Positions 1 through 64,000 of a DNA stretch of 64,000 bases are shown in pieces. The stretch lies in assembly GCA_949788275.1 (NCBI GenBank), contig OX460916.1, forward strand, positions 3,100,001 through 3,164,000. Direction: 5' to 3'. The notes under the pieces are model-generated. The model made no database searches, had not been told where the DNA came from, and worked only from the letters and a program-made list of their open reading frames with translations. Both the position numbers and the translations under genes were made by a program. Within the stretch, counting starts at the first letter, position 1, and each line of letters starts with the position of its first letter. The stretch comes from Weeksellaceae bacterium (GTDB lineage Bacteria > Bacteroidota > Bacteroidia > Flavobacteriales > Weeksellaceae).

Positions 1-690
1 GTCGGTAATCCAGAATTAAAATCCGAATTTACAAATTCATTTGAAGTAGGTTATTTACAGCGTTTTGGTAAAAACTCAATCTCCGCTAATGCATTCTACC
101 GTTCAATTGAAGATAAAATCTTCCGCTCAATTACCGACGATCCCGATAATCCGTTAGCAGCAGTACAAAAATTTGTCAACTATGATAAAGTGAATGCTTA
201 TGGAGCTGAATTAAGTTTTAACCTAGTGCCTACGAAATGGTGGTCTGCTAACTTAAGTGGTGATTGGACCAACAATACCATTATTGATGTAACCGATCAG
301 GTTGAAAATGAGATTAAAACCGATCGTTTAACAGGACGTTTAAGTAATACATTTAAAGTAAGCCCAGCTATATCAATTCAGCACTTTACCATGTACCAAG
401 GGAAGTATACGTTTATCGAAGGTCAAATGAACGATATGTGGCGAATGGATTTAGGGGCTCGCTATACCTTCATGCAAGGCAAAGCTTCATTAAGTGCTCG
501 TATGAATGATATTTTTAAAACAATGTACGGTCGTTTAGATATGGATAGACCTTATAATGGAAAAGGTGAGTTCCGTTGGGAATCTCAATCGTTCTATGTT
601 GGTTTTACATATAATTTTGGAGGACAAGTGCGTTCTCGAAAAGATGCGCAACAAAACCGTTCTGAAACTTCTGGCGGTGTAGGATTCTAA
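1..690 (+). CDS. Outer-membrane beta-barrel (TonB-dependent receptor-like) protein, C-terminal part
   Basis: The frame is open from the first base, so this is the last 229 residues of a gene that starts before the window. The text reads as alternating strands of a large outer-membrane barrel: a segment like NPELKSEFTNSFEVGY followed by strands such as SANAFYRSIEDKIF and FYVGFTYNFGG. This wording is typical of the OMP_b-brl family and of TonB-dependent receptors in Bacteroidota. The tail after the last strand is polar and rich in Arg, Gln and Ser, which is common in the OMP_b-brl type. Substrate cannot be told from this part. A hairpin terminator follows directly. Confidence 0.8.
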   Translation, partial: VGNPELKSEFTNSFEVGYLQRFGKNSISANAFYRSIEDKIFRSITDDPDNPLAAVQKFVNYDKVNAYGAELSFNLVPTKWWSANLSGDWTNNTIIDVTDQVENEIKTDRLTGRLSNTFKVSPAISIQHFTMYQGKYTFIEGQMNDMWRMDLGARYTFMQGKASLSARMNDIFKTMYGRLDMDRPYNGKGEFRWESQSFYVGFTYNFGGQVRSRKDAQQNRSETSGGVGF

Positions 691-724
691 TTACACTTAT
701 TTGAATATTTTTTAAAACTACTGA

Positions 725-757
725 GTCGGGTTTCTTTAAAGAAACTCGGCTTTTTTT
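725..757 (+). terminator. Rho-independent terminator after the barrel gene
   Basis: A stem of about 10 bp with G:U pairs (GTCGGGTTTC against GAAACTCGGC) with a TTTAAA loop region is followed by seven T. It ends transcription of the barrel gene. Confidence 0.85.
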
Positions 758-852
758 ATGCCTTTTAGCGAAAGTCATCCGTAGATGAATATGAGTGATG
801 AATAATTTTTTTCATTGAAATGGATTAAATCAATCGCGTAACTAATTTTGAT

Positions 853-887
853 AAAAAAACACCAAAGAAAACTCTTGGTGCTTTTTT
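853..887. terminator. Bidirectional terminator downstream of the symporter gene
   Basis: CACCAA and TTGGTG form a stem around GAAAACTC, with a run of A on the left and T on the right, so it can work on both strands. Its main client is the minus-strand symporter gene that stops at 904. Confidence 0.75.
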
Positions 888-903
888 GGTATAGATACAA
901 TAT

Positions 904-2070
904 TTATTTTTTCGCAAATAATTTACTAAGTACTACGGCTATTGCTCCGTCTCCCGTTACATTGGCAGCAGTTCCAAAACTATCCATTGCAATGTATAGG
1001 GCAATCATTAATGCTTGTTGCTCGGGATCAAAACCGAGCATCGATGCAATAATACCAATAGCAGCCATAATTGCTCCTCCTGGTACACCTGGTGCGGCAA
1101 TCATAGCAACTCCTAACATAAGAATAAACCCAAAGAAGGTCACAAAATCAATAGATGTTCCTTGAATAAGCATTAACGCAATACAGCACGAAACTATTTT
1201 TAACATTGAACCCGATAGGTGAATAGTTGCACATAATGGAATACTGAAGTTGGCAATATCATCCTTTACGCCAAGCGATTTTGTTTGCTTTAACGTAATG
1301 GGAATAGTTGCCGCAGAAGATTGGGTTCCTAAAGCGGTGAAATAAGCAGGAAGCATTGTTTTTAACATCGTGAAAGGATTCTTTTTGGCGATCAAACCAG
1401 CCACACAAAATTGAAGCACCAAAAGAAATACATGCATAATAAAGATTACACCAATAATTTTAATGAACACATTGAGAATGGTGAATACTTGTCCAGAATA
1501 ACTCATACTAAGAAAAATTCCAAAAATAAATACCGGTAATAATGGGATAATGAGTTGCTGAATTAAATTGGTAATAATGGTTTCAAAATCATCGGCTAAC
1601 TTCCCAAATGTTGACATAGGCGAGAGTTGACTTAGGCCAATGCCAAATAAAAATGAAAAAACCAATGCGGGCATTACTCCAAATAAAGGTGGGAATTCCA
1701 ACGAAAAATAAGGTGTTAATTCCCTGGTTACTTCGGCTATTTTTAATTGATCAGCCTGCCCTGCCAAAAGGGAAGGGAATATAGCTGTACTTGAAAAATA
1801 GGCTAATAACCCCGAAAATAACGTCGATCCATAGGCAATTAATACCGTTGCTAACAATAATTTCCCTGCGGTTTGCCCTAGCTTTCCAATCGATGGAATA
1901 ATTAATCCAGCAATAATTAATGGAATTAAAAAGTTCAATAGCTCGCTAAAAAAGTCATTGAATGTACTAAATAATCGACCAAACCATTGCGGAATATACG
2001 GCCCAAGAAGAGTTCCAAGAACCAAGGCAAGGATTATTTTTAAGAGTAAACTGTTCTTTAATGTTTGCAT
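904..2070 (-). CDS. Dicarboxylate/amino acid:cation symporter (DAACS family)
   Basis: Inner-membrane secondary transporter of the glutamate/aspartate/dicarboxylate:Na+ or H+ symporter family. The 388 residues are largely hydrophobic, with about eight membrane segments. The family landmarks are visible: the serine-rich hairpin SSAATIP (residues 251-257), the second hairpin containing APGVPGG (326-332), and the substrate/cation segment MDSFGTAANVTGD (362-374). In this family the Asp and Asn of that last segment bind substrate and cation. The length is slightly shorter than the usual 400-430. It is a single-gene unit with its own terminator. Substrate (C4-dicarboxylate, Glu/Asp or Ser/Thr) cannot be assigned. 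Confidence 0.88.
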   Translation of the reverse strand: MQTLKNSLLLKIILALVLGTLLGPYIPQWFGRLFSTFNDFFSELLNFLIPLIIAGLIIPSIGKLGQTAGKLLLATVLIAYGSTLFSGLLAYFSSTAIFPSLLAGQADQLKIAEVTRELTPYFSLEFPPLFGVMPALVFSFLFGIGLSQLSPMSTFGKLADDFETIITNLIQQLIIPLLPVFIFGIFLSMSYSGQVFTILNVFIKIIGVIFIMHVFLLVLQFCVAGLIAKKNPFTMLKTMLPAYFTALGTQSSAATIPITLKQTKSLGVKDDIANFSIPLCATIHLSGSMLKIVSCCIALMLIQGTSIDFVTFFGFILMLGVAMIAAPGVPGGAIMAAIGIIASMLGFDPEQQALMIALYIAMDSFGTAANVTGDGAIAVVLSKLFAKK

Positions 2071-2140
2071 GTGTAGGGAAATGTGAGTTTAAGCTGTTGA
2101 AAGTAATTAATTATTTACGGATAGACCTACTTCAAAGCAT

Positions 2141-2174
2141 AAAAAAAACGACTTCTTTTGGAAGTCGTTTTTTT
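2141..2174 (-). terminator. Terminator of the GDPD-bshC-LysM operon
   Basis: AAACGACTTC and GAAGTCGTTT form a tight stem flanked by A and T runs, just downstream of the LysM gene stop at 2187. The symmetry could also let it work on the other strand. Confidence 0.85.
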
Positions 2175-2186
2175 AGGGTAGTTCTA

Positions 2187-4082
2187 TTATTTTTTTGGCA
2201 AACGCACTAAACGACTCGAGTCGTTGACATAGGCCTTGTTATTACCTGTTTTTTTGTAAGCAAATTTAGAAGCTAGACGGGTGTTTTCACTAGATAGATT
2301 ATTTAAGACATCACCACGGCTGTTCATACGATCAACAATGTCGTAAACAACATCATACCCAAGTTGTTCATAGCGGTTAGGGAAAGAACAGTAGGCATCC
2401 TGAAAATCTTTGATAACGCTTTTTACTTCGGTATCTCTGGTGTTGATTAATCGGGCTGTACTAAAAACAAAACCGAACTCGCGAAATGCATCAATGTTTT
2501 TGGCATTGTCGGGGTTGTACACATCATAAATATCTACCGCTTTAATCCCGTAAGCTTTTAGGTTGTCTTTGTTGAATGTTTTTAACTTATCCAAGTACTG
2601 ACGCCCTAAGGTACTGTTGTCTGAAATTAAGACCGTAGTAATTGGTGTAAAGTACTCTACATCGCCAATCTTTTCATTGGGTTGAACAATTTTTGATGGA
2701 CTGTCAACAATAATTACATTGGCCTTGCTTAATTTCTCCAATTGCTTTTTGGTGTAGTTCGCTAAATCTTGGTGATCATTGTCTGCGATTAAATAAACTT
2801 GCTCTCCAGCAAATGTCTTTTGGATTTCTTCAATAATCTGATCAGCAATAAATTCTTCACGAGGGTTAGCCACTAATACATTGTCGTAACTATTCAGTAA
2901 ATCTTCATTGGCAAAAGGCGAAACAATAGCAATTCCAGAATTGTTTAAGAAGTCAGCTACTTCCATAATATTCTGCGATTGTAGAGGACCAATAATCGCA
3001 TCCACTTTTTCGAATGAATGACTCGAAAGAATCGATTGCATGGTTGTACTTGCTCCTTTGGTATCAATAACTTTTACATGAACGCTTTTACCAGCCTTGC
3101 TCAAGCGATTGAGTGCAATTTTTGCACCTGAGAAAAATTGCATGGCTTCCGAATTCTTAATTTTAGCAGGATTATCCAGCTCGAATGGAAGCATTAAGAC
3201 AAGATTAATTTCATTGTCATTCACTCTTTTTACTTTTCCTGGTTCTGCAAATTTGGTGATTTTAGCTCCAGCTTGTAGTGGAATTTTCAAGGTCATCCCA
3301 GCTTTTAAACCATCGATTAACGAAGGGTTTAAAGCTAATAGTTGGTCCAGTGATGTTGAATAACGCTTAATAATATCGTAGGCAGAATCACCACCTTGTA
3401 CAACATAATTAATGGTTTGCTCTTGAATAGTTACGGTACCCGATTTTTTAGGGAGTGAAATCAACATGCCTTCTTGCAATTCCGATGTTTGTAATACGGG
3501 ATTCTGGGCATATAAATCGTCTACCGTAATTTTATTATTACGGGCAATGGTATATAGTGTTTCTCCTTTTACAACTAAATGACTTCCTGCAGGAACTTTA
3601 ACTGTAGCTGTAGAACCTTGTTTTGGAGGAGTTTTTACATGGGGTTTCGGTAAACGAATGATATCACCTACTTTTAATCCATCTTTTAACTGAACAGGAT
3701 TTAATTGGCGTAATTTTTCTTCCGTTACATGATAGGTGCGTGTAAGGTGGTAAAAATTTTCTTTGGGTTCTATGGTAATATAAAGATAGAAATCATCTTC
3801 ATACGGTGTTTGCTTCTGGTCGGTGGGGGTTGATGTAACGGTTTCCTTTGCAGGAGGTGTTGCTGTTTGGTTACCTTTTCCACCCGGAATAATTAGAATA
3901 TCTCCAGGATGCAATCCTTCTTTTTCAATTATTGGATTGGCTTTGTATAATGCTTCCTGACTGATATTATACGTTTTAGAAATTCCATAAATGGTCTCTT
4001 TAGGCTGAACCGTGTGCGTCTTCTGTTGTGCGTAAAGCACGCTGGCACCTATGAATAATAATAACGAAGCTAATTTTTTCAT
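2187..4082 (-). CDS. LysM-repeat protein with C-terminal periplasmic-binding-like domain
   Basis: The protein has 631 residues, a signal peptide (MKKLASLLLFIGASVLYAQ) and then four LysM repeats at about 22-65, 105-146, 167-212 and 223-268, each with the GDxL/GM.L.IP pattern. The C-terminal half (about 290-600) resembles a type I periplasmic binding fold of the amino-acid ABC receptor type, with alternating strand/helix segments such as VDAIIGPLQSQNIMEVADFL. LysM binds peptidoglycan, so the protein is probably wall-anchored in the periplasm. This fusion is common in Flavobacteriia, but its ligand is unknown. It is the last gene of an operon, 40 bp after bshC. Confidence 0.85.
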   Translation of the reverse strand: MKKLASLLLFIGASVLYAQQKTHTVQPKETIYGISKTYNISQEALYKANPIIEKEGLHPGDILIIPGGKGNQTATPPAKETVTSTPTDQKQTPYEDDFYLYITIEPKENFYHLTRTYHVTEEKLRQLNPVQLKDGLKVGDIIRLPKPHVKTPPKQGSTATVKVPAGSHLVVKGETLYTIARNNKITVDDLYAQNPVLQTSELQEGMLISLPKKSGTVTIQEQTINYVVQGGDSAYDIIKRYSTSLDQLLALNPSLIDGLKAGMTLKIPLQAGAKITKFAEPGKVKRVNDNEINLVLMLPFELDNPAKIKNSEAMQFFSGAKIALNRLSKAGKSVHVKVIDTKGASTTMQSILSSHSFEKVDAIIGPLQSQNIMEVADFLNNSGIAIVSPFANEDLLNSYDNVLVANPREEFIADQIIEEIQKTFAGEQVYLIADNDHQDLANYTKKQLEKLSKANVIIVDSPSKIVQPNEKIGDVEYFTPITTVLISDNSTLGRQYLDKLKTFNKDNLKAYGIKAVDIYDVYNPDNAKNIDAFREFGFVFSTARLINTRDTEVKSVIKDFQDAYCSFPNRYEQLGYDVVYDIVDRMNSRGDVLNNLSSENTRLASKFAYKKTGNNKAYVNDSSRLVRLPKK

Positions 4083-4122
4083 GCAAATGAATTTTCGGTT
4101 TAAATATACGAAATTTGTTGGT

Positions 4123-5724
4123 TTATAGGTCTTGATTTAAAGTCATTACAAGAAACTTTTGCTCAAAAGGCAAGAGGTTTTCATAAATCCATTCAATAAA
4201 ATGCGGTAGATTGACAATAGGAAAATCCGCAAAATTCTGATGTCGTTCTTGAAGACTATTTTCTTGATGTAAGCCTAAAAGTAATTGAGAAACGCGTTCT
4301 TGATAGGTTTTTTGTTCGCGTACTTCGGCTCTTATTAAGCGTTGCTGAATTTTCTCAAATCCTTTTAATTGTTTTGCTTTTTGAGCCTGAATCATGTTAG
4401 TGAAAGAAACATCGGTCGATTCTCCTAAAGCTTCCAATTCCTCAAAGATAGCTTTTAATCGTTCATTAAAAGCAGGCAGTTGAGGTGCTATGTTAGATTC
4501 TTCCATCGCCTTTCGTTGCGTAATGCGTTGGCTATTGGTGAAAAGATCTTCCGTGCTTAAACCTAAATTTAGTTGTTGTTTATATTGTTTTTCAGTACGA
4601 ATAAGAACCGAATTCCGAAGGGTTAATATAGGGAAATCTAAACCGAATGTACGAAACATCGTATTCAGTTGTAACCAATAGGCCAATTCACCGCCACCGC
4701 CTATGTAAGCGATATTAGGTAAAATTGTTTCTTGATATACAGGTCGTAAAATTACATTGGGACTAAATTTTTCTGGAAATTGCTTCAATTCGGTTATTAA
4801 TTCGTCTGCTGTAAATTTTAAGGGTGTATTATGAATGGTATAAATATCGTTTTCTAAAATTATACGCTCTCGGGAGTTGTCATCTGCGATATAAAATAAA
4901 TTGATCTCGCGTGGATTGACTTGAATGGGATACCCCAAGTTGGTCAGTTTTTCGTTCTGTTTAAGAACCTCCTGGTAAGCTGTTGAATGCATCAATTCCT
5001 TTTCAAAGGTAGGAATCATAACTTCTTTCAAGGCCGAATCATCGCCATCAATCATCAGTAAGCCATATTCACCAAATAGTGCTTGAATCAATTTACGGGT
5101 GGCTTCGGTTAATGTATCAGAAGACAAGTAAGATTCATCAATTAATTGCTTCAAACTTGTTTTTTTCTGTCCATTAGGAATAAGAGCTAACAGCTGGCCG
5201 AAAACTTCTTGTAGTCCTGTTGTCGACAAACGACCTACAGGTCCACCATGTGGTTTTTCCCAAACTATTTTTCGGTCTTCAAAGTAGAAATGATTAATTT
5301 CTTCAAAATCGTGATCTTCTGTAGCCATCCAAAAAATGGGCACAAAACGAATTTCTGTTTGTTCAGCATTCATTTCTTTACACAAACGAACTATCTGCAA
5401 TAGTTTGTAAAAAAAGAAGATGGGACCAGAAAAAAGATTCAACTGATGACCTGTTGTTATGGTAACCGTATTGCTATTAGCTAATAATGCTAGATTATTA
5501 ATCTGTGCTTCACTTAAAGAAATCGTATCCAATTGAGCGGTTAATCGTTCAACTAAACGCTTGCGGTGGGGATAGTTTTTTAATTTTTTTCGGGCTTGTT
5601 GTAAATAGGCTTCTTTCGTCGGATAATCCGTATAAAAAGGACGTAATTGTTCTTCTTGATCAACGTAATTCAACATTAATTCAGAAAAGTAATTCGCTTT
5701 ATGGATAGAAATAGTTTCGTTCAT
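4123..5724 (-). CDS. bshC: Bacillithiol biosynthesis cysteine-adding enzyme
   Basis: BshC is thought to add cysteine to glucosaminyl-malate in the last step of bacillithiol synthesis, the low-molecular-weight thiol that replaces glutathione in many Firmicutes and Bacteroidota. The 533-residue length fits the family. Recognisable blocks are ITTGHQLNLFSGP near residue 90, FVPIFWMATEDHDFEEI near 130, and GGGGELAYWLQL near 340. The C-terminal part is a long helical region. The gene starts 3 bp after the GDPD lipoprotein gene stops, so the two are almost certainly co-transcribed. bshA and bshB are not in this window. Confidence 0.92.
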   Translation of the reverse strand: MNETISIHKANYFSELMLNYVDQEEQLRPFYTDYPTKEAYLQQARKKLKNYPHRKRLVERLTAQLDTISLSEAQINNLALLANSNTVTITTGHQLNLFSGPIFFFYKLLQIVRLCKEMNAEQTEIRFVPIFWMATEDHDFEEINHFYFEDRKIVWEKPHGGPVGRLSTTGLQEVFGQLLALIPNGQKKTSLKQLIDESYLSSDTLTEATRKLIQALFGEYGLLMIDGDDSALKEVMIPTFEKELMHSTAYQEVLKQNEKLTNLGYPIQVNPREINLFYIADDNSRERIILENDIYTIHNTPLKFTADELITELKQFPEKFSPNVILRPVYQETILPNIAYIGGGGELAYWLQLNTMFRTFGLDFPILTLRNSVLIRTEKQYKQQLNLGLSTEDLFTNSQRITQRKAMEESNIAPQLPAFNERLKAIFEELEALGESTDVSFTNMIQAQKAKQLKGFEKIQQRLIRAEVREQKTYQERVSQLLLGLHQENSLQERHQNFADFPIVNLPHFIEWIYENLLPFEQKFLVMTLNQDL

Positions 5725-5727
5725 TGT

Positions 5728-6621
5728 TTAATTCTTGTTAATCGTTTCATGGACATCAAGCGCTCGGTCGGTTGCAAATATATCAACGCCCATTTGCTCA
5801 TAGTCCACATAATTTTTATTGCCTCTAGCCGCAGCCTTTTTATCTAAGTTACCCAAGGTTCCTAAAATAACCCATATCCCATGATCATGAATTTTTGCAT
5901 AAAGTGAAGGGTTCGATAATTTAGTTCCTGTAAACGCAATCATTTTATTTTTTCTAATACCACTATTTAACATCGTTTTTACTTCCTGTTCATTTCGCAT
6001 GGCGACAGAAAGTAACATTTCAGGTGCAAGTCGGTGCAATTTTTTAGCTTGGTTCAAGGTGTAACTCACCAAGACAACCTGCTCTTGCATCCCGACAGCC
6101 TTAATCTCCTTTATAAGCTGTTCATAGGGAACCCCTCGTTTTATATCCACCATTAAATAAACCGGTTTGCCCTTTGCCCATTTCAATGCTTCGGTAAAAG
6201 TGGGTATTTTGTAGGGGGTTGTAGAACCAAAGTCATCTACCAAAAAATATTCCTTAATTGTAGTCAGTGGAATCTGATTCACATCTTCTTTACCTGTCGA
6301 CGTTCGTTGAAGCGAATTATCATGCATTAATATAAGCGCATTATCTTTGGTCTGAGCAACATCAATTTCAAAAATCTGAATGCCTTTAGCATACAGATAA
6401 TCCATGGTCTCTAGACTATTTTCAGGATAGTTTTTTAGACCACTTCCTCCTCGGTGAGCGCTTACATAATTCTTCGTTTTTTGTTCAAAAGACTGTTTTA
6501 GAAAATTTTGGACAGAATTTTGTTCATACGCTAAATCATCCGCTTTTGGCTGACAACCAATTATAGCAAAGCTGACTAATATAAACTGAATAAAGAATAA
6601 TGTATTCTTCTTTAGGTACAT
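5728..6621 (-). CDS. Glycerophosphodiester phosphodiesterase lipoprotein
   Basis: This is a GDPD-family enzyme that would hydrolyse glycerophosphodiesters to glycerol-3-phosphate and an alcohol. The N-terminus is a lipoprotein signal ending in FAIIGC, so the enzyme is probably membrane-anchored in the periplasm. The family signature is clear: SAHRGGSGLKNYPENS near residue 55 with the catalytic HR, EIDVAQTKD near 87 with metal-binding Glu and Asp, and LMHDNSLQRTS near 100. A late VDIFATDRA segment closes the TIM barrel. It is first in the operon with bshC and the LysM protein. The functional link to bacillithiol is not obvious. Confidence 0.9.
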   Translation of the reverse strand: MYLKKNTLFFIQFILVSFAIIGCQPKADDLAYEQNSVQNFLKQSFEQKTKNYVSAHRGGSGLKNYPENSLETMDYLYAKGIQIFEIDVAQTKDNALILMHDNSLQRTSTGKEDVNQIPLTTIKEYFLVDDFGSTTPYKIPTFTEALKWAKGKPVYLMVDIKRGVPYEQLIKEIKAVGMQEQVVLVSYTLNQAKKLHRLAPEMLLSVAMRNEQEVKTMLNSGIRKNKMIAFTGTKLSNPSLYAKIHDHGIWVILGTLGNLDKKAAARGNKNYVDYEQMGVDIFATDRALDVHETINKN

Positions 6622-6704
6622 ACGTAAAAAGTTTATTGAACGAATTAATACAATAGTTAAGCTGGTAAATTTATGGCTTATTCATTAACTTAAAATATAA
6701 AATT

Positions 6705-7097
6705 ATGGGACTTAAATCAATTTTAAAGAAAATCACCAATCAAACCGATGAATCATTAGACAAAACCAGTGATCAAATAGATGTGGTCGCTAGAACGCTT
6801 TACAAAACTTCTTCACTCATTGCTGATGAAGCCGTTCATTTTGCAAAAAGCACCTATCATCACATGAAGGATGCAGGTTCTGAAATTTCTGAAAAAACAA
6901 AAGCGTATTCTTCCGAATTAAAAGATAAAGCGAAAGAAGATTTTTCAGAGGTTAAACAAATTGCAACCGATCAAATGAACGAAACAAAGCAGTTTGTAAC
7001 GGAAAATGTCCATAAAATTGAAAATGCATTGAAAGATGACCCTATCGCTGAGCAAACAAATGATAATGAAGACACAGCCTTAAAACAAGACAGTTAA
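6705..7097 (+). CDS. Small helical stress-type protein (YtxH/LEA-like), unknown function
   Basis: A 130-residue, highly charged protein with no signal peptide or membrane segment. Residues about 10-110 form long amphipathic helices with many Lys, Glu, Asp and Ala, in phrases such as SEISEKTKAYSSELKDKAKE and DQMNETKQFVTENVHK. The pattern resembles YtxH-like and late-embryogenesis-abundant-like proteins, which are often stress-induced, but no family is firmly recognised. It is followed after 71 bp by a coiled-coil membrane protein in the same direction, and no terminator is seen between them. Confidence 0.7.
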   Translation: MGLKSILKKITNQTDESLDKTSDQIDVVARTLYKTSSLIADEAVHFAKSTYHHMKDAGSEISEKTKAYSSELKDKAKEDFSEVKQIATDQMNETKQFVTENVHKIENALKDDPIAEQTNDNEDTALKQDS

Positions 7098-7168
7098 TGT
7101 TAATTAGTATTTTTAAACAGTGATTTTGGTGTGGTTTTTGCTCCAGTATCCGTGCTGATAATTTGACA

Positions 7169-8143
7169 ATGAACGAAGAATACAAGGAGCTTGAAACAAA
7201 AACTCACCGACGCAACGAAAGTTTTATCAAAAATTTAATTATATGTGTACTCGCATTTTTGCTGGTAATCACGGTAGGTTATATTGTGTTTGACAGAGAA
7301 ACCAATAGTACAAAATTCTCCGATATGCAGATCGATATTAATAATCTTGAGCGTTCCAGAGAAGTTCTAAAGCAAGAGTTACGCATTACTCGTGCCCAAT
7401 ACGAAGAATCTAAAAACGCCCAATTCGCTAAAGATTCGTCTATTAGTTACCGCGATCGTCTAATTTTTGAAAAACAAAAAGCCATTCAATCTATCCTTAA
7501 TAAGGAAGAAATTGATAAAAAACAGGTCTTAAAAGCCAAAAACTTAATCGTTTCTTTACAAGGTGATATTGCCGATTACAAACTTGAAATTGCCAAACTT
7601 AGAAAAGAGAACCAACAGTTACTTTATAAAAACACCGAATTAACCAAAGAAAAAGAACAAATTTCAGTCGAGAAAAAAACGGTAACCGAAAACCTTGAAC
7701 AAGAAAAAATAGAGCACGATCGTTTGTTGCAAACAACCAATGCAACACTATCCATCTCTAATTATACCATCAAAGGTTTAAAAGTAAAATCGAGTGGACG
7801 TGAAGTGGAAACCGATCGCGCCAAACGAATCAATAAAGTAAGAGTCACCTTCGATATCGACAAAAATTCAAATGCAACTGCAGAAAGCAAAGAGCTCTTT
7901 GTAAGGGTCTACAAACCCGACGGTAAAATAGGGCACTTTGAAGGCGCTGAAAGTGGATTTTTAAAACTCCGCTCTGGCTCTGAAATCGAATACTCAGACA
8001 AAGTAAAAGTGAATTATAATAATACTGATGGAAGCCGTGTTAATTTTGATTGGATCGATTATGATTTTCCGAAAGGCGATTATAAAATAGACATCTATCA
8101 AAACGGATTTAAAATCGGACAAAATACCCTTACTTTAAAGTAA
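7169..8143 (+). CDS. Single-pass coiled-coil membrane protein with conserved C-terminal beta domain (paralogue 1)
   Basis: The 324-residue protein has a cytoplasmic charged N-terminus, one membrane segment at about 24-43 (NLIICVLAFLLVITVGYIVF), a coiled coil from about 50 to 190, and a compact C-terminal domain of about 130 residues. That last domain (from TLSISNYTIKGLKV onward) closely matches the C-terminus of the gene at 45513-46517: both contain the ETxRAxRIxKxRVxFDID motif and end in IYQNGFKI/VYQNGYKI. Function is unknown. The start was taken at ATG 7169; a TTG two codons upstream is also possible. A terminator follows. Confidence 0.8.
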   Translation: MNEEYKELETKTHRRNESFIKNLIICVLAFLLVITVGYIVFDRETNSTKFSDMQIDINNLERSREVLKQELRITRAQYEESKNAQFAKDSSISYRDRLIFEKQKAIQSILNKEEIDKKQVLKAKNLIVSLQGDIADYKLEIAKLRKENQQLLYKNTELTKEKEQISVEKKTVTENLEQEKIEHDRLLQTTNATLSISNYTIKGLKVKSSGREVETDRAKRINKVRVTFDIDKNSNATAESKELFVRVYKPDGKIGHFEGAESGFLKLRSGSEIEYSDKVKVNYNNTDGSRVNFDWIDYDFPKGDYKIDIYQNGFKIGQNTLTLK

Positions 8144-8172
8144 ATTAGATTTTTAAAATAGCAGTAACATAT

Positions 8173-8208
8173 AAGCGATGAAGAACTTAATTTCTCATCG
8201 CTTTTTTA
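8173..8208 (+). terminator. Terminator after the coiled-coil protein gene
   Basis: AAGCGATGA and TCATCGCTT pair across a short loop, followed by six T. Repeat copy A begins right after it. Confidence 0.85.
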
Positions 8209-8210
8209 TT

Positions 8211-8320
8211 TGGGCGCCCCTTTCAGGTCGGGCTATACGCTATATCTTTGCTGCAAGCACATCTCGGTTTATGGCGAAAAAAGGTGGCAGCAAAGGATGC
8301 CGCTCCTATCCCTGGCGCGA
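8211..8320 (+). repeat. Dispersed imperfect-palindrome repeat, copy A
   Basis: This is one of six related elements in the window, reading in the forward direction TGGGCG...CGGGCTAT...(arm)...TATCCCTGGCGCG. The inner stem is CTTTGCTGC (8246-8254) against GCAGCAAAG (8287-8295), with an outer, less perfect pairing of GGGcTA with TATCCC. The loop is about 32 nt and contains CGGTTTATGG, shared with copy E. It lies past a terminator and directly touches a 46-bp palindrome. Confidence 0.85.
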
Positions 8321-8365
8321 TTCAACACTAAAACCGTACAAGCTTGTACGGTTTTAGTGTTGAAT
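8320..8365. repeat. Perfect 46-bp palindrome
   Basis: Every base from 8320 to 8342 pairs with its mirror from 8365 down to 8343, centred on AAGCTT. There is no loop and no T run after it on either strand, so it is not a standard intrinsic terminator. It abuts the right end of repeat copy A and lies between two genes that converge on it. Confidence 0.9.
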
Positions 8366-8414
8366 TATTGAAAACTCGGACAGTATTGGGCATACCCAAT
8401 CCATCCATGGCTCT

Positions 8415-8870
8415 TTATTTACTTTTCTTTAAAATATATTGTTCTGCATTTGGACCACCAATGCGTTGTTGCTTCTCGTCTAATTGGTATATTTCATTAT
8501 CACCCACTAAAAAAGCATTCGGAACGTTTGCTATTTCGTTTAACACAAGCGTATTGCCATCTTTTTCGAAGTGGTAAGTTCCTGCGGTAAACATGGCCTC
8601 TTTGTCAATACCAATTCGTTGGGTCGAATAAACAAAATTATAATCAGGCATCAACTCAAGACTCAATTCGACTTGGCAATCTTCATCAGGGCAAGGTAGT
8701 GTACTCACATACGTACCAAAGTAGTTATTTGCTTTCTCGGCTGTTATTCCACTTGCTACTGGGCTAGGCATAGTTGTTAATTTTTCATCCTCCACCTTCT
8801 TCGTTTCCGTATTACAGCTTACGATAAATAGACTAGCAAAGGCAATTATGGCGACAATTACTTTGTTCAT
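8415..8870 (-). CDS. NlpE-like copper-resistance-type lipoprotein
   Basis: A 151-residue protein with a lipoprotein signal (FASLFIVSC, lipidated Cys at about 19). The core YFGTYVSTLPCPDEDCQVEL (about 51-70) matches the NlpE N-terminal domain, in which the family normally has a CxxC motif (LPCADC); here two extra residues separate the cysteines. NlpE in enterobacteria is an outer-membrane stress sensor and copper-resistance factor. In Bacteroidota such short forms are common, and their role is not established. It is a monocistronic unit. Confidence 0.75.
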   Translation of the reverse strand: MNKVIVAIIAFASLFIVSCNTETKKVEDEKLTTMPSPVASGITAEKANNYFGTYVSTLPCPDEDCQVELSLELMPDYNFVYSTQRIGIDKEAMFTAGTYHFEKDGNTLVLNEIANVPNAFLVGDNEIYQLDEKQQRIGGPNAEQYILKKSK

Positions 8871-8921
8871 GAGTATTGATTTATAAATTAGTCTTAAAGA
8901 TAATCAGAATATTAGCGACAT

Positions 8922-8957
8922 AAAAAAATCCCTCTAATTAATTTAAAGGGATTTTTT
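8922..8957 (-). terminator. Terminator of ndk
   Basis: AAAAATCCCT and AGGGATTTTT pair around CTAATTAATTTAA, with the A run supplying the U tract on the minus strand. Confidence 0.8.
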
Positions 8958-8986
8958 ATATGTATCGTTGATTCGTTTGCTTTCGC

Positions 8987-9406
8987 TTAGAAAATTTCTT
9001 TTGCAGCAAAATGAAAAGCTGCTTCGATTGCTGCATTTTCATTTGAATCTGATCCGTGTACTGCGTTAGCATCAATAGACTCGGCATATTTGTTACGGAT
9101 TGTACCTTCCGCTGCATCAGCAGGGTTAGTTGCTCCGATTAATGTACGGAAATCTTCAACAGCGTTGTCTTTTTCTAAAACTGCAGCAACAATAGGTCCT
9201 GAAGTCATAAATTCAACTAAATCCTTAAAGAAAGGACGCTCGCTGTGTACAGCGTAAAATGCTTCTGCATCTTGTTTCGCTAATTGAGTCATTTTTGTCG
9301 CTTTGATTTTGAAACCAGCGTCTGTAATATCTTTTAAGATATCTCCGATATGTCCTTTTGCTACTGCATCAGGCTTAATCATTGTAAAAGTGATGTTATT
9401 TGCCAT
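8987..9406 (-). CDS. ndk: Nucleoside-diphosphate kinase
   Basis: Transfers the gamma phosphate of ATP to nucleoside diphosphates through a phosphohistidine. At 139 residues it has the normal length for the family. It begins with the typical [14 protein letters not shown], and the active-site segment NAVHGSDS places the catalytic His at residue 117. The Arg/Thr phosphate-binding residues around [10 protein letters not shown] are present. It is a single-gene unit with a -7 box (9446-9453) 40 bp before the start and a terminator after it. Confidence 0.97.
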
Positions 9407-9445
9407 TTTATTGAAATGTATTTAATGCTTAAAATTCTAAGCTAG

Positions 9446-9453
9446 CAAATTTA
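9446..9453 (-). promoter_or_regulatory. Bacteroidota -7 box for ndk
   Basis: On the minus strand this reads TAAATTTG, matching the TAnnTTTG element. No clear TTG -33 element is seen at the usual spacing. Confidence 0.5.
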
Positions 9454-9563
9454 CAAAAAAATGACATAAGATGTTATTTATCGGCCATTTTAAATGCAAT
9501 GGTCAATTTTAGGTCATTCTTTAGAATAAGTAAGTACCTCCAGAATAACATCTAGATCAGTAG

Positions 9564-9977
9564 TTATTGCCCTATTTCGTCAATATTGCTGTGGGATTGC
9601 TTTGGGTCTGGACCCCATTTATTGTCGTGTGTTTCCCCTTCAACGGTTAACCAATATAGAACAACAAAAGCACCAAATGGAATTAGAGCGACAAAATAAG
9701 TCCATCCACTTTTTCCAATATCGTGCAAACGACGTACAGTTACCGCCACTGAAGGAAGGAACGTTGCCAATGAATAAATGAATAAGATACCAGAAAAAAT
9801 ACTTGTTAAGGCCGATCCTCCTTCTCCAGATGATACAATTGTAGCGATCATCAGTACATATAAAATAGATGATATTATCACATTACATAACGCAAAATAC
9901 CAATATTCACTTCTTCTTGCTCTTCCTGAAAAGTTGGTGTAATTGTTTAAAATTACATTTTTGTAGTTATCAATCAT
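9564..9977 (-). CDS. DUF805 family membrane protein
   Basis: 137 residues with about three or four membrane segments. The family hallmarks are present: the N-terminal FSGRARRSEYWYF motif (about 16-28) and the RRLHDIGKSGW motif (about 82-92), both typical of DUF805 inner-membrane proteins. No biochemical function is known for the family. It stands alone between ndk and alaS, with a -7 box 19 bp upstream. Confidence 0.9.
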   Translation of the reverse strand: MIDNYKNVILNNYTNFSGRARRSEYWYFALCNVIISSILYVLMIATIVSSGEGGSALTSIFSGILFIYSLATFLPSVAVTVRRLHDIGKSGWTYFVALIPFGAFVVLYWLTVEGETHDNKWGPDPKQSHSNIDEIGQ

Positions 9978-9996
9978 AGGTTTAAAATTTAAGCGG

Positions 9997-10004
9997 CAAA
10001 TGTA
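9997..10004 (-). promoter_or_regulatory. Bacteroidota -7 box for the DUF805 gene
   Basis: Minus strand reads TACATTTG, an exact TAnnTTTG match, 19 bp before the ATG. No clear -33 element. Confidence 0.5.
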
Positions 10005-10114
10005 ATTAAAAAATAGGCCTGAGGATAACTCGTGTTTACTTAAGTGGTTGTTTTTTAGTTATTTCGAGTATTATTGAGCATTTTTTATCGAAGCAATCAT
10101 AAGCAAAAAAACAC

Positions 10115-10148
10115 AAAAAAAAGGGAACTCATAGGAGTTCCCTTTTTA
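10115..10148 (-). terminator. Terminator of alaS
   Basis: AAGGGAACTC and GAGTTCCCTT form a 10-bp stem around ATAG with a long A run on the left, giving a U tract on the minus strand. Confidence 0.88.
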
Positions 10149-10165
10149 AAAAGTTCTATTTTTTA

Positions 10166-12775
10166 TTAAAGTATAAAATCCTGTGCTTGTTTTAACGCAG
10201 CGTCTAAGCCATTGGCATCTTTTCCCCCAGCAGTTGCTAAGAAGGGTTGACCACCACCACCACCGTTGATGTGTTTAGCAACTTCACGAACAATATTTCC
10301 AGCATTTAATCCACGTTCTTCCACTAAGTTTTTAGCAATAGATATGGTAATGGATGGTTTTTCAACATCATGAGTACCAACCACAATAAAAGCATTCTCA
10401 ATTTCTTTGGTTAAATCAAGCGCATTTTGTTTTGCGGTATGGGTATCTAAATTGGTTTTAATGGCTAAGAAATGAATACCATTAATCAGTTGAACGTCCT
10501 TTTTCCAAATCTCTTTTTCAGCAGCTGCTTGTTGAGCAACATACTTTTCCAATTGTTTTTTCAACTGCGCATTTTCATCCAATAGTGAATGGATTGCTTT
10601 TACAGCATCATTCTTTGTCTTTAAAGCAACCAATACTTCATTGTAATGCAATTCGGCTTCCTTATAGCTCTCAATCGCCTTGTCAGAGGTAATTGCTTCA
10701 ATACGACGAATTCCTGCAGCCGTTGAAGATTCAGATAAAATTCTAAATAGACGAATATCGGCGGTGTTTTTCACATGCGTTCCACCACATAATTCGGCAG
10801 AAGACCCAAAACGAATCAATCGGACCTTATCACCATATTTTTCACCGAATAAAGCCATGGCTCCTTCAGCAATCGCTTCATCCATTGCGATTTCACGTTT
10901 TTCAATTAAAGGATAGGCCGCTGCAATTTTTTCGTTGACTAAACGCTCCACTTCGGTTAATTCTGCTTCTGTCATTTTTGCGAAATGTGAAAAGTCGAAA
11001 CGTAAATACTCCTCACCAACATACGAACCTTTTTGTTCAACATGGGTTCCTAGGACTTCGCGTAAAGCTTCGTGCATTAAATGGGTAGCCGAGTGATTTT
11101 TGGTAATCTCACGGCGTTTTTTAGCATCTACTTTAGCCGTAAAATCACCTTCAATGGTCGTAGGTAAGGTTTCAACAAAATGAATAATTAAATTGTTTTC
11201 TTTTTTGGTATCCATCACGTTAATGGTTTCATTGGCGTTTGAAATACTTCCTGTATCACCAATTTGTCCACCACTCTCTGCATAAAAAGGGGTTTGATTA
11301 AACACCAGTTGAAAGAATTCTCCTTTTTTATTTTTCACCTTGCGGTAACGGGTAATTTTTATCGTCGCATCCGTAAAATCGTATGCAATCGATTGCTCAT
11401 TTCCAGCAGCATCTACAATCACCCAATCATCGGTAACCAAAGCGGTTGCTTTTTTAGAGCGCTCTTTTTGTTTTTTCATCTCTTCCTCAAAACCAGCTTC
11501 ATCGATAGAGAAACCGTGATCTTCGGCAACAATGCGCGATAAATCGGCTGGGAAGCCGTAGGTATCATATAATTCAAAAACAACTTCACCCGGAATAACG
11601 GTTGAGTTCTTCAATTGTTCAATAATTTGATTTAAACGATTTAAACCATGTTCAATCGTGCGCAAGAAAGAAGCTTCTTCCTCGCGGATAACGCCTGTTA
11701 CAATGGTTTCTTGTCTTACTAATTCAGGGAAGAAATCGCCCATTTCCGCTTTCAAAATCGGATATAATTGGTAAATAAAAGGTTCTTTTAAATCAAGGAA
11801 TCGGTAACCGTAAGAAATGGCACGGCGTAAAATACGACGTATCACATAACCAGCTCCGGTGTTCGATGGTAATTGACCATCAGCAATGGCAAAGGCTACA
11901 GCGCGTAAGTGATCAACAATAACACGAATAGCAATATCGGTTGATTCGGCAGCACCATAGTGGATACCTGAAATAGCTTCTAATTTTTGAATCGTCGGTT
12001 GAAAAACGTCGGTATCATAATTCGATGTTTTTCCTTGTAAAACCATCGCTAAACGCTCAAACCCCATACCTGTATCAATATGTTTTGCAGGAAGAGGTTC
12101 TAAAGATCCATCGGCTTTCCGTTGAAATTGCATAAAAACTAGGTTCCATATTTCAACCACTTGGGGGTGATCCATATTGACCAAGGTTTTTCCATCAACA
12201 GCTAATCGGTCTGCTTCTGGACGGATATCGACATGGATTTCTGAACAAGGTCCACAGGGTCCAATATCGCCCATTTCCCAAAAGTTATCTTTTTTATTTC
12301 CATAGAGAATACGGTCTTCAGCAATATGTTGTTTCCATAAATCTAAAGCTTCTTGGTCTAGAGCAGTCCCATCTTGTTGGTCACCTTCAAAAACAGTGAC
12401 ATAAATTTGATCTTTTGAAATGCCATAGGTCTCGGTTAATAATTCCCAAGCCCATTCAATGGCTTCTTTTTTAAAGTAATCGCCAAATGACCAGTTTCCT
12501 AACATTTCGAACATCGTGTGGTGATATGTATCCTTACCCACATCATCTAAATCGTTATGTTTTCCTGAAACGCGAAGACATTTTTGTGTATCAGCTAAAC
12601 GATTATTTTTTGGTTTTCCATTGCCTAAGAAAAATTCTTTGAACTGGGCCATCCCTGAATTGTTGAACATTAATGTGGGATCGTCTTTTAATACAATTGG
12701 CGCAGAATCAACGATTAAGTGGTTTCTTTGCTCAAAAAATCGAAGAAATTCTTTTCTTATATCTTTGGATTTCAT
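10166..12775 (-). CDS. alaS: Alanyl-tRNA synthetase
   Basis: Charges tRNA-Ala in the cytoplasm. The 869 residues carry all expected parts: the class II catalytic domain at the N-terminus ([36 protein letters not shown]), the editing domain with [11 protein letters not shown] and CGGTHV zinc-binding residues, and the C-terminal DHHA1 domain with the Gly-rich [10 protein letters not shown]. Nothing is truncated. It is divergent from the M23 peptidase gene with about 98 bp between the two starts, a common arrangement in Flavobacteriia. Confidence 0.98.
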
Positions 12776-12873
12776 TTATTTATGTTATTTTTATACTTTG
12801 ATTAACATGAATGCTCAAACAATAATTGTTACTTTGCAAACGTTTTACAAAGATAATAAAAGGTTGGATAAGA

Positions 12874-13824
12874 ATGGAAAATAAAAAATATAAGTACAAA
12901 CCTACACAAATGTTTATGACGTGGTTAAAGAAAAGATTTCTGGCTATACCACGAACAGTTGTCTATGGTTTTGCATTTGTTTGTTTAGCGACTATATCCG
13001 CTGGAATGGTCGGTTACCGTTTCAATGATTCTGAAGATGCTACAAATGCTAGTCGTTTTAAAAGCAAAGAAAGTCAGTTACTGGCTGAATTGGAACGCAT
13101 GGAAGATGAAAATCAGTTATTGCATAAAAAATTCAAAGAAGTGGAAGCTGCTCTTTCTGAAATTGAAGAGAAAGACCGAAATATATACCGCACAATTTAC
13201 GATTTAAAAGTCGATGAAAATATTGACTCTCTAGCCAATGAAGTTGATAACTATACCGCGGAAGACATTGATAATCTCCTTAAAAAGATCGGTGAAGAGT
13301 CTAAGTCATTGGATGAAGTCTTTAAATCGGCTGGTGTAAAGGATAAGAATTTAACGTCTATGCCTGTTTTAAAACCAATTGCCGATAAATACTTAAGCCG
13401 TTTAGCTTCTGGTTTTGGTTCTCGTTTTCATCCTATTTTAAAAGTGAATAAAGTCCATAACGGATTAGATTTTGCTGCAAAAACAGGAACGCCTATTTAT
13501 GCAACAGGTGATGGAACCGTAAAAAACGCGTCCTTTAATTCGGGCTATGGAAATATGGTTCAATTGGAACATGGAAATGGATACCAAACATTATATGCCC
13601 ATATGTCACGTGCAAAAGTAAGAACAGGTCAACGTGTTAAGCGTGGTGATGTTCTGGGTTATGTGGGCTCAACCGGTTTGTCTACCGGAGCTCACTTGCA
13701 CTATGAAATTCATAAAGATGGTAAACCCGTTGATCCTATTATGTATTTCTACAATGATGTAGATCCAGATGATTTTATTAAAATTTATCAAAATGCTCAG
13801 AAAATGAACTTATCATTGGATTAA
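12874..13824 (+). CDS. M23 family metallopeptidase (murein endopeptidase type)
   Basis: 316 residues: a short cytoplasmic N-terminus, one membrane segment at about 29-48, a coiled coil at about 60-110, and a C-terminal M23/LytM domain from about 190. Zinc ligands are visible as H195 and D199 in VHNGLDF and H276 in AHLHYE, with H243 in YAHM as the likely catalytic base. The complete ligand set argues for an active peptidoglycan endopeptidase facing the periplasm. The start at 12874 was preferred because the 16 codons upstream encode a basic stretch unlike the family. Repeat copy B lies just behind the stop. Confidence 0.88.
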   Translation: MENKKYKYKPTQMFMTWLKKRFLAIPRTVVYGFAFVCLATISAGMVGYRFNDSEDATNASRFKSKESQLLAELERMEDENQLLHKKFKEVEAALSEIEEKDRNIYRTIYDLKVDENIDSLANEVDNYTAEDIDNLLKKIGEESKSLDEVFKSAGVKDKNLTSMPVLKPIADKYLSRLASGFGSRFHPILKVNKVHNGLDFAAKTGTPIYATGDGTVKNASFNSGYGNMVQLEHGNGYQTLYAHMSRAKVRTGQRVKRGDVLGYVGSTGLSTGAHLHYEIHKDGKPVDPIMYFYNDVDPDDFIKIYQNAQKMNLSLD

Positions 13825-13835
13825 TTTCTGCATAT

Positions 13836-13912
13836 CGCGCCAGGGATAGTAGCGGCATCCTTTGCTGACAAGCAAAGATAGAGCGAATAGCCCGCCCGTA
13901 AGGGGGCGCCCA
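13836..13912 (-). repeat. Dispersed imperfect-palindrome repeat, copy B (short-loop form)
   Basis: This is the same element as copy A in reverse orientation, 12 bp after the M23 gene stop and inside its probable 3' untranslated region. It has lost the central loop: AGCAAAG and CTTTGCT face each other across only four bases. The outer arms keep GGGCTATTCGC and GCTACTATCCCTGGCGCG. The short loop shows that the arms, not the loop, define the element. Confidence 0.85.
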
Positions 13913-13942
13913 AATAAAGATTACAACGTATTTTTACATATT

Positions 13943-13979
13943 ACCCAAAAAAGAGGTCACTAGGACCTCTTTTTTGGGT
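13943..13979. terminator. Bidirectional terminator between the M23 gene and susD
   Basis: ACCCAAAAAAGAGGTC pairs with GACCTCTTTTTTGGGT with a four-base loop region. The A and T runs are inside the stem, so it serves both converging genes. Confidence 0.88.
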
Positions 13980-15467
13980 TTAATACCCTTTGTTTTGTTT
14001 TAAGTTAGGATTTCGATGAATGGCATCAATCGGCAACGGCAATTGCCAGCGATAGTCGTCTGCCTTTAGGAATAGCTGGATGGGAGCTGAGCCACTTCCG
14101 TCTGCGCGGTAGCCATTTCCTGAACGTTGAAGCCCTTTGTGATAGCTGCTGGGTGCTTTAGTGACCCCCAATAAACGTTTTAAGGTAAACCAGCGATCTC
14201 CATTCTCAAAGGCTAATTCTTTCCGCCTTTCTGTAATAATGGCATGGAATAAATGATCACCTGTTTCTTTGCCAGGATAATGGCTGTAACGTTGATCTCT
14301 TAATTGATTCAGTGTTTTAAGGGCTAAGGCCGACTGACCTGTTAAATAATAAGCTTCTGCTAAATTGAAAATAACCTCTTCTACCCGCAGGTAACGCGCA
14401 TTATTGACATAGTTTTTGACTTGGCTTTCAAAGTACTTATTAACAATGATGTTTTGGAAACCAGCATCTCCGGCTAGTTTATAAATTTTGAAATAGGCAT
14501 TGAATCGTTCGGGTTCAGTAGTCGGGTCATATAAATCATACAAGGCTTTATCTACTGAAAATTCCATAACCATATTTTTTTCATTGGTCCCATAACCAAA
14601 ACCAGATCCTATCGATATATCATTGGTGAGTGGAAACGGAATTTCGAATAATACACCTGTGCTCATTTTAGAACGCCAAAAATCAGCTTGATCAGTTTTA
14701 CTCACCGGATTCACTTGGCTTATGACAGGTTGAGCATGTTCAATAACTTTTAGATAATTGCCGGTGTATAAATACACCCGGGTTAAGAATCCTTGAGCCG
14801 CATGGCGATTGATGCGTGTGGTTATTTTACTGTTAGTGTCTAAATAAGGCAAAGCTTCTTCAATATCTGCAATGATTTTGGAATAAACTTCTTCGATGGT
14901 TTTTGTTCGTGCGGGCTGGATCTCGGGATTATAAGCTTCCAAGTAGGGAATTCCTATGCTTGAATTGGAACGACTGCTTTGTGTTGGGATTTCGGCATAA
15001 TGGCGTGCGATTTCAAAATGAGCAATTGCTCTTGCAACCTTCGCCTCGGATTGAATACGATCTTTGAAATCACCCGCTTTCAGGTGATCTATTTTCCCCA
15101 AGATTAGATTGGCATCGGTGATAATTTTATAGGCACCGATGTAGATATCGGTTGGGGTTTGACTTGCATCGAACGTCCAGTTGTTGGCTGCACGATTGGA
15201 TCCTCTACCTCCATAGTTGGATAGCAAATTATCGGATAGAATATCGCCTACAATAACAAGGTCTCTTGAATAACCATTGCCCGCGTAAAAACCTGCTTGC
15301 TTAAAGTCTTGGTAGACTCCATAAATGGCTTTGGTAAAATCGTCTTCGGTTTGATAGAATTGATCTGCCTGTGTGTAACTAGGTGATTCTTTATAGATAT
15401 CTTCGTCTGTACATGCCGTAAGGAAAACGAAGGATAATAAGGTTGTTGTTAATATATTTTTTTTCAT
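13980..15467 (-). CDS. SusD/RagB-type outer-membrane nutrient-binding lipoprotein
   Basis: Surface lipoprotein that caps a SusC-type TonB-dependent transporter. 495 residues with a lipoprotein signal ending in SFVFLTAC. The body shows the TPR-rich SusD layout, with ARAIAHFEIARHYAEIP near residue 145, GFLTRVYLYTGNYLKVIEHA near 225 and the C-terminal ERRKELAFENGDRWFTLKRL signature near 410. The start is ATG 15467, six bases after the susC stop; a TTG two codons upstream is less likely. No glycan-degrading enzyme lies beside the pair, so the substrate is unknown. Confidence 0.93.
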   Translation of the reverse strand: MKKNILTTTLLSFVFLTACTDEDIYKESPSYTQADQFYQTEDDFTKAIYGVYQDFKQAGFYAGNGYSRDLVIVGDILSDNLLSNYGGRGSNRAANNWTFDASQTPTDIYIGAYKIITDANLILGKIDHLKAGDFKDRIQSEAKVARAIAHFEIARHYAEIPTQSSRSNSSIGIPYLEAYNPEIQPARTKTIEEVYSKIIADIEEALPYLDTNSKITTRINRHAAQGFLTRVYLYTGNYLKVIEHAQPVISQVNPVSKTDQADFWRSKMSTGVLFEIPFPLTNDISIGSGFGYGTNEKNMVMEFSVDKALYDLYDPTTEPERFNAYFKIYKLAGDAGFQNIIVNKYFESQVKNYVNNARYLRVEEVIFNLAEAYYLTGQSALALKTLNQLRDQRYSHYPGKETGDHLFHAIITERRKELAFENGDRWFTLKRLLGVTKAPSSYHKGLQRSGNGYRADGSGSAPIQLFLKADDYRWQLPLPIDAIHRNPNLKQNKGY

Positions 15468-15473
15468 GATCAA

Positions 15474-18400
15474 TTAAAATGTGATGTTAAAACCCAGTGA
15501 ATAAGTGCGGACTTGTGGATAGGTGAAAAGCGAATATGAACCAGATACATAACCTTTGTCGTTGACGTTTGCCATGCTTTGTGCACCAGTGGCTGAAACA
15601 GGGTCGCCATGGTAATTGGTCCATAGGGCTAGGTTTTGAACTTGCCCATAAATACGTAAGCTTTTGATAAATGTATTGGTCAACAAGTGATTAAAGGTAT
15701 ATCCTAGTGATAGGTTACGGAATAGGATGTAATCTGATTTTTCTAGATATTTCGTCGATTCTTGTTCACCCAACGTTGTAGGTCTTCCAAAACGGGCTTT
15801 ATCACCTGGTGTTTTCCAGTAATCCGTTGCTTCAACTACTTGGTTGAAATTCATGGGGGCATTGGTTAAGTCGCGATAGGTGTTATTGTACATGTAAGCA
15901 CCGAGTGAATACGTGAAATCTGCCTGAATATCGAAACCATATATCGATGTAGTTAAACCAAAACCACCATAGTACTTGGGTAATGGGCTTTTTCCAGTGG
16001 CTACAGCATCTTCTGCTCGATAGATATCAGTAATTTCACCGTTTTTATCCAAGAATACATTTTTTCCATTTTCAGAATTCACGCCTGCATAACGAACCAG
16101 TCTAAATTGATAAGGGAGTTGCCCATTGATATGAACAAGATTTGGGGCTGCTTCACTTCCTGTTCCAACGAGTAGTTGTTCAGTGCCGTTTAAATCATTG
16201 ATTTTATATTGGAGGGCGGTGAAGTTTCCATAGAAAGCAAGTTGAACATTCTTTCTTTGAACAATGTTCAGATTCAAATCGGCTTCAATTCCTTTGGATG
16301 TAATTTCGCCTGCATTAACAGTTTTGCTATAACGCCCACCTTCAATAGAAAGGGGAATGGTGAAAATAAAGTCTTTTCGATTGTCTTTAAAATAAGCGAA
16401 TGAACCTGTGATGCGATGGTGTAAGAAATCGAACTCGGCCCCAATATTGAGTTTTCTATTGGTTTCCCATGTGGTATTAGGATCCACAACATTTCGAATA
16501 GGCGTTGCGCTAAAGTTACCACCATAGTCTCCAGTCAGATCGATATAGGCAAGATTAGCGTAACGATCGATCGAAGAGTCGTCTCCCACTTGACCGTATG
16601 AAGCTTTAATTTTTAGACTGCTAAGAATAGGGTTATTCTTGAGGAAATCTTCGCGTGTTATATCCCATGTTGCAGAAACTCCCCAGAAATTACCATATGG
16701 ATTATTGAGTCCTGCAAGTGAAGAGCCATCACGACGAAAGTAAGCATCGATAAAATAGGTACGATTGTAATCATAAGAAAATGCGCCGATATATCCATAG
16801 CGAGCGACTTCCCATCGATTGGTTCCAGAGGAGTTTAAAATGCGGCTAGCTAGTGATTGTAGATCTTTGTCTCCTGAAGGAAATCCCTCTCCTCTTAACG
16901 TTACATGATAGCTTTTTTCATTGGAATATTCAGTAGCTAAGGTGAAACGTAAGGTATGGCGATCTATTTTTTTTAGATAATTTAACTCATTTCGCCAATT
17001 GTACGCGAATCGATCTTCACTTAGATCCATCTTAGAACCCCCTGTACCGCGATTTTTTGAGACGTATGCATCTGGAGAAACAAAACTTTCGTATTGATTT
17101 CTGTCGTATTTCCCACCAAATGTTGTTCGAGCCGTTAGATTATCAGCTAGATTAACTTCTAAATAAGTCGATCCAAAAAGTCTAAAATTGCGGTATTCTG
17201 ATTTTGTGTATTTCATTTGATCCAAAACAGGATTCTGTAGAATATTTACATTTGAATTATAGACGGGCTCTCCTTTTTGGTTGTAAACAGTCTGATTATT
17301 GTGGTCTTGTTCAAAAACAGAAGCGTAAGGGTAGTTGAGGTAGATATTGGCAAATGGGCTCGAGAAGTTGTAGATGTCAGAAGGTAAATCGCGTGTTACG
17401 TAAGAACCGGTAACGTCTATTCCATAATGAGCCCAATCGTTAATTTTAGAAGTTAAATTGATTGAAGCATTTAGGCGTTCAAATCCTTTGTGGTATTCAA
17501 TTGTGCCATTGTCTTTATCGTACGATAAACTAAACGACTGTGCGTGATCACCATCATTTTTTCGGATCGAGAAATAATGAGACATTAATATACTGGGTTT
17601 GTAAATATCGTTTTTCCAAGAGTGATTATTTTTTGAAAGTTGATTTATTTCATCCTTGCTTCTAGCTACACCTAAGCCAAGGTTTCTTCCTGTTTCTAGA
17701 TCGTTGAGTTGGCTAATTTCATTTTGAAAATCAAGAAATTCACGCCCATTCATCAGGTGGATGTTTTTTAGACCCATGTTGGTGCCTGTGCCTATGCGTG
17801 AACTATAAGAAATGGCTGCCTCATTCTTTTTTGCTCTTTTTGTGGTGATTAAAATGACACCATTGGCTCCTCGTGAGCCATAAATAGCGACTTGGGATGC
17901 GTCCTTTAAAACTTTGATTTCTTGAATATCATTGGGATTTATAGCGACGATATCGCTGGCGGTAAGATAGGTTCCGTCCACAACATACAGCGGGTTTTTG
18001 ACACCGCCATTTAAACCAATGGCGCCACGGATAACGACATTGGCATTGCTCCCTGGAGCACCATTTTGCGCTTGAGAGGATAGTCCGGATACTTTTCCTG
18101 CCAACAATTGATCAACAGAGCTGCTGGGGTTGAGGTTTTTGAAATCCTCGCCTTTTACAGTGGTGGTGCCAGCAGACTGTGGTGCTTCAAAAATACTTGT
18201 AACGACCACCCCTTCAAGCGTAATGTTCTCTTCTTTTCGGGGATCAAGTGTACCCAGTTGAGTAGAGTTAACGATGTATTCTTTTTCATGGATAATTAGC
18301 GTAGTTCCTAAGGGTACGTCAATTGAAAAATCACCATTTTCATCCGTGTAAAATAGTTGTTGACTCCCTTTTATTTTTATTTCCGCGTCTGCCTGTGGAA

Positions 18401-18500
18401 AACCTAACGCATCGTTTACTCTTCCAGTAATTTGAGAGAATACGGATGAAGATAGAAGTAGAATGCCTAAAAAGCTTAAATTTCGATAGCTTCTTTTCAT
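15474..18500 (-). CDS. SusC/RagA-type TonB-linked outer-membrane transporter
   Basis: 1008 residues: signal peptide (ending SSSVFS), a short carboxypeptidase-regulatory-like domain at about 23-95, a plug domain at about 100-225 with the SusC hallmarks SVDQLLAGKVSGL and YVVDGTYL and the segment ASQVAIYGSRGANGVILITTK, then a long barrel ending in the aromatic SLGFNITF. It would import a nutrient with energy from TonB, capped by the SusD partner directly downstream. The gene is complete. The 699 bp before its start hold no gene on this strand. Confidence 0.95.
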   Translation of the reverse strand: MKRSYRNLSFLGILLLSSSVFSQITGRVNDALGFPQADAEIKIKGSQQLFYTDENGDFSIDVPLGTTLIIHEKEYIVNSTQLGTLDPRKEENITLEGVVVTSIFEAPQSAGTTTVKGEDFKNLNPSSSVDQLLAGKVSGLSSQAQNGAPGSNANVVIRGAIGLNGGVKNPLYVVDGTYLTASDIVAINPNDIQEIKVLKDASQVAIYGSRGANGVILITTKRAKKNEAAISYSSRIGTGTNMGLKNIHLMNGREFLDFQNEISQLNDLETGRNLGLGVARSKDEINQLSKNNHSWKNDIYKPSILMSHYFSIRKNDGDHAQSFSLSYDKDNGTIEYHKGFERLNASINLTSKINDWAHYGIDVTGSYVTRDLPSDIYNFSSPFANIYLNYPYASVFEQDHNNQTVYNQKGEPVYNSNVNILQNPVLDQMKYTKSEYRNFRLFGSTYLEVNLADNLTARTTFGGKYDRNQYESFVSPDAYVSKNRGTGGSKMDLSEDRFAYNWRNELNYLKKIDRHTLRFTLATEYSNEKSYHVTLRGEGFPSGDKDLQSLASRILNSSGTNRWEVARYGYIGAFSYDYNRTYFIDAYFRRDGSSLAGLNNPYGNFWGVSATWDITREDFLKNNPILSSLKIKASYGQVGDDSSIDRYANLAYIDLTGDYGGNFSATPIRNVVDPNTTWETNRKLNIGAEFDFLHHRITGSFAYFKDNRKDFIFTIPLSIEGGRYSKTVNAGEITSKGIEADLNLNIVQRKNVQLAFYGNFTALQYKINDLNGTEQLLVGTGSEAAPNLVHINGQLPYQFRLVRYAGVNSENGKNVFLDKNGEITDIYRAEDAVATGKSPLPKYYGGFGLTTSIYGFDIQADFTYSLGAYMYNNTYRDLTNAPMNFNQVVEATDYWKTPGDKARFGRPTTLGEQESTKYLEKSDYILFRNLSLGYTFNHLLTNTFIKSLRIYGQVQNLALWTNYHGDPVSATGAQSMANVNDKGYVSGSYSLFTYPQVRTYSLGFNITF

Positions 18501-19163
18501 GGTCGTTTAATTATGATTATTAAATCACAAATCTTGTCAATTAAAGAATATTATCCTTATAAAATGCAGTTTTTTTTATTAATTCAGAAAATAAATGTTT
18601 GTTTTCATTATATTATATGTTTTTATTCTGTTTTATAAAGTGTCTATTATAGTTTATTATCCTATTTATAGGTGTATTGGGAGAATTATTTTAGGAAAAA
18701 GAAACAAAATGTAGTGCATGAATGGATAATGACTAACAGGAAATTTTTCTATGAAATAAATACTCTATAGGTTAAATATAGTTTAGGTGATTTTTCCGTA
18801 AAATATTGTTTTAAAAACAAAAAACACGATGAATATCATGTGTCGCCTATTTAGTGATTGGTTTTTAGTGCGTTAGTGTATAGGTCAACGCGTATGCCAA
18901 TAAAAGGTAGTCAGTGTTTATTGATTGAAAAGATGAGTTTTTGGCGTATTTAGCTGAAACACTTCCAAAATTGCAACGATTTTGAAGTGAAAACAGTGGG
19001 GGTAATTTTTAGGTGCTGAAAAATGTATTGCGCCTTATTATGATTTTATTTTAAGTGGTCTATTGGGGCAGTAATTACTTTCATCATGCCGCTTCACAAG
19101 CAGTTTATGCGTCCCTTATTAATTGTATGCATCATCTCTTTTGTTGAATTATAAAGAGTTAAC
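18501..19163. other. Long AT-rich intergenic region upstream of susC
   Basis: About 660 bp with no convincing coding frame on either strand. It contains one imperfect hairpin at 18960-18989 (CACTTCCAAAAT against ATTTTGAAGTG) without a T run. No exact TAnnTTTG box was found pointing at susC. It may hold long leader or regulatory sequence for the SusC/D pair, but nothing specific can be named. Confidence 0.5.
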
Positions 19164-19193
19164 TTGTTTTTTTTGAAAAAAATGGTAAATTTG
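19164..19193 (+). promoter_or_regulatory. Bacteroidota promoter (TTG - 19 bp - TAAATTTG) for the MerR gene
   Basis: TTG at 19164-19166 and TAAATTTG at 19186-19193 are 19 bp apart, matching the Bacteroidota sigma consensus at both boxes. The -7 box ends only six bases before ATG 19200, so the transcript would have almost no leader. This argues that translation starts at 19200 and not at the earlier TTG at 19164. Confidence 0.7.
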
Positions 19194-19199
19194 AGAGAC

Positions 19200-19538
19200 A
19201 TGGAAACACGTTTACCCGATAAATTGTACTACTCCATAGGAGAAGTAGCCAAAGCATTTGATGTTAATGCTTCGTTGATTCGTTTTTGGGAGACGGAATT
19301 CGTTGAAATCCGCCCGAAAAAAAACAAAAAAGGAAATCGTTTATTTACCAAACACGATATTGATGTTTTGGAAAAGATTTACTTTTTAGTCAAAGAAAAA
19401 GGGCATACACTTGATGGCGCTAAACAAGTTTTAAGTCAAGAAAAGAGTTCGAAACTCGAAATTGATGTGGTACAGCGGTTAGAGAATATTAAAAATGAAT
19501 TATTCTTGCTCAAGAATAGTTTTGATGAAATCGCTTAA
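19200..19538 (+). CDS. MerR family transcriptional regulator
   Basis: 112 residues, with the winged helix-turn-helix of the MerR family at the N-terminus (YYSIGEVAKAFDVNASLIRFWE, about 9-30; then RLFTKHDIDVLEKIYFLVKEKG, about 47-69) and a short helical tail that probably dimerises. There is no C-terminal effector domain and no metal-binding Cys pattern, so it is a short HTH-only member. Such genes sit between an M23 peptidase and other conserved genes in many Flavobacteriia. The target is unknown. Confidence 0.88.
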   Translation: METRLPDKLYYSIGEVAKAFDVNASLIRFWETEFVEIRPKKNKKGNRLFTKHDIDVLEKIYFLVKEKGHTLDGAKQVLSQEKSSKLEIDVVQRLENIKNELFLLKNSFDEIA

Positions 19539-19615
19539 GCTTTATTGAGCATTTACTTTTACAACGCCTTCCCTTTTAAACTCCTTTTATGCTAGCAAAG
19601 CGAAGCGAGATTTCG

Positions 19616-19623
19616 TAATTTTG
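19616..19623 (+). promoter_or_regulatory. Bacteroidota -7 box for dnaE
   Basis: TAATTTTG matches TAnnTTTG exactly and lies 36 bp before ATG 19660. No TTG at the expected spacing. Confidence 0.45.
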
Positions 19624-19659
19624 CTTTTTCTAAGAATTTCTAAAGAACGTCTATTCATT

Positions 19660-22600
19660 ATGTATTTAATTTTTGATACAGAAACAACGGGTTTACCTAA
19701 AGATTGGAATGCCCCCCTAACAGATTCTGACAACTGGCCACGATGTATACAAATCGCATGGCAATTGCATGATGAGATGGGACAAATCATCGAACATCAG
19801 GATTATTTGGTTCGACCAGATGGTTTTGATATTCCGTATGACGCTGAACGTATTCATGGTATCTCGACTGATTTAGCGCGCGAACAAGGTATTTCATTAG
19901 AAGAAATGCTTGTAAAATTTAATGAAGCTTTAGGGAAAACTAAATTTATTGTTGGGCAAAACTTAGGATTTGATCTCAACATTATGGGGGCTGAAATGTA
20001 TCGCATGCAACACGATAATACCCTAGAGGGTATGCCCGTTTTGGATACGTGTACAGAAGTTACAGCCGAGTTGTTGAAATTACCTGGTGGACGCGGTGGA
20101 CGTTTTAAGTTACCAACGCTTACCGAATTGCATTCGTACTTATTTAATGCGCCTTTTGGTGAAGCGCATAATGCTACGGCCGATGTGGAAGCAACGACGC
20201 GTTGTTTCTTTGAGTTGGTTAGAAGACAGGTTTTTACGAAAGAGCAATTAGAAGTTGATGAACATTATTTTGATCAATTCGCACAAGCCAACCCTACGAA
20301 TATACAGCCTGTTGGCTTAAACCATATCAATTTAAAAAAGGCCTCGGAAGAGGTGGCAAGGCAAAAGCAAAAAGAAGCGCCACGAACCGATCTTCCTGTT
20401 ATTTCGGATGAAGTAAAGGAACAATTTGAATTGGCTGAATTTGCTCATCTACACAATCACACCCAATTTTCTATTCTTCAATCGACTATTTCAATTAAAG
20501 ATCTGGTCGCTGCAACTGCGCGTCAGCGAATGCCTGCTGTGGCGATGACCGATCATGGAAATATGATGGGGGCTTTTCATTTTGTAGCTGAGGTACAAAA
20601 TCATAACAAAGGGGTTAAGCAACGGAATGCTGATCGCATTGGTGAAGATGCTGAAGCATTGGAACAACCGATAAAACCCATTGTTGGTATTGAATTTTTT
20701 GTGTGTGAGAATCACTTGGATAAATCGCGAAAAGACAATGGCTATCAGGTCGTTTTTCTCGCTAAAAACAAGAAAGGGTATCATAATTTGGCTAAAATGT
20801 CTTCTTTGGCCTATACCGCTGGTTTTTATTATGTACCGCGAATCGATCGTGGAATTATAGAACAGTACAAAGAAGATTTGATCGTTCTGTCTGGGAATTT
20901 ACAAGGGGAAGTGCCCAATAAAGTTTTGAACTTAGGTGAAAAACAAGCGGAAGATGCACTCCTTTGGTGGAAAGAACAGTTTGGAGGTGATTTCTACTTG
21001 GAGTTAATGCGCCATAATCAGGAAGATGAAAATCGGGTCAACCAAACATTGATTCAGTTTGCACGTACACATGATGTGCCTTTAATTGCGACAAACAATA
21101 CCTATTATATAGAAAAAGAAAATTCCAATGCCCACGATATTTTATTGTGTGTACGGGATGCAGAAAAACAATCGACTCCCATAGGGCGAGGACGCGGTTT
21201 CCGTTTTGGACTACCGAATACCGAATACTTCTTTAAATCGACTTATGAAATGAAGGAGCTTTTTCTAGACGTTCCCGAGGCGATTATTAATATTCAGGAA
21301 CTGATTGATAAAGTCGAAGAGTTTACCCTCTTTCGCGATGTATTACTTCCGAAGTTCGATATTCCTGCTGAATTTATTGATCCAGAAGACGCGGGCGATG
21401 AAGGAAAACGGGGCGAAAATGCCTACTTAAAGCACTTGACGTATGAAGGTGCAATTAAACGCTATGGCGATGTGACACCCGAGATTAAAGAACGCCTGGA
21501 TTTTGAATTGGAAACCATTGAGCGTACAGGTTATCCGGGGTATTTCTTAATTGTACAAGATTTTATTGCAGCCGCACGGGCAATGGGTGTTTCCGTTGGT
21601 CCTGGACGTGGATCTGCAGCAGGTTCAGCCGTCGCTTACTGTTTATGGATTACCAATTTAGATCCCATTGAATACGACTTGCTTTTTGAGCGTTTCTTAA
21701 ATCCCGATCGGGTTTCCATGCCCGATATCGATATTGATTTTGATGATGAAGGTCGTGGGTTAGTAATGGATTACGTTATTAATAAATATGGGGCCAATCA
21801 GGTTGCCCAAATTATTACCTATGGAACCATGGCGGCAAAATCGTCTATTCGAGATACTGCTCGTGTGCTCGATTTACCTTTGTTTGAAGCCGACCGTGTT
21901 GCCAAGTTGATTCCCAATATGAAGTTGGCTAAGATTTTCAATTTAGACGATAGAGCTTTAAAAGGGGCTTTGCGTTCGGAAGAGTTGGAAGGCGTGAACG
22001 AATTAAAACGTTTAGCCGATGGAATGGATCTAACTGCTGAAACCATTCAACAAGCCAAAATATTAGAAGGATCGGTTCGAAATACCGGAATCCATGCTTG
22101 TGGAGTGATTATTACACCCGATGATATTACGAACTTTGTACCGGTAACAACCGCCAAAGATTCCGATTTATACGTAACCCAATTCGACAACTCCGTGGCC
22201 GAAAGCGCTGGATTGTTGAAAATGGATTTCTTGGGGTTAAAGACTTTAACCCTGATCAAAGACACCGTTAAGTTGGTGAAAATGCGATTAGGAATTGATA
22301 TTGATCCCGATCAGCTGCCTATTGATGATGAGAAAACCTATGAACTCTTCCAGCGTGGTGAAACCGTTGGGGTATTCCAGTACGAGTCTGCCGGAATGCA
22401 AAAATACATGCGCGATCTAAAACCCACCGTATTTGGTGATTTAATCGCTATGAATGCCCTGTACAGACCAGGACCATTGGAGTATATTCCATCGTTCGTT
22501 CGCCGTAAAAATGGAGAAGAACCCATTACGTACGATTTAGATGCCTGTGAAGAGTTTCTCCAAGAAACCTACGGGATTACCGTATACCAAGAGCAAGTAA

Positions 22601-24060
22601 TGTTGCTGTCGCAAAAATTAGCAGGTTTCTCGAAAGGGGATGCCGATGTTTTGCGTAAAGCCATGGGGAAGAAGCAAAAAGACGTTCTCGATAAAATGAA
22701 ACCGAAGTTTGTTGAACAAGCGGCGGAAAAAGGACATGATCCTAAAGTGCTCGAAAAAATCTGGACCGATTGGGAGGCATTTGCATCGTATGCTTTCAAT
22801 AAATCCCATTCCACCTGTTATGCTTGGATTGCTTATCAAACAGCTTATTTAAAAGCCCATTATCCAGCCGAATACATGGCGGCTGTGTTATCGAATAACA
22901 TGAGCGATATTAAGCAAGTTACCTTCTTTATGGAAGAGTGTAAGCGAATGGGATTAGCCGTATTAGGACCAGATATTAATGAATCAATTACCAAATTCAA
23001 TGTAAACGAAAACTATGAGATTCGTTTTGGAATGGGGGCTATTAAAGGCGTTGGTCAAGCTGCTGTAAATGCCATTGTGCATGAACGCGATACCAATGGA
23101 CCTTTTAAAGATGTGTACGATTTTGTGAAAAGAGTCGAGTTAAGGGCCGTGAATAAAAAAACCATTGAGAACTTGGTCTTGGCTGGTGGATTCGATTCTT
23201 TCGAATTTCACCGGGGACGCTATTTCTATATCGAAAATGGAACAACCAATCTCGAGAAACTAATTCGCTATGGTAGTAACTACCAAATTCAAAAAGATTC
23301 GGCCCAAACTTCTTTGTTTGGCGATTTTTCTGAAGACGGAACGGGCGTTGATGATGTAGTACCTTCATTACCCGATTGTGAAACATGGAATATGTTGCAA
23401 TTATTATCGAAAGAGAAAGAAGTGGTCGGTATTTATATCTCTTCCCATCCGCTGGATGATTTTAAACACGAAGTGCGCCTAGTTTCCAATATCACCATTA
23501 GTGATCTCGCAGGGAACGAAGATAAATTAGTGGGTAGGGATCTTTCTCTTTGCGGTATGATGAACAACATTCAACATCGGATTTCCCGTAATGGAAATGA
23601 ATTTGGCTCTTTTACCTTTGCCGATTATTCCGATTCGTATGAAATGACTTTGTTCGGTGAAGATTATTTAAAATTCCGCCATTTTATGCAAGAAAATATG
23701 TTCTTGAATGTTCGTATGAGTATTACAAAAAGAGAGTTTAAAGACAAAGAAGGCAATATAACAAGCAGTCGAATCTTTACCAAAATCACCAAAATGCAGC
23801 TCTTAAATCAAATAATAGAGGAGATGGTTGATAAAATAACGTTAAAATTAAACATAGAAGATGTCAGCGAAGATGTACTGAATGACTTAGTCGATTTAAT
23901 GTATAAATACCCTGGTGATCAACCTATACGCATAAAATTAATCGATCCTGCCGAACAAATCGGCGTCGAGTTTCCATCCCATAAAATCAAGGTGCACATA
24001 TGCCGCGAGCTATTGCACGAGATGGAAGCAATGGAAGTCCTTTCTTTTAAGTTGAATTAA
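19660..24060 (+). CDS. dnaE: DNA polymerase III subunit alpha with N-terminal 3'-5' exonuclease domain
   Basis: Replicative polymerase of 1466 residues. The first about 190 residues form a DEDDh exonuclease like the epsilon subunit (FDTETTGL with D6 and E8, then QNLGFDLNIMG, then HNATADVEAT). A PHP domain follows from about residue 255 (AHLHNHTQFSI, MTDHGNM), then the C-family polymerase with VGPGRGSAAGSAVAY and the catalytic PDIDIDFDDEGRG. The helix-hairpin-helix and OB regions come last. A fused proofreading domain is the usual form in Bacteroidota and is not a new fusion. The start is ATG 19660. Confidence 0.96.
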   Translation: MYLIFDTETTGLPKDWNAPLTDSDNWPRCIQIAWQLHDEMGQIIEHQDYLVRPDGFDIPYDAERIHGISTDLAREQGISLEEMLVKFNEALGKTKFIVGQNLGFDLNIMGAEMYRMQHDNTLEGMPVLDTCTEVTAELLKLPGGRGGRFKLPTLTELHSYLFNAPFGEAHNATADVEATTRCFFELVRRQVFTKEQLEVDEHYFDQFAQANPTNIQPVGLNHINLKKASEEVARQKQKEAPRTDLPVISDEVKEQFELAEFAHLHNHTQFSILQSTISIKDLVAATARQRMPAVAMTDHGNMMGAFHFVAEVQNHNKGVKQRNADRIGEDAEALEQPIKPIVGIEFFVCENHLDKSRKDNGYQVVFLAKNKKGYHNLAKMSSLAYTAGFYYVPRIDRGIIEQYKEDLIVLSGNLQGEVPNKVLNLGEKQAEDALLWWKEQFGGDFYLELMRHNQEDENRVNQTLIQFARTHDVPLIATNNTYYIEKENSNAHDILLCVRDAEKQSTPIGRGRGFRFGLPNTEYFFKSTYEMKELFLDVPEAIINIQELIDKVEEFTLFRDVLLPKFDIPAEFIDPEDAGDEGKRGENAYLKHLTYEGAIKRYGDVTPEIKERLDFELETIERTGYPGYFLIVQDFIAAARAMGVSVGPGRGSAAGSAVAYCLWITNLDPIEYDLLFERFLNPDRVSMPDIDIDFDDEGRGLVMDYVINKYGANQVAQIITYGTMAAKSSIRDTARVLDLPLFEADRVAKLIPNMKLAKIFNLDDRALKGALRSEELEGVNELKRLADGMDLTAETIQQAKILEGSVRNTGIHACGVIITPDDITNFVPVTTAKDSDLYVTQFDNSVAESAGLLKMDFLGLKTLTLIKDTVKLVKMRLGIDIDPDQLPIDDEKTYELFQRGETVGVFQYESAGMQKYMRDLKPTVFGDLIAMNALYRPGPLEYIPSFVRRKNGEEPITYDLDACEEFLQETYGITVYQEQVMLLSQKLAGFSKGDADVLRKAMGKKQKDVLDKMKPKFVEQAAEKGHDPKVLEKIWTDWEAFASYAFNKSHSTCYAWIAYQTAYLKAHYPAEYMAAVLSNNMSDIKQVTFFMEECKRMGLAVLGPDINESITKFNVNENYEIRFGMGAIKGVGQAAVNAIVHERDTNGPFKDVYDFVKRVELRAVNKKTIENLVLAGGFDSFEFHRGRYFYIENGTTNLEKLIRYGSNYQIQKDSAQTSLFGDFSEDGTGVDDVVPSLPDCETWNMLQLLSKEKEVVGIYISSHPLDDFKHEVRLVSNITISDLAGNEDKLVGRDLSLCGMMNNIQHRISRNGNEFGSFTFADYSDSYEMTLFGEDYLKFRHFMQENMFLNVRMSITKREFKDKEGNITSSRIFTKITKMQLLNQIIEEMVDKITLKLNIEDVSEDVLNDLVDLMYKYPGDQPIRIKLIDPAEQIGVEFPSHKIKVHICRELLHEMEAMEVLSFKLN

Positions 24061-24131
24061 CCTATATTTGAAAGCTATTCGTTAATTGATAGAAGCTATC
24101 GGCAATTTTTTTTATCCCATTAAAAATTGCG

Positions 24132-24139
24132 TAAATTTG
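24132..24139 (+). promoter_or_regulatory. Bacteroidota -7 box for trx
   Basis: TAAATTTG, an exact TAnnTTTG match, 22 bp before the thioredoxin ATG. Confidence 0.5.
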
Positions 24140-24161
24140 TATAAACAGAAAAATAGAGATT

Positions 24162-24479
24162 ATGACATTAGAAGTAACAGATGCATCTTTTGTATCGGAT
24201 ATTATCGAGTCAGGGAAACCAGCAATGGTTGATTTTTGGGCAGTTTGGTGTGGACCATGTCGTATGGTAGGACCGGTTGTTGAAGAACTGGCTGGAGAAT
24301 TCGAAGGAAAAGCCGTGATTGGTAAGGTAGATGTTGATACCAACCAAGAAATGGCCGCTAAATATGGTATTCGTAACATTCCTACCATCTTGTTCTTTAA
24401 AGACGGAGAAGTAGTGGATAAAGTAGTTGGTGTAGTTCCAAAAGAGCAACTAGCTGAAAAATTGAATGCTATTTTATAA
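24162..24479 (+). CDS. trxA: Thioredoxin
   Basis: A 105-residue cytoplasmic disulfide reductase. The active site WCGPC has cysteines at residues 30 and 33. The cis-Pro segment RNIPTILFF and the strand MVDFWAVW are standard. Length and layout fit classic thioredoxin 1. It has its own -7 box and terminator and is not coupled to dnaE upstream. Confidence 0.97.
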   Translation: MTLEVTDASFVSDIIESGKPAMVDFWAVWCGPCRMVGPVVEELAGEFEGKAVIGKVDVDTNQEMAAKYGIRNIPTILFFKDGEVVDKVVGVVPKEQLAEKLNAIL

Positions 24480-24504
24480 AAGATAACGCATTGATAATGA
24501 AATT

Positions 24505-24541
24505 AAAAAATCCCGATTGTAAAAACAGCGGGATTTTTTTT
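24505..24541 (+). terminator. Terminator of trx
   Basis: AAAAATCCCG pairs with CGGGATTTTT around a 14-base loop, followed by T. Confidence 0.82.
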
Positions 24542-24573
24542 GCAAAATCATTAGGAAATATCAGATTTGAGCG

Positions 24574-24581
24574 TATATTTG
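24574..24581 (+). promoter_or_regulatory. -7 box for the tRNA-Asp array
   Basis: TATATTTG matches TAnnTTTG and ends 18 bp before the first tRNA gene. No similar box was noticed in the three spacers, so the four tRNAs are probably one transcript. Confidence 0.5.
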
Positions 24582-24599
24582 CAATCCGAAAACATGACT

Positions 24600-24673
24600 G
24601 ATCTGGTAGTTCAGCTGGTTAGAATACTTGCCTGTCACGCAAGTGGTCGCGGGTTCGAATCCCGTCCAGATCG
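24600..24673 (+). tRNA. tRNA-Asp (GTC), copy 1
   Basis: 74 nt cloverleaf: acceptor GATCTGG/CCAGATC, D arm with AGCTGGTTA, anticodon loop CTGTCAC giving GTC, and T arm GCGGGTTCGAATCCCGT. Discriminator base G. Identical to the three following copies. Confidence 0.97.
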
Positions 24674-24715
24674 CAAAAAGTTTCGTTCTTTTACAATATT
24701 ATTTTTTTAAAATCA

Positions 24716-24789
24716 GATCTGGTAGTTCAGCTGGTTAGAATACTTGCCTGTCACGCAAGTGGTCGCGGGTTCGAATCCCGTCCAGATCG
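24716..24789 (+). tRNA. tRNA-Asp (GTC), copy 2
   Basis: Identical in all 74 bases to copy 1, separated from it by a 42-bp AT-rich spacer. Confidence 0.97.
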
Positions 24790-24822
24790 CAATTTTAAAA
24801 AATATACTTAAAAATAATTTCA

Positions 24823-24896
24823 GATCTGGTAGTTCAGCTGGTTAGAATACTTGCCTGTCACGCAAGTGGTCGCGGGTTCGAATCCCGTCCAGATCG
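24823..24896 (+). tRNA. tRNA-Asp (GTC), copy 3
   Basis: Identical to copy 1, after a 33-bp spacer. It shares the TCA just before its first base with copy 2. Confidence 0.97.
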
Positions 24897-24946
24897 CAAT
24901 CTATTTCTTTTTCTATTATAGACCATAGAAATTAATTTTTAAGACT

Positions 24947-25020
24947 GATCTGGTAGTTCAGCTGGTTAGAATACTTGCCTGTCACGCAAGTGGTCGCGGG
25001 TTCGAATCCCGTCCAGATCG
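24947..25020 (+). tRNA. tRNA-Asp (GTC), copy 4
   Basis: Identical to copy 1, after a 50-bp spacer. It shares GACT before its first base with copy 1. A terminator follows within 10 bp. Confidence 0.97.
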
Positions 25021-25028
25021 CAAAAAAC

Positions 25029-25059
25029 AAAGCTTCACTTTTATGTGAGGCTTTTTTTG
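25029..25059 (+). terminator. Terminator of the tRNA-Asp array
   Basis: AAGC-TTCAC pairs with GTGAG-GCTT with one mismatch, followed by seven T. Confidence 0.8.
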
Positions 25060-25104
25060 TGCCCAAAATTTCCAATTGCCTATAATTCGTATTATTTTTA
25101 CCCT

Positions 25105-25506
25105 ATGAATCAATTGTATTTGGCCTGTGCCCTCATAACAGATACCCAAGGTAGAATGTTGGTTGTCCGTAAAAAAAAATCAACCTATTTTCAAATGGCC
25201 GGTGGAAAAATTGATCCAGGTGAAACCCCATTACAAACACTGCGAAGAGAATGTGAAGAAGAGCTGTCTTTCGATATAAGCCACTACGCGGTTACCTTTT
25301 TAGGAGAACATAGTGCTATCGCCGTCAATGAGGCTCGTACGCAAGTCAACGCTCACGTTTACCACGTTCAGTTAACACCTGCCATCCCTATTCAAATTGC
25401 TGCTGAAATAGAACAAGCGATTTGGCTAACCCAAGAAAATTACCACAAATATACATTAGCCCATCTGCTCGAAGAATTTTCCTTGCCTATTTGGTTGAAC
25501 ATGTAA
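25105..25506 (+). CDS. Nudix hydrolase
   Basis: 133 residues with a complete Nudix box, GGKIDPGE then REC then EEEL (residues about 33-54), which binds the metal and cleaves nucleoside-diphosphate-linked substrates. The rest of the fold resembles small MutT/Ap4A-type enzymes; the exact substrate cannot be told. The start is ATG 25105; the open frame before it runs through the tRNA terminator and is not coding. Confidence 0.9.
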   Translation: MNQLYLACALITDTQGRMLVVRKKKSTYFQMAGGKIDPGETPLQTLRRECEEELSFDISHYAVTFLGEHSAIAVNEARTQVNAHVYHVQLTPAIPIQIAAEIEQAIWLTQENYHKYTLAHLLEEFSLPIWLNM

Positions 25507-25677
25507 TTGAAAAACGCGTTTAGTTCATCGTATCCCTTCTCTTATTCTTAACATTTCAATGAAATTATTGTGAAATGTTTAAGTATTGTTGTTTGTTTTA
25601 TTATTTATATTCGTCTCATTCAAAAGAGGTTAATAGTAGGCTGTTCAACTTCTTTAGATGGATCTAAAAATAAACTT

Positions 25678-26472
25678 ATGCGGTATTTTATATTTTTTAT
25701 AGGCTGTTTACTTACAGCGATTAACCTTCATGCGCAGACCACTGTTATTACAGGACAATTAGTTATTGATAATGAGGTTAATAAAGACAATAATCCAAGT
25801 GGACTTCTTATTCGCAATACACAAACAACAGCCTCTACCCAATCAAATTCGGAAGGTGTTTTCACGCTGAAAGTTAGTTTAAACGACGAGCTATCCATCA
25901 CTGGTGCCGACATTGAAGAGCGAACACTTAAAATAACAGAAACCATGCTCCATAAAGGTTATGTTCGTATTCATTTAAATATACCGGTTATCGAATTAGC
26001 CGAAGTACAATTGAAGAATAAACTTAAAAAACGATTAGAAGATAATATCGAGATCTCGCAAACGGCCGGTGAGAAAATCAATAATGCCATGGGAATCAAC
26101 GATCTCGATTTTAAAATTAAATTAAACCTAAAGCATTATGAAGCTCAAGCCAATCGAGTAATTCGTGATGTGGGAGGTGTCAATATGATGGGGCTAGCGA
26201 GCCTATTAAGCGGTTCCTATAAGAAGGTATCTGGTCCAGCAACAGTAAAGAGTCAGGCCGATCAAGTCGAAGAATTAAAGCAGTTGTTTACCGAAAAATA
26301 CTTTGTAGAGAACCTTAAAATTCCAGTGGGAAAAATCACCGATTATATCACCTATTGCTATGTTAATTACAATTTCGCAGCCTTCATAAGCCATAACAAT
26401 TACGATATGATTTTAAATTATTTAGAAGAACAAGCACCTGTTTATCTAGCACTCTTAGATAAAGTAGAATAA
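25678..26472 (+). CDS. Secreted protein with carboxypeptidase-regulatory-like N-terminal domain
   Basis: 264 residues: signal peptide (MRYFIFFIGCLLTAINLHAQ), then a beta-sandwich segment at about 20-105 with the CarboxypepD_reg-like pattern (ITGQLVIDNEV...SEGVFTLKVSLNDELSITG), then a helical C-terminal half of unknown fold. Such proteins are frequent in Flavobacteriia and sit in the periplasm or at the outer membrane. Function unknown. The start is ATG 25678, which gives a clean signal peptide; 36 codons upstream in frame read as non-family sequence. Confidence 0.72.
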   Translation: MRYFIFFIGCLLTAINLHAQTTVITGQLVIDNEVNKDNNPSGLLIRNTQTTASTQSNSEGVFTLKVSLNDELSITGADIEERTLKITETMLHKGYVRIHLNIPVIELAEVQLKNKLKKRLEDNIEISQTAGEKINNAMGINDLDFKIKLNLKHYEAQANRVIRDVGGVNMMGLASLLSGSYKKVSGPATVKSQADQVEELKQLFTEKYFVENLKIPVGKITDYITYCYVNYNFAAFISHNNYDMILNYLEEQAPVYLALLDKVE

Positions 26473-26591
26473 AGACTATTGTAAAAATTTCACCCCCCTT
26501 TCAGTTCCTTTTCCCCTGCTTAAAAAATAAATAAAAATTTTCGTGTAACATTTCATTACTTTCGATACTAACCATATATAACACATCGAAT

Positions 26592-26795
26592 ATGAGGAAA
26601 TATGAATACCACGTTCTTCAATTTATCAGTAGGAAGAAATTATTGAGTACAGATAATAATTTTAATCCTACAGAAATGCAAGAAGAATTAAATCGACTGG
26701 GCTTACTAGGTTGGGAGTTAATCAATGCGGTTGAAGAAGCATCACACGGCTACTCAACAGTGATAAAATTATTTCTGAAAAGAGAAATCAGCTAA
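26592..26795 (+). CDS. DUF4177 domain protein
   Basis: 67 residues beginning MRKYEYHVLQF, with the segment LNRLGLLGWELINAVEE typical of DUF4177, a small cytoplasmic alpha/beta domain of unknown role. It precedes the sigma factor gene by about 11 bp, so the two are likely transcribed together. Confidence 0.8.
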   Translation: MRKYEYHVLQFISRKKLLSTDNNFNPTEMQEELNRLGLLGWELINAVEEASHGYSTVIKLFLKREIS

Positions 26796-26806
26796 AACCT
26801 CCTCTT

Positions 26807-27310
26807 TTGAAAACCAAAGAAACCGAATTTTTACAACACATAAACCAGCATAAGGGCATTATTCATAAAGTGGCCCGTATGTACATGGATAATGCAGATG
26901 ATCGGGAAGATTTGTTTCAGGAAATTATTCTCCAATTATGGAAATCGTATGAACGTTTTCAAGGCAATAGCCATTTTTCTACATGGATGTATCGCGTGGC
27001 TTTAAACACGGCTTTAACCTTTTTTAAAAAAGAAAAAAGGAAATTAGATCAACCGATGTTGCACGAACCATTCGACTTGGTCGACGAATCCACTGCTACA
27101 GAAAAAGAATCTCAATTAAGCCACTTTTATACAGCTGTTCATCAGCTAAACAAAGTAGAGAAGGCCCTTATTTTCCTTTTTTTAGAAGGTCAATCCCATC
27201 GGGAAATAGCCATCAACTTAGGAATTACGGAAGTAAATGCCCGCGTAAAATTAAATCGAACAAAAGAAAAAATCCAACAAATCATAAAAAGTAACGGCTA
27301 TGAATTTTGA
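26807..27310 (+). CDS. RNA polymerase sigma-70 family (ECF-type) sigma factor
   Basis: 167 residues with only sigma regions 2 and 4, the layout of an extracytoplasmic-function sigma factor. Region 2 contains DDREDLFQEIILQLWKSYER (about 29-48) and FSTWMYRVALNTAL; region 4 contains HREIAINLGITEVNARVKLNR (about 131-151), a helix-turn-helix for the -35 element. No ATG fits: the frame opens with a TTG at 26807, and region 2 begins soon after, so a TTG start is likely and would lower expression. It overlaps the next gene by 11 bp. Confidence 0.85.
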   Translation: MKTKETEFLQHINQHKGIIHKVARMYMDNADDREDLFQEIILQLWKSYERFQGNSHFSTWMYRVALNTALTFFKKEKRKLDQPMLHEPFDLVDESTATEKESQLSHFYTAVHQLNKVEKALIFLFLEGQSHREIAINLGITEVNARVKLNRTKEKIQQIIKSNGYEF

Positions 27311-27908
27311 TGAATTACAAAAACAGTGGAACGATCAAAAAGTAGATGATCTTCCAATGGATACTCGCCTCGATAAAATGGGCGAAGCCAATCTACCAAT
27401 CGATAATGTAAGACGAAAAATGAAGAAAGAATTCTTTACACAACTAGTTTGCTTCGTCATTATTTTATCGTTTCCGTTACTAATTACTATAAGCGAAATT
27501 CAACTGCTTATTTTCGGTGTCTTCTTTACTTTTTTTACGGCTTTTATCCTCTATTATTTTTATAAATTTTTCAAATTTTATAAACATTCCTATAACCTTA
27601 GCTTTAATTCAACAAGAAACCTTGCGTGGTTTTATTATGAATTAAAAATGAACATCGAACTCTATAAAGCCTTAACTTATATCTTATTTTTTATCGGTTT
27701 TAGCTACGGTTTTGTAGCCGCAACCATGGTCGAAGGCCATACCATTTTCGATGGACTTATTTCGCGTTACCGAACGAGTAGCTCATTTATTGTCGTTATT
27801 ATCGTCATTATTCTTTTCTCCTTCACCATTGCCGAAATGTATCCCAATTATATGTACGGAAAAGACTTAAAGCGCATAAAAAAGGTGCTCGATGAATTAG
27901 ATGAATAA
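27300..27908 (+). CDS. Four-helix membrane protein, putative partner of the sigma factor
   Basis: 202 residues: a cytoplasmic N-terminal about 45 residues (MNFDELQKQWNDQKVDD), then four membrane segments at about 48-66, 69-88, 123-142 and 162-180, and a basic C-terminus. The start overlaps the sigma factor stop by 11 bp, so translation is likely coupled. Overlapping ECF sigma and membrane-protein genes usually encode a sigma/anti-sigma pair; here that is inference from context only, because no known anti-sigma domain is seen. Confidence 0.65.
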   Translation: MNFDELQKQWNDQKVDDLPMDTRLDKMGEANLPIDNVRRKMKKEFFTQLVCFVIILSFPLLITISEIQLLIFGVFFTFFTAFILYYFYKFFKFYKHSYNLSFNSTRNLAWFYYELKMNIELYKALTYILFFIGFSYGFVAATMVEGHTIFDGLISRYRTSSSFIVVIIVIILFSFTIAEMYPNYMYGKDLKRIKKVLDELDE

Positions 27909-27963
27909 AAGGAATACTAGAACAAGTACGAAAAAAGATTTGCTAACAAGCTTCTTTATTTTT

Positions 27964-28076
27964 TGGGCGGGTGCTTCGCACCGGGCTATTCGTTCCCAAT
28001 CTTGGCTGCTAGCGCTTCTCGGTATTTTAGAAGATGTGGGCTTGCAGCCAAGGATTTCCACTGCTATCCCTCCCGC
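27964..28076 (+). repeat. Dispersed imperfect-palindrome repeat, copy D
   Basis: Forward-orientation copy 55 bp after the membrane protein stop, with no terminator between. The inner stem has changed on both sides together: CTTGGCTGC pairs with GCAGCCAAG, where copies A and E have CTTTGCTGC and GCAGCAAAG. The small left hairpin is also replaced by a matching pair, GGTGC TTC GCACC. The most divergent uninterrupted copy. Confidence 0.8.
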
Positions 28077-28402
28077 AGTTCTCGGTCTATGGTAAAAAAG
28101 CGTTTTAAGTGAGAATTTTTTTTCTGCACCGAAAATCATACCTTAAACCACACAACCACACCAGCAATTGGGTCGGTGTATTGGTTTGATGTATAACCGT
28201 ATTTCTTTAATCACACCAGAACTTTCGTACAAAACGTTAGGTATGCACTCACATCTTTTAGATGATTTACAATCAGGGAATAGGGTATGAGCACCAGACT
28301 AAACGTTTAAAGATTCCTGCATAAAAAAACCCTCGCTTGTTCAGGGCGAGGGTCTATAGTTAAGTGTTGTATGCTAAGAATAATAATTAATCAAAAGAGT
28401 GA
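28077..28402. other. Intergenic region with possible decayed gene remnant
   Basis: 326 bp between repeat copy D and ahcY. The last part (28323-28353) is the ahcY terminator. On the minus strand, 28136-28320 can be read as a broken C-terminal fragment if two frameshifts are allowed, ending in YTSNQYTDPIAGVVVWFKV. No family was recognised, and this could be chance. Just after copy D, CTCGGTCTATGG resembles the loop of copies A and E. Confidence 0.3.
28323..28353 (-). terminator. Terminator of ahcY
   Basis: ACCCTCGC pairs with GCGAGGGT around TTGTTCAGG, with seven A on the left giving the U tract on the minus strand. Confidence 0.88.
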
Positions 28403-29716
28403 TTAATATCTATAATATTCTGGTTTAAACGGTCCTTCAACCGTTACACCAATGTATTCTGCTTGTTCTTGAGAAAGAACTTCTAATTCGATTCCTAATT
28501 TAGCCAAGTGCAATTGAGCTACTTTTTCGTCTAAATGTTTCGGTAAAGTGTAAACTTTATTTTCGTAAGCATCCGGATTAGTCCATAACTCGATTTGAGC
28601 TAAAGTTTGGTTGGTGAACGAGTTCGACATCACGAATGATGGGTGACCAGTTGCACAACCTAAGTTTACAAGACGACCTTCAGCTAAAAGAATAATATCA
28701 TTTCCGTTGATGTTGTATTTATCAACTTGTGGTTTGATTTCATCTTTTGTGTGACCGTATTTTTCGTTTAACCAAGCCATATCGATTTCGTTATCGAAGT
28801 GACCAATGTTACAAACAACGGTTTTGTCTTTCATGCGCTCAAAATGCTCACCACGTACAATACCAAAGTTTCCGGTAGTTGTAATAATAATATCAGCATT
28901 TCCAACAACGGTATCCAGTTTCTTAACTTCGTATCCTTCCATAGCGGCTTGAAGCGCACAGATCGGATCGATTTCAGTAACGGTTACAATGGCACCAGCT
29001 CCGCGGAAAGAAGCCGCAGTTCCTTTACCAACATCTCCAAAACCACAAACAATAACACGTTTTCCTGCAATCATTAAATCGGTTGCGCGTTTAATTGCAT
29101 CCACAGCAGATTCACGACATCCGTATTTGTTGTCAAATTTAGATTTCGTTACCGAATCGTTTACATTAATGGCAGGCATTGGTAATGTTCCTTTTTCCAT
29201 ACGTTCGTATAGACGGTGAACACCTGTTGTAGTTTCTTCAGATAATCCTTTGATCTCTTTCACCAATTCTGGGAAACGATCAATAACCATATTGGTTAAA
29301 TCACCACCATCGTCTAAGATAAGGTTTAATGGTTGACGATCTTCACCGAAGAATAAGGTTTGTTCAATACACCAATCAAACTCCTCTTCATTCATCCCTT
29401 TCCAAGCATACACAGGAATTCCTGCAGCAGCAATAGCAGCAGCAGCATGATCTTGTGTAGAGAAAATATTACATGAAGACCATGTAACATCAGCTCCAAG
29501 GGCTACCAACGTTTCAATTAACACAGCCGTCTGAATTGTCATGTGTAGACAACCAGCGATGCGAGAACCTTTTAACGGTTGAGCAGCCTTGTACTCTTCA
29601 CGGATAGACATTAAACCGGGCATTTCAGCCTCAGCTAATGTAATTTCCTTTCTTCCCCACTCAGCTAAAGAAATATCTTTAACTTTGTACGGAATGTATT
29701 GCGTTTTTGTATCCAT
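28403..29716 (-). CDS. ahcY: Adenosylhomocysteinase
   Basis: Splits S-adenosylhomocysteine to adenosine and homocysteine, relieving inhibition of methyltransferases. 437 residues, as expected. Visible landmarks are [17 protein letters not shown] (about 55-71), the substrate segment [23 protein letters not shown], and the NAD-binding [15 protein letters not shown]. The C-terminal KPEYYRY is typical. The start is ATG 29716; an in-frame TTG one codon earlier is unlikely. A -7 box lies 46 bp upstream. No SAM- or SAH-type riboswitch is apparent in the short leader. Confidence 0.97.
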
Positions 29717-29762
29717 CAAATGATATATTTTGATTAACTTTTGATTTAAGTTTTTAAGTAAA

Positions 29763-29770
29763 CAAATCTA
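29763..29770 (-). promoter_or_regulatory. Bacteroidota -7 box for ahcY
   Basis: Minus strand reads TAGATTTG, an exact TAnnTTTG match in the divergent region shared with the phosphopantetheinyl transferase gene. Confidence 0.45.
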
Positions 29771-29793
29771 CAAACTAATTTACGATTTTAAAA

Positions 29794-30423
29794 ATGCCTA
29801 TTATCGATTCTATTGATCACGCTGGTCATACAAAAATTATCACTTGGGACGTTACCGAAAGTAATGAAGAAATGCTTATGTTGCTTAATCTCAATCCGTA
29901 TAGATTGTATAAATTTAGTCAACTACGCCCAAAACAGGCACAGGAATATTTAGGTTTACGTGCTTGTCTTCAAGAATTAGGGGTGGATTACGATGTTAAT
30001 TATAATGAAAAAGGCAAACCGTATTTACCAACAACCGATGAGATCTCCATCACACATTCTTATGGTAAAGTGGCTGTGGGTGTTAGCGAGGTTTCTATAG
30101 GGATTGATATTGAATTAGAACGACCGAAGAAAATTGCGAATATCAAACAGAAATTTGTCCGAAAAGACGAACAAGATTGGCTTCCTGAAGTCAACGAGCT
30201 AGATTATTTGCATATTATTTGGGGCATTAAAGAAGGTCTATATAAATTAAATGGCGGAAATCTTTGGAATTTTTTACATCATTATCGGGTCGAGTATTTT
30301 CCATTAGTGGAAAATCAACCCATTGTTTGTTGGATATCCGATGAGTATAAAAGCCAAAAATTGACGGCCTATTACAAACGAATAGGCGACCATTATTTAA
30401 TTTGGGTCTTGGATCATGAATAA
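29794..30423 (+). CDS. 4'-phosphopantetheinyl transferase superfamily protein
   Basis: Moves the phosphopantetheine arm of CoA onto carrier proteins. 209 residues, the size of the Sfp/HetI type. Magnesium-binding signature GIDIELERP at about 107-115 and the second motif WGIKEGLYKLNGG at about 146-158 are both present, as is the ITHSYG segment before them. It may be the holo-ACP synthase for this organism. The stop overlaps the pnuC start by 8 bp. Confidence 0.9.
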   Translation: MPIIDSIDHAGHTKIITWDVTESNEEMLMLLNLNPYRLYKFSQLRPKQAQEYLGLRACLQELGVDYDVNYNEKGKPYLPTTDEISITHSYGKVAVGVSEVSIGIDIELERPKKIANIKQKFVRKDEQDWLPEVNELDYLHIIWGIKEGLYKLNGGNLWNFLHHYRVEYFPLVENQPIVCWISDEYKSQKLTAYYKRIGDHYLIWVLDHE

Positions 30424-31078
30424 TTGGTTGGCCTACCTTCTAGATCCTTACCAAACCTATACGCTTTCCCAAATCATGGTGGAGAGTATCGCAGCCTTGT
30501 TTGGTATTGTGTCTGTTTTCTTTTCTTTAAAAAGAAATATTTGGGTTTTTCCAACGGGGATTATTTCAACATTCCTTTATACATTTTTATTATTTAATTG
30601 GGGTCTCTATGGTGAAACATTAATCAATGTATATTATACCCTTATGAGTATATACGGTTGGCTGCTTTGGCATAAACAGACCCAAGTCGATCGTGTGCAT
30701 GTCCATGTAAATTGGTCCACTAAAAAAGACTATTTCTTTACAATCATCTTGTTTTTAATGAGCTTTTTCTTGGTGCACCTCATTTATTATTTTCGTCCTT
30801 ACTTACAAGGAACGGGAGAACTCCCTTTCACTAACCAATTTAATCTCGTCAATAACCTCGATGCAACCACTACATCAGTCTTCTTAATCGCGATGTGGTT
30901 AATGGCGAAACGGAAAGTAGATAGTTGGTTATTCTGGATTTTGGGAAATGTATTGGCCATCGGTTTGTTTACATACAAAGGCTATGGTATTACGGCGATT
31001 CAATATGTTATTTTTACCATTCTTGCCGTTATCGCTTTCTTTAGTTGGCGCAATGATGCTAGAAAAGCAGGCCAGTAG
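30416..31078 (+). CDS. pnuC: Nicotinamide riboside transporter PnuC
   Basis: 220-residue inner-membrane protein with about seven membrane segments. Family features are the early AALFGIVSVFFSLKRNIWVFPTG (about 21-43) with the conserved NxxxxPxG, YTLMSIYGWLLW (about 73-84), and the late segment SWLFWILGNVLAIGLFTYKG. PnuC proteins carry nicotinamide riboside or related vitamins for NAD synthesis. The start overlaps the phosphopantetheinyl transferase stop, so the pair is an operon. No riboswitch or kinase gene is next to it. Confidence 0.88.
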   Translation: MNNWLAYLLDPYQTYTLSQIMVESIAALFGIVSVFFSLKRNIWVFPTGIISTFLYTFLLFNWGLYGETLINVYYTLMSIYGWLLWHKQTQVDRVHVHVNWSTKKDYFFTIILFLMSFFLVHLIYYFRPYLQGTGELPFTNQFNLVNNLDATTTSVFLIAMWLMAKRKVDSWLFWILGNVLAIGLFTYKGYGITAIQYVIFTILAVIAFFSWRNDARKAGQ

Positions 31079-31145
31079 ATTCCATGCCGACCATTTATTT
31101 TTTTTAAAAAAGCTGTATATTAGAGCTCTTAATTAAGTTTAAATT

Positions 31146-31838
31146 ATGTATCAAAATTCCAATCAAGTCGTTGCAGAAGCGACATCAGTAGAACAAGCAA
31201 CTTTTTATAAGCATACCTACGGGCATGTCGCAGGGGGTGTTTTAGTGTTTATCATACTTGAAACGTTGTTTTTACGAAGCGAAACGTTGGTTAATTTAAT
31301 GTTAAGTTTCACACAGGGGTATATGTGGTTAGTTTTAATCGCAGGATTTATGGGAATCTCATGGGTGGCTCAAAAAATGGCGGAAGATCGTGTTTCACGC
31401 CCGAAGCAATACTTGGGTTACTTCTTATACATTGTGGGGCAAGCCTTAATTTTTGTACCCATGATTTATTTGGCACTGGCTATGGGAGGTACCGAAATTA
31501 TTAAACAAGCGGGGATTGTAACTTTGGCACTTTTTGGGGGGTTAACCGCAACGGTTTTTATCACCAAAGCCGATTTTTCATTCTTGAAAAGCATTGTGAC
31601 CATCGGGTTTTTTATCGCACTTGGTTTAATTGTTGCAGGAATGATTTTCGGATTTGATTTAGGATTATGGTTTTCAGTAGGAATGTGTGCCTTGGCCGCA
31701 GGATCTATTTTATACAATACCCAACAAATTAAATACAACTATGCTACAGATCAATATGTTCCAGCAGCCTTAGGTTTGTTTTCTTCTTTAATGTTACTGT
31801 TTTGGTACATTTTAAGAATTTTCATGAGCCGTGACTAA
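31146..31838 (+). CDS. Bax inhibitor-1/YccA family membrane protein
   Basis: 230 residues with seven membrane segments, matching the TMBIM/YccA family of inner-membrane proteins (YccA in E. coli modulates FtsH). Typical text includes YKHTYGHVAGGVLVF near the start, GLTATVFITKADFSFLKS in the middle and the helix YNTQQIKYNYATDQYVPAALGLFSSLMLLFWYI at the end (only part quoted as landmark). Single gene with a terminator. Confidence 0.88.
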   Translation: MYQNSNQVVAEATSVEQATFYKHTYGHVAGGVLVFIILETLFLRSETLVNLMLSFTQGYMWLVLIAGFMGISWVAQKMAEDRVSRPKQYLGYFLYIVGQALIFVPMIYLALAMGGTEIIKQAGIVTLALFGGLTATVFITKADFSFLKSIVTIGFFIALGLIVAGMIFGFDLGLWFSVGMCALAAGSILYNTQQIKYNYATDQYVPAALGLFSSLMLLFWYILRIFMSRD

Positions 31839-31869
31839 ACGAACATTTACGTAAATAATATGTATATTG

Positions 31870-31896
31870 AACCGTAGCCTGAGCTGCGGTTTTTTT
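31870..31896 (+). terminator. Terminator after the Bax inhibitor-1 family gene
   Basis: ACCGTAGC and GCTGCGGT pair with one mismatch around CTGA and lead into six T. Confidence 0.82.
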
Positions 31897-31910
31897 ATTA
31901 AACGAATTTT

Positions 31911-32627
31911 ATGACCGATAAAGAGAAAGAAGAAGAAAGAATCCAATCCCCTTTTAGACCAAAAGATTGGAATGAGATACGAATTAATGATTCGTGGGCT
32001 CTGTTTAAAATTATGTCAGAATTTGTGAATGGCTATGAAGCGATGTCGCAAATAGGCCCATGTGTATCCATCTTCGGATCGGCCCGAACCAAAGAAGATC
32101 ATCCGTATTACCAAATGGCTGAAGAAATCGCTTTTCAATTAACTAAAATTGGGTTTGGTGTTATTACCGGTGGTGGTCCTGCGATCATGGAAGCAGCCAA
32201 TAAAGGCGCTCAACGCGGAGGGGGAAGCTCAGTCGGTTTAGGTATTCGATTGCCGTTTGAAACCGAATTGAACAAATTTATCGACCGTGATTTTGAAATT
32301 AATTTTGATTATTTCTTTGCCCGTAAAGTGATGTTTGTTAAATATTCTCAGGGATTTATTGTTATGCCAGGTGGTTTTGGAACATTGGATGAATTATTTG
32401 AAGCCTTAACACTAATTCAAACCAAAAAAACGGGTCGTTTCCCTATTGTGTTAGTTGGTAAAGCGTATTGGTCGGGTCTTATAGATTGGATGAAGAACCG
32501 AATGTTAGAAGATGGCTATGTCAATGAATCCGACTTTGAATTATATCGTTTAGTCGATACCCCAGAAGAGGCGGTTGCTCATATTGCCGAGTTCTATGAA
32601 AAATACAATATTAAATTAAATTTCTAA
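31911..32627 (+). CDS. LOG-family protein (TIGR00730, Rossmann-like phosphoribohydrolase)
   Basis: 238 residues with the LOG signature: GGGPAIMEAANKGAQRGG (about 85-102) and PGGFGTLDELFEALTLIQ (about 152-169), the conserved PGGxGTxxE nucleotide-binding motif. Relatives release cytokinin-type bases from nucleoside monophosphates or act as general nucleotide phosphoribohydrolases; the native substrate in Bacteroidota is unclear. The N-terminal about 40 residues are a helical extension. Confidence 0.9.
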   Translation: MTDKEKEEERIQSPFRPKDWNEIRINDSWALFKIMSEFVNGYEAMSQIGPCVSIFGSARTKEDHPYYQMAEEIAFQLTKIGFGVITGGGPAIMEAANKGAQRGGGSSVGLGIRLPFETELNKFIDRDFEINFDYFFARKVMFVKYSQGFIVMPGGFGTLDELFEALTLIQTKKTGRFPIVLVGKAYWSGLIDWMKNRMLEDGYVNESDFELYRLVDTPEEAVAHIAEFYEKYNIKLNF

Positions 32628-32660
32628 GGAGGCTTGCTTTGGAATGGGTTTAATCGTTAT

Positions 32661-32693
32661 AAAAAAGGGCGCAGATATTTCTGCGCCCTTTTT
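32661..32693. terminator. Bidirectional terminator between the LOG and thioesterase genes
   Basis: AAAAAGGGCGCAG pairs with CTGCGCCCTTTTT around a five-base loop; serves both converging genes and touches the thioesterase stop. Confidence 0.9.
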
Positions 32694-33435
32694 AGGGTAT
32701 AAGTTCTAAGCAACAACTGTAACAAGGCTTTTGGTCCCGTACAATGGTGAAAGCAATTGTATTTGCTGTTGTTTTTTTATAAAGGATGACCTCATCGTTT
32801 AAGTTGAGTTCTTTCATAAAATTTTGGTCAAAGGCCTTAATTCTTTCCTCAAGAATAATAGCGGGGTCGATATGATTTAAACACCATTCTAAATACTTGG
32901 TATTATTCACATGATTGACAATATCCAAATCTGAAAAACAGACTTGGTAGTTAAAATGTTCATCGGAATCTTCAACAATGGCAATTCGACTATTTTCAAT
33001 CACCGTACCATGCTCCTCTGGGTAAAACGCTAGATGGTCAAAAGGAATTTGTAATACGTCTGGTCGTCTTGTTTGGGTATTGAATACAGCCCAAAGGGAA
33101 GAAACACCAATGCACTTTTCTCCATTTTGTTCAACCGTAAATTCCCGGGACGATTTTACCCCTTGTAATTTCTTGATCCAAGTTACAATATCAACTTCTT
33201 CTAAGCGTTGGGGCATCCGATGAATTTCGATGCGCATCCGCATCAAGACCCACGATTGATGGGCTTTTTGCAAATCGATATAGCCTAAACCACATTCAAT
33301 AGCGTGTTCAGAAGCCGATAATTGCAATAAATTGGTTAATTCGGGCAACTTTAAACGTGAATTGGGGTAGCATTGCGAAAAATAGATGTCCCATTTTTTG
33401 CGGTGTTTAGATCGAAAGTTAGGCGCAATAGGCAT
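32692..33435 (-). CDS. Acyl-ACP thioesterase
   Basis: Double hotdog-fold enzyme that releases fatty acids from acyl carrier protein. 247 residues. First hotdog at about 1-130 with SWVLMRMRIEIHRMP; the second contains the conserved DIVNHVNNTKYLEWCL (about 172-187), which holds the catalytic Asn/His of plant and bacterial FatA-type enzymes. The start is ATG 33435; a TTG two codons before is possible. It lies 15 bp after ribH and is probably co-transcribed with it. Confidence 0.88.
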   Translation of the reverse strand: MPIAPNFRSKHRKKWDIYFSQCYPNSRLKLPELTNLLQLSASEHAIECGLGYIDLQKAHQSWVLMRMRIEIHRMPQRLEEVDIVTWIKKLQGVKSSREFTVEQNGEKCIGVSSLWAVFNTQTRRPDVLQIPFDHLAFYPEEHGTVIENSRIAIVEDSDEHFNYQVCFSDLDIVNHVNNTKYLEWCLNHIDPAIILEERIKAFDQNFMKELNLNDEVILYKKTTANTIAFTIVRDQKPCYSCCLELIP

Positions 33436-33450
33436 AATCAAAAAGAGGGA

Positions 33451-33951
33451 TTAAAGCCCTGTGACTTTTTTCTTCATGTCGGCCATCATAACGGCGGCTA
33501 CACCAGCTTCAATACCTTTATTCCCGTGTTTTCCTCCTGAACGATCCAATGATTGTTGTTCGTTTTCATCGGTTAATACACAAAATATAATGGGGGTATT
33601 GTGTTGAATATTTAAGTCTTTGATCCCATGTGTAACACCTTCACATACATAATCGAAGTGAGCGGTTTCACCACGAATAACAGAACCAATGACAATGATT
33701 CCGTCTAAATCGGGTTGATTTTTCGCTAATTTATCCGCACCATAGATTAATTCGAAACTTCCTGGAACTGGGTAGGTGGTTACGTTTTCAGGGTTAGCGC
33801 CTAAATCGATTAACGTATCTACAGCTCCTTTTTCAAGATTACCGGTGATATGGTGATTCCATTGTGAAGTAACCACAGCAAATTTAAAATTTGCAGCATT
33901 GGGTAAGGTAGCCTTATCGTATTGCGATAAGTTTTTATTTTCTGTTGCCAT
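33451..33951 (-). CDS. ribH: 6,7-dimethyl-8-ribityllumazine synthase
   Basis: Penultimate enzyme of riboflavin synthesis. 166 residues, with FAVVTSQWNHHITGNL near residue 25, VPGSFELIYGADKLA near 62 and GSVIRGETAHFDYV (about 88-101) containing the catalytic His. Complete. It is followed by the acyl-ACP thioesterase gene. No FMN riboswitch is seen in the short space upstream. Confidence 0.97.
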   Translation of the reverse strand: MATENKNLSQYDKATLPNAANFKFAVVTSQWNHHITGNLEKGAVDTLIDLGANPENVTTYPVPGSFELIYGADKLAKNQPDLDGIIVIGSVIRGETAHFDYVCEGVTHGIKDLNIQHNTPIIFCVLTDENEQQSLDRSGGKHGNKGIEAGVAAVMMADMKKKVTGL

Positions 33952-34015
33952 GTTTATAAAGATTGAAATGTAAAATTACATAAAAATTACGAGGGATTAA
34001 ACTGAGTTAACTCCA

Positions 34016-34050
34016 TAAAAAAAGCCAAACATGGCGTTTGGCTTTTTTTA
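34016..34050 (-). terminator. Terminator of the TPR-protein gene
   Basis: AAAAGCCAAAC and GTTTGGCTTTT pair around ATGGC, flanked by A and T runs. Confidence 0.85.
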
Positions 34051-34068
34051 AATTCTATATCGAGTTGC

Positions 34069-34776
34069 TTATTTAGCTGTTTCAGTAGCGTATTTTAGTC
34101 GCTCAACAAATTTTTCGGCTTCACCATTATTTACATTAGGGTATTTATCAACAATTTTTTGAAAATACGATAAGGCGTCTTGATTTTTACCTAATTCCAT
34201 TGCAATTTGACCTGCTTTGGTAAAATACATCGTTTGTAAAGTTTCTAAATCGGTTGCTTCAGCTGCTTTTACAAGGTAGCTTAAGCCTTCCTCCATTTTA
34301 TTCGATTGAACTAAAGAATTCCCTAGCATTCCGAATTTCTGAGCCAACATAATGTCGTCGCTCGTTTTGAAGTCTTCCAATAATTTGACCGCCGAGGCAA
34401 AATCACCTAATTTGTAATAGGCAACCCCTGCTTTAAATTTCGCTAAGTTTCCTGCGTCGGTGTTTCCGTATTCGTCAACGATTTGTTGAAGGCCTTGGAA
34501 GCTACCTGGAGCGCCGTTTAAGGCAACGTTAATTGAATCTTGATCAAATAGACGTTCCGCTTGAGCCATCTCTTTAAAAGCAGTCTCTGACTTTGGGTCA
34601 ACCACTAGTTTCATGTAAGCGAAGTAGCCGATTGCTGCTACTAAGATTCCACCAATGATATAACCAATGAGCTTCGCATTTTTTTCAACAAATGCTTCTA
34701 CATTGAAAGCTGTCTTATCTAATTTTTGAACAAATTGCTCTGTCGCAAATTCTTCTTTCTTATTATTTTTTGCCAT
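34069..34776 (-). CDS. Membrane-anchored tetratricopeptide repeat protein (YfgM-like)
   Basis: 235 residues: a charged cytoplasmic N-terminus, one membrane helix at about 36-55 (KLIGYIIGGILVAAIGYFAY), then TPR-type helix pairs to the end, e.g. AKFKAGVAYYKLGDFASAVKL and YLVKAAEATD followed by QDALSYFQKIVDKYP. The layout resembles YfgM, a periplasmic-facing helper of SecYEG. The role here is inferred only from fold. It sits upstream of ribH, as in many Flavobacteriia. Confidence 0.82.
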   Translation of the reverse strand: MAKNNKKEEFATEQFVQKLDKTAFNVEAFVEKNAKLIGYIIGGILVAAIGYFAYMKLVVDPKSETAFKEMAQAERLFDQDSINVALNGAPGSFQGLQQIVDEYGNTDAGNLAKFKAGVAYYKLGDFASAVKLLEDFKTSDDIMLAQKFGMLGNSLVQSNKMEEGLSYLVKAAEATDLETLQTMYFTKAGQIAMELGKNQDALSYFQKIVDKYPNVNNGEAEKFVERLKYATETAK

Positions 34777-34796
34777 TTTATTAATTTACCGGATTG

Positions 34797-34827
34797 CAAA
34801 AATACATTACTGAACAAATATATCCAA
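34797..34827 (-). promoter_or_regulatory. Bacteroidota promoter (TTG - 20 bp - TATTTTTG) for the TPR-protein gene
   Basis: On the minus strand TTG (34827-34825) is 20 bp before TATTTTTG (34804-34797), matching both promoter boxes; the ATG follows 20 bp later. Confidence 0.65.
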
Positions 34828-34849
34828 TTAATTTATCTACAATGCCTAT

Positions 34850-35434
34850 TTAAAATAAATATGTTACCGATAGATTAATAAATTGGGGACGATTTTTTAC
34901 TTCAAAATTGGTGTTATCCTTGGCGAAATTAGTCGTCATCTTCGAAAAACCGCGTTGGTAACGTAAATCAAATAATAATTTTGAGATCTGAATTCCTCCA
35001 CCAATGTGATAACTTAATCCGAATTCATCTTGTTTGGCATTGGTAAAATCACCTACATTCAATTTATCATCGAAGTAATACGAGAAAACAGGCCCTATTT
35101 GTATATGAGCAATACCCAAGAAACGTTTTCCAATTCCAACCGGAATATCCATGCTTTTCGATTTTACGTCGTAAGTTTTTTTACCTTGTTTGTATTCGCT
35201 TTTTGTTTGGGTATATAATAATTCGGGTTGAATGTATAATCCAGCTAAGCGAGCACGTAACAAAGCACCAACTTGAAAACCAGTTGTCCCTTTTCCTTCG
35301 GTTACTTTATCCATTCCATTCCAGAAACCATCACTGCTGTTAAAGACAACACCTCCTTTAAGACCAAAGTCAATTCCTTGAGCCGAAGCGAATGAAGAAA
35401 CAGCCAATGCTGTCATTAAGAATAATTTTTTCAT
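34850..35434 (-). CDS. PorT-like outer-membrane beta-barrel protein
   Basis: 194 residues: signal peptide (MKKLFLMTALAVSSFASAQ), then alternating strands of a small barrel (FGLKGGVVFNSS, FQVGALLRARL, LYIQPELLYTQTKS, GLSYHIGGGIQISKLLFDLRY) and a final FINLSVTYLF with terminal Phe, typical of exported barrels. It fits the porin-like/PorT family of Bacteroidota; the function is not known. It starts 10 bp after mlaF, so it is probably the third gene of that operon. Confidence 0.82.
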   Translation of the reverse strand: MKKLFLMTALAVSSFASAQGIDFGLKGGVVFNSSDGFWNGMDKVTEGKGTTGFQVGALLRARLAGLYIQPELLYTQTKSEYKQGKKTYDVKSKSMDIPVGIGKRFLGIAHIQIGPVFSYYFDDKLNVGDFTNAKQDEFGLSYHIGGGIQISKLLFDLRYQRGFSKMTTNFAKDNTNFEVKNRPQFINLSVTYLF

Positions 35435-35444
35435 GTGTATAAGA

Positions 35445-36218
35445 TTATTTTTTTTGTTCTTTTAATAAGGCTTCTCTTAATTTTTTGAAAAGATTTGATG
35501 AGTAGACAAAATCGATCACCGAGGGATTGTCGGCCGTTAAAATCTCGTCTTTTGTTCCTTCCCATTCTTTGTATCCGTTTTTTAGGAAAACAATTTTATC
35601 CCCAATTTCCATCACCGAGTTCATATCATGGGTATTGATAATGGTGGTGGTGTTTAATTCAACGGTTAAATCGTGAATTAATTGGTCAATCACTAAAGCT
35701 GTTTTAGGATCCAACCCTGAATTGGGTTCATCAGCAAACAAATATTTGGGGCTATTGACAATGGCACGTGCAATGGCCACCCTTTTTTGCATTCCACCAG
35801 AAATTTCAGAGGGGTATTTTTTCAAGGCGGTACGTGCAATTTCTACCCGATCTAAAACTTCCCGCGCGCGTTGATCAATTTCAGCTGCCGTCATATCCGA
35901 GAACATTTCCAAGGGAAACTTTACATTCTCTAAAATATTCATCGTATCATACAAGGCACTTCCTTGGAATACAACGCCAATTTCGCTTCGAAGGCGCTGC
36001 TTTTCGGCATAGTCATATTGAATCATATCTTCGCCTTCGTACAAAATCTGTCCAGAGGTTGGGGTCAATAATCCAATTAAGTTTTTAATAAACACCGTTT
36101 TGCCCGAACCACTTTGACCGATGATTAGGTTCACTTTTCCTTTTTCAAAATTCAATGAAAATCCTTTTAAGACTTCAATATCATCAAATGATTTGCGAAT
36201 ATCTTTTACTTCGATCAT
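35445..36218 (-). CDS. mlaF: ABC transporter ATP-binding protein, MlaF type
   Basis: 257-residue ATPase of a phospholipid-trafficking (Mla-type) ABC importer. Walker A GQSGSGKT (about 34-41), signature SGGMQKR (about 140-146) and Walker B YLFADEPNSGLDP (about 160-172) are intact, as is the switch His in THDM. The start overlaps the permease stop (TAATG), so translation is coupled. A substrate-binding MCE protein is not in this cluster. Confidence 0.92.
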   Translation of the reverse strand: MIEVKDIRKSFDDIEVLKGFSLNFEKGKVNLIIGQSGSGKTVFIKNLIGLLTPTSGQILYEGEDMIQYDYAEKQRLRSEIGVVFQGSALYDTMNILENVKFPLEMFSDMTAAEIDQRAREVLDRVEIARTALKKYPSEISGGMQKRVAIARAIVNSPKYLFADEPNSGLDPKTALVIDQLIHDLTVELNTTTIINTHDMNSVMEIGDKIVFLKNGYKEWEGTKDEILTADNPSVIDFVYSSNLFKKLREALLKEQKK

Positions 36219-36964
36219 TAGCTTAAGATTGTTTGGGTTAATACAAGGTTAATCACAATAATGGCAATAGAGGTCCATACAACAGCTGTTGTTGAAGAAC
36301 GTCCCACTTCCAAAGATCCACCTTTTACATTGTAACCAAAATAAGCTGGAATGGTGGCAATGACAAAGGCAAAAACCATGGTTTTTACAAAGGTATACAC
36401 ATATAACTTCGTCGCCATATGCATTTGCAATCCAGTGATAAAATCAGATTCTGACCATAACTTGGTCGATACACCAATTAAATGACCTCCTAATAAACCG
36501 AAGCCAATACTAATCATAATAAGCAGGGGGTTAAAAAAGATACAGGCCACCACTTTGGGCATAATTAAAAAATTAGCCGAGTTGATTCCCATAACGTCTA
36601 GGGCGTCGATTTGTTCGGTAACCCGCATAGTCCCAATACTGGAAGCAATATAGGAACCTACTTTACCTACAAGAATTAAAGACATAATGGTTGGTGCAAA
36701 TTCGAGCACCAAGACAACTTTGGTGGCATAACCAATATAGCTATCGGGTACGGGTATATCAGCTCCTTGAAAGTTCTGTGCCATCTGTATAGCGACAACA
36801 GCTCCCATAAAAGTTGATATAAAGGTAACGATACCTAATGAGTTCATTCCTAGGTCATATATTTCTCGAATTGTTAATTTCCAAAACACACTCCATTTCT
36901 GAGGTTTACTGAATACTTTAGCCATCAGCATAAAGTATTCTCCGATGTGAGCAATTAATTTCAT
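36218..36964 (-). CDS. mlaE: ABC transporter permease, MlaE type
   Basis: 248-residue inner-membrane permease of the MlaE family with five or so membrane segments; characteristic text is FISTFMGAVVAIQMA, PTIMSLILVGKVGSYIASSIGTMRVTEQIDAL and the final TSIAIIVINLVLTQTIL (partial landmarks). The start is ATG 36964. A TTG nine codons upstream is open, but a -7 box (36970-36977) overlaps it, which favours the ATG. Confidence 0.92.
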   Translation of the reverse strand: MKLIAHIGEYFMLMAKVFSKPQKWSVFWKLTIREIYDLGMNSLGIVTFISTFMGAVVAIQMAQNFQGADIPVPDSYIGYATKVVLVLEFAPTIMSLILVGKVGSYIASSIGTMRVTEQIDALDVMGINSANFLIMPKVVACIFFNPLLIMISIGFGLLGGHLIGVSTKLWSESDFITGLQMHMATKLYVYTFVKTMVFAFVIATIPAYFGYNVKGGSLEVGRSSTTAVVWTSIAIIVINLVLTQTILS

Positions 36965-36969
36965 TAGGG

Positions 36970-36977
36970 CAAAATTA
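36970..36977 (-). promoter_or_regulatory. Bacteroidota -7 box just before mlaE
   Basis: Minus strand TAATTTTG, five bases before ATG 36964, predicting an almost leaderless mlaE-mlaF mRNA. Confidence 0.45.
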
Positions 36978-37017
36978 ATATTTTTATTCAAATGGGTTTT
37001 TATTTATCTTGCACAAT

Positions 37018-37623
37018 GTGAATTTAAATCAATTAAATCCGTATTTGCCGCTGAATAGCTGTGTTTTCATCGAAAAATGGCTAAAAGATTATTCTGTGAC
37101 CTTAATCATTACCCGAAGTCGCAAAACGAAATTAGGCGATTATCGCAAATTACGGCATTTAACGCGTCATCAGATCACCATTAACGGTGATTTAAATCCC
37201 TCTGCATTCTTTTTTGTCCTTACGCACGAAATTGCCCATATGATGGTGTATGCCCGTTATGAGTTTGGACAGGTTGCACCCCATGGTGTTGAATGGAAAA
37301 CAATTTTTGGGCAATTGTTGGTGGATTCTTGCGGTATTTACGCAGAAGATGTTCAACCTTTTATACTTCATCATGCTCAAAAACCCAAAGCAAGTGTTGG
37401 TGCCGACCCAAACATTGCAAGGTTTTTGATCGACGATTGCCCAAACCATAAAATGTATTTAGCTGACTTAGCGCTAGGCGAAGTTTTTGAATTGAATACA
37501 AAGCGCTTTGTAAAAGGTGAAAAAAGGAAATTAAGATATGTCTGTGTTGAGTTATCAACACAACGAAAATATTTAATTCATGCTACGGCATTTGTTGAAA
37601 AGAAAGAAAACTATGAAGAGTAA
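37018..37623 (+). CDS. SprT-like zinc-dependent domain protein
   Basis: About 201 residues. The zinc-protease motif is clear: LTHEIAHMMVYARYEFG (His 70 and 74, Glu 71 from the GTG start) followed by the third ligand in APHGVEWK (His 89). This is the SprT/Spartan-like arrangement, in which relatives cleave DNA-protein crosslinks, but the bacterial role is not settled. The C-terminal half is a beta-rich domain. The start is unclear: GTG 37018 was chosen, TTG 37009 is possible, and no ATG is available. It overlaps the manC start by 11 bp. Confidence 0.8.
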   Translation: MNLNQLNPYLPLNSCVFIEKWLKDYSVTLIITRSRKTKLGDYRKLRHLTRHQITINGDLNPSAFFFVLTHEIAHMMVYARYEFGQVAPHGVEWKTIFGQLLVDSCGIYAEDVQPFILHHAQKPKASVGADPNIARFLIDDCPNHKMYLADLALGEVFELNTKRFVKGEKRKLRYVCVELSTQRKYLIHATAFVEKKENYEE

Positions 37624-38695
37624 TAATTACGCGATTATCCTGGCCAGTGGTACAGGTGTTCGTTTATGGCCAATGAGTACAATAAAGAAACCGAAACAGT
37701 TTCATGATTTATTGGGAGTAGGGAAGACCTTTGTTCAATTAACCTATGAGCGTTTATTAAAAATTATTCCAGCCACCAATATTTATTTTACAACAACACC
37801 TGAATATATTCCATTGTTGAAAGAACAAATAAGTGAATTAACCGATGAGCATATCATTTGTGAACCCCGAATAATGAATACCGCTGCTTGTAATATGCTA
37901 GCAGCCATGACCATTTATAAAAAAGATCCCTTGGCGAAATTAATTATTTCTCCTTCAGATCATTTTATTATGAATGAGGATGAATTTAGAGATAAAATTA
38001 ATTTAGGGCTAGACAACGCCGATGACGATAAGTTGATTACGTTAGGGGTGGCCCCCACTAGACCCGATCCGAATTATAGTTATATCCAAATGATCGAGAA
38101 CCATACACCGATTAAAAAGGTGAAAACGTTTGTAGATAAACCCGATATTGAATTTGCAGAGTCTTTTTTGCAAAGTGGTGATTTTATCTGGAATTCGGGA
38201 ATTATGATTTGGTCTGCCAAGTCGATTTTAAAAGCTTTTGAAAAATTAACGCCAACGATGTTCGAGACGTTATATCAATATTTTGAATTGGATGAACAGA
38301 ATGATGAAACCTTGAAACCTATTTATACCACATTGGATGTCGCATCCATTAATAAAGCCATTTTAGAGCGTGCCGATAATGTGTATGTGATACCGACAAC
38401 CATCGGGTGGAGTGATATTGGAACCTGGGAATCGATTAATAAAGGCTATGAATTAGCCGATAATGGAAAAGATAAAGCGATGAATGTGGTAAAAGCAAAA
38501 CTTTTTAGAGGCTATGATGCCCATCATAACTTTATTCATTCAACCACCGATCGTGCGATTGTTGTCGATGGATTAGATAATTATATGGTGATCGATTCTC
38601 CCAATGGATTACTTATTTGCCCGAAAGGGAAAGCGCGCGAAATTAAAACCTATGTAAGCGATTTGAAATTAAATAAAGGGGAAAAATATTGTTAG
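37613..38695 (+). CDS. manC: Mannose-1-phosphate guanylyltransferase
   Basis: Makes GDP-mannose from GTP and mannose-1-phosphate for cell-surface sugars. 360 residues, the short form without an isomerase domain. Nucleotide motif at residues 10-20 reads LASGTGVRLWP, where the family usually has GGxGxRLWP (one Gly is Ser). Further landmarks are SPSDHFI near 117, the FVDKP motif near 170, and WNSGIMIW. The ATG at 37613 lies inside the SprT-like gene end, so the two are co-transcribed. Repeat copy C is 35 bp after the stop. Confidence 0.9.
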   Translation: MKSNNYAIILASGTGVRLWPMSTIKKPKQFHDLLGVGKTFVQLTYERLLKIIPATNIYFTTTPEYIPLLKEQISELTDEHIICEPRIMNTAACNMLAAMTIYKKDPLAKLIISPSDHFIMNEDEFRDKINLGLDNADDDKLITLGVAPTRPDPNYSYIQMIENHTPIKKVKTFVDKPDIEFAESFLQSGDFIWNSGIMIWSAKSILKAFEKLTPTMFETLYQYFELDEQNDETLKPIYTTLDVASINKAILERADNVYVIPTTIGWSDIGTWESINKGYELADNGKDKAMNVVKAKLFRGYDAHHNFIHSTTDRAIVVDGLDNYMVIDSPNGLLICPKGKAREIKTYVSDLKLNKGEKYC

Positions 38696-38730
38696 ACCGC
38701 CATTTTTCTTGGGTTATTTATTCAAGTGAT

Positions 38731-38841
38731 GCCGCGCCAGGGATAGCAGCGGCATCCTCTGCTGCCACCCGTTTGTTCTAATAGAAGCTTTATTAATGCA
38801 GCAGAGATATAGCGGATAGCCCGGCCTGAAAGGGGCGCCCT
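38731..38841 (-). repeat. Dispersed imperfect-palindrome repeat, copy C
   Basis: Reverse-orientation copy behind manC with no terminator between. Its inner stem is CTCTGCTGC against GCAGCAGAG: relative to copies A and E, both arms have changed at the matching position (T:A to C:G). The loop is unrelated to those of A and E and contains AAGCTTCTATTAGAAC. Left arm and outer arm (GGGCTATCCGC, GCTGCTATCCCTGGCGC) are well kept. Confidence 0.85.
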
Positions 38842-39061
38842 AGTCATATTAAGTCCACTTCGTGTGATGTGGTGAATAGTCTATGGAAGCTATATGGTTA
38901 ATGGAATGAATTGTTTTGCAACCTATTTATAGACGATTATACTGTTTTTTTAGTGGATTTTGCACGATTTTGATTAACTTATAGCGAGGTGTAAATTTCA
39001 ATGGAAAAAATAGACTATGGAATAATTATCGCTATAGATTCTATTAATCAACTTGATTCCT
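38842..39061. other. AT-rich region between repeat copy C and hflX
   Basis: About 220 bp with no coding frame. Together with copy C it makes a gene-free stretch of about 380 bp. The only signal seen is the -7 box next to hflX. Confidence 0.5.
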
Positions 39062-39069
39062 TATTTTTG
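39062..39069 (+). promoter_or_regulatory. Bacteroidota -7 box for hflX
   Basis: TATTTTTG matches TAnnTTTG and ends nine bases before the ATG. Confidence 0.5.
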
Positions 39070-39078
39070 TAGAATTAT

Positions 39079-40317
39079 ATGTTAGAAAAAAAAGAAGTAC
39101 ATTACGAGAAAGTCGTTTTAGTAGGCTTGATCACTCGTGAACAGTCTGAAGAAAAACTGACTGAATACATGGATGAGTTAGCGTTTTTAGCCGACACCGC
39201 AGGGGCAGTCGTTGATCAACGTTTTACCCAACGCTTGGATCGTCCAGATCCTAAGTTTTTTGTTGGAAGTGGAAAGTTGAACGAAATCTTAGCCTATGTG
39301 GTTGAGCATGATATAGACACCATTATTTTTGATGATGAATTGTCTCCATCTCAGTTAAAGAATATCGAGAAAGTTGTTGAACGTAAGATTATTGATCGTA
39401 CGCAATTGATTTTGGATATTTTTGCGCAACGCGCGCAAACTTCGTACGCTCGTACACAAGTCGAATTGGCACAATACCAATACTTATTGCCTCGCTTAAC
39501 GCGTATGTGGACCCACTTGGAACGCCAACGTGGTGGTATTGGAATGCGTGGACCTGGTGAAACAGAAATTGAAACAGATAGACGTATTATTCGCGACCGA
39601 ATTACCTTGTTAAAAGAAAAACTGAAAGGGATTGACCGCCAAATGGCAACTCAACGCACCAATCGTGGAGCATTAGTTCGTGTGGCTTTAGTTGGTTATA
39701 CCAATGTAGGTAAATCGACCTTGATGAATGTGTTAAGTAAATCGGATGTGTTTGCGGAAGATAAATTATTTGCCACGTTAGATACAACAGTTCGTAAGGT
39801 GGTTATTGGTAACTTACCTTTCTTGTTAACCGATACGGTAGGGTTTATTCGTAAGCTACCGACACAGTTAGTAGAATCGTTTAAATCGACTTTGGATGAG
39901 GTGAGAGAAGCCGATTTATTAATTCATGTGGTGGATATTTCACACAAGAGTTTTGAAGATCACGTGAATTCAGTGAACGAAATTTTAGCTGAAATTGAAG
40001 TGAAAGATAAACAAACCGTGATGGTTTTTAATAAAATTGATAATTTCTCTTATACGGAGAAAGATGCCGACGATTTAACCGAGAAAACATTTGAAAACTA
40101 TTCGTTAGAAGATTGGAAGCGCACGTGGATGGCCAAAACCGATCACCCAACGTTATTTATTTCAGCTACTGAAAAGGATAATTTAGAAGAGCTTCGGAAA
40201 GAGATTTATGAACAAGTGAAAATTATCCATACCGAGAGATTCCCGTACAATAATTTCTTGTTTGAATATTACGATGAGGAAATCGATGAAGAATCGGAAC
40301 CCCTTACAGAGGCTTAA
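39079..40317 (+). CDS. hflX: GTPase HflX
   Basis: Ribosome-associated GTPase that can split stalled 70S ribosomes. 412 residues. The N-terminal HflX domain contains the family's glycine-rich loop GGIGMRGPGETEIETDRR (about 154-171). The G domain follows: G1 GYTNVGKST (about 208-216), G3 DTVGFIRKLP (about 253-262) and G4 NKID. The C-terminal tail is acidic. A terminator follows. Confidence 0.96.
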   Translation: MLEKKEVHYEKVVLVGLITREQSEEKLTEYMDELAFLADTAGAVVDQRFTQRLDRPDPKFFVGSGKLNEILAYVVEHDIDTIIFDDELSPSQLKNIEKVVERKIIDRTQLILDIFAQRAQTSYARTQVELAQYQYLLPRLTRMWTHLERQRGGIGMRGPGETEIETDRRIIRDRITLLKEKLKGIDRQMATQRTNRGALVRVALVGYTNVGKSTLMNVLSKSDVFAEDKLFATLDTTVRKVVIGNLPFLLTDTVGFIRKLPTQLVESFKSTLDEVREADLLIHVVDISHKSFEDHVNSVNEILAEIEVKDKQTVMVFNKIDNFSYTEKDADDLTEKTFENYSLEDWKRTWMAKTDHPTLFISATEKDNLEELRKEIYEQVKIIHTERFPYNNFLFEYYDEEIDEESEPLTEA

Positions 40318-40332
40318 GGCCTAATAACTTCT

Positions 40333-40361
40333 AAAGGAACGATATAATCGTTCCTTTTTTT
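40333..40361 (+). terminator. Terminator of hflX
   Basis: AAAGGAACGAT and ATCGTTCCTTT form an 11-bp stem around three bases, followed by T. Confidence 0.9.
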
Positions 40362-40402
40362 ATTACCTTCGGTATAGAAACCGACTTCAATTTAAAAAAT
40401 CA

Positions 40403-41116
40403 ATGGCGCTATCAACCGACGTAAAAAATGCTTTATTGGCTTTGGCTGATCCTTCAAAGGCTAAAATTCTTCAACGATTCTTTAAAACAGGGAAAGGTGA
40501 ATACGCGGAAGGCGATATTTTTCTAGGAATTATAGTTCCTTTGCAAAGAGCAGTCGCTAAAGACTACGTTCAATTAGCGAGCTTAGATGATATCACCATT
40601 TTATTGAACGATGCTTACCATGAATGCAGATTAACGGCTGTGTTTATTTTGGTGCTTCAATATGAAAAATCAAAATCGTTTCACGAAAAAGAAAACATCG
40701 TATCTTTTTATTTAGATCACCTGCATGGAATTAATAATTGGGACCTAGTAGATAGTTCCGCCTATAAAATTCTTGGGCGCTTTTGCTATGAACAAAATGA
40801 TTCTGAAAGGATGGATGATTTATTGGCAACAGGTGATTTATGGAAAATAAGAATAGCGATTGTAGCTACATTGTATTGGACTAAAAAAGGATCAACTGAG
40901 CTTATACGTAAGTATGTGCTAGAAACGATTGCTCATCCACACGATTTAATTCACAAAGCCAATGGCTGGATGCTCCGTGAAATGGGAAAGGTAGATGAAC
41001 ACGCATTAATTGAGTTTTTAGATGTGTATGCCACTCATCTTCCACGCACCACTTTACGCTATGCCTTAGAAAGACTAGCTCCTACCGTTAAAAATTATTA
41101 TATGAAATTAACATGA
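40403..41116 (+). CDS. DNA alkylation repair protein (AlkD-like, HEAT-like repeats)
   Basis: 237 residues, all helical, matching the AlkC/AlkD DNA glycosylase family that removes alkylated bases. Landmarks are GIIVPLQRAVAKDY near residue 45, the NNWDLVDSSAYKILG segment near 112 with the conserved Trp-Asp, and HKANGWMLREMGK near 187. The Trp/Asp/Trp/Arg set suggests it is active. Single gene. Confidence 0.87.
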   Translation: MALSTDVKNALLALADPSKAKILQRFFKTGKGEYAEGDIFLGIIVPLQRAVAKDYVQLASLDDITILLNDAYHECRLTAVFILVLQYEKSKSFHEKENIVSFYLDHLHGINNWDLVDSSAYKILGRFCYEQNDSERMDDLLATGDLWKIRIAIVATLYWTKKGSTELIRKYVLETIAHPHDLIHKANGWMLREMGKVDEHALIEFLDVYATHLPRTTLRYALERLAPTVKNYYMKLT

Positions 41117-41180
41117 CGCATCAATAGGCTGAAGTTCTAAAAACTATTCCTTTTATAAGGAGGTTGCAAGACAATTGGCG

Positions 41181-41188
41181 TATTTTTG
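41181..41188 (+). promoter_or_regulatory. Bacteroidota -7 box for the M17 aminopeptidase gene
   Basis: TATTTTTG, 28 bp before the ATG. A TTG lies 14 bp upstream, shorter than the usual spacing. Confidence 0.45.
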
Positions 41189-41216
41189 AATAATAAAAGT
41201 AAATAACTTAAAAGAG

Positions 41217-42605
41217 ATGATTAAACTAGGAAAAGCGTATGCTTCAACAGATAATTTAATTTTATTAGTTGATAAAGCAACAAAAAAAGAATATACGGTT
41301 GATCAATGGATCAATCAACCCATCGAGGCCTTTATGAGCAACGAGGAGAAATTTGATTTTATTAAGTTGGGTACCCAAACTATTTTTTTAGTAGACGCCA
41401 ATCAAAATTTAGAAGCTTTACGGGTAGCGGGTCACAGCATTCGTGAGAAATTACCTGTAAAATCAACGGCAATATCACTTATTGGTGATGGGAAAGAGGC
41501 CTTGGCCTTGGCTGAAGGGTTAGAGTTGTCGAACTATCAATTTCTGAAATATTTTAAAGATGCCGATGATAAAGAATATGCCTTAGAGGATATATTTGTT
41601 ATTGGGCAAGTTACGGAAGCCGATATCAATGCATTAAATAATGTGATTAAAGCGGTTTACTGGGCGAGAGATATGGTGAATGAACCCACTTCTTACTTAA
41701 CGGCGACCCAATTAGGGAAAGAGTTAGAAGAATTAGGGAAAGAAGCCAATATTGAGGTGGAAGTCTTTAAAAAAGGAAAAATTGAAACCTTGAAAATGGG
41801 TGGATTAATTGCCGTGAATAGAGGATCTATTGAGCCACCAACGTTTACCGTGATGGAATATAAACCAGAAAATCCGAGCAACGAGAAACCACTTGTTTTA
41901 GTTGGTAAAGGGATTGTTTATGACACAGGGGGGTTAAGCCTAAAACCAACGGCTAATTCAATGGATGAAATGAAAAGTGATATGGGTGGTGCGGCTTGTA
42001 TGGCCGGTGCTATTTATGCAGCTGCCCTAAACAAGTCGAATAAACATATTATTGCTTTAATTCCTTCTACGGATAACCGCCCTGGGGAAAATGCTTATGC
42101 GCCTGGTGATGTAATTACAATGTACGACGGAACAACTGTTGAGGTATTGAATACCGATGCCGAAGGACGTATGGTGTTGGCCGATGCCATTGCTTACGCC
42201 AATCAATTCGATCCAGAATTAATTATTGATGCTGCTACATTAACGGGTGCTGCTTTAGTGGCCGTTGGTACGCGTGCTATTTGTTTAATGAGTACGGCTG
42301 ATGGAACAGTGAATGATGCATTGAAAGCTTCAGGACAAGAAGTCTACGAACGTTTGGTAGAATTACCTTTATGGGATGACTATAAAGAACAAATTAAATC
42401 GACCATCGCCGATTTAAAAAACATTGGTGGAAGCTATGCTGGAACAATTACCGCAGGGAAATTCTTAGAGCATTTTACGACCCATCCATTTGTGCATTTA
42501 GATATAGCAGGACCAGCTTACCACACAGCAAAAGAGAATTACAAAGGCTTAGGTGGATCAGGCGTAGGTGTTCGTCTATTAGCTGATTTTATTGCGAAGA
42601 ATTAA
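41217..42605 (+). CDS. M17 leucyl aminopeptidase family protein
   Basis: 462-residue cytosolic metallo-aminopeptidase. The catalytic C-terminal domain carries the metal-binding set: VGKGIVYDTGGLSLKP (about 225-240), KSDMGGAA (about 252-259) and the family signature NTDAEGRMVLADA (about 312-324). The N-terminal domain is divergent, as in other family members. Complete, with a strong terminator. Confidence 0.93.
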   Translation: MIKLGKAYASTDNLILLVDKATKKEYTVDQWINQPIEAFMSNEEKFDFIKLGTQTIFLVDANQNLEALRVAGHSIREKLPVKSTAISLIGDGKEALALAEGLELSNYQFLKYFKDADDKEYALEDIFVIGQVTEADINALNNVIKAVYWARDMVNEPTSYLTATQLGKELEELGKEANIEVEVFKKGKIETLKMGGLIAVNRGSIEPPTFTVMEYKPENPSNEKPLVLVGKGIVYDTGGLSLKPTANSMDEMKSDMGGAACMAGAIYAAALNKSNKHIIALIPSTDNRPGENAYAPGDVITMYDGTTVEVLNTDAEGRMVLADAIAYANQFDPELIIDAATLTGAALVAVGTRAICLMSTADGTVNDALKASGQEVYERLVELPLWDDYKEQIKSTIADLKNIGGSYAGTITAGKFLEHFTTHPFVHLDIAGPAYHTAKENYKGLGGSGVGVRLLADFIAKN

Positions 42606-42628
42606 CTCCTTTATACAATCATTTATTG

Positions 42629-42662
42629 AGGTCAAATTGTGAAAACAATTTGACCTTTTTTT
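42629..42662 (+). terminator. Terminator of the M17 aminopeptidase gene
   Basis: A 12-bp perfect stem, AGGTCAAATTGT with ACAATTTGACCT, and a GAAA loop, followed by T. Its position shows that the frame open before 42740 is not coding. Confidence 0.92.
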
Positions 42663-42739
42663 ATATAAAAATTAACAATACTCTACTAAAATGGTATAGA
42701 AATAATTCTTACATTCATCCCTTTATAAATCAATGTTCC

Positions 42740-44341
42740 ATGGACAAATCATATTTGCGTTCCCTAATTTTTCGTCACCTTGACGGAATCGTTATTTCGC
42801 CCGTTATTTCAGCTTTAGCTGAACGAGGGGTATTACATTTTATACTCGAAAAAAAACAAGTTAATATTGCCGATATTACCACTGAATTTTCGGTGAATGA
42901 AGGCTACTTAAATGTTGCTTTACGGACATTGGCTTCACAAAATATGCTAGAATACACTCTCGATTCTACATTGAATTCAGTGACTGTAGGTGTCAATAAA
43001 TATTCTGAACGAGCATTTACCAATTTCGATATCTATACCGATTTAGCGCACTTTTTAGCCCAAGATGAAATCTTGAATTCCCAGGAAATTACCGACGATT
43101 TTTGTAAGAAATGGTTGCGCTTATTCAACAAATACGAAAGTTATCTGCTATCGAGTAACGAGGCTGAGTTTAAAGATAAACCCTTGCATTTCCAAATCGC
43201 AAAACACATTGAAGGTGTGTTATTAGGACCACTAATTGTACGTTTGGGCATGAGTGGTTTATTCCACAAATATTTTATGGAAGCCTCGTTTAGTGCAGAG
43301 GAATTCCATAAAAACCCTCATTATTTTCACCAAGTCTTAGAACGATTAACCCAATTGAACTGGTTTGTTCGCCAAGGAAGTAATTTTCGTTTTACCGAAG
43401 ACGGTCTCTTTTTCGCCCGTCGAGCAACTGCCTATGGCGTTACCGTTTCTTATTTACCCATGTTTAGTCAACTAAATGATCTCTTGTTTGGTTCTCCCAA
43501 TAAGTTAAGAGAATTAAGCGATGGGGAAGACGAGCGCCATGTCAATAGAGAAATGAATGTGTGGGGTAGTGGTGGTGCCCACTCCACTTATTTTAAAGTT
43601 GTCGATGAGTTTATTATAACTATTTTTAATCGCCCCATAGAAGAACAACCCAAAGGCATTTTAGACATGGGGTGTGGAAACGGTGCTCTTTTAAATCACC
43701 TCTACGAAGTCATCGAACGACATACCCTTCGCGGAAAACATTTAGACGAACATCCGTTATTTTTAGTAGGAGCAGATTATAATCAGGCTGCCTTAAAAGT
43801 GACCCGCGCAAACCTTATAAAAAACGATGTTTGGGCTAAAGTAATTTGGGGTGATATTGGTGACCCCAATCGCCTTGCCAATGATCTTAAAAAAGATTAT
43901 GCCATTGATTTGTCCGACTTGCTAAATATCCGAACCTTTTTAGATCATAACCGAATTTGGGAAGATGTGAATCAGGTAAAAGCAAACCATACCGCACAAT
44001 CAACAGGGGCTTTTGCTTTTAGAGGACGCCGTTTACCTAACCAAGAAGTAGAAGAAAACCTACGCCTTCATTTACAGAAATGGACACCTTATGTCGAAAA
44101 ATTTGGTCTATTACTGATTGAGTTGCATACACTTTCACCGTCAATCACTGCGGCTAATTTAGGTAAAACTGCTGCAACCGCTTACGATGCAACCCATGGT
44201 TTTTCAGATCAATACATTCTCGAAGTCGATGTGTTTCTAAAACTTTGTCGAGATGCAGGCCTTGTATCCGACACGAGTTTATCAAAACAATTCCCACCCA
44301 ATCATTTAGCAACAGTGAGTATCAATCTGTTTAAAAAATAA
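42740..44341 (+). CDS. Large SAM-dependent methyltransferase with duplicated N-terminal module (AprA-related type?)
   Basis: 533 residues. A class I methyltransferase fold is clear from motif I GILDMGCGNGALL (about 306-318) and the acidic VGADYNQAALKV after it. The N-terminal half holds two similar helical modules (about 9-70 and 152-210), each shaped like a winged helix: HLDGIVISPVISALAERG against HIEGVLLGPLIVRLGMSG. It resembles methyltransferases named AprA-related, but the assignment is tentative and the substrate unknown. The start is ATG 42740; earlier in-frame codons overlap the preceding terminator. Single gene, convergent with the next. Confidence 0.7.
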   Translation: MDKSYLRSLIFRHLDGIVISPVISALAERGVLHFILEKKQVNIADITTEFSVNEGYLNVALRTLASQNMLEYTLDSTLNSVTVGVNKYSERAFTNFDIYTDLAHFLAQDEILNSQEITDDFCKKWLRLFNKYESYLLSSNEAEFKDKPLHFQIAKHIEGVLLGPLIVRLGMSGLFHKYFMEASFSAEEFHKNPHYFHQVLERLTQLNWFVRQGSNFRFTEDGLFFARRATAYGVTVSYLPMFSQLNDLLFGSPNKLRELSDGEDERHVNREMNVWGSGGAHSTYFKVVDEFIITIFNRPIEEQPKGILDMGCGNGALLNHLYEVIERHTLRGKHLDEHPLFLVGADYNQAALKVTRANLIKNDVWAKVIWGDIGDPNRLANDLKKDYAIDLSDLLNIRTFLDHNRIWEDVNQVKANHTAQSTGAFAFRGRRLPNQEVEENLRLHLQKWTPYVEKFGLLLIELHTLSPSITAANLGKTAATAYDATHGFSDQYILEVDVFLKLCRDAGLVSDTSLSKQFPPNHLATVSINLFKK

Positions 44342-44375
44342 AAAAAAGCTCAGTAATTTTGCTGAGCTTTTTTTG
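44341..44375. terminator. Bidirectional terminator after the methyltransferase gene
   Basis: AAAGCTCAG and CTGAGCTTT pair around TAATTTTG, with A and T runs on both sides; shared with the converging barrel gene. Confidence 0.88.
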
Positions 44376-44377
44376 TT

Positions 44378-45094
44378 TTAAAATGTATAGCCTATCGCTA
44401 AACCACCACGTATTCCATACCAATCTGTCGTTCCTTTTACGCGAATCTCTTTTCCTTCAACATCTACATCAATAGTATTGTGGTAAAAGTTTTTGGTAAT
44501 ATCTTTAACCGATTGTTCAATTTCGTGTTCAAATGGAGACAAATCATAAATGGAAGTACCTTTCAGATCAACATTCCCTTTTCCAACATGACCACCACCA
44601 ATCCACCAATCAATTACAAAATGGTTCCCAATCACCCATTTACTTCCCAAAAGTAGTCCCAAAGAATTTACACTTAAATGTCCATCTACATTTACTTGTG
44701 CGTCTTCCATATAATTCACATGCAAATCGGTTAAGTTGTAATAAGAATGCTTGTAATAAGGCGCAAAGTAAAAACCACTATTGCCTTTTTTACCTGTATA
44801 TAGCCTTACTTCGGCAATAAAACTATTTCCTTTCAACGCAACATGATCCAATACATCCATAAGGTTTTGGTCATTTTTCGCATCCACCAGACTCTTTATC
44901 GTACTTTTTAACGGTAAATCACCATTGGTGAGATGACTAAATTGTAGTGAAAGCCCAATTCCGCGAACAATTTCTCGTTCAAGACTTACATTCAAATTCC
45001 CTATTCCATAGGAAGGGAGATTCGTTGAAATGGTGTTTTTCTGTGCCAACATGCTGCTGCTGATAAAAATAGCAATTAATGTGTAAAATTTCAT
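44378..45094 (-). CDS. DUF3575-like outer-membrane barrel protein
   Basis: 238 residues with a signal peptide (MKFYTLIAIFISSSMLAQ) and short barrel strands: NLNVSLEREIVRGIGLSLQF, EVRLYTGKKGNSGFYFAPYY, LGLLLGSKWVIGNHFVIDWW and the final GLAIGYTF ending in Phe. This is the DUF3575-type pattern seen in many Bacteroidota. No function is known. It is a single gene with a shared terminator downstream. Confidence 0.75.
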   Translation of the reverse strand: MKFYTLIAIFISSSMLAQKNTISTNLPSYGIGNLNVSLEREIVRGIGLSLQFSHLTNGDLPLKSTIKSLVDAKNDQNLMDVLDHVALKGNSFIAEVRLYTGKKGNSGFYFAPYYKHSYYNLTDLHVNYMEDAQVNVDGHLSVNSLGLLLGSKWVIGNHFVIDWWIGGGHVGKGNVDLKGTSIYDLSPFEHEIEQSVKDITKNFYHNTIDVDVEGKEIRVKGTTDWYGIRGGLAIGYTF

Positions 45095-45206
45095 GTGTTT
45101 AAAGACTCTTAAGGTCTAAAGTTATTCATTTTCGTTCACCTATAAAGCGAAAAAATAAAACAATACTTGCATTTATTTTTAATCACAGAAATGCATGTTT
45201 TTCTTC

Positions 45207-45315
45207 TGGGCGGCCGCTACGCGCCGGGCTATTCGCTCTATCTTTGCTGCAAGAAATTTTCGGTTTATGGAAAACGAAGGTGGCAGCAAAGGATGCCGCT
45301 ACTATCCCTACCGCA
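45207..45315 (+). repeat. Dispersed imperfect-palindrome repeat, copy E
   Basis: Forward-orientation copy between two minus-strand genes. Inner stem CTTTGCTGC/GCAGCAAAG as in copy A; the loop shares CGGTTTATGG with copy A, so A and E are close relatives. The left hairpin has a different sequence (GGCCGC TAC GCGCC). The right arm ends GCTACTATCCCTACCGCAAA. Confidence 0.85.
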
Positions 45316-45462
45316 AATTTGGGTTGGTTGAAGCAGCGGGTTTTAGATGGAGAAAAGTCGCCAACAATCCCACCCATAGAATACTTTAACGCCTTAGTGT
45401 ATAGTGAGCCTAAGGAAGGCTTAACGCCGCAAAAATAATAAGAGAGCCCTCATCATGAAGCA
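45316..45462. other. Non-coding remainder of the 45095-45512 intergenic region
   Basis: The gene-free stretch of about 420 bp holds copy E, this featureless segment and the terminator at 45463-45489. Short frames running through copy E are not coding. Confidence 0.5.
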
Positions 45463-45489
45463 TAAAAAAAGGCTTGCAAATGCAAGCCT
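45463..45489 (-). terminator. Terminator of coiled-coil paralogue 2
   Basis: AGGCTTGCA and TGCAAGCCT pair around two bases, preceded by seven A that form the U tract on the minus strand. Confidence 0.85.
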
Positions 45490-45512
45490 CAGGTTATATA
45501 GGGTTAGACTAG

Positions 45513-46517
45513 TTACGACAAAGTAATCTTTGCCTGACTTATTTTATAGCCATTTTGATACACATCAATGCGGTAAACACCTTTTTCAAATTGATCATTC
45601 TCCCAATCGAAACTGATCGTTTTACCTTGTCCATTCACATAGTTAAATGTTACAACATCAGAGTAATTAACGGTGTCACCAGAACGTAACTCCAATTGCC
45701 CACTCTTGGCATTGCTATATTTACCCAAAGCTCCGTTAGGACCATAGATAGCAACATACAAGGTTTTATTACCCGACTCAGCACGTGAATTACGATCAAT
45801 ATCAAAATTCACTCGAATTTTGTCGATTCGTCTCGCACGATTGGTCTCTTTTTCCTTTCCGTTATTACGTACTTTTATACCAGAAATCTCGTGGTTCGAA
45901 ATCGAAAGCGTTGAACTCAGTTCATCAATCTTCCCTGAAGAAATTGCACTTTCTTTAGAACGCACATTTTTTTCTGTATCCAAGTTATAAGACAACTCTT
46001 TGTTATTTTCATTTAATTGTTGGTTCGATGTCGTTAACGATTGATTTTTAGTATTTAAATCATCCACATTGCGAACTAAAATGGCATTTTCTTTCTGTAG
46101 TTTAGCTACTTGGGTTTTATACGTTCCAATTTCCGAACGCAATGAAGCAATCATCCCTTGTGCTTTTTCCAATTCTTTCGCCGTAGGATTTTCTTTATCC
46201 ATTAACTGCTGAATATCCTGATTCTTTAAACGAATCATATTTTCATTATCACCTAATAAATTATCTTTATCTTCTATACGGGCTTTAAATTCGCTGTATT
46301 CATTTATTAATGAGTCATATTCTTGCTGAAGGTTTTCTTTTTGAGATGCTTCTTTTTTGATCATTTGACCGGTTAATAATTCATTTTTTTCCAATGAACT
46401 AATTTTATTTCCTTGTACAACATTGTAAACAATACTACCTATTAATAGTATTCCTAAGATAATTAGGGGAACCAGTAAGCTCTTCTTCTGGGATGTGTTT
46501 TCATTCATTTGCTCCAT
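45513..46517 (-). CDS. Single-pass coiled-coil membrane protein with conserved C-terminal beta domain (paralogue 2)
   Basis: 334 residues: short polar N-terminus, one membrane segment at about 15-35 (SLLVPLIILGILLIGSIVYNV), long coiled coil from about 40 to 200, and a C-terminal domain from TLSISNHEISGIKV to the end that matches the C-terminus of the gene at 7169-8143 almost position by position (shared FDID, LRSG, FDW and VYQNGYKI). The shared domain is the likely functional part, probably in the periplasm. Function unknown. The start is ATG 46517; ATG 46508 and TTG 46523 are alternatives. Confidence 0.8.
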   Translation of the reverse strand: MEQMNENTSQKKSLLVPLIILGILLIGSIVYNVVQGNKISSLEKNELLTGQMIKKEASQKENLQQEYDSLINEYSEFKARIEDKDNLLGDNENMIRLKNQDIQQLMDKENPTAKELEKAQGMIASLRSEIGTYKTQVAKLQKENAILVRNVDDLNTKNQSLTTSNQQLNENNKELSYNLDTEKNVRSKESAISSGKIDELSSTLSISNHEISGIKVRNNGKEKETNRARRIDKIRVNFDIDRNSRAESGNKTLYVAIYGPNGALGKYSNAKSGQLELRSGDTVNYSDVVTFNYVNGQGKTISFDWENDQFEKGVYRIDVYQNGYKISQAKITLS

Positions 46518-47116
46518 GTTCAAAAATTTAGTTTTTAAAAAGTTTTTCAGAGTCCTAGCAAGAAAATATTGTACCGTAATTTAATTTCAAATGTTAAATG
46601 CATCCATATCACCGTTTATAAGTGGATTTTATGCCATCTTGTTTATTATTTATTATCGTTTATTATTAAGGTTAAATTGGTGATATATAGTGTTTTGTGT
46701 GTTATTTAAAAATAGGATATTCTCGTAAATGAAAAGAGTGTTAAAATTTTGATTTTTTTGGCTTTATCTCTATTTAAATGGGTTGTTTTAGAAGAGAATT
46801 CTACGTTTTTTAAGTTTTTTAACCAATCAATAAATGTATTTAGGCTCAGTTATTGCAGTTGTTTGATTTGTAGTTATATAGAGTTGATGAGCGTTTTGAG
46901 TTACTTGTTTTACAGTACTTTAGTTAAGCAACTTATTTTTACGCATAAGCAATTAAACCAACAATTATTCGGCTCTTTATTAAACGTCTCGTCAAGACCT
47001 CATGGAACTTTAGTGCATCGGTGGTTAAGTTAAATAATGGTTGAAAAACTTTCTAAATGAGATGAACGAACAAGGGTTAATCCTATAATAAACACAACGA
47101 CCAAAATAGATAAATT
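46518..47116. other. AT-rich intergenic region upstream of the PepSY/two-component cluster
   Basis: About 600 bp. A 95-codon open stretch at 46749-47033 (plus) has no ATG, low-complexity hydrophobic content and no family resemblance, and is taken as chance in AT-rich DNA. No terminator or exact -7 box was seen near the 47117 start. Confidence 0.45.
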
Positions 47117-47623
47117 ATGAAAAAGAAATTAATTACTTTAATGCTATTATCAGCGACAACATTTGTTTTTTCTTCATGGAAAACAATTTCCCACGTAGAA
47201 CAAACCATTGATGGATTAGTTAGCGTAGATTTAGCTGATGTCGACCCATTAGACCAAACACAAAGAGGCATTCCTTTAAAGGCAACCTCTTTTTTATCAG
47301 ACCACTTTTCGGGTGTAGCTATTCGCAAAGTAAAAGTGAAAAAATATGCGACGGAAGCCGCTCAGAAAAAATATGAAGTGAAGTTAATCAACGGTGTCGA
47401 AGTCGATTTCAATAGCGATGGTGATTGGTTGGAAGTCGATGGTAATCATCAAGCCATTCCCAATGCCATTTTACCTAAAAATGTGGCTCATTATATAAAA
47501 AATAACTATCCTAATTCCGCTGTTGAGAAAATTGAAAAAGAAGCAACAAAATACGAAGTTGAATTATTGAACGGCATCGATTTGGAGTTTGATCTTCAGG
47601 GTAACTTCTTGCGGATTGACTAA
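47117..47623 (+). CDS. PepSY-like (PF11396-type) secreted protein 1
   Basis: 168 residues with a signal peptide (MKKKLITLMLLSATTFVFSS). Two PepSY-like repeats follow, each with the pattern xxYEVxLxNGxxxxFxxxGxWLxVD: KKYEVKLINGVEVDFNSDGDW (about residues 93-112) and TKYEVELLNGIDLEFDLQG near the end. It is similar to the two proteins at 49756 and 50235. Such proteins are periplasmic and often accompany two-component systems in Bacteroidota; they may be targets or ligand binders. Ends with a terminator, so it is a separate transcript from the regulator. Confidence 0.82.
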   Translation: MKKKLITLMLLSATTFVFSSWKTISHVEQTIDGLVSVDLADVDPLDQTQRGIPLKATSFLSDHFSGVAIRKVKVKKYATEAAQKKYEVKLINGVEVDFNSDGDWLEVDGNHQAIPNAILPKNVAHYIKNNYPNSAVEKIEKEATKYEVELLNGIDLEFDLQGNFLRID

Positions 47624-47643
47624 AAATGAATCAAATATACACG

Positions 47644-47674
47644 TAAAGCGACACCAAAAGGAGTCGCTTTTTTT
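47644..47674 (+). terminator. Terminator after PepSY-like protein 1
   Basis: AAGCGAC and GTCGCTT pair around ACCAAAAGGA, followed by seven T. Confidence 0.8.
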
Positions 47675-47721
47675 AGTGCATCGTCAATAAATCATTCCCA
47701 ATTCTTTCCAAGAAGATACAA

Positions 47722-47729
47722 TATCTTTG
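47722..47729 (+). promoter_or_regulatory. Bacteroidota -7 box for the two-component system
   Basis: TATCTTTG matches TAnnTTTG, 21 bp before the response-regulator ATG at 47751. It overlaps the earlier in-frame TTG and so supports the ATG. Confidence 0.5.
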
Positions 47730-47750
47730 TACTTTTATAGAAACTATGGC

Positions 47751-48422
47751 ATGAAAATTTTAATTGTGGAAGACGAACTCGAACTCAGTAGAGTGATTCG
47801 TCAATCTTTAGAAGACGAGCTTTTTGTTGTTGAAAGTGCTGCGAATTTGAAAGAAGGGCTCGATAAAATTATTGCCTTTGATTACGACCTTATTTTACTC
47901 GATATTATGCTTCCCGATGGCAGTGGAATAAACCTTCTTAAAGAGCTCAAGAAGCTGCATAAAAAAGAGGCTGTTATTATTCTCTCAGCAAAAGACTCTG
48001 TGGATGATAAGGTGGAAGGATTAAACCTTGGTGCCGATGACTACTTGGCTAAACCTTTTCATTTAGCCGAATTACATGCCCGAGTTAAATCAGCCATTCG
48101 TCGCAAAAATCAAGACGGAGACCAAAGTGTAGTATTTAAAAACGTACAACTTTTTCCAGATGATCGAAAAGTGTTAATCAATAAGGTAGAAGTTAAGTTG
48201 AATAGAAAAGAATATGACTTATTGTATTACTTTATCATTCGCCCAGAAAAGCTAATGCATAAAACGGCTTTAGCTGAGGCTATATGGGGTGATCATATGG
48301 ATCAAGCTGATAGCCTCGATTTTATTTACTCTCAAATAAAAAATCTTCGTAAAAAATTGAAAGATCATTCGGCCCAATTCGATATTGAAGCTGTTTATGG
48401 GGTTGGTTATAAATTGGTGTAA
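47751..48422 (+). CDS. Response regulator, OmpR/PhoB family
   Basis: 223 residues. Receiver domain at 1-115 with acidic pocket E7/D8, phosphoacceptor D51 (LILLDIMLPDG), T/S at S79 and K101 (YLAKPF). The C-terminal winged helix (about 125-223) has the OmpR/PhoB pattern (NRKEYDLLYYFI, DFIYSQIKNLRKKL, AVYGVGYKLV). It would bind DNA as a dimer when phosphorylated by the kinase encoded next, whose ATG is 2 bp after this stop. Confidence 0.94.
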   Translation: MKILIVEDELELSRVIRQSLEDELFVVESAANLKEGLDKIIAFDYDLILLDIMLPDGSGINLLKELKKLHKKEAVIILSAKDSVDDKVEGLNLGADDYLAKPFHLAELHARVKSAIRRKNQDGDQSVVFKNVQLFPDDRKVLINKVEVKLNRKEYDLLYYFIIRPEKLMHKTALAEAIWGDHMDQADSLDFIYSQIKNLRKKLKDHSAQFDIEAVYGVGYKLV

Positions 48423-48423
48423 A

Positions 48424-49698
48424 ATGATTCATTCCTTAAAAAATTATACCCTTCGCTATTTCGTCTTCATCATTCTCTTGGTAATCGCTGTTTGGGCTCT
48501 TCTATTTTATGCGTTTATCCTCGATGAAGTTTATGACAATGTCGATGATGGATTAAAAAATCAGAAAATAGAAATTATTCGGGAAACGTTTAAAGACCCT
48601 TCTCTACTTAAAACTGACGCTTTCGGAATCAATCAATACCGTATTCTTCCCATCAAGCAATCGGCTTTTAATTCGTCCAACATTCTCCACAACGATATGA
48701 TTTATATGCCCTACGATGGCGAGAAAGAACCTTATCGGGTATTAACAACAGCATTTTACGCGGTGAATGGCGATCCTTATCAGCTTGAAATCAGGACTTC
48801 CACGGTGGAAGAAGATGATTTGTTAAAAGATTTATTCATAGCGTTAATTGTCTTATATGTCGTTTTAGTACTCAGTATTTACCTCGTCAACACCCTGGTC
48901 ATTCGGAAGGCTTGGCGCCCTTTTCACACCATTCTTAATAATCTAGCTCACCATGAATTGGGAGCAGATAATTTATTTACCAATCAAGAAACAAAAATCA
49001 AAGAATTTAATACCTTAAATACGCAAATCGAAAAAATGATTGATCGGAATGAGCAGGTTTTTCAACAGCAAAAAAGCTTTATTGAAAACGCATCCCATGA
49101 ATTGCTTACTCCATTAGCCATTACCATTAATCAACTCGATTTGTTAATGAACGATGAACAATTAGTAGAACATCAATTGGTGAAAATTAGCGAAGCGAAA
49201 TCGTCCTTACATCGGTTGGTTAACCTCAATAAATCGCTACTCATGCTATCCAAGATTGAGAATGCTCAATATGCATTAAATGAGCAGGTGAATTTTAATG
49301 AGGTTATACGCTCTGTAATGGTCGAGCTTGAGGATTTTTTTGAATTTAAAAATATAGATTGTGAATACATCGAGAATGGTCAGTTTATATCCAAGGCCAA
49401 TACCGATTTAATTAAAATCTTATGCTCTAATCTACTTAGAAATGCGATTAAATATTCGCCTAGTCATGGAACAATTCGTTTAAATGTGAATACAGATTCA
49501 ATCATGGTGTCCAATACTTCGCTTGGTGTACCCTTGAACAGTCGCTATATATTTAACCGTTTTTATAAACAATCATCCGATAACCTTTCCACGGGTTTAG
49601 GATTATCAATTGTAAAATCAATAATCGACACAACTCCTCATCTCCAAATCAACTATAGTTTTGTCGATAATCTTCATCAATTTCAGATTACAAAATAA
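48424..49698 (+). CDS. Sensor histidine kinase
   Basis: 424 residues: membrane segment 1 at about 13-32, a periplasmic sensor region of about 105 residues, membrane segment 2 at about 138-160, then a linker, the dimerisation domain with phosphoacceptor H225 in ENASHELLTP, and an ATPase domain with the N box (LCSNLLRNAIKYSP) and a G box (GLGLSIVKSI). Every catalytic box is present, so it should be active. The start is ATG 48424. Co-transcribed with the regulator before it. Confidence 0.93.
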   Translation: MIHSLKNYTLRYFVFIILLVIAVWALLFYAFILDEVYDNVDDGLKNQKIEIIRETFKDPSLLKTDAFGINQYRILPIKQSAFNSSNILHNDMIYMPYDGEKEPYRVLTTAFYAVNGDPYQLEIRTSTVEEDDLLKDLFIALIVLYVVLVLSIYLVNTLVIRKAWRPFHTILNNLAHHELGADNLFTNQETKIKEFNTLNTQIEKMIDRNEQVFQQQKSFIENASHELLTPLAITINQLDLLMNDEQLVEHQLVKISEAKSSLHRLVNLNKSLLMLSKIENAQYALNEQVNFNEVIRSVMVELEDFFEFKNIDCEYIENGQFISKANTDLIKILCSNLLRNAIKYSPSHGTIRLNVNTDSIMVSNTSLGVPLNSRYIFNRFYKQSSDNLSTGLGLSIVKSIIDTTPHLQINYSFVDNLHQFQITK

Positions 49699-49755
49699 CA
49701 TTCCCATTTCTTTCCCAATTTGATTCTCAACTTTGTCCTATCAAAATAAATAAAG

Positions 49756-50208
49756 ATGAAAAAGTTAATCAATCAAATCAAAGTTTTAAGTGTTATGGCT
49801 GCCTTGTTCTTAGTCACTGCAGTATCCGCTCAAAATAAAATTATTTCACCCAACGAGTTGCCTAAAAAAGCACAGTCGTTTTTAAATAAACATTTTTCCA
49901 ATCAAACGATTTCATTCGTTACCCTCGATCGAAATTATTTAATGTCCAAAGAATACGATGTTTTATTAGCGAATGGTACGAAAATAGAATTTTCGAGCGA
50001 TGGGGCTTGGGAAGAAGTGGATGGTGAATTGCAAACGATTCCTACAGCTTTTATTCCTACTTCTATCCTTCAGTATGTGAAGAGAAGTTTTCCAAATACC
50101 CAAATCACGAAAATAGAGAAAGATCGCTCAGGTTACGACGTCAAAATTTCAAATGGAATTGGTCTCGAATTTAATAGCCAAGGCGTTTTTAAAAGAATAG
50201 ATGATTAA
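49756..50208 (+). CDS. PepSY-like secreted protein 2
   Basis: 150 residues, signal peptide (MKKLINQIKVLSVMAALFLVTAVSAQ shape), then two PepSY-like repeats with KEYDVLLANGTKIEFSSDG and SGYDVKISNGIGLEFNSQG. It follows the kinase by 58 bp, without a visible terminator, so it is probably in the same transcript and a likely output or partner of the system. Similar in length and pattern to the gene at 47117. Confidence 0.8.
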   Translation: MKKLINQIKVLSVMAALFLVTAVSAQNKIISPNELPKKAQSFLNKHFSNQTISFVTLDRNYLMSKEYDVLLANGTKIEFSSDGAWEEVDGELQTIPTAFIPTSILQYVKRSFPNTQITKIEKDRSGYDVKISNGIGLEFNSQGVFKRIDD

Positions 50209-50234
50209 TCCAACAATACGATAAATAAAAGAAA

Positions 50235-50705
50235 ATGAAAAAAATATTCACCACACTTGTTCTATGTACTGCCATAGGATTCACATTAAGCTCTTGCCAT
50301 AACGATGATGATCATCCTACCACAACCGAAATAATGACAGAGGCCAATTTACCCGAACCAGCTAAAAATTTTATCAATCAGTTTTTCAGCGATTATCCTG
50401 TTCAAACCATTAAGAAAATTGTTAATCCAAATGCCATTCAAACGACAATCTATGAAGTTGAATATACCAACCGAATGGAAATTGATTTTGATGTGGCTGG
50501 GAATTGGTTAGATGTGGATTCAGAAAATAATCTACCTATACCAACCGGATTCATTCTTCCTTCAATCATGGATTATGTGAAAACGAACTATCCACTGGCT
50601 CAAGTGAAAGGAATAGAGAAGAAAACGATGGGCTTTGAAGTTGAATTAACCAACAGCATCGATTTAATTTTCGATCCTAATGGACAATTTATTCGTTTAG
50701 ACTAA
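50235..50705 (+). CDS. PepSY-like lipoprotein 3
   Basis: 156 residues with a lipoprotein signal ending in GFTLSSC (Cys about 21) followed by a His/Asp-rich stretch (HNDDDHP) that could bind metal. Two PepSY-like repeats follow (TIYEVEYTNRMEIDFDVAG and MGFEVELTNSIDLIFDPNG). It starts 27 bp after the second PepSY gene. The lipid anchor suggests that it stays at a membrane while proteins 1 and 2 are soluble. Confidence 0.8.
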   Translation: MKKIFTTLVLCTAIGFTLSSCHNDDDHPTTTEIMTEANLPEPAKNFINQFFSDYPVQTIKKIVNPNAIQTTIYEVEYTNRMEIDFDVAGNWLDVDSENNLPIPTGFILPSIMDYVKTNYPLAQVKGIEKKTMGFEVELTNSIDLIFDPNGQFIRLD

Positions 50706-50751
50706 ACCACTAGACTAAACCACGTTTAACATTATAATTGTTTTTTATACT

Positions 50752-50783
50752 AAAAAGCGATTCAGATTCTGAATCGCTTTTAT
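50752..50783. terminator. Bidirectional terminator between the PepSY cluster and the M16 gene
   Basis: AAAAGCGATTCAG pairs with CTGAATCGCTTTT almost without a loop; A and T runs on both sides serve the converging genes. Confidence 0.85.
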
Positions 50784-50801
50784 AGGTATTTCTATTAAAT
50801 A

Positions 50802-53531
50802 TCAAAATGTCCCTACATAGAAAGAACATAGTTGATCTAATTGAATGTATTTTTTAAAAACATCATTCACCTGTTTAAGGGTTAATTTTTCCATTTTCTT
50901 TTCCAATAAATCAAATTCATCGAAAGAAACACCTAATAACAAAAATGTATTGGAAAGGGATAGAAGTCGTGAATCATTACCCAAAGCCGTTTTTCGACTC
51001 ACTTTCCAACTTTCAAGATTCGACGTTAGTTCCTTTTCGGTAAATCCATCGGTTAAGGCTTTTGTTATCTCATCTTTTACGGCATTCTCAACAGCAGTTC
51101 GCTTACTCGGGTTGAGGAAAGCATAAAAACTCCAACTACCTGCCTGATTATTCTTATCCTGAGAAGCACTCATAAAGGCCCCAGCCCCATAACTAATTCC
51201 TTCTTTTTCCCGCAGGCGTTGGGGTAAACGAGCCGACAAGAATCCACCACTACCAAAAATCTCATTGGCCATCAATAAGGCGGGGTAGTCTACATGATCT
51301 TGATTCAATTTAAAATTAATCCGCCCAATGGCGGCGGCATTTTCTTTATCTGCAACCTGTTTAATTTCATCGACTTTCTTGGTCGGTATTAATGTTGGGT
51401 AAGCTTTTACATAGATTGACGGGCTTTTCCATTGCCCAAAACTTTTATTGAATAATGTAGTTAATGCTTTAATCTCATTTGTACCGATAACCGAAATTAC
51501 ACCATGCTGTGCCCCTAATATGGATTGATAGAAATCCATCAAGTCGGCTTGTTTTACCGTTTTTAACTGGTCAATCATCTCTTCAAAAGTAGGGGTGTAA
51601 TAGAGCGAGGTCGTTGGGTATGGACTAGCCATTCGATTAATTTCATTGAAAGCCAATGAGCGCGGATCATTTAATTGTTCTTCATAGGCTGTTATCCGTT
51701 GATGAACCATTTTATCGAGCTCGTCCTTTGGAAATATGGGCTCTCGAATAATTTGCCCAACAAGATGCATCGTTTGTTCTAATGTGTTTTTGTAGGTCTG
51801 AATATTAACGCTCAGCGTTTGCCGAGAGAAGTTGAAAGAAACGGTCGATTTTAAGGCATCGAGCTGGTCTTTTATCTGCTCTTTGCTTAGCTTTTTAGTT
51901 CCAGCCATGAGTAATTGAGCAGTTAAAGATCCAATATGCTGTTTGCTGGCTAATTGTTGCTCGTTGGAAACAGGAATACTCATGGAGATAATCACTTTTT
52001 CACCTTTAATTTCTTTGTTTATAAGGCCCAGTTTAGCACCGTTCTTTAATTTAACGTGTGAATAATGCTTTTTGAGGTTAGCAATCGAAGCCTCAAAGGG
52101 TTTCGCTTCTTTTTCGGCAGATCGCCCTTCGTAGTTGATTGTTAGTTCGCTAAGTGCTTTGTTAGATAACTCATCAGGGCGGACTCTAATTTCATCAGTT
52201 GTCGGTATAAACACACCAATAGTACGGTTATTGGCTCTAAAATACCTTTCAGCCACCCTTTTTACATCGTCTTTGGTCACATTTTCAATGCGATCGCGGT
52301 GAATAAATCCCAGTCGATAATCACCTGAAGATACAGCTTCGGTTAAACTTTGAGCCAATTGTAGGGTGTTATTCTGCCTATTTTCAATATTCTTTATTAA
52401 TCGGGCTTTAGCGCGTTCTACATCTTCAGCTGTGTAATCAATGTGGGCGATTTTATCGAGTTCGTTTCGAATTAGTTCGCTCGTCTGTTTAATATCCTTT
52501 GTTTTGTTAATATCTGCCCCAAAATAAAGATACCCAGCATCCCGCACCTGGGGTTGAAAAGCCCAAATTTGGCTAACCGTTTGGTTGTTAACCAATGCCT
52601 TGTATAAATACCCAGAAGGATCCATGGTTAAAATTTGCTGTAAGACACTTAAAACCGCGTAGTCTTTGTCGCTAAAGGATGCGGTATGGTACATAGCTCC
52701 AAACGATTGACTATCGCCATGACGTTTCACCTCAATTATTTTTTCGCCATCTTGAGGCGGTTCAACGGTTAATATTTGATCGAGGGTACGTTTTGGTTTT
52801 GGTATTTTTCCAAAATAGTCCCCTATGTATTTCAACGCTTTCTCCTCTTCAAATTTTCCCCCAATAATCAATACAGCATTGTCTGGCTGATAATATTTCT
52901 CGTAAAAACGTCTTAACTGAGCCACTGTAACGCGTTCTATATCTTCTTTCGAACCTATCGTTGAATTTCCGTAATTATGCCACAAATAGGCTGTTGAAAC
53001 AATGCGTTCCAGAAGAACACGCGTAGGATCATTTTCACCTATTTCAAATTCATTTCTGACCACCGAGAATTCGGTATCCAAATCTTCTTGAAGTAGTGTT
53101 GCATTGATCATTCGATCAGCTTCCATTTCTATACTCCAGCGCAAGCTCTCTTCTGAGTAGGGAAATACTTCGTAATAATTGGTTCGATCATACCAAGTGG
53201 TTCCATTCGCTTGACCGCCTTTTTCAGACAACATCGTTTTAATATCCCCCAAGTTTTTGGTCGATTTAAAAAGCATGTGTTCTAGTAAGTGGGCCATCCC
53301 TTTTTCGCCATAGCCTTCGTGCTTAGAGCCAACGAGGTAGACAATATTTACAATCATATTGCTCTGCGATTGATCGGGAAGCAACAGGACTTGTAAACCA
53401 TTCTTCAAACGGTATTCCTTAATGCCTTCAACAGTTGTTATATAAGCAGGCGTTTGTACTTGTTGAGCTTTAACAACGGAATTAAACCCTATAAAGAACA
53501 CAATCAGTAATTTAAGTAGTAATTTTTTCAT
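50802..53531 (-). CDS. M16 family metallopeptidase (two-domain, zinc-dependent)
   Basis: 909 residues with a signal peptide, so it is periplasmic or outer-membrane. The first M16 domain has the inverted zinc motif HLLEHMLFKST (HxxEH, about 82-92) and the downstream Glu in the DTEFSVVRNEFE region, so it is active. The second M16 pair (from about 480) lacks HxxEH, as is normal for the inactive half. Relatives degrade peptides or processing fragments. Complete; single gene. Confidence 0.93.
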   Translation of the reverse strand: MKKLLLKLLIVFFIGFNSVVKAQQVQTPAYITTVEGIKEYRLKNGLQVLLLPDQSQSNMIVNIVYLVGSKHEGYGEKGMAHLLEHMLFKSTKNLGDIKTMLSEKGGQANGTTWYDRTNYYEVFPYSEESLRWSIEMEADRMINATLLQEDLDTEFSVVRNEFEIGENDPTRVLLERIVSTAYLWHNYGNSTIGSKEDIERVTVAQLRRFYEKYYQPDNAVLIIGGKFEEEKALKYIGDYFGKIPKPKRTLDQILTVEPPQDGEKIIEVKRHGDSQSFGAMYHTASFSDKDYAVLSVLQQILTMDPSGYLYKALVNNQTVSQIWAFQPQVRDAGYLYFGADINKTKDIKQTSELIRNELDKIAHIDYTAEDVERAKARLIKNIENRQNNTLQLAQSLTEAVSSGDYRLGFIHRDRIENVTKDDVKRVAERYFRANNRTIGVFIPTTDEIRVRPDELSNKALSELTINYEGRSAEKEAKPFEASIANLKKHYSHVKLKNGAKLGLINKEIKGEKVIISMSIPVSNEQQLASKQHIGSLTAQLLMAGTKKLSKEQIKDQLDALKSTVSFNFSRQTLSVNIQTYKNTLEQTMHLVGQIIREPIFPKDELDKMVHQRITAYEEQLNDPRSLAFNEINRMASPYPTTSLYYTPTFEEMIDQLKTVKQADLMDFYQSILGAQHGVISVIGTNEIKALTTLFNKSFGQWKSPSIYVKAYPTLIPTKKVDEIKQVADKENAAAIGRINFKLNQDHVDYPALLMANEIFGSGGFLSARLPQRLREKEGISYGAGAFMSASQDKNNQAGSWSFYAFLNPSKRTAVENAVKDEITKALTDGFTEKELTSNLESWKVSRKTALGNDSRLLSLSNTFLLLGVSFDEFDLLEKKMEKLTLKQVNDVFKKYIQLDQLCSFYVGTF

Positions 53532-53715
53532 GTGATATTTCTTTTAAGTGCTTATAAATGTAATGGTTACAATTTTTTTATACCCATCAAAAAATACTGA
53601 ATTGTACTCGAAATATTTTTTTTTGGAGATTCATTATGGAATTACTAAATTTAGCCATCATTTATTGACAATATCATAACCACATTCCAATGCATTTCGG
53701 TAACAAATCTTTTGT

Positions 53716-53723
53716 TACTTTTG
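53716..53723 (+). promoter_or_regulatory. Bacteroidota -7 box for the fused E1 gene
   Basis: TACTTTTG matches TAnnTTTG, 20 bp before ATG 53744, and so supports that start over an ATG at 53690. Confidence 0.5.
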
Positions 53724-53743
53724 TGTTGCATCAAACAAATAAA

Positions 53744-56161
53744 ATGGAAACGAAAGAAGAAAATAAAATCACTTTTCAAGAATTTAAAGCCCAAATCATT
53801 CAAGATTACAAAACGGCTTTTATGTCTCGTGAAGTCAGTCTTTTAGGACGTAGAGAAGTATTGACAGGCAAAGCTAAATTCGGAATCTTTGGCGATGGAA
53901 AAGAACTTCCGCAAATTGCCATGGCCCGTGTTTTTAAAAACGGTGATTTCCGCTCTGGTTACTACCGCGATCAAACCTTTATGATGGCCATTGGTCAACT
54001 AACTGTCGAAAACTTTTTTGCCCAGTTGTATGCATTAACCGATGTCGATAAAGAACCTTCATCTGCTGGTCGCCAAATGACCGCTCACTTCGGAACCCGT
54101 TCTTTAAACGAAGATGGTTCTTGGAGAAAATTAACCGAACAAAAAAATTCGAGTTCAGATATTTCCCCTACTGCAGGTCAAATGCCTCGTTTACTTGGTT
54201 TAGCACAAGCTTCTAAATATTACCGTGAATATACACAAGCCGATACCGAAGAAAATTTCTCTCGTCAAGGGAATGAAATCGCATTTGGAACCATTGGAGA
54301 TGCCTCTACTTCAGAAGGTCATTTCTGGGAAACAGTAAACGCCGGTGGTGTTTTACAAGTTCCTATGATTATCTCTATTTGGGACGATGGCTATGGAATC
54401 TCCGTTCCCGCAAAATTCCAACGTACCAAATCAAATCTTTCCGAATTGTTGTCTGGTTTTCAACGCAATGAAAACGAAAGAGGCTATGAAATTATTTCGG
54501 TCAAAGCATGGGATTATCCTGCTTTAATAGAAGCGTATCAAAAAGCCGAAAACTTCGCCAGAGAACATCATATTCCTTGTATTGTTCACGTTTCAGAATG
54601 TACCCAACCACAAGGTCACTCAACCTCCGGATCTCACGAACGTTACAAATCTGAAGAACGTTTAGATTGGGAAAAAGAATACGACGGAATCTTACAGTTC
54701 AGAAATTGGATTTTAAAATTTGGGGAAACTGGTCCAGAAGCATTGATCTCAGAAGATGATTTAACGCTTTTAGAAACCGAAGTTAAACAACAAGTTAAAG
54801 CTGAACAAAAAAGAACGTGGGATGCTTACCTCAACCCAATCATTGCGTTAAAAAATGAAGCAATTGCTTTATTAGATCCAGTCGCTACAGAAAGCACAAA
54901 CCGCGATTTTATTCAATTAGAAATCGAGGGCCTTAAAAAGAAAACAACACCTTTCAAACGCGATATATACACCGCCATACGTAAAATTATGCGTATTACA
55001 CGTGGCGAGCAAATGACAGCCAAGCAAACCTTAGTTCAATGGTACCAGCAACAAATGGTAAAAGAAGAGGCCATTTATTCGTCTCATCTTCTTTCGGGTA
55101 CAGCCCAAGAAGTTACCCAAGTAGCGCCTGCTTTTCCCGATGAATTAACTTACGAAGATGGTCGCGTGGTTGTTCGTGATAATTTCGATAAATTATTCGA
55201 AAAATACCCCAAAGCCCTAATCTTTGGTGAAGATGCCGGAAATATTGGCGATGTTAACCAAGGTCTAGAAGGTCTTCAAGCCAAATATGGAATTCACCGT
55301 ATTGCCGATACAGGAATTCGCGAAGCCACTATTCTTGGACAAGGAATTGGTATGGCGATGCGTGGTCTTCGTCCAATCGCTGAAATTCAGTATTTAGATT
55401 ATATTCTGTATTGTTTACAAGGCATTTCCGACGACTTAGCAACGGTTCTTTACCGTACCAAGGGCGGACAAAAAGCACCGGTTATTATTCGTACACGTGG
55501 TCACCGCTTAGAGGGGGTTTGGCACTCTGGCTCTCCTATGGGCGGAATCCTTAACCTTGTTCGTGGGGTAAACGTTTTAGTCCCAAGAGATTTAACCAAA
55601 GCTGCTGGGTTCTACAATACCTTAATGCAGTGCGATGAACCAGCCATTGTTGTAGAAAGCCTTAACGGTTACCGTCTTAAAGAAGCAATGCCAACCAATA
55701 TGGGTGAATTTACAACACCAATCGGTGAAGTGGAGATTACCAAAGAAGGAACCGATGTCACAGTAGTCACCTACGGATCAACATGGCGTATCGTTATGGA
55801 AGCGGCCAAAGAATTAGCGCAAATCGGAATCGATGTAGAAGTCATCGATGCCCAATCGTTATTGCCTTTCGATCATGCAAAACAAGTAGCAAAAAGTTTA
55901 GCAAAAACCAACCGTTTGGTGGTGATCGATGAAGATGTTCCTGGTGGAGCAACCGCTTACTTGGTACAGCAAATTATCGAGCAACAAGGAGGATACTTCC
56001 AATTGGATAGCCAACCGATGACGATTACGGCTAAAGCCCACCGTCCACCGTATGCAACCGATGGAGATTATTTCTCTAAACCTTCTGCCGACGATATGGT
56101 CGAAAAAATATATGGATTAATGCATGAAGCAAATCCTACAAAATACCCAGCGTTGTTCTAA
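53744..56161 (+). CDS. 2-oxoacid dehydrogenase E1, alpha and beta subunits fused
   Basis: 805 residues. The N-terminal half is an E1-alpha domain with the thiamine-diphosphate motif GDASTSEGHFWE...WDDGYGIS (about 200-240); the usual NN before GY is DD here. The C-terminal half, from about 490, is the E1-beta domain (FGEDAGNIGDVNQG, IADTGIREATILG, IDAQSLLPFD). It would decarboxylate a 2-oxoacid, most likely a branched-chain one, for an E2/E3 complex encoded elsewhere. Such fused E1 proteins are common in Flavobacteriia. The start was placed at ATG 53744. Confidence 0.9.
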   Translation: METKEENKITFQEFKAQIIQDYKTAFMSREVSLLGRREVLTGKAKFGIFGDGKELPQIAMARVFKNGDFRSGYYRDQTFMMAIGQLTVENFFAQLYALTDVDKEPSSAGRQMTAHFGTRSLNEDGSWRKLTEQKNSSSDISPTAGQMPRLLGLAQASKYYREYTQADTEENFSRQGNEIAFGTIGDASTSEGHFWETVNAGGVLQVPMIISIWDDGYGISVPAKFQRTKSNLSELLSGFQRNENERGYEIISVKAWDYPALIEAYQKAENFAREHHIPCIVHVSECTQPQGHSTSGSHERYKSEERLDWEKEYDGILQFRNWILKFGETGPEALISEDDLTLLETEVKQQVKAEQKRTWDAYLNPIIALKNEAIALLDPVATESTNRDFIQLEIEGLKKKTTPFKRDIYTAIRKIMRITRGEQMTAKQTLVQWYQQQMVKEEAIYSSHLLSGTAQEVTQVAPAFPDELTYEDGRVVVRDNFDKLFEKYPKALIFGEDAGNIGDVNQGLEGLQAKYGIHRIADTGIREATILGQGIGMAMRGLRPIAEIQYLDYILYCLQGISDDLATVLYRTKGGQKAPVIIRTRGHRLEGVWHSGSPMGGILNLVRGVNVLVPRDLTKAAGFYNTLMQCDEPAIVVESLNGYRLKEAMPTNMGEFTTPIGEVEITKEGTDVTVVTYGSTWRIVMEAAKELAQIGIDVEVIDAQSLLPFDHAKQVAKSLAKTNRLVVIDEDVPGGATAYLVQQIIEQQGGYFQLDSQPMTITAKAHRPPYATDGDYFSKPSADDMVEKIYGLMHEANPTKYPALF

Positions 56162-56173
56162 AGAACGTTTTCA

Positions 56174-56203
56174 AAAGGGCTATCTGAAGAGATAGCCTTT
56201 TTT
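56174..56203 (+). terminator. Terminator of the fused E1 gene
   Basis: AAGGGCTATCT and AGATAGCCTTT pair with a GAAG loop, followed by T. Repeat copy F begins 10 bp later. Confidence 0.9.
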
Positions 56204-56213
56204 AATATCATTT

Positions 56214-56302
56214 TGGGCGGCCGCTACGCGCCGGGCTATCCGCACTCGCTTTTTCGCTCCGTTTCACTCCACCAAAAAGCTCAAACAATTGCTCCTATCT
56301 CT
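56214..56302 (+). repeat. Dispersed imperfect-palindrome repeat, copy F, left part (split by the IS110 element)
   Basis: Forward copy that starts TGGGCGGCCGCTACGCGCCG like copy E. The inner stem is again changed on both sides: GCTTTTT (56248-56254) against AAAAAGC (56274-56280). The right arm runs GCTCCTATCTCT and then stops; in the intact copies this is followed by a CCGC or GCGC segment. The missing end is found at 57638 beyond the IS110 element. Confidence 0.8.
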
Positions 56303-56359
56303 TAGGTTTGTATAAATAAAAAAGATTAATAAATTAGAGTATTGTTTAATCAAGATTAC

Positions 56360-56492
56360 AACTAGTAAAGGCGCTTTTAGCTTCTATCCAAGTTTTAAGA
56401 CTTATGCAGGGATTTAATCCTTTACTAGTTTTTTAAACAAGCTTCAAATAGAAATTTAGGAAAGACCTATTATCAGAGAATTGAAAGTGTTT
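56360..56492 (+). ncRNA. Predicted IS110 bridge RNA (target-binding loop then donor-binding loop)
   Basis: Two adjacent stem-loops precede the recombinase. The first has a perfect 12-bp stem (AACTAGTAAAGG 56360-56371 with CCTTTACTAGTT 56419-56430). Inside, GCTTCTATCC (56380-56389) resembles the left target flank GCTCCTATCT, and GCAGGGAT (56406-56413) is the reverse complement of ATCCCTGC across the core. The second has an imperfect stem (56435-56447 with 56481-56492); it holds ATAGAAAT (56448-56455), identical to the right end at 57628-57635, and ACCTA (56465-56469), complementary to the left end TAGGT at 56303-56307. The order matches IS621. The 5' and 3' ends of the RNA are uncertain. Confidence 0.68.
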
Positions 56493-56518
56493 AAAATGTA
56501 ATCTTAATCATAAAAGAT

Positions 56519-57562
56519 ATGACAAATATAGAAAAAGTAACGCATTACATTGGTATTGATATCTCTAAAAAAACGTTAGATATTGCTATTTATAAACAGA
56601 ATTCGTTTTTATTTCATGAGCAAATCAATAATACTCCGACCAGTCTTAAGACCTTTTTTAAGTCCCTAAATAAGAGAGGTGTAGATTTAAGTCAGAGCAT
56701 TGTCTGTGCTGAATTTACAGGAGTTTATACTCAATTTTTAATCAATAGTGCTCAGTTATTGAACCTTAATTTATGGCTTGAAAACGGAAACCATATCAAA
56801 AAATCACAAGGTTTAAAACGGGGTAAAAACGATAAAGTAGATGCTCAACGAATAGCTCAATTTGCCTATAAAAATAAGGATGATTATAAAGCTTATCAAG
56901 AACCACGAGCACTAGTTAAGACGTTAAAGGAACTGATTAATAGACGTAAGCAATTGGTTAGTTTAAAGAAACAATTATCAGGAGCTTTAGGTGAAAAAGA
57001 ATATAAAAACGAGGAAGATCTTGCTCTACTTAAATCACTGTGTGAAAACACATTGAATGGACTGGAGACTGATCTGAAACGTATTGAGCGGGAAATAGAC
57101 CGATTGATAAAGTCGGACGAAAAAATGTTCAATCAATATAAAATTATTAACTCTGTTGTCGGAATGGGACCCGTAACTGCAGCTAATATGATTATGATGA
57201 CGAACGAGTTTTCAGCTTTTTTGGAAGCTAAAAAATTTGCATGTTACGCAGGAGTAGTTCCTTTTAGCTATACGTCAGGGAGCAGTGTAAGTAGTAAGGC
57301 AAAAGTTTCTAAAATGGCTAACCACCAGATGAAAACACTTTTGCATATGGCAGCCATGTCTTGTATACGGAGTGAAGGGAATTTACGTGAATATTATTTA
57401 CGAAAAACGGAAGAAGGAAAAAATAAAATGTCGGTCATTAATGCTATTCGTAACAAGTTAATATTGAGAGTATTTGCATGTATTAGAGATAATCGGTTTT
57501 ATGACAAAGATTATAAATATAGCACGAAATTAATGCAAAATGAAATGGCTATTCATTGTTAA
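56519..57562 (+). CDS. IS110-family recombinase (DEDD transposase)
   Basis: 347 residues, intact. The N-terminal RuvC-like domain has the DEDD set: D14 in IGIDISK, E65 in CAEFTGVY, D105 and D108 in KNDKVDAQR. A coiled coil at about 135-205 follows. The C-terminal Tnp_20 domain contains VVGMGPVTAANM and GVVPFSYTSGS, where S253 is the probable nucleophile (equivalent to Ser241 of IS621). Such enzymes recombine DNA using a bridge RNA that pairs with target and donor. The 216 bp upstream hold the predicted RNA. No sign of decay. Confidence 0.93.
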   Translation: MTNIEKVTHYIGIDISKKTLDIAIYKQNSFLFHEQINNTPTSLKTFFKSLNKRGVDLSQSIVCAEFTGVYTQFLINSAQLLNLNLWLENGNHIKKSQGLKRGKNDKVDAQRIAQFAYKNKDDYKAYQEPRALVKTLKELINRRKQLVSLKKQLSGALGEKEYKNEEDLALLKSLCENTLNGLETDLKRIEREIDRLIKSDEKMFNQYKIINSVVGMGPVTAANMIMMTNEFSAFLEAKKFACYAGVVPFSYTSGSSVSSKAKVSKMANHQMKTLLHMAAMSCIRSEGNLREYYLRKTEEGKNKMSVINAIRNKLILRVFACIRDNRFYDKDYKYSTKLMQNEMAIHC

Positions 57563-57897
57563 TAAAAGAGAAAAAGATCAAACTAGCATTAAACGTAAAA
57601 AAAAAACATTTTTAATTTGGTGAAACCATAGAAATCCCTGCCGCAATCCAACGCATGAATCAACTTCCTTTTAATTATTAAATATCCTTAATGAAGTCGC
57701 CCTTGATACGCTCATTTTTCGCTTACTTTACGTTTAAATACGAATTAAGTTTATGAAATATTTTCACAATTTATTATTTAAAATATGTTAATTATCTATC
57801 ATTTGTGATATATGCAGTTTAATTAACGCTATTTATTGATTTTTATAGTTTTATATTCTTTTATTTCTTATTATTGAATCACTAAATATGAATTAAT
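57563..57897. other. IS110 right end and AT-rich region upstream of the T9SS cargo gene
   Basis: The first about 75 bp are the right end of the IS110 element, followed by the displaced tail of repeat copy F. The remaining about 250 bp up to 57897 is very AT-rich and holds no gene; no exact -7 box was seen. Confidence 0.5.
57638..57650 (+). repeat. Repeat copy F, displaced right end
   Basis: CTGCCGCAATCC after the IS110 right end matches the end of the intact copies (CTACCGCAAA in copy E, CTCCCGCAG in copy D). With the CT at 56301 it completes copy F. Confidence 0.65.
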
Positions 57898-59910
57898 ATG
57901 AGAAAATTTTACATTTTATGCGCATGTTCCCTTTTCAGCCTTTCATATGGACAGATTGCTTTAGATGAACAATTTGAAGGCACCGCTGTTCCTAAAGACT
58001 GGACATATGTAGGGAAAACAGGTTGGTTAACCAATGGTATTTCTCCTCTAAAAGGAAATAAATCCATGCGTAAATCTTTGAGCGCTACGGCCTCAACACC
58101 TAACCCAATCGCTGAGTTTACAACCAATGCATTACTGAATTCAAATGGTAATTCGGTTAAAATAACGATATCTACCCGAGCACATCGGTTTTCAGATGCG
58201 GCCATCAACGCCACAGTCACATTCTTTTATACCATCGATGGAGGGGAAACATGGATAGATTTAGGAAATCCTGTGACTTATACAGAAGCGAATGATCCCA
58301 ATGCCAATACCGAACAACCCATTGTTCATTCAACGTTCGAACTAGAAAGAGGGAAGGTACCTGAAAATGCTGACTTCAGACTTAAGGTGAAAACGACCGC
58401 CGGTCTTTTGAATGAGACTATTCCGAATAACTTTTATATGTATTTCGATAATTTAACCATTTTCCAATCTTCACAAGATCTACCTCAGTGTACAACGATC
58501 ACTGGACCGATGGCGAACAGCCAAAATGTTCCTGTAGACACGCCAATACAATGGGAGGCTGTAGGTGGAGCAGATAGCTATTTGGTTTATATAGGTACAA
58601 ATTCAGGCGATTATAACATCGTCACTGGCGAGAAAGTGACCAATGCAACCCACTATAAGTTGAAAGCAAATTTGCAAGGGGATACGGTACATTATATAAA
58701 GGTCGTCCCATTGAATCAAGCAGGTGAAGCCATAAACTGCACCGAAAGTTCATTTAAAACGACTACGCCTCCTGTCAATGACGAAATACATGGAGCAACG
58801 GTATTGAATATTACCGATGGAATGTTTTGTGAAGGCGGAACAAAAGGGACTTTTAAACAGGCGTCTCAATCGGTCGATGAATTTAATTGTGATACTTCGG
58901 CTAACCCCAATAATGATGTTTGGTATTCTTTTATTGCCCAAGCTAAACGCCATATCGTTCAGGTGACTCCTGATGAAAATGCTACCAATGATTTATATAT
59001 GACCTTATACCATGGTTCTCCCTATGCGATTATTCAAAAAGAATGCATCGATGAAGAAACGGCTATATTGGATAATTTAGAAATTGGTGAAATTTACTTC
59101 ATTCGGTTATTTACACGAGGAAGCTCAGCCACAGATTCGGGCTTCTCCATTTGTTTAAGTACAGCTGGTGATGTTCCTGCCAATGATACGAAGGAAACGG
59201 CCTTTTTTATCGATCAATTCGATTTTAATCAAATTTTTGATACGTCAGGTTATACCAATCGTACCAACATGTCCCTAGAGGATGTTGTAACGACTTGTTC
59301 AGATGGAGCAGTTATCAATTTAGAAGGGGTGAATCTTACTTCAACCACCTACGCAGACGATGGTATTTGGGCTTCTTTTAAAGGGACGGGTAAACAATTC
59401 GCTATTCGATCAATTGCATCTGGTCCTTGGGATGCACGGATTGATGTGTATAGAACATTAACCGAAGCAGAAAAACAAAAATATCCTCAATTTGCTGATC
59501 AATTGACTTGTGTAGCGACTAAATCATCTCCTGTAACCAATCAAACGCATACCATAGGAATTGATCAATCCATTCATGATGTGATGTATTATATCAATAT
59601 TTCAAATTTTATCAGTGCGACCAAAATGCCTACAGGGAAAGTTAATTTATTGGTGAACACCGAGAAATTAGGAATTGAAGATCCTGGTAAAAAGACGATT
59701 GCAATTTATCCGAATCCCGTATCATCCGTGGTCCATATCGATGCACCAAGCCCTATAAAACGGATCACTATTTTTAACGTATCAGGCGCTCGATTGTTAG
59801 AGAGCACTGCAAAGCAAGTTAACCTAGAAGCTTTACCTAAAGGAACGTATCTAATTCAGGTTATTTTAACCGATGGTTCGTCTTTTCAACAGAAATTAAT
59901 TAAAAAATAA
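57898..59910 (+). CDS. T9SS-exported surface protein with C-terminal sorting domain
   Basis: 670 residues. Signal peptide (ending FSLSYGQ), then a beta-sandwich at about 20-200 resembling the choice-of-anchor/MAM-like type (LDEQFEGTAVPKDW, FYTIDGGETWIDLG), a fibronectin-like segment at about 205-290, further beta domains, and a C-terminal type IX secretion tail from about 600: IAIYPNPVSSVVHI, ITIFNVSGARLL, KGTYLIQVIL. The tail directs export and attachment at the cell surface. No enzyme motif is visible, so it is probably a binding or adhesive protein. Confidence 0.88.
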   Translation: MRKFYILCACSLFSLSYGQIALDEQFEGTAVPKDWTYVGKTGWLTNGISPLKGNKSMRKSLSATASTPNPIAEFTTNALLNSNGNSVKITISTRAHRFSDAAINATVTFFYTIDGGETWIDLGNPVTYTEANDPNANTEQPIVHSTFELERGKVPENADFRLKVKTTAGLLNETIPNNFYMYFDNLTIFQSSQDLPQCTTITGPMANSQNVPVDTPIQWEAVGGADSYLVYIGTNSGDYNIVTGEKVTNATHYKLKANLQGDTVHYIKVVPLNQAGEAINCTESSFKTTTPPVNDEIHGATVLNITDGMFCEGGTKGTFKQASQSVDEFNCDTSANPNNDVWYSFIAQAKRHIVQVTPDENATNDLYMTLYHGSPYAIIQKECIDEETAILDNLEIGEIYFIRLFTRGSSATDSGFSICLSTAGDVPANDTKETAFFIDQFDFNQIFDTSGYTNRTNMSLEDVVTTCSDGAVINLEGVNLTSTTYADDGIWASFKGTGKQFAIRSIASGPWDARIDVYRTLTEAEKQKYPQFADQLTCVATKSSPVTNQTHTIGIDQSIHDVMYYINISNFISATKMPTGKVNLLVNTEKLGIEDPGKKTIAIYPNPVSSVVHIDAPSPIKRITIFNVSGARLLESTAKQVNLEALPKGTYLIQVILTDGSSFQQKLIKK

Positions 59911-59925
59911 GCTATCTACCTAAAC

Positions 59926-59953
59926 AAAAAGGCGGCCATTGGCCGCCTTTTTA
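59926..59953. terminator. Bidirectional terminator between the T9SS cargo and alcohol dehydrogenase genes
   Basis: AAAAAGGCGGCCA and TGGCCGCCTTTTT form a nearly loopless stem with A and T runs on both sides. Confidence 0.9.
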
Positions 59954-59969
59954 TATGTCATGTATTTGC

Positions 59970-61007
59970 TTAATCCCTGTAATCAATCACCACACGGCCA
60001 TTGATTTTACCGGCGAGCATATCGTCAAAGATTTCATTAATCTCTTCTAATTTCTTCACCGTTATCACGGGTTTAATTTGTCCATTTCTCGCAAAATCCA
60101 ATGTCTCAATTAAATCTTTTCGCGTTCCAACAATCGATCCCGCTATTTCATGACCGTTTAATACGGTATCAAAAATAGAAATCTCCATTGACTCGGGCGG
60201 TAAACCAACTGGAACAACCTTTCCACCCCGTTTAATCGATTTCAATGCCTGTGAAAAAGGGGCTTTTGCAACAGCTGTTACAATAACGCCTTGCACACCG
60301 CCTTGGGTACGTTCTTTAATCCATTCCCCTGCCTGATCACCAGGACCATCGTAAACCAAGTCTGCACCACACTCTTTGGCTAATTTTCCACTTGGATCAT
60401 TCGGAGGAACAACGCCAATAACTTTCATTCCCATGGCCTTGGCATATTGAATAGCCACGTGACCTAAGCCACCAACACCCACAATAGAAACCCATTCACC
60501 TGGTTTAACACCCGATACCTTAAGCGCTTTGTAAGTGGTTACACCCGCACAAAATAAAGGTGCAGCAACAATGGGATCAACTTCAGAGGGTACGACAATG
60601 GTATAACGGGCATCCATCAGGGCGTATTCACCAAAGGACCCATCGACCGAATACCCAGAGTTCTGCTGAGATTCACACAAGGTCTCTCTTCCAGTAATAC
60701 AGTATTCACAGTACCCACAAGCGGTATGTAACCAAGGAATACCAACAATATCACCCAACTTTAAATTTTTTACATTGTTTCCTAAAGCCACAACTTCCCC
60801 AATCCCTTCATGTCCAGGAATTCGAGGAAGTTGAGGTTTTACTGGCCAATCACCATGCACGGCATGTAAATCGGTATGGCAGACTCCTGTCACCATCATC
60901 TTCACCAATACGTCTTCTGGTCCAGGCGTAGGTATCGGCATTTGTTTAATCTCTAATGGTTTGTGAAATTCAGTTACTACTGCAGCTTTCATTGTTTTAT
61001 TTTCCAT
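59970..61007 (-). CDS. adhP: Zinc-dependent alcohol dehydrogenase (AdhP type)
   Basis: 345 residues of the medium-chain dehydrogenase family. Catalytic zinc ligands are in GVCHTDLHAVHGDWP (C43, with H44 and D46 next) and GHEGIGE (H66, E67). The structural zinc site is GYCEYCITGRETLC. The NAD-binding GVGGLGHVAIQYAKAMG is near residue 180. This matches ethanol-active AdhP. It would interconvert alcohols and aldehydes with NAD. Single gene, 257 bp from the divergent T9SS plug gene. Confidence 0.93.
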   Translation of the reverse strand: MENKTMKAAVVTEFHKPLEIKQMPIPTPGPEDVLVKMMVTGVCHTDLHAVHGDWPVKPQLPRIPGHEGIGEVVALGNNVKNLKLGDIVGIPWLHTACGYCEYCITGRETLCESQQNSGYSVDGSFGEYALMDARYTIVVPSEVDPIVAAPLFCAGVTTYKALKVSGVKPGEWVSIVGVGGLGHVAIQYAKAMGMKVIGVVPPNDPSGKLAKECGADLVYDGPGDQAGEWIKERTQGGVQGVIVTAVAKAPFSQALKSIKRGGKVVPVGLPPESMEISIFDTVLNGHEIAGSIVGTRKDLIETLDFARNGQIKPVITVKKLEEINEIFDDMLAGKINGRVVIDYRD

Positions 61008-61264
61008 ATAATTGCGGTTTTTAAATACGTATTTGATAACTTACTTATGTGTTTTACATTAGGTTACCTTAAATATACGAAAATTTGATGAGATCATGTT
61101 TGCTCTTTATTAATAATTTATATTTTCTTAATACAACATTTTAACGACAGATTAGGATTTTTTTATCCTATTCTTCCTTAATATGTATATCAACGAAAAC
61201 TCCATTTTTATAAGTAAGGGCGAATTTCTATCTTTAGCGCTATTAACTGTTTAGATACTATACT

Positions 61265-62521
61265 ATGGTGAAATTATTTTTGAGTACTATTTTGTTGGGA
61301 TTTGGTTCTCTAGCAATAGGACAAAACATAGAAATTCAACCGTCAGCATCGATTAAAACGGTGATGGTTTTCAATCCACAGACCAATGATAATACACCGA
61401 TCATTAAATTAGGGTCGAGAGAATATCTGTTGTTTTTGTTTGATGATTTAGAGGCAGGCTATAAACGTTATCAGTATAAAGTAGAACACCGCAATGCCGA
61501 TTGGTCTCCTTCAGGCATCTTCGACTCTGAGTACCTAAATGGGTATAGTACCGATTATATTAAAGTCCACAAGAACTCGTTTAATACCTATCAAAAATTC
61601 ACCAATTATCAATTGCAGTTCCCCAACCAAGAAATGAGTTTAAAATTGTCGGGTAATTATCTGCTGAAAGTTTTCTTGAAAGACGAAAACAAACCGATTT
61701 TTACCAAACGTTTTGCGGTCCACCAGAATTCGGCCGATGTAGGTGTATCTGTTTCTCGGTATAATAACCCAACCCAAGCCGATCTCAATCAACGAGTACA
61801 AGTGCAGGTGAGTAGTGGAACTCAGAATTTAACCGAATCACCCGATGGGGCAAAGTTATTCATCATGAAAAACAACAATTGGGAAGAGAGCTTAACAATG
61901 AACCGCCCAAGTTTTTCTAGAACCAATCAATTAATGTACAATGGAACCGACATCTTGTTCGAAGGTGGAGCAGAATACAATTGGTTTGATACCAAAAACC
62001 TTGAAGTTCCGGCGATGACAACCGAGAAAAGTTTCCGTAAAGACAGTACATACCACAGTGTTTTACGGGTGGACTTCCCGAAGTACAATTTACCTTATGA
62101 CGATTATCCCGATGTAAACGGAAACTTTTATATTCGTAATAACCGTTACGGTAATGAGTACATGGCTGCGTCAGAAGCAGATTATGGTTGGGTGTACTTT
62201 GCCTTGGATGATTTTGAAGATCAGAATGGTCAATTCACACCTTATGTGGTCGGAGCTTTTAACAATTGGATGATTACCGAAGAATCGCGTTTGAAAAAAG
62301 ACGAAACAGGCCTTTGGGTGAATGAAATTTTTTTAAAACAAGGGTATTATAACTACCACTATGTGGTGAAAAACAATAAAACCAATAAAATAGAGCCGAG
62401 TTATGTAAGCGGGAGTTTTTGGCAAACCGAAAACGCCTACCAATCCTTATTCTATTACAGACCATGGGGCGCTCGTTACGATGTGTTAATTGGTTATGGC
62501 GTAGGGAATTCTCGCCGTTAA
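61265..62521 (+). CDS. Type IX secretion system plug-domain protein (DUF5103)
   Basis: 418 residues with a signal peptide (ending GSLAIGQ). The N-terminal part (about 20-130) has the T9SS plug/DUF5103 pattern: TPIIKLGSREYLLFLFDDLEAGYKRYQYKVEHRNADW (part landmark) and SEYLNGYSTDYIKVHKNSFNTY. Related Plug proteins cap the empty SprA outer-membrane translocon after a cargo leaves. It fits with the T9SS cargo gene in this window. The start gives a clean signal peptide. Confidence 0.86.
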   Translation: MVKLFLSTILLGFGSLAIGQNIEIQPSASIKTVMVFNPQTNDNTPIIKLGSREYLLFLFDDLEAGYKRYQYKVEHRNADWSPSGIFDSEYLNGYSTDYIKVHKNSFNTYQKFTNYQLQFPNQEMSLKLSGNYLLKVFLKDENKPIFTKRFAVHQNSADVGVSVSRYNNPTQADLNQRVQVQVSSGTQNLTESPDGAKLFIMKNNNWEESLTMNRPSFSRTNQLMYNGTDILFEGGAEYNWFDTKNLEVPAMTTEKSFRKDSTYHSVLRVDFPKYNLPYDDYPDVNGNFYIRNNRYGNEYMAASEADYGWVYFALDDFEDQNGQFTPYVVGAFNNWMITEESRLKKDETGLWVNEIFLKQGYYNYHYVVKNNKTNKIEPSYVSGSFWQTENAYQSLFYYRPWGARYDVLIGYGVGNSRR

Positions 62522-62538
62522 TTAGATATCTTATTGAG

Positions 62539-62566
62539 AACCATTTCAAATGAAATGGTTTTTTTA
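62539..62566 (+). terminator. Terminator of the T9SS plug gene
   Basis: AACCATTTC and GAAATGGTT pair around AAAT, followed by T. Confidence 0.85.
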
Positions 62567-62608
62567 GGCAAATTTGTTTCCTCGTTTTTTATAAGAATTG
62601 AATTGTTG

Positions 62609-62616
62609 TATTTTTG
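62609..62616 (+). promoter_or_regulatory. Bacteroidota -7 box for the lipoprotein gene
   Basis: TATTTTTG, 21 bp before ATG 62638. Confidence 0.5.
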
Positions 62617-62637
62617 ATTTATAAAAAACAACCTTTT

Positions 62638-63615
62638 ATGCCAAGAGTATTAGTATTCTTTTTATTGATAATCAGTCTTTTGGGGTGTAGCTCGACCAAA
62701 GAAGAACATCCCATCGATTTTTACTATTGGCGAAGCCTCTATTCCATCTCTTCGTTCGAAAAACAAAAAGTGGCGGAACTTAAAGTTGGGCGTCTATATA
62801 CCCGTTTCTTTGATGTCGATAAAATCCATGGAAAAATCCAACCCATTGGGCTTATTCAAAACTTCAAGGCCGACGATCAACTAACCCTTGAATACGTTCC
62901 AACCGTGTTTATAACCAACCGAACATTTGCCGATACCAACCGAACGCAAGTAGCTCAATTAGCCAAGAACGTCGCTAACTTTATTCAGGAAACGGCTGAA
63001 AGAGGGGAGTTACGCGATTATTCCGAAATTCAAATCGATTGTGATTGGACCGCGTCAACCAAAGACCATTATTTTTATTTTTTAGAGGAATTAAAAAAAG
63101 TCTCCAAGAAGAAATTATCAGCAACATTGCGCTTGCATCAAGTTAAATTCAGAAAGAAAGAGGGGGTGCCTCCGCTAGATAAAATGGTTCTAATGTGTTA
63201 TGCCACAGAAAATCCCACAGAGGGTTCTACAAAAAATTCAATTCTTGATGTGGGTATTGCCAAAGACTACTTGCAAAACATAGAAAGCTACCCTATTGAA
63301 TTAGATATCGCCTTGCCTATTTATTCATGGGCCATTATCACCAACCATTTAGGAAAAGTAAGGTTAGTGAATTCCTTTTCGGAGCAAAATTTGCTAAATC
63401 AACCTGTAAAGAAAATAGGCGAAGGCTTATACCAAGCTTATGACGACTTCTTTATTGAGAAATTATACATCAGCAAAGGGTTTACCGTTAAAGTAGAAAC
63501 GGTTTCCCCAGCTGTATTAGACGAAATGAAACAGTTTTTAGACCAAAAATTAACGCATCCTTATCATCTTATTTATTACCATTTGGATGAACGGTTTTTT
63601 AAAACTCTTCAATAA
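62638..63615 (+). CDS. Lipoprotein of unknown function
   Basis: 325 residues with a lipoprotein signal ending in IISLLGC (Cys about 17). The body alternates beta strands and helices in a way that suggests a TIM-barrel or related fold: FYYWRSLYSISSFEK, VPTVFITNRTF, EIQIDCDWTASTKDHYFYF, MVLMCYATENP and LDIALPIYSW. No enzyme motif is sure; an Asp pair in QIDCDW could be functional. It is followed after 22 bp by another secreted-protein gene, so the two are probably one operon. Start at ATG 62638. Confidence 0.72.
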   Translation: MPRVLVFFLLIISLLGCSSTKEEHPIDFYYWRSLYSISSFEKQKVAELKVGRLYTRFFDVDKIHGKIQPIGLIQNFKADDQLTLEYVPTVFITNRTFADTNRTQVAQLAKNVANFIQETAERGELRDYSEIQIDCDWTASTKDHYFYFLEELKKVSKKKLSATLRLHQVKFRKKEGVPPLDKMVLMCYATENPTEGSTKNSILDVGIAKDYLQNIESYPIELDIALPIYSWAIITNHLGKVRLVNSFSEQNLLNQPVKKIGEGLYQAYDDFFIEKLYISKGFTVKVETVSPAVLDEMKQFLDQKLTHPYHLIYYHLDERFFKTLQ

Positions 63616-63637
63616 ATATTACCTTAAATAGACTACC

Positions 63638-64000
63638 ATGAAAAAACTTTTTGTTACCCTATCATTGGTTTTTGCTACCCAACAAGCGTTAGCCTGTGCT
63701 GACGGGGGTGGAGAAGATTATTACTATTATAATCTATTTTCGCAAACGCTTATCCAAGCGCCCCAATACACGCCATTTTTAATGACGATGGATGAAGCCT
63801 TTTTTTCAGATACCACCAATGCCCCCAATGAAAATATTTCTGCTTGGCAAAAATCGTTGGATATCTCTTATGCGCAAGCCGAATATCTCGTGTTTAAAGC
63901 AAAGAAAGAAGAAGTAGATCAATTAATAAAAGGACAATCCGTTCAGAATGCTCAGTTAAAATTTGCTACAGCAGCTTGGTCAAAAAAAAATAAACAAGCC
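63638..64000 (+). CDS. Secreted protein, N-terminal part (cut by the window end)
   Basis: 121 residues visible: a signal peptide (MKKLFVTLSLVFATQQALA), a CADGGGEDYYYY start of the mature protein with its free Cys, then helical, Asn/Ala/Gln-rich text with ISYAQAEYLVFKAKKEE. The frame is open to the last base. No family was recognised. It is translated 22 bp after the lipoprotein gene, so it is likely co-transcribed with it. Confidence 0.7.
   Translation, partial: MKKLFVTLSLVFATQQALACADGGGEDYYYYNLFSQTLIQAPQYTPFLMTMDEAFFSDTTNAPNENISAWQKSLDISYAQAEYLVFKAKKEEVDQLIKGQSVQNAQLKFATAAWSKKNKQA

Follow-up and report, generated by a model that had tools for sequence, protein, structure and literature searches.

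A candidate direct-repeat operator connects a Weeksellaceae two-component system with adjacent PepSY-like genes

Feedback on a histidine kinase by a periplasmic protein is exemplified by CpxP, which is induced by the regulator, acts back on CpxA and has a fold unrelated to PepSY. In the Vibrio cholerae system DbfQRS, a PepSY protein binds the kinase and favors its phosphatase activity (PMC12714742). In Porphyromonas gingivalis, HaeSR (PG0719/PG0720) is encoded adjacent to PG0717 and PG0718, an operon whose surroundings are maintained in Bacteroidales; a 2013 paper proposed that PG0717/PG0718 exert auxiliary control over the kinase (PMC3772042). HaeR is reported to bind its own promoter (PMC3764172), and ChIP-seq in P. 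gingivalis found HaeR sites before 57 genes, a far wider regulon than the one described below. Where the regulator-deletion paper deals with differential expression, PG0717 is not named; its two mentions are in the discussion and in the reference list. PorY and PorX are encoded apart, as PGN_2001 and PGN_1019 (PMC4800418). Structures of PF11396 (PepSY_like) proteins have been solved, but in the literature we found no demonstrated molecular role. The earlier note on the locus analyzed here had suggested a relay from PepSY-like proteins onto a kinase by a mechanism not yet described. The V. cholerae and PG0717/PG0718 papers (PMC12714742, PMC3772042) make such a relay plausible by analogy and leave the second part of that statement partly outdated. 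Accordingly, the novelty here is the candidate operator and its distribution, auxiliary kinase regulation by PepSY-like neighbors having been put forward already.

The window, a 64,000-nucleotide stretch of a Weeksellaceae genome, encodes an OmpR-type regulator and a histidine kinase flanked by PF11396 genes on both sides, one upstream (here called PepSY1) and two downstream (PepSY2 and PepSY3). This framing had been noted before, and the open frames and PF11396 scores bear it out.

Table 1. Coordinates of genes and candidate regulatory elements at the locus.
Feature	Position in window	Strand	Description
PepSY1	47117..47623	+	exported two-repeat PF11396 protein, 168 aa
Terminator-like hairpin with T-run, PepSY1/regulator gap	47645..47674	+	MFE -14.3 kcal/mol, z -4.05 for 47640-47680
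Candidate operator and -7-like element, 5' of regulator gene	47695..47729	+	1 mismatch to consensus; matrix score 21.1
OmpR-type response regulator	47751..48422	+	ATG 47751; Response_reg and Trans_reg_C; recognition helix with Y-S-Q
Histidine kinase	48424..49698	+	424 aa; ATG 48424; HisKA and HATPase_c; phosphoacceptor H225 in HELLT
Candidate operator and -7-like element, 5' of PepSY2-PepSY3	49701..49735	+	exact consensus; matrix score 47.8
PepSY2	49756..50208	+	soluble exported two-repeat PF11396 protein, 150 aa
PepSY3	50235..50705	+	PF11396 lipoprotein, C-H-N-D-D-D surface-export-like start, 156 aa
Perfect 14-nt inverted repeat, terminator-like, 3' end of unit	50753..50781	+	z -7.2 for 50745-50790

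The cis-element preceding the regulator gene and the PepSY2-PepSY3 pair has the form TTCCYAWWTCTTTCCYA-N14-TTTG, an 11-bp direct repeat (half-sites TTCCYAA at positions 1 and 12) at a fixed distance to a promoter element. At both sites, 29 bp separate the start of the 17-mer from a TANNTTTG-like element, which we take from the -7 consensus to be a -7-like promoter element. A sigma-70 promoter scan of the locus was uninformative; Bacteroidota promoters are of another type. A genome scan at up to 2 mismatches found no further site elsewhere in this genome. The shorter 17-mer has one more exact copy in the genome, inside a 406-aa frame read as beta-lactamase-like; we set this copy aside as a chance match. 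PepSY1 is probably a transcription unit of its own, because a terminator-like hairpin (absent from the output of a simple terminator scan) precedes the regulator gene and because PepSY1 lacks the operator common to the other two promoters, the best matrix score in 46901-47117 being -31.

We then compared the element with those of relatives; bracketed G and L numbers denote genomes and loci. In a sample of 100 genomes of the family there were 30 matches at up to 1 mismatch, versus 3 for the reversed pattern. Sixteen of the 17 exact sites precede PepSY_like genes, and an exact site occurs in 15 of the 17 genomes with a close kinase and in 0 of the 83 others. The 13 one-mismatch matches comprise six intragenic ones (G091, G062, G074, G084, G072:C112, G060:956127), four before the regulator (G000, G073, G083, G099), and one each before an unlinked PepSY frame (G073, L123), a DUF2490 protein (G060, L122) and a 285-aa exported protein without a Pfam match (G044, L117). 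Two kinase-bearing genomes carry unlinked PepSY genes with a site (L084, L086). Eight of the 17 kinase-bearing genomes also have PF11396 matches without a nearby site at up to 1 mismatch: one each in G021, G043, G044, G061, G073, G083 and G099, and several weak ones in G071. Among relatives, the regulator-kinase pair keeps its association with PepSY_like genes, in line with the statement of the earlier note that this family is known near two-component genes in Bacteroidota, and the genes are clustered in 16 of 17 close loci. The three-plus-two gene order is not kept: PepSY genes flank the pair on both sides in the window and in none of the other 16 loci.

We also scanned 84,980 species, recognizing PepSY genes by a profile (E <= 1e-3) made from PepSY1, PepSY2, PepSY3 and family relatives. 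Among the 80 loci listed, the first gene behind the site is PepSY in 64 and the regulator in 7. The 64 comprise 62 called by script and two added by hand after reading (L177, L194); several profile scores are low (28 bits for L125 and L161), and the PepSY protein of L149 is a short form 338 bp from the site. The remaining nine include two proteins that by appearance resemble the DUF2490 protein of L122 (L140, L166), two other Bacteroidota genes (L153, L171), one intragenic site (L134) and four loci with non-Bacteroidota titles (L141, L186, L192, L196), the many duplicate pairs found for L186 being an artefact of its short length. Three loci are identical to earlier ones (L143/L040, L150/L044, L167/L049). 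In an unbiased phylum sample, the distribution is patchy, with an exact site in 5 of 247 genomes; at one of the five (L246) a 65-aa exported frame, not recognized as PepSY by the profile, lies behind the site. The genes, the operator with its fixed geometry, the linkage to PepSY_like genes and the co-occurrence with the kinase can be read directly from the DNA, and on this level the regulatory link between regulator and PepSY genes is well supported.

PepSY1, PepSY2 and PepSY3 match PF11396 with 94.7, 90.5 and 70.9 bits (E = 4e-27, 9e-26 and 1e-19; cut-off 28.3 bits), and no other PepSY family was reported for them at E up to 1. PepSY2 is 41% and PepSY3 35% identical to PepSY1. A search of the whole genome gave three PF11396 matches, and because each falls within this locus, chance does not explain their clustering. 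With PepSY1 as query, six PDB chains, including 3due (BVU2987), matched over the mature length with E-values of 2e-23 to 5e-20, which relates PepSY1 to the solved BLIP-like structures of the family. Of the YEVxLxNGxxxxF repeats, two of which had been ascribed to each protein, PepSY1 has unmistakable copies and PepSY2 near matches; the PepSY3 counterparts, YEVEYTNRMEIDF and FEVELTNSIDLIF, fit the pattern loosely.

PepSY3 is a lipoprotein, as previously noted, with a lipobox followed by CHNDDDHP. Acidic residues just behind the +1 cysteine are described as the surface-export signal of Bacteroidota lipoproteins (PMC5080379), and a C-x(1-4)-[DE][DE] start is present in 19 of 20 full-length, script-picked second PepSY genes (17 of 18 distinct ones, two loci having been fetched twice). 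The His/Asp-rich start, to which the earlier note had drawn attention, is therefore probably a localization signal, and surface exposure of PepSY3 is predicted from it. A metal- or haem-binding reading of this start was dropped, because its recurrent part is the Asp run behind the lipobox cysteine and because the family alignment has no histidine conserved in at least half of its members.

The sensor of the kinase is a small periplasmic domain (about residues 37-131) between two TM helices. Its predicted model (pLDDT 84.8) gave middling fold comparisons with the sensors of WalK (Z 7.7) and PhoQ (Z 5.9) and no Foldseek match at E <= 0.001; on this modeling the domain may be PAS/Cache-like. The sensor alignment held 30 of 45 sensor regions after removal of near-duplicates.

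Taken jointly, we propose that these genes form a self-contained envelope-sensing loop, a reading to which we give about an even chance. A signal would reach the kinase through its periplasmic domain, and the kinase would phosphorylate the adjacent regulator. The regulator, we infer, binds the 11-bp direct repeat and activates, rather than represses, its own promoter and that of PepSY2-PepSY3. PepSY2 would enter the periplasm and the PepSY3 lipoprotein would probably reach the cell surface. These two proteins are the likely main output, because the only sites in the genome at up to 2 mismatches serve the PepSY unit and the system itself. The periplasmic PepSY protein would most likely contact the kinase sensor and favor phosphatase activity, as DbfQ does on DbfS, and this inhibition would close a negative loop. 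Besides the distribution of the sites, the loop is favored by the action of a PepSY protein on a kinase in V. cholerae, by binding of HaeR to its own promoter and the PG0717-PG0718 operon beside HaeSR in P. gingivalis, and by a regulator recognition helix that varies between sibling groups whose half-sites differ. Against it stand the difference between PF11396 and the DbfQ domain IPR025711 (Pfam PF03413), the occurrence of similar repeats before other envelope genes at sibling kinases, the PF11396 matches lacking a nearby site in eight kinase-bearing genomes, the lack of a site before PepSY1, the rarity of exact sites in the phylum sample, the far wider HaeR regulon and the fact that PG0717 goes unnamed in the differential-expression account.

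Alternatively, the system may sense envelope stress or a ligand and induce PepSY proteins that never touch the kinase and instead bind a target in the envelope, be it a ligand, a protein or an enzyme of the cell wall. This we regard as a real possibility, if a somewhat doubtful one. Because sibling kinases have comparable repeats upstream of envelope genes of other kinds (sulfatase, PAP2, efflux), the PepSY proteins may be effectors only, and the restriction of sites in this genome to the PepSY unit and the system itself points the same way. The PF11396 fold, described as inhibitor-like (PMC2954215), and the pleiotropic effects of PG0717 deletion in P. gingivalis (PMC3772042) would also fit. 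However, a PepSY protein acting on a neighboring kinase is demonstrated in V. cholerae (PMC12714742), and the operator appears able to work at a distance (L084, L086), yet the close loci are clustered.

A further joint reading, which we consider unlikely in its entirety, extends the contact with the kinase sensor to a relay across two compartments. Two PepSY proteins, a lipoprotein at the surface and its periplasmic partner, would be co-expressed from a single promoter under the regulator's control and would inform the PAS-like sensor about a captured ligand or the condition of the outer membrane. Among sibling kinases, operator and recognition helix would have diversified in step, the same geometry with changed letters insulating parallel envelope circuits of one cell, with one adjacent target each.

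Less probable still is a HaeSR-like sensor for haem or iron, in which the kinase would detect haem by its tyrosines and the PepSY proteins would deal with haem or iron both on the cell surface and in the periplasm. Residues 37-142 of the kinase contain seven tyrosines and one histidine; the 104-aa periplasmic region of HaeS also has seven tyrosines, and HaeS shares the H/ExxT arrangement (PMC5706477). PG0717, beside HaeSR, has four DUF2874 domains. The PepSY-like genes BT0922-0923 of B. thetaiotaomicron, at a locus perhaps of similar type, appear in an iron-deficiency/colitis gene table (PMC10434189). However, conservation of the seven sensor tyrosines ranges from 16 to 52 of 71 kinases, and in an alignment of 90 two-repeat PepSY proteins no histidine, cysteine or non-start methionine is conserved in at least half. 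Finally, the NCBIfam PorY label (NF052314; 478 bits against a cut-off of 350) would have the kinase work with PorX on type IX secretion, a reading that we dropped as very improbable because the label is broad, spanning above its cut-off several family kinase groups with differing adjacent genes, and because this kinase has its own OmpR-type partner.

If correct, the operator provides a directly testable regulator for PF11396 loci in many Bacteroidota, including gut Bacteroides and Parabacteroides, and ties this family to the newly described control of kinases by PepSY proteins. Operators of one geometry with different half-sites would be suited to studying the insulation of paralogous regulators. 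Among known systems, PorXY shares with the locus a kinase above the curated NF052314 cut-off; it differs in that the window kinase has a regulator directly upstream, and no type IX secretion link was seen. HaeSR, by its published description, is closer: its two members resemble those of this locus in size and layout, and a DUF2874 (PF11396) lipoprotein is encoded next to them, as PepSY3 is here. HaeS has about 427 aa, an H-E-x-x-T motif and a periplasmic part of about 104 aa with seven tyrosines, compared with 424 aa, HELLT and seven tyrosines here (PMC5706477), and the PG0717 lipoprotein is in an operon with another exported protein, PG0718 (PMC3772042). By contrast, PG0717 is a four-domain protein with a predicted periplasmic location, a broad haem regulon is reported versus two sites in the window genome, and the accessible text of PMC3764172 describes no operator and contains neither "consensus" nor "direct repeat". 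With CpxP/CpxA and related accessory loops the locus would share a periplasmic protein that the regulator induces and that acts back on the kinase, feedback that is proposed here. DbfQRS likewise has a small periplasmic PepSY-fold protein encoded next to a two-component pair, and the action on the sensor domain that we propose is demonstrated there (PMC12714742). The word "bacteroid" is absent from the accessible text of that paper. DbfQ carries IPR025711 rather than PF11396, and dbfQ lies upstream of dbfRS, with which it is predicted to be co-transcribed (PMC12714742), whereas the PepSY unit of the window has a promoter of its own and includes a lipoprotein as its second product.

The five genes of the locus run in one direction, and the module described in the earlier note is real: exported PF11396 (PepSY_like, DUF2874) proteins, the products of genes 1, 4 and 5, surround an OmpR-type regulator (gene 2) and a histidine kinase (gene 3). 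Profile searches of the organism's own genome, one 3.34-Mb contig, returned no further PF11396 match outside the locus and no second kinase over the NF052314 cut-off. The predicted regulatory wiring of this module is readable from the DNA, and feedback, in which a PepSY protein would act back on the kinase, is proposed on good grounds by analogy.

Reading of the intergenic DNA revealed a 17-mer in two nearly identical copies, each beginning 29 bp ahead of a TANNTTTG-like element. Because 12 of 100 window shuffles equalled its match count at up to three mismatches, the 17-mer alone is weak evidence. The upstream DNA of relatives holds a block consisting of TTCCYAWWTCTTTCCYA, then 14 bases, then TTTG, and this putative operator lies ahead of the first PepSY gene in nearly all loci with a close kinase and ahead of several regulator genes. 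Its half-sites are spaced 11 bp apart, as are those of known OmpR-type sites. At up to three mismatches the own genome has four matches, the zero- and one-mismatch ones in the locus and the remaining two at three mismatches each; the reversed pattern, used as a control, gave ten. A weight matrix built from 65 sites of other organisms scored positively in the 64-kb window only at the two operator sites of the locus, while 20 single-base shuffles of the window yielded no score above 5. The same scan detected no such site upstream of PepSY1.

Features of the window and of loci extracted from relatives (L numbers)
Feature	Position or locus	Remark
Five genes, one direction	window, 47117-50705	
17-mer	window, 47693	before regulator gene
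Operator	window, 47695-47729	matrix score 21.1
17-mer	window, 49699	before PepSY2
Operator	window, 49701-49735	matrix score 47.8
PepSY gene and regulator remnant	L087:4191-4893	
Exported DUF2490 protein	L122:1564-2496	Pfam
Exported 285-aa protein	L117:623-1480	no Pfam match
Half-domain frame	L138:2217-2420	
TTCTAAA half-site before sulfatase-domain protein	L058; L060, L065, L066	Pfam; likeness
TTCTAAA half-site before large receptor-like protein	L059, L061, L064, L067	by reading
TTCTAAA half-site before PAP2 protein	L069	Pfam
TTCAG-like half-site before outer-membrane efflux protein	L052	Pfam
TTCAG-like half-site before PepSY protein	L055-L057	
TTCAAA half-site before exported 471-482-aa protein	L074-L078	L074 protein without Pfam match

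We then turned to a sample of 100 genomes from the bacterial family. NF052314 detects a kinase at E <= 1e-60 in 34 of them, and PF11396 is present in 49; all 46 further kinase places were extracted. A total of 17 genomes, the window's among them, possess a close kinase, scoring at least 378 bits against the window kinase. In 16 of these the regulator-kinase pair has a PepSY_like gene no more than about 1.1 kb away: 4 have it only upstream, 11 only downstream, and the window alone has such genes on both sides. In the exception (genome G002, kinase locus L047) the sole PF11396 gene sits elsewhere (L084), with an exact operator. The exact operator is present in 15 of the 17 close-kinase genomes compared to none of the 83 others (Fisher p 5e-16, kinship of genomes ignored); PF11396 occurs in 32 of those 83. 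The two close-kinase genomes without an exact site, G055 and G088, have variants with matrix scores of 29-32. At one mismatch or fewer, the sample contains 30 operator matches compared to 3 for the reversed control. Sixteen of the 17 exact matches precede PepSY_like genes; the other (L114) precedes a gene whose product resembles that of L122, a DUF2490 protein. Six of the 13 one-mismatch matches fall within coding genes.

Among 14 PepSY loci away from such kinases (L080-L093), an operator-type site was present in L084, L086 and L087 only, and L081 has a 20-bit matrix match on the opposite strand. The L087 PepSY gene, in a genome without a close kinase, has a weaker site (score 24) and adjoins a 61-residue regulator remnant; the two probably represent a degraded copy of the system. 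Eight of the 17 close-kinase genomes also have PF11396 matches without a nearby site at one mismatch or fewer (one each in G021, G043, G044, G061, G073, G083 and G099; several, all weak, in G071), indicating that not every PF11396 gene is part of the circuit. The operator, with zero or one mismatch, is also found upstream of the exported DUF2490 protein of L122 and its look-alikes in L114, L140 and L166. This makes a DUF2490-type protein a probable additional target in genomes of the Chryseobacterium type. The exported 285-aa protein of L117 has a one-mismatch operator upstream.

A scan of an 84,980-species collection, allowing spacers of 13-15 bases, returned at least 120 stretches, 80 of which were taken as loci; the operator itself was the criterion of selection for this sample. 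Of the 80 listed loci, 64 have a PepSY_like gene as the first one after the site (62 called by script with our own profile, L177 by reading and L194 by Pfam), every one with a 14-base spacer. Regulators of such pairs come first in 7 loci, 5 of which have a 13-base spacer, and the remaining 9 loci are other cases or chance matches. The listed loci hold 68 distinct site sequences, and their record titles include Bacteroides, Parabacteroides, Butyricimonas, Paraprevotella, Chryseobacterium, Empedobacter, Capnocytophaga, Sinomicrobium, Sphingobacterium, Algoriphagus and Flavisolibacter. In an unconditioned draw from the phylum, exact sites occurred in only 5 of 247 genomes (4 of 122 genera), indicating that the operator is widely scattered and far from universal; the reversed control gave no exact site in these genomes. 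Four of the five sites precede PepSY_like genes, and the fifth lies directly behind a related kinase gene, ahead of a 65-aa exported frame that our profile did not class as PepSY.

Many of the 27 loci of more distant NF052314 kinases (L052-L078) have direct repeats of their own, similar to the operator, just behind the kinase gene, with half-sites and adjoining envelope genes that differ from those of the close group. The regulator's recognition helix varies along with the half-site among these groups, as grouped by eye: it reads Y-S-Q in 16 of 17 close-group regulators (Y-Y-Q in L038) and Y-A-H or Y-Q-H in other groups, and the L072 regulator combines a Y-S-Q helix with a TCC-type half-site.

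A script picked 20 gene pairs with a full-length second PepSY gene, two being loci extracted twice. Nineteen of the second products have a lipoprotein start with two acidic residues a few residues from the cysteine, and the twentieth starts CNNDNN. In Capnocytophaga such acidic starts send lipoproteins to the surface, and the B. fragilis and F. johnsoniae versions of the signal function there too, less well (PMC5080379). For PG0717 of P. gingivalis, where the surface reading may not hold, the authors predicted a periplasmic location (PMC3772042). Sixteen loci, 14 of them titled Chryseobacterium and one of the other two a duplicate, have as second frame a half-domain of 66-85 residues without a leader; the one in L138 matches PF11396 at E 1e-8. 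In L138 and similar Chryseobacterium loci this frame is flanked by the gene for the exported PepSY protein and that for the regulator. Across an alignment of 90 two-repeat proteins, Tyr67, Trp85 and Tyr107 (PepSY2 numbering) are >90% conserved, and no His or Cys is conserved in as many as half.

A model of the kinase sensor domain built from 31 sequences (pLDDT 84.8, pTM 0.75) has one long helix, one short helix and four strands. The nearest solved folds are extracytoplasmic PAS/Cache sensors, at middling scores that do not establish a function (for example WalK, Z 7.7 over 97 residues, rmsd 3.4; PhoQ, Z 5.9).

Searches of an open-licence literature collection for PepSY, PepSY-like/PF11396/DUF2874 proteins and HaeS yielded no published report of the operator. 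In V. cholerae, the PepSY protein DbfQ, which is periplasmic and whose gene adjoins dbfRS, binds the sensor domain of DbfS (~30 nM) and promotes phosphatase activity (PMC12714742). The same paper reports PepSY genes close to two-component genes in several phyla; the string "bacteroid" is absent from its text. In P. gingivalis, HaeSR (PG0719/PG0720) has been described together with PG0717, which bears four DUF2874 domains (PMC3764172), as has deletion of the system's regulator (PMC8757827). PG0717 and PG0718 form one operon, the PG0717-PG0720 context is conserved in Bacteroidales, and PG0717 deletion has pleiotropic effects, lower gingipain activity among them (PMC3772042). Since the same paper, in which neither "DUF2874" nor "PepSY" occurs, suggested PG0717 and PG0718 as auxiliary regulators of PG0719/PG0720, the auxiliary-protein idea is already in print. 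The window kinase itself resembles HaeS in size, in its H-E-x-x-T motif and in a tyrosine-rich periplasmic region (PMC5706477).
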